6,028 nt of DNA. Source: an uncultured Shinella sp. (GTDB taxonomy: Bacteria > Pseudomonadota > Alphaproteobacteria > Rhizobiales > Rhizobiaceae). Where the stretch lies: contig CAMLOC010000250.1 in assembly GCA_946481465.1 (NCBI GenBank), positions 1 to 6,028 of the forward strand, read 5' to 3'. Both the position numbers and the translations under genes were made by a program. Numbering within the stretch: the first letter of the stretch is position 1; each line of letters begins with the position of its first letter. The notes beneath the pieces were generated by a model. The model was not told the DNA's origin, ran no database searches, and worked only from the letters and a program-made list of their open reading frames with translations. Shown one piece after another: positions 1-6,028 of the stretch.

Positions 1-1119
1 GGCGACCGCATTGCCCCTGCCGATGCCGCTCGCCGCAATCAGCCGGCCCCCGGCATCGAGATGGAAGAGGATGAAGGCGCCCTCGCCGAGGTCGCGCCGC
101 ACCGTCGCCGCCGCGCCGTCGGCAAGCCCGGCGATCTGCAGCGTCATGTCGTACTGGTCCGACCAGAACCACGGCACGGCGCAATGCGCCTCCTCCCCGC
201 CGAGCATATTGGCCGCCGCAAGCTGGCCCTGCTCCTGCGCATTGCGCCAGGATTCGAGCCGGACGCGCCGGTCGCCGTAGAGCGGCAGAGGATAGGACGT
301 GCAGTCGCCGGCCGCAAAAATATCCGGATCGGAGCTGCGCAGCAGGCCGTCGACGGCGATGCCGTTGTCCACGGCAAGCCCCGCCGCCTCCGCCAGTTCC
401 GTGTTGGGCACCGCGCCGATGCCGACGACCAGCAGGCTTGCCGCGACGACGCGGCCGTCCTCCAGCATGAGGCCCACCTCGCCCGGCCGCTCCTCGATGT
501 TCACGACCTTCGCGCCGCACAGCACTTCGACGCCCTCTTCCGCATGGCGGCCGGCGACGATGGCGGCGATCTCCGCCGGCACGCCGCGGCTGAGGACGCG
601 CGGCAGGCCCTCGACGAGCGTCACGCTCGCGCCCAGCTTGCGGGCGCTCGCCGCCAGTTCCAGGCCGATGAAGCCGCCGCCGAGAATGGCAATGTGGCTT
701 CCCTCCACGAGATGGGCGCGGATGCGCTGCGCATCGTCATGGCTGCGCAAGGCGGCGATGCGCCCGCCGCAGGCCGTTCCCGGCAGGGCGCGCGGGCGCG
801 CGCCGGTCGCCAGCAGCAATTTGTCATAGGGGAGCGCCGCGCCGTCGCCGAGCAGCACCCGCCGGCCGGCCCGGTCGATCGCAAGCACCGTGCGGCCGGG
901 CAACACCGCAATACCGGTAGCGGCATAGCGCTCGGCATCGGCGACGAGTTTCGGGCCGGCGCCGGCGACCAGCACCTCCTTGGAAAGCGGCGGACGCTCA
1001 TAGGGCAGGTGCGCTTCGCCGCCGATGAGGGTAATCGTGCCGTCGAAACCCTTTTCCCTCAGCGCGAAGGCTGCGCGCGCGCCGCATTCGCCGGCGCCGA
1101 CGATGACGAAATCCGCCAT
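1..1119 (-). CDS. mocF: Ferredoxin reductase, MocF-like (C-terminus outside window)
   Basis: This gene encodes an FAD-dependent NAD(P)H:ferredoxin reductase that would pass electrons to the adjacent Rieske ferredoxin. Reading on the minus strand from the ATG at 1119, 373 codons stay open to the window edge; the family is usually about 400-415 residues, so roughly 30-40 are missing. Visible in order: an FAD-binding GxGxxG (GAGECG, residues 8-13), YERPPLSK (40-47), LATGARPR (103-110), a second Rossmann glycine motif for NAD(P)H (GGGFIG, 147-152), the FAD-contacting FAAGDC (268-273), WRNAQEQG (291-298) and PWFWSDQYD (316-324). This set is characteristic of the BphA4/putidaredoxin-reductase class. 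The start is supported by GGGAGGA about 8 nt upstream. It lies 29 nt after mocE and is the third gene of the operon. In the rhizopine system the reductase role is assigned to MocF; the family call is secure, the substrate pathway is inferred from context. Confidence 0.85.
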   Translation of the reverse strand, partial: MADFVIVGAGECGARAAFALREKGFDGTITLIGGEAHLPYERPPLSKEVLVAGAGPKLVADAERYAATGIAVLPGRTVLAIDRAGRRVLLGDGAALPYDKLLLATGARPRALPGTACGGRIAALRSHDDAQRIRAHLVEGSHIAILGGGFIGLELAASARKLGASVTLVEGLPRVLSRGVPAEIAAIVAGRHAEEGVEVLCGAKVVNIEERPGEVGLMLEDGRVVAASLLVVGIGAVPNTELAEAAGLAVDNGIAVDGLLRSSDPDIFAAGDCTSYPLPLYGDRRVRLESWRNAQEQGQLAAANMLGGEEAHCAVPWFWSDQYDMTLQIAGLADGAAATVRRDLGEGAFILFHLDAGGRLIAASGIGRGNAVA

Positions 1120-1148
1120 GGCGTGATCCTCCCGAATATCGCGAAAAG

Positions 1149-1463
1149 CTAGAGCCCGATGAAGACCGTGCCGCCCTCGACCTTGACCGGATAGGTCCTG
1201 AGATCGACGCAAACGGGGGCGCCCTTGGCCTCGCCGGTCTTGTAGTCGAAGCGGCCGTTGTGCTTGGGACATTCGATGATGTGATCCATCACCAGCCCGT
1301 CGGCGAGGTGGATCTTCTCGTGGGTGCAGAGCCCGTCCGTCGCATGATAGGTGTCTTCCGGGCTGCGATAGATCGCAAAGGTGCGGCCCGCATGGTCGAA
1401 GCGGATGACATCCTCCTCGTCGATCTCGTCCGCTGCGCAGACTTCTACCCAGGTATCGCTCAT
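1149..1463 (-). CDS. mocE: Rieske [2Fe-2S] ferredoxin, MocE-like
   Basis: A 104-residue soluble Rieske-type ferredoxin expected to carry electrons from the downstream-encoded reductase to the membrane oxygenase encoded just before it. The cluster ligands are plain: C46-T-H48 (CTHEKIHLADG) and C65-P-K-H68 (CPKHNGRFDY), separated by 16 residues, in a protein the size of a stand-alone Rieske ferredoxin rather than an oxygenase alpha subunit. There is no signal peptide or membrane segment, so it should be cytoplasmic. The ATG at 1463 is preceded by GGAGG with 7 nt spacing. Gaps of 25 nt to mocD and 29 nt to mocF indicate one transcript. The name follows the D-E-F order of rhizobial rhizopine demethylation genes. 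A bare Rieske ferredoxin could serve other oxygenases, but here the partner is adjacent. Confidence 0.88.
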   Translation of the reverse strand: MSDTWVEVCAADEIDEEDVIRFDHAGRTFAIYRSPEDTYHATDGLCTHEKIHLADGLVMDHIIECPKHNGRFDYKTGEAKGAPVCVDLRTYPVKVEGGTVFIGL

Positions 1464-1488
1464 GGTCTCTCCTCCGGTGGCAGGCTGG

Positions 1489-2574
1489 TTATTCGGCGGC
1501 CGCGACGGCCGGCTCGCTGTGGAATTCTTCCCTGTAGGGCCGCGCCGTGGCGGGCAGGTCGCGCTTGAGGAAATAGTCCTCGTTGCGAAGCTGGCGCAGG
1601 AAGGCGGGGATCATCTCCCGGTAGCCGTGCCAGATGGACGGGTTCGGCGCCGGGAGGTCGTGCTTGATCATGGCGTGCAGCCGCGGCAGCGCGTGGTAGG
1701 GCACCATCGGGAACATGTGGTGCTCCACATGGTAGTTCATGTTCCAGTAGATGAAGCGGCTGACCGGGTTCATGTGGACGGTGCGGCTGTTCAGCCGGTG
1801 ATCGATGACATTGTCGGCAAGGCCGCCGTGCTGGAGCAGTCCCGTCAGGACGTGATGCCAGGCGCCGTAGAGCCGCGGCAGGCCGATGAGCATGGCCGGC
1901 AGGATCGAGCCGAGCGCCAAACAGAGAGCGGCAGTCGCAAGGTAGATGGCAAGCCAGATGCGGGCGATGCGGATCGCCTTCGGCTGTTCGGAGGCGGGGA
2001 TGAAGGTCTTTTCCGCCGCGCTCATCACGCCCGCCGCATTGCGCAGCATGTCGACGGCGGCGTGCCAGGCATCGAGCAGGCCGAAGAAGTTGAGCACGAG
2101 ACGGACGAGATCCGGCGGGCGCATGACGGCGATCTCCGGATCACGGCCGACGATGACCGTATCCGTGTGGTGGCGCGTGTGGCTCCAGCGCCAGGTCACC
2201 GGATTGCGCATGATCATGAAGCAGGCGATCTGGTAGACGGCGTCGTTCATCCACATCGTCTTGAAGGCCGTGCCGTGGCCGCATTCATGCCAGCGGCTGT
2301 CGGAGGCCGAGCCGTAGAGCACGCCGTAGACGAGGAAGAACGGCACCGCCCACCAGCTGCCCCACAGCCAGATGCCGGCAGCCCCGGTGACCAGCATGGC
2401 GCCGAGCCAGATCGCGGTGTCGCGGATCGCCGGCGCGTCGCTGCGCTGCATCAGCGCCTTCATGTCCTTGCGGGCGATTTCGGTGTGATACCATTCGGCC
2501 GCGGCCAGGCCGTTGGCCACGGCGGCCTCGGCATCGCGGCCAAGAAGGCTGTAGTCCCGCTTCGTCGGCTTCAT
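1489..2574 (-). CDS. mocD: Membrane di-iron desaturase/oxygenase, MocD-like
   Basis: A 361-residue integral membrane protein of the fatty acid desaturase/hydroxylase superfamily. The three histidine boxes that bind the two irons are present: HECGH (96-100), HTRHH (132-136) and HVEHH (282-286), with a further candidate ligand, H249. Hydrophobic stretches lie at about 54-90, 111-122 and 204-232. The start at 2574 is chosen because GGGAGGAG lies about 8 nt upstream and MKPTKRDYS looks like a natural N-terminus; the frame is open 36 codons further, to an ATG at 2682, but that segment lacks desaturase features. It is the first gene of a three-gene operon with its own ferredoxin and reductase. In Rhizobium leguminosarum, MocD with MocE/MocF is reported to demethylate the rhizopine 3-O-methyl-scyllo-inosamine. 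The fold is certain; the alternative is a desaturase or hydroxylase acting on a lipid or another small molecule. Confidence 0.85.
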   Translation of the reverse strand: MKPTKRDYSLLGRDAEAAVANGLAAAEWYHTEIARKDMKALMQRSDAPAIRDTAIWLGAMLVTGAAGIWLWGSWWAVPFFLVYGVLYGSASDSRWHECGHGTAFKTMWMNDAVYQIACFMIMRNPVTWRWSHTRHHTDTVIVGRDPEIAVMRPPDLVRLVLNFFGLLDAWHAAVDMLRNAAGVMSAAEKTFIPASEQPKAIRIARIWLAIYLATAALCLALGSILPAMLIGLPRLYGAWHHVLTGLLQHGGLADNVIDHRLNSRTVHMNPVSRFIYWNMNYHVEHHMFPMVPYHALPRLHAMIKHDLPAPNPSIWHGYREMIPAFLRQLRNEDYFLKRDLPATARPYREEFHSEPAVAAAE

Positions 2575-2736
2575 CCCTCGTCTCCTCCCTGTGGCGGCGC
2601 TTGCAGGCTCCGCCTCGTCTGATGCACGAACGATACCGCCCTTGCCTGCCTCTCTCAATCCTGCCATGATAGAATGCATCAAATCCCATCATTCACCATC
2701 ATACAGGCATGATGGAAAGATTTCACGGAGGGGGAC
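2575..2736. promoter_or_regulatory. Divergent promoter region between mocD and lacI-type gene
   Basis: These 162 bp separate the two divergently transcribed units and must hold both promoters. Near the middle are overlapping -10-like hexamers, TAGAAT at 2670-2675 on the plus strand and TATCAT (complement of 2666-2671) on the minus strand. Neither has a convincing -35 at normal spacing, so activator dependence or an unusual promoter is possible. The minus-strand Shine-Dalgarno (GGGAGGAG, complement of about 2583-2590) sets the mocD start. On the plus strand GGAGG at 2727-2731, 5 nt before ATG 2737, serves the regulator. Repeated half-sites cluster in the right half. Confidence 0.6.
2665..2715. 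promoter_or_regulatory. Clustered CCATCAT/ATGATGG operator-like half-sites
   Basis: CCATCAT occurs at 2686-2692 and again at 2696-2702, exactly 10 bp apart (one helical turn). The second copy forms a perfect 7-bp inverted repeat with ATGATGG at 2709-2715 across a 6-bp spacer. A related direct repeat, G-N-CATGAT-N-G, occurs at 2663-2672 and 2706-2715, 43 bp apart (about four turns). Such phased half-sites between a LacI-type gene and its divergent operon are plausible binding sites for that regulator, though the lack of a central CG differs from classical LacI-family operators. The repeats are seen directly; the regulatory role is inferred. Confidence 0.4.
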
Positions 2737-3768
2737 ATGGCATCGCGGCCCACCATTACGGATCTCGCGAAAGCCGCCGGCGTCAGCGTGGCGACGGTCG
2801 ACCGCGTGCTGAACGGGCGCCACAAGGTGCGCGAGGAGACGGCGCGGCGGGTCTACGACGCGGCCAATACGATCGGCTATCACGCGGTCGGGCTCATCCG
2901 GCAGCGGGTCTTCGAGGACCTGCCGCAATACCGGCTGGGCTTCAGCTTCCAGCGCCCGGGCCAGGCCTTCTACCAGAATTTCGCCCGCGAGATCGAAATC
3001 GCCTGCAATGCCTGCACCACCGCGCGTATCGTGCCGCAGATCGACTTCATCAACGCGCAGACGCCGGCCGCCATGACGGAGATGCTGCGGCAGCTTTCCG
3101 CCCGCAACCAGGCGCTCGCCGTCGTCGCACCCGATTATCCGGCAACGACCACCATGGTGGAAGACCTGAAGAGCCGGGGCATTCCGCTCTTCTGCCTGCT
3201 CTCCGACTTCGCCATGGACGTGCGCCAGGGCTATATCGGGCTCAACAACATGAAGGTCGGCCGCACGGCGGCCTGGATGATCGCCCGCGGCGCGCGGCGG
3301 CCCGGCAAGGTGGCGATCTTCGTCGGCAGCCACCGCTTCCACGGCCACGAACTGCGCGAGATGGGCTTCCGCTCCTTCTTCCGCGAGAAGGGGCGGGATT
3401 TCGAGGTGCTGGACACGCTCGTCAATCTCGACACCAGCGAGATCACCCACGAGGCGACCGCCAACCTGCTCGCCCAGCACCCCGACCTCGTCGGTCTCTA
3501 TGTCGCGGGCGGCGGCATGGAAGGCGCGATCTCCGCCATCCGCGAGGAGGGTTATGCCGGAAAGATCCAGCTCGTCGTCAACGAGCTGACGCCCGAATCC
3601 AAGGCCGGCCTTGCCGACGACGTCGTCACCATGGCGATCAGCACCCCCCTGCCCGCCCTCTGCCGCGAACTCGTCTCGCTGATGGTGACGGCCATCGAGA
3701 AGGGCGAGGCCGCCGTGCCGGGGCAGACCTTCCTGCCCTTCGACATCTTCCTTCCGGAGAATATCTGA
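2737..3768 (+). CDS. LacI-family transcriptional regulator
   Basis: A 343-residue regulator with the usual LacI layout and length. The N-terminal helix-turn-helix is at residues 6-27 (TITDLAKAAGVSVATVDRVLNG). The recognition helix has VDRVLN, with Asp22 where Ser is more common. A linker follows at about 45-64, then a periplasmic-binding-protein-like effector domain from about 66 to 343. The start is fixed by GGAGGGGG 5 nt before the ATG. It is transcribed away from mocDEF and sits upstream of the isomerase and binding-protein genes, so it probably senses the imported substrate or a derivative and controls one or both sides. Known rhizopine loci use MocR, of a different family (GntR-aminotransferase type). 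The effector is unknown. Codon use matches its neighbours, so there is no sign of recent separate acquisition. Confidence 0.88.
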   Translation: MASRPTITDLAKAAGVSVATVDRVLNGRHKVREETARRVYDAANTIGYHAVGLIRQRVFEDLPQYRLGFSFQRPGQAFYQNFAREIEIACNACTTARIVPQIDFINAQTPAAMTEMLRQLSARNQALAVVAPDYPATTTMVEDLKSRGIPLFCLLSDFAMDVRQGYIGLNNMKVGRTAAWMIARGARRPGKVAIFVGSHRFHGHELREMGFRSFFREKGRDFEVLDTLVNLDTSEITHEATANLLAQHPDLVGLYVAGGGMEGAISAIREEGYAGKIQLVVNELTPESKAGLADDVVTMAISTPLPALCRELVSLMVTAIEKGEAAVPGQTFLPFDIFLPENI

Positions 3769-3770
3769 CG

Positions 3771-3800
3771 GGCCGGATGATGGTTTTCCATCATCCGGCC
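3771..3800 (+). terminator. 13-bp perfect hairpin after regulator gene
   Basis: Starting two bases after the TGA stop at 3766-3768, GGCCGGATGATGG (3771-3783) and its exact complement (3788-3800) flank a TTTT loop. The stem is long and GC-rich and should end or stabilise the regulator transcript. No U-run follows (GATGAATCTG), so it is not a canonical intrinsic terminator. The inner arms ATGATGG and CCATCAT are the same heptamers found upstream of this gene, so an operator role is a real alternative. Confidence 0.5.
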
Positions 3801-3843
3801 GATGAATCTGTCAGCAATGAGGGTGCCGGCGGCGCCTTCGCCT

Positions 3844-3857
3844 TTGACGCCCGTCAA
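3844..3857. promoter_or_regulatory. Palindrome TTGACG-CC-CGTCAA upstream of isomerase gene
   Basis: This 14-bp inverted repeat has perfect 6-bp arms around CC and lies in the 162-bp gap between the regulator stop and the isomerase start at 3931. Its left arm doubles as a near-consensus -35 box (TTGACG); 17 bp downstream is GATCCT, a weak -10. The arrangement suits an operator over a promoter for the isomerase gene, but the -10 is poor and readthrough from the regulator gene is possible. The rest of the gap shows no coding signal; GGAGG at 3916-3920 is the isomerase ribosome binding site. Confidence 0.35.
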
Positions 3858-3930
3858 GCGCTTCCCGATCCTCATGCGTGCATGCGAGGCCGTCCTGTCG
3901 GCGGCCCCGAAGACCGGAGGACCCCATTCC

Positions 3931-4743
3931 ATGCCGCCCCTTGATTTCGCCCTCAACCACATGACGGCGCCCGCGCTGAACCTCGACGCCTTCTTCGCCC
4001 TCGCCGTCTCGCTCGGCATGACCAAGGTCGAGATCCGCAACGACCTTGACGGCAACGCCATCCTGGACGGCACCACGCCGGCCGAGGTGAAGGCACTCGC
4101 CGCGCGGCACGGCGTCACCATCATCTCGATCAACGCGCTCCAGCGTTTCAACGAATGGACGCCCGCCCGCGCCGCAGAAGCCAAGGACCTGATCGACTAT
4201 GCCGCCGCCGCCGGTGCCCTGGCGCTCGTGCTCGTGCCGAAGAACGACGGCACCGGCCAAGCCGATGGCGAGCGGCAGGCCAACCTTGCCGAGGCGCTCA
4301 CCGCCTTGAAGCCCATGCTGGAGGCCGCCGGAATCACCGGTCTCGTCGAACCGCTCGGCTTCGAGATCTGCTCGCTGCGCTCCAAGCGCGAGGCCGTCGA
4401 GGCGATCAAGGCGGTCGGCGGGGAACGGGTCTTCCGCCTCGTGCACGACACGTTCCACCATCACCTCGCCGGCGAGCCGGATCTCTTTGGAGAACTGACC
4501 GGCCTCGTCCACATTTCCGGCGTCGAGGATGCCGACGTCACCCTTTCCGCCATGCGCGACGGCCACCGCGTGCTGGTCGGCCCGAGCGACCGGCTCGGAA
4601 ACACCGGCCAGATCAAGGCCCTGGCCGCTGCCGGTTATGCCGGGCCGCTTTCCTTCGAGCCCTTCTCGCCTTCCGTGCACGGCGTCGCCGATCCGAGAGC
4701 GGCCGTGGCGCAGAGCGTCGCCTTCATTCGTGAAAACATCTAG
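3931..4743 (+). CDS. iolI: IolI-like keto-inositol isomerase, TIM barrel
   Basis: A 270-residue protein of the AP endonuclease 2/xylose isomerase-like TIM-barrel family. It most resembles Bacillus IolI, the 2-keto-myo-inositol isomerase, recalled by eye: VEIRN near residue 33, ISINALQRFN (65-74), and LVHDTFHHH (170-178) match IolI blocks, and length agrees. The four metal-ligand positions of IolI appear conserved as E140 (LVEP), D173 (HDTFHHH), H194 (VHIS) and E243 (SFEPF), so the enzyme should be active with a divalent metal. It would interconvert keto-inositols after nitrogen and methyl groups are removed from an inositol derivative. The ATG at 3931 is preferred because GGAGG lies 10 nt upstream and the homologous fold begins there; the frame is open to 3802 without family similarity. 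MocC is also a TIM-barrel protein but belongs with IolE (dehydratase); this protein looks closer to IolI. Confidence 0.75.
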   Translation: MPPLDFALNHMTAPALNLDAFFALAVSLGMTKVEIRNDLDGNAILDGTTPAEVKALAARHGVTIISINALQRFNEWTPARAAEAKDLIDYAAAAGALALVLVPKNDGTGQADGERQANLAEALTALKPMLEAAGITGLVEPLGFEICSLRSKREAVEAIKAVGGERVFRLVHDTFHHHLAGEPDLFGELTGLVHISGVEDADVTLSAMRDGHRVLVGPSDRLGNTGQIKALAAAGYAGPLSFEPFSPSVHGVADPRAAVAQSVAFIRENI

Positions 4744-4751
4744 GCCGGGCG

Positions 4752-4780
4752 GTGCCGGCGGCCCGTCCGCCGGCACTTTT
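4752..4780 (+). terminator. Rho-independent terminator after isomerase gene
   Basis: GTGCCGGCGG (4752-4761) pairs perfectly with CCGCCGGCAC (4767-4776) across a 5-nt loop, followed directly by TTTT (4777-4780). It sits 8 nt after the TAG stop at 4741-4743. The GC-rich 10-bp stem plus T-run is a good intrinsic terminator and implies that the downstream binding-protein gene uses its own promoter. Confidence 0.75.
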
Positions 4781-4810
4781 CCCCAAAAGGACCGCGGGAT
4801 TCCCGGCCGT

Positions 4811-4850
4811 GAAAATGGAACGGGCTTGACGTCCCGGACAGAAAATGGAA
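4811..4850 (+). repeat. Direct repeat GAAAATGGAA, 30 bp apart
   Basis: GAAAATGGAA occurs at 4811-4820 and again at 4841-4850, a spacing of 30 bp (close to three helical turns). The copies bracket the -35 box at 4826-4831, and the second runs into the IolR-like box. Same-face spacing around a promoter suggests protein binding, but two copies in AT-richer promoter DNA are modest evidence. Confidence 0.45.
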
Positions 4851-4854
4851 TAAA
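4826..4854 (+). promoter_or_regulatory. Sigma70-type promoter for binding-protein gene
   Basis: TTGACG at 4826-4831 matches the -35 consensus at 5 of 6 positions and is preceded by C, giving the CTTGAC common in rhizobial promoters. After exactly 17 bp, AATAAA (4849-4854) matches the -10 at 4 of 6. It follows the terminator of the previous gene and leaves a 5' leader of about 140 nt before ATG 5001. The -10 lies inside the GGAA-N6-TTCC box, so repressor binding would block it. Confidence 0.55.
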
Positions 4855-4860
4855 CATTCC
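4847..4860. promoter_or_regulatory. IolR-like operator GGAA-N6-TTCC
   Basis: GGAA (4847-4850), six bases, TTCC (4857-4860): an exact match to the palindromic motif described for the RpiR-type repressor IolR upstream of inositol catabolism genes in Sinorhizobium and relatives. It overlaps the proposed -10 box of the binding-protein gene. A motif with eight fixed bases can occur by chance, but its position in the promoter of a gene for an inositol-type receptor makes function likely. iolR itself is not in the window. Confidence 0.6.
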
Positions 4861-4889
4861 GTGATACGGAATTCGCGGTTTGTTTATTC
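4848..4889. repeat. Nested inverted repeats in binding-protein promoter
   Basis: GAATAAACA (4848-4856) and its exact complement TGTTTATTC (4881-4889) form a 9-bp inverted repeat centred near 4868. Inside it, ATTCCGT (4856-4862) and ACGGAAT (4866-4872) form a 7-bp inverted repeat around GAT. Both share bases with the IolR-like box. They could be further operators, for the nearby LacI-type regulator or a second IolR dimer, placed at or just after the transcription start. They may instead fold in the leader RNA. The repeats are certain; the role is open. Confidence 0.5.
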
Positions 4890-4904
4890 TGTTTTGGCCC
4901 TTTG

Positions 4905-4982
4905 CCTCCCGGGAGGAGCAAGGGGCCGGCTGCCCGCAAGGGCCAGCTTTCCGGATAATCGGGTGGCGCTGCCGGACGCCAC
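4905..4982 (+). other. Structured 5' leader of binding-protein gene
   Basis: CCTCCCGGGAGG at 4905-4916 is a perfect 12-bp palindrome. GTGGCG (4963-4968) pairs with CGCCAC (4977-4982) across 8 nt, ending just before the Shine-Dalgarno AGGAGG at 4987-4992, which lies 8 nt from the ATG. GATAAT at 4954-4959 resembles a -10 but lacks a good -35. GGGAGGAG at 4911-4918 resembles a ribosome binding site but has no start codon behind it. I see no recognised riboswitch and no small gene. Confidence 0.35.
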
Positions 4983-5000
4983 GTTGAGGAGGAGAACGAC

Positions 5001-5930
5001 ATGAAAAAATTCATTATGAGCTCGGCGCTTGCCGTGATGATGTCCACCGCCGCCCATGCCGAGACGATCGGCGTGTCGATGGCGCTGTTCGACGACAACT
5101 TCCTGACCGTCCTGCGCAACGGCATGTCCGACTACGCCAAGACGCTCGACGGTGTGGAACTGCAGATCGAGGACGCCCAGAACGACGTGGCCAAGCAGCA
5201 GAGCCAGGTGCAGAACTTCATCGCCTCGGGCGTCAGCGCCATCATCGTGAACCCGGTCGACACCGACGCCACCGCCGCGCTTTCCAAGGCCGCCGCCGAT
5301 GCCGGCATTCCACTGGTCTACGTCAACCGCGAGCCGGTCAACGTCAACGAACTGCCGGAAAAGCAGGCCTTCGTCGCCTCCAACGAGCAGGAATCCGGCA
5401 CGCTGGAAACCAAGGAAGTCTGCCGCCTCCTGAACGGCAAGGGCAAGGTCGTCGTCATGATGGGCGAACTGTCCAACCAGGCCGCGCGCATGCGCACCCA
5501 GGACATCAAGGACGTCATCGCCACCGACGAGTGCAAGGGCCTCGAGATCGTCGAGGAACAGACCGCCAACTGGTCGCGCACGCAGGGCTCCGACCTCATG
5601 ACCAACTGGCTCTCCGCGGGTCTGGAATTCGACGCCGTCATCTCCAACAATGACGAAATGGCGATCGGCGCCATCCAGGCGCTGAAGGCCGCCGGCCGCT
5701 CGATGGACAGCGTCGTCGTCGCCGGCATCGACGCCACGCAGGACGCGCTCGCCGCCATGGCGGCCGGCGATCTCGACGTGACGGTGTTCCAGGACGCCGC
5801 CGGCCAGGGCAAGGGCTCGGTCGACGCCGCGCTGAAGCTGGCCAAGGGCGAGAAGGTCGACACCAAGGTGTACATCCCCTTCCAGCTCGTGACCCCGGCC
5901 AACATCGCCGATTTCCAGGCGAAGAACTGA
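5001..5930 (+). CDS. mocB: Periplasmic sugar/rhizopine-binding protein, MocB-like
   Basis: A 309-residue substrate-binding protein of a CUT2-type (ribose/inositol class) ABC importer, delivering its ligand in the periplasm to a membrane permease not in the window. Residues 1-20 are a Sec signal peptide with cleavage after AHA. The mature protein follows the two-lobe type I fold: DDNFLTVLRNGM (31-42), NPVDTDA (84-90), YVNREP (107-112), SNQAARMRT (158-166), SNNDEMAIGA (215-224), GIDATQDAL (242-250) and VFQDA (262-266). By analogy with ribose-binding protein, N109/R110, R163, N217, D244 and Q264 are the likely hydroxyl-binding residues. C141 and C178 could form a disulfide. AGGAGG lies 8 nt before the ATG. 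It has its own promoter with an IolR-like box. Size and sequence resemble rhizobial MocB; a myo-inositol or other polyol ligand is the main alternative. Confidence 0.8.
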   Translation: MKKFIMSSALAVMMSTAAHAETIGVSMALFDDNFLTVLRNGMSDYAKTLDGVELQIEDAQNDVAKQQSQVQNFIASGVSAIIVNPVDTDATAALSKAAADAGIPLVYVNREPVNVNELPEKQAFVASNEQESGTLETKEVCRLLNGKGKVVVMMGELSNQAARMRTQDIKDVIATDECKGLEIVEEQTANWSRTQGSDLMTNWLSAGLEFDAVISNNDEMAIGAIQALKAAGRSMDSVVVAGIDATQDALAAMAAGDLDVTVFQDAAGQGKGSVDAALKLAKGEKVDTKVYIPFQLVTPANIADFQAKN

Positions 5931-5946
5931 ACCGGCTCTCGCCGGT
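5931..5946 (+). other. Short stem-loop abutting stop codon
   Basis: ACCGGC (5931-5936), TCTC loop, GCCGGT (5941-5946): a perfect 6-bp GC-rich stem beginning immediately after the TGA at 5928-5930. No T-run follows, so it is more likely a 3'-end stabiliser than a terminator. Confidence 0.4.
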
Positions 5947-5970
5947 CGCCAAAATCCGCTAGACTGCTGT

Positions 5971-6000
5971 GGACGCGCGCACGCAAGCGTGCGCGCGTCC
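5971..6000 (+). other. 12-bp GC-rich stem-loop after binding-protein gene
   Basis: GGACGCGCGCAC (5971-5982) pairs perfectly with GTGCGCGCGTCC (5989-6000) around GCAAGC. The weak GACCCGTTTC that follows is not a convincing U-run. Such hairpins between a binding-protein gene and its transporter genes commonly cause partial termination or protect the upstream mRNA, giving excess binding protein over membrane components. That role is inferred, since the downstream genes lie outside the window. Confidence 0.5.
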
Positions 6001-6020
6001 GACCCGTTTCTGGTTGCTCC

Positions 6021-6026
6021 GGGAGG
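6021..6026 (+). promoter_or_regulatory. Shine-Dalgarno of a gene just past the right edge
   Basis: GGGAGG at 6021-6026, two bases before the end of the window, has no start codon within the window but is a strong ribosome binding site. A plus-strand gene is expected to begin within about 10 nt beyond. By operon habit it would be the ABC transporter ATPase or permease for the upstream binding protein. Confidence 0.45.
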
Positions 6027-6028
6027 GA

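Follow-up and report, generated by a model that had tools for sequence, protein, structure and literature searches.

The locus examined here raises the question of which substrate its MocDEF-type oxygenase acts on. Rhizobial mocDEF-like genes have been read as 'rhizopine' genes in published accounts (passages of PMC3538637 and PMC5789663). We analyzed a window of 6,028 nucleotides from an uncultured Shinella sp. (Table 1), together with a set of 80 named related loci. Judging from gene content and order, we consider it probable that the genes here, under FixV control, serve the uptake and demethylation of O-methylated inositols of the pinitol or ononitol type. A common plant O-methyl-inositol (pinitol, ononitol) is more likely than rhizopine to be the natural substrate.

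Table 1. Features of the analyzed window
Feature	Position	Strand	Evidence
mocD-like membrane di-iron oxygenase gene	1489..2574	-	PF00487 2.7e-36; box histidines; tree
mocE-family Rieske [2Fe-2S] ferredoxin gene	1149..1463	-	TIGR02377 179.8 bits, cut-off 136.15; CTH-x16-CPKH motif
mocF-like ferredoxin reductase gene (BphA4 type)	1..1119	-	Pyr_redox_2 + Reductase_C domains; PF07992 5e-72, PF14759 2.5e-15; C-terminus beyond window edge
fixV-type LacI/GalR regulator gene	2737..3768	+	PF00356 + PF13407; divergent from mocD
xylose-isomerase-like TIM barrel, Msi119-type sugar epimerase/isomerase	3931..4743	+	PF01261 9.3e-31
CUT2 periplasmic sugar/cyclitol-binding protein (SBP), MocB-like	5001..5930	+	PF13407 2.6e-60
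predicted mocD promoter	2630..2658	-	TTGAGA 2653-2658, 17-nt spacer, TATCGT 2630-2635; prediction
predicted FixV operator of mocD, TGATAGAATGCATCA	2667..2681	.	11/12 pattern positions; just upstream of -35 box
predicted FixV operator of TIM/transport operon, TGATGGTTTTCCATCA	3778..3793	.	12/12 pattern positions

The sequence-only reading had described a tight operon of a di-iron protein, a Rieske ferredoxin and a BphA4-type reductase, and this was borne out. The intergenic gaps are 25 nt (mocD/mocE, 1464-1488) and 29 nt (mocE/mocF, 1120-1148), and a GGAGG-like sequence lies 5′ of each mocDEF start codon. Its description of the module as complete did not hold, since mocF is open at base 1 and encodes 373 aa in the window (its counterpart in locus L001 has 407 aa), and a divergent PanB paralogue, which comes after mocF in most related loci (56/74 assessable), is beyond the window. 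Among related loci, mocE follows mocD in 79/79 assessable cases and mocF comes next in 78/78; the D-E-F set is far beyond chance, although these loci had been selected for having mocD.

Divergent from mocD, a FixV-like gene is present in 78 of 78 assessable loci. The window FixV is 57-62% identical to nine second-copy Mesorhizobium FixV paralogues, three of them upstream of nifA; its identity to L202-L204, Mesorhizobium FixVs upstream of nifA, is 59-60%. Palindromes matching TGATRG-N3/4-CYATCA occur before mocD and after fixV and, in three Mesorhizobium genomes, also in the fixV-nifA interval. An initial pattern, with a 3-nt spacer, failed to match most of the sites 3′ of FixV and the 4-nt spacer was added after reading them, so the following counts rest on data used to build the pattern. 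At least 10 of 12 positions matched in 79 of the 80 regions between D and FixV (79 from the loci and one from the window) compared with ~2% of shuffles, and in 50/80 FixV 3′ regions compared with 1.3% of shuffles; the 30 FixV 3′ regions without a palindrome count against our explanation. In 55/80 D/FixV intergenic regions, 8 nt separate the end of the best match from a following TTGA-type promoter. In the window, a perfect inverted repeat (3771-3800) encloses the second predicted operator. Matches inside mocE (1277-1291, 11/12) and mocD (1694-1709, 10/12) were taken as chance. FixV may bind these palindromes and activate its targets.

PDB relatives of the TIM barrel include 4hgx, 2q02 and IolI (1i60), and its link to Msi119 comes from the text of PMC3538637. 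A iolG gene lies near 20 of the 80 loci, including L001-L005, and exceeded the TIGR04380 cut-off in both loci scanned (L002 and L004). The L001 cluster carries on with an ABC ATPase and permease. In Marivivens (L101), the series D-E-PanB-LacI-TIM-SBP-permease-ATPase leads into iolG-iolC, and in another genome (G120, L162), one operon holds MocE, the PanB-like protein, PurU, an IolD-like TPP enzyme, and one gene each of iolC-like and IolB-family type. Shinella sp. SUS2 encodes iolE and iolD above cut-off elsewhere in its genome. Other observations count against our explanation: a related SBP adjoins the cluster in just 20/71 assessable loci, and iolA, iolB, iolD and iolE were found in none of the 80 loci, iolC in one.

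In the mechanism that we propose, a CUT2 ABC transporter would bring in the cyclitol, electrons would pass from NADH through MocF and MocE to MocD, and the membrane di-iron centre of MocD would hydroxylate the O-methyl carbon. Breakdown of the hemiacetal would yield inositol and formaldehyde. The C1 unit would be handled via folate by the PanB-like protein, with PurU in some genomes, and the inositol would be consumed by IolG and the TIM-barrel isomerase together with the rest of the iol pathway. FixV would serve as a ligand-dependent activator, working from the palindromes that precede mocD and follow fixV. Of this picture, the sequence itself shows which genes are present, their conserved order, the PanB/PurU neighbourhood and the palindromes, while the substrate, the chemistry, the part played by the PanB-like protein and the action of FixV are inferred. 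We favor an O-methyl-inositol because of the order SBP-TIM-FixV / D-E-F-PanB among the 80 named loci, the iolG neighbours, the PanB/PurU tail and the failure to find a close rhizopine MocR in 150 genomes of the order. According to parts of PMC5789663, inositol genes and mocDEF homologues (possibly of the FixV type) are upregulated in R. mesoamericanum with Mimosa root exudate, in which pinitol is the most concentrated component (145 µM); gluconate and fructose, at more than 100 µM, are present there as well, which counts against our explanation. In the literature on pinitol with rhizobia or bacteria, and on mocE with desaturase, we found no title on O-methyl-inositol demethylation by mocDEF.

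The foremost alternative is a genuine rhizopine cluster (3-O-methyl-scyllo-inosamine or scyllo-inosamine) with a swapped regulator, which we think unlikely. In its favor, MocD is 78-85% identical to MocD from four intact rhizopine clusters, the SBP matches MocB of rhizopine cluster L081 at 80% identity and the SBPs of MocR-controlled clusters at 79-81%, and the panB-purU tail is common to both types. Given the SBP identity, amino-inositols may be substrates, which counts against our explanation. NCBIfam NF052284 was set aside for judging the binding protein, since even the MocB encoded next to a true MocR stays below its cut-off (45.4 compared with 420). Rhizopine-cluster and FixV-type MocDs interleave in the tree, so the MocD sequence cannot tell the two cluster types apart. 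A single clade of the four rhizopine MocDs appeared in 0% of 200 bootstrap trees, yet it was unrejected by the AU test (p = 0.146), and there may have been one origin or several. Against a rhizopine cluster, the surroundings of L001-L005 yielded neither mocR nor mocA at the threshold used, and Shinella sp. SUS2 gave no MocR match at 1e-150. A survey of 150 genomes of the order found MocD in 23, nine FixV-MocD pairs and no close rhizopine MocR, and S. meliloti RCAM1115 holds both cluster types, each on its own replicon. Rhizopines are described as rare and absent from most rhizospheres in part of PMC6668481, where scyllo-inosamine and 3-O-MSI switched on a MocR biosensor in a panel that also included myo-inositol, ononitol and pinitol. 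The label 'rhizopine-demethylase type' is supported in part: the enzyme module is shared with rhizopine clusters down to panB-purU, but a rhizopine substrate is unsupported because the regulator is FixV/LacI, mocA was not found near L001-L005 at the threshold used, iolG is present there and the MocD sequence does not separate the cluster types.

It is quite unlikely that the substrate which MocDEF demethylates or hydroxylates is something else, such as another small O-methyl sugar, with the inositol genes as bystanders. Distant MocDs do have a GH4 enzyme or an SMP-30 lactonase as neighbour (L166 and L148), and just 2 of 18 class-sample MocD regions (L138-L155) carry an iol marker, a count that speaks against our own explanation. 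However, the inositol context recurs among close relatives, in Rhizobiales, a Marivivens and a Burkholderia.

That MocD is a lipid or fatty-acid desaturase is highly improbable. It shares PF00487 membership and the common His boxes with such enzymes but falls far short of their equivalog cut-offs (25.3 against 500 for DesB), is split by very long branches from the DesA-like proteins L099 and L100 (the best match of L100 is DesA, at 366 bits, below the cut-off of 500) in an 88-row tree that was a quick search with its root left unused, and stands with a dedicated Rieske ferredoxin and reductase and a regulator and transporter of sugar type. By identity the product goes with MocD, and in the tree it is far from DesA-type desaturases, in agreement with the MocDEF assignment of the sequence-only reading. 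The box histidines (H96, H100, H132, H135, H136, H282, H285 and H286) and H249 are unchanged in nine homologues with 31-80% identity to the window protein. A PDB sequence search with MocD gave no match at E <= 1, and a profile of nine homologues gave a sole, marginal match to an alkane monooxygenase (E 0.042).

Turning to the gene after mocF, the PanB-like protein belongs to the PF02548 family, as does PanB (ketopantoate hydroxymethyltransferase), but scores 108.7, under the PanB cut-off of 207.55. By E. coli numbering, the E181 column is E in 72/72 rows, whereas the D84 and E114 columns are altered in 72/72 and the D45 column in 71/72; the altered columns are presumably the usual Mg2+ ligands of the E. 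coli enzyme. A separate true PanB was present in 3/3 genomes examined. purU follows in 12/72 assessable loci, and in the 150 genomes 12 of 28 MocD places have a PanB-like gene no more than 2 kb downstream (counted by eye). Of 19 PanB-like places in the class sample, five had no oxygenase that was noticed next to them, which counts against our explanation. This protein may handle the released formaldehyde, and its recurrence next to oxygenases would suggest an unrecognised formaldehyde-handling route.

The PanB-like protein without the usual Mg2+ ligands and the palindrome common to mocD, fixV 3′ and fixV-nifA sites are new leads. We speculate, tentatively, that FixV-type regulators sense plant O-methyl-inositols (pinitol, ononitol or their products). 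In free-living Rhizobiales, this would switch on mocDEF-panB; in Mesorhizobium, the same kind of sensor and palindrome before nifA2 would turn a host cyclitol into a nitrogen-fixation signal. The PanB-like protein would extend the PanB family by a new, metal-free type for formaldehyde from oxidative demethylases (MocD, perhaps also Rieske and PhyH types). The palindromes at mocD-type and Mesorhizobium fixV-nifA sites are similar, by a pattern fitted to the data. In the three Mesorhizobium relatives, the palindrome lies at nt 6-21 past the fixV stop. In R7A, a nifA2 fragment that kept 536 bp of the 558-bp intergenic region upstream was enough for Fix+ (text of PMC3538637); the palindrome may fall just outside it, a potentially contrary result. 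That 2013 paper left the ligand of FixV open, and it was the only item in the literature searched with fixV and nifA2 terms together. With a palindrome in common and a class of ligand to name, this question would become directly testable.

If FixV-type mocDEF genes are O-methyl-inositol demethylases, the rhizopine label misleads, and a route for the use of widespread legume cyclitols becomes visible. According to passages of PMC8730688, pinitol passes the Lotus symbiosome membrane, and RNAi lines with a reduced pinitol transporter fixed less nitrogen, an effect explained there as osmotic.

Compared with known systems, the locus has the features of a MocDEF oxygenase system: its ferredoxin scores above the TIGR02377 cut-off, and a His-box FA_desaturase-family oxygenase shares an operon with a BphA4-type reductase, which is truncated in the window. 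The mocDEF genes of rhizopine catabolic clusters were reportedly described by Bahar et al. in 1998 for R. leguminosarum 1a and S. meliloti L5-30. Those clusters have the same three enzymes in the same order, and the same panB-like and purU tail as relatives of this locus. In contrast, they have MocR (GntR/PLP), whereas here FixV/LacI is divergent from mocD, and they have mocA, in place of which this locus has a TIM barrel and its relatives also carry iolG. As for the fixV-mocDEF arrangement, it has been published before: PMC3538637 gives fixV-mocDEF-msi119 for S. meliloti, NGR234, R. etli and R. leguminosarum, with a divergent FixV homologue and a downstream Msi119-type TIM barrel, as here. 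The terms operator, palindrome, inverted repeat, panB, purU and pinitol never occur in its main text. The FixV-type arrangement is found across many genera, and while mocDEF is treated as a set of rhizopine genes in the text of PMC3538637, we prefer the O-methyl-inositol reading.

The window carries six genes, three on each strand, and its closest kin are Shinella, with MocD 96% identical to that of Shinella sp. SUS2 (L001) among the matches listed. The sequence-only reading had described a complete oxygenase module of the rhizopine-demethylase type. Its gap lengths (25 and 29 nt) hold, and it correctly recognized an operon of a known kind. However, the reductase has only 373 residues in the window compared with 407 in SUS2, so the module is incomplete, and the rhizopine label was the weak point. 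Overall, we consider it fairly probable that the genes form a FixV-controlled cluster for O-methyl-inositol demethylation, a role that, judged from sequence, appears better supported than a rhizopine role.

Genes of the window, with the PanB-like gene of the Shinella sp. SUS2 locus (L001)
Feature	Position	Strand	Remark
MocF-like reductase	1-1119	-	cut by window start
MocE ferredoxin	1149-1463	-	
MocD oxygenase	1489-2574	-	
LacI regulator (FixV-type)	2737-3768	+	
TIM-barrel protein	3931-4743	+	
CUT2 binding protein (SBP)	5001-5930	+	
PanB-like gene	L001:12722-13516		next gene after mocF; divergent PanB paralogue

The best 80 of at least 568 related stretches were kept, and gene order was counted where the flank sufficed. 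MocE follows MocD in 79/79 assessable loci and MocF comes next in 78/78, with a PanB-like gene downstream in 56/74 and purU in 12/72; on the other side lie a divergent FixV-like gene (78/78), a TIM barrel (48/74) and a related SBP (20/71). Because these loci were picked for MocD and are mutually kin, the figures describe a family and not independent events. In L001, the window's plus-strand operon extends into an ABC ATPase and a permease. We also surveyed 150 genomes of the order of SUS2, itself included, scoring each genome's best candidates only. MocD (E <= 1e-100) occurred at 28 places in 23 genomes, FixV (1e-80) at one place in each of 12, and the PanB-like gene (1e-40) at 22 places in 14. 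Counted by eye, nine of the 12 FixV places were divergent from MocD at a distance of at most 350 bp, and 12 of the 22 PanB-like places lay within 2 kb downstream of MocD.

Rhizopine-type MocR (query from the rhizopine cluster L086, 1e-150) matched in four of these 150 genomes. The top identity was 61%, whereas non-identical rhizopine MocRs are 86-93% identical to that of L081, the cluster of S. meliloti RCAM1115; thus, no close rhizopine MocR was found among the best candidates of the 150 genomes. L081 combines MocR (756.5 against the rhizopine_MocR cut-off of 650) with MocB, MocA and mocDEF-panB-purU, and the same strain has a FixV-type mocDEF on a different replicon. Matches to the L081 mocD (10547-11616) are split over two frames; the gene is apparently broken, and it is intact in strain T073 (L085). 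From 14 plasmid records with MocR at least 80% identical to L081's, we used L081 itself and four clusters of its type having an intact mocD (L085-L088: S. meliloti T073, Phyllobacterium zundukense, R. lentis and R. leguminosarum). For the MocD tree, 88 rows, picked out of 146 MocD sequences along with two DesA-like proteins, were reduced to 49 by leaving out 18 distant and 21 close rows. The window groups with Shinella in one clade (100/97); the four rhizopine MocDs take three positions among FixV-type MocDs (three label changes). They formed one group in 0% of 200 bootstraps, and a single clade would still be compatible with the AU test (p = 0.146). Since rhizopine and FixV-type MocDs are interspersed, the substrate cannot be read off the MocD sequence.

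Next to the moc genes of L081 lie a gluconate dehydrogenase subunit 3, a GMC oxidoreductase and a cytochrome c (3606-6650), which may be MosDEF, the ononitol dehydrogenase that acts in rhizopine synthesis. The L081 MocB (13375-14304), adjoining a true MocR, does not match the NCBIfam rhizopine binding protein NF052284 (45.4 against 420). NF052284 may describe a different protein, and it was dropped as a test of the window's SBP.

Among the best 80 loci, iolG is present in 20, including the Shinella relatives L001-L005, and iolC in one; of the other markers tried, iolA, iolB, iolD and iolE were found in none. The two iolG products scanned (L002, L004) score 427.5 and 427.9 against an inositol 2-dehydrogenase cut-off of 355, and iolE and iolD, the two genes searched genome-wide, are above cut-off in genomes G001-G003. 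Distant relatives repeat the link to inositol genes: Marivivens (LacI / D-E-PanB-LacI-TIM-SBP-permease-ATPase-iolG-iolC), Burkholderia cenocepacia (iolG-TIM-xylose isomerase-LacI / D-E-F), Acidiphilium (D-E-F-TIM and three Gfo/Idh/MocA genes) and G120. The iol-type operon of G120 (L162), with no adjoining MocD recognized, reads Gfo/Idh, TIM, MocE-type ferredoxin, TIM, PanB-like, Gfo/Idh, a second Gfo/Idh-like gene and PurU, followed by an iolC-like gene resembling the annotated iolC of Marivivens, an IolD-type TPP enzyme and an IolB-family gene. Our confidence in an O-methyl-inositol role is slightly lowered because an iol marker was detected in only 2/18 distant MocD regions of the class sample (L138-L155). 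The small, AT-rich genome G164 (about 30% GC) holds several MocD homologues and PanB-like genes (L148, L166) with a GH4 enzyme and an SMP-30 lactonase close by, a context that suggests O-methyl sugar use.

According to the accessible text of PMC5789663, Mimosa exudate induces both inositol genes and the mocDEF homologues of R. mesoamericanum (59.7-79.3% identical to L5-30 and R. leguminosarum proteins), which its authors interpreted as rhizopine catabolism. Pinitol is given there as the exudate's most concentrated component (145 uM), while gluconate and fructose exceed 100 uM too; we tentatively prefer pinitol over rhizopine as the explanation.

Of the 80 fixV-mocD intergenic regions (79 loci and the window), 79 match TGATRG-N3-CYATCA at no fewer than 10 of its 12 positions, compared with about 2% of shuffles, and a version with a 4-nt spacer lies directly 3' of fixV in 50/80 (28 perfect; absent from the other 30) compared with 1.3%, the pattern having been fitted to the regions on which it was counted and the shuffles ignoring kinship. 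In 55/80 fixV-mocD regions the end of the best match lies 8 nt ahead of a TTGA-type promoter, a position consistent with activation. Nine of ten Mesorhizobium genomes have another copy of FixV, 59-65% identical to the search query and 57-62% to the window FixV, which we infer from the accessible part of PMC3538637 to lie on symbiosis islands; in eight of the nine, the 4-nt-spacer site directly follows fixV, as three sequence types. In three Mesorhizobium loci (L202-L204) a NifA gene follows fixV; NifA of L204 scores 736.7 against 528.85, those of L202 and L203 were named from similar N-terminal letters, and a TIM-barrel remnant between the two genes was detected in L204 only. Just after fixV in all three stands the palindrome TGATAAAATACTATCA, resembling the window's predicted operators. 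In strain R7A, as far as the accessible text of PMC3538637 goes, nifA2 expression requires FixV, an inositol derivative is suggested as its inducer, and 536 bp of the 558-bp intergenic region upstream of nifA2 suffice for Fix+. Since the palindrome occupies nt 6-21 after the fixV stop in the Mesorhizobium relatives, it may fall outside this minimal fragment.

The PanB-like protein matches PF02548 but falls short of the PanB cut-off (108.7 against 207.55), and a separate true PanB (above 300 bits) is present in 3/3 genomes. In an alignment of 72 rows (69 distinct loci; L092-L094 duplicate L001, L002 and L015), the E. coli D84 column is G and the E114 column A or S in all rows, D45 is retained in one, and the E181 column is E throughout; the columns of D84, E114 and E181 are consistent with alignment to 1m3u. 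We take D45, D84 and E114 to be the Mg2+ ligands of PanB and E181 the base; in contrast to PanB, the PanB-like protein would thus have lost its usual metal ligands. A sample of 289 genomes from the class, 49 of which have a MocD homologue at 1e-40, contains 19 PanB-like places of at least 140 bits. Seven are no more than 2 kb from a MocD homologue, one is in the G120 operon, four adjoin PhyH dioxygenases (two as a tandem pair; three PhyH proteins were scanned), one follows a Rieske oxygenase by about 0.4 kb, one is at a contig end, and for five, inspection of the neighbours by eye revealed no oxygenase. The PhyH-adjoining relatives are L160, L161 and L163, and the Rieske case is L158. Occurrence beside several oxygenase classes and PurU suggests that the PanB-like protein may act with released formaldehyde. 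E. coli KPHMT, in the accessible text of PMC7610986, can use formaldehyde directly in the presence of a divalent metal, whereas the ligands for one seem to be gone from the PanB-like protein. To the known system, our analysis adds a PanB-like fourth gene, a shared palindrome and a concrete candidate ligand class for FixV.
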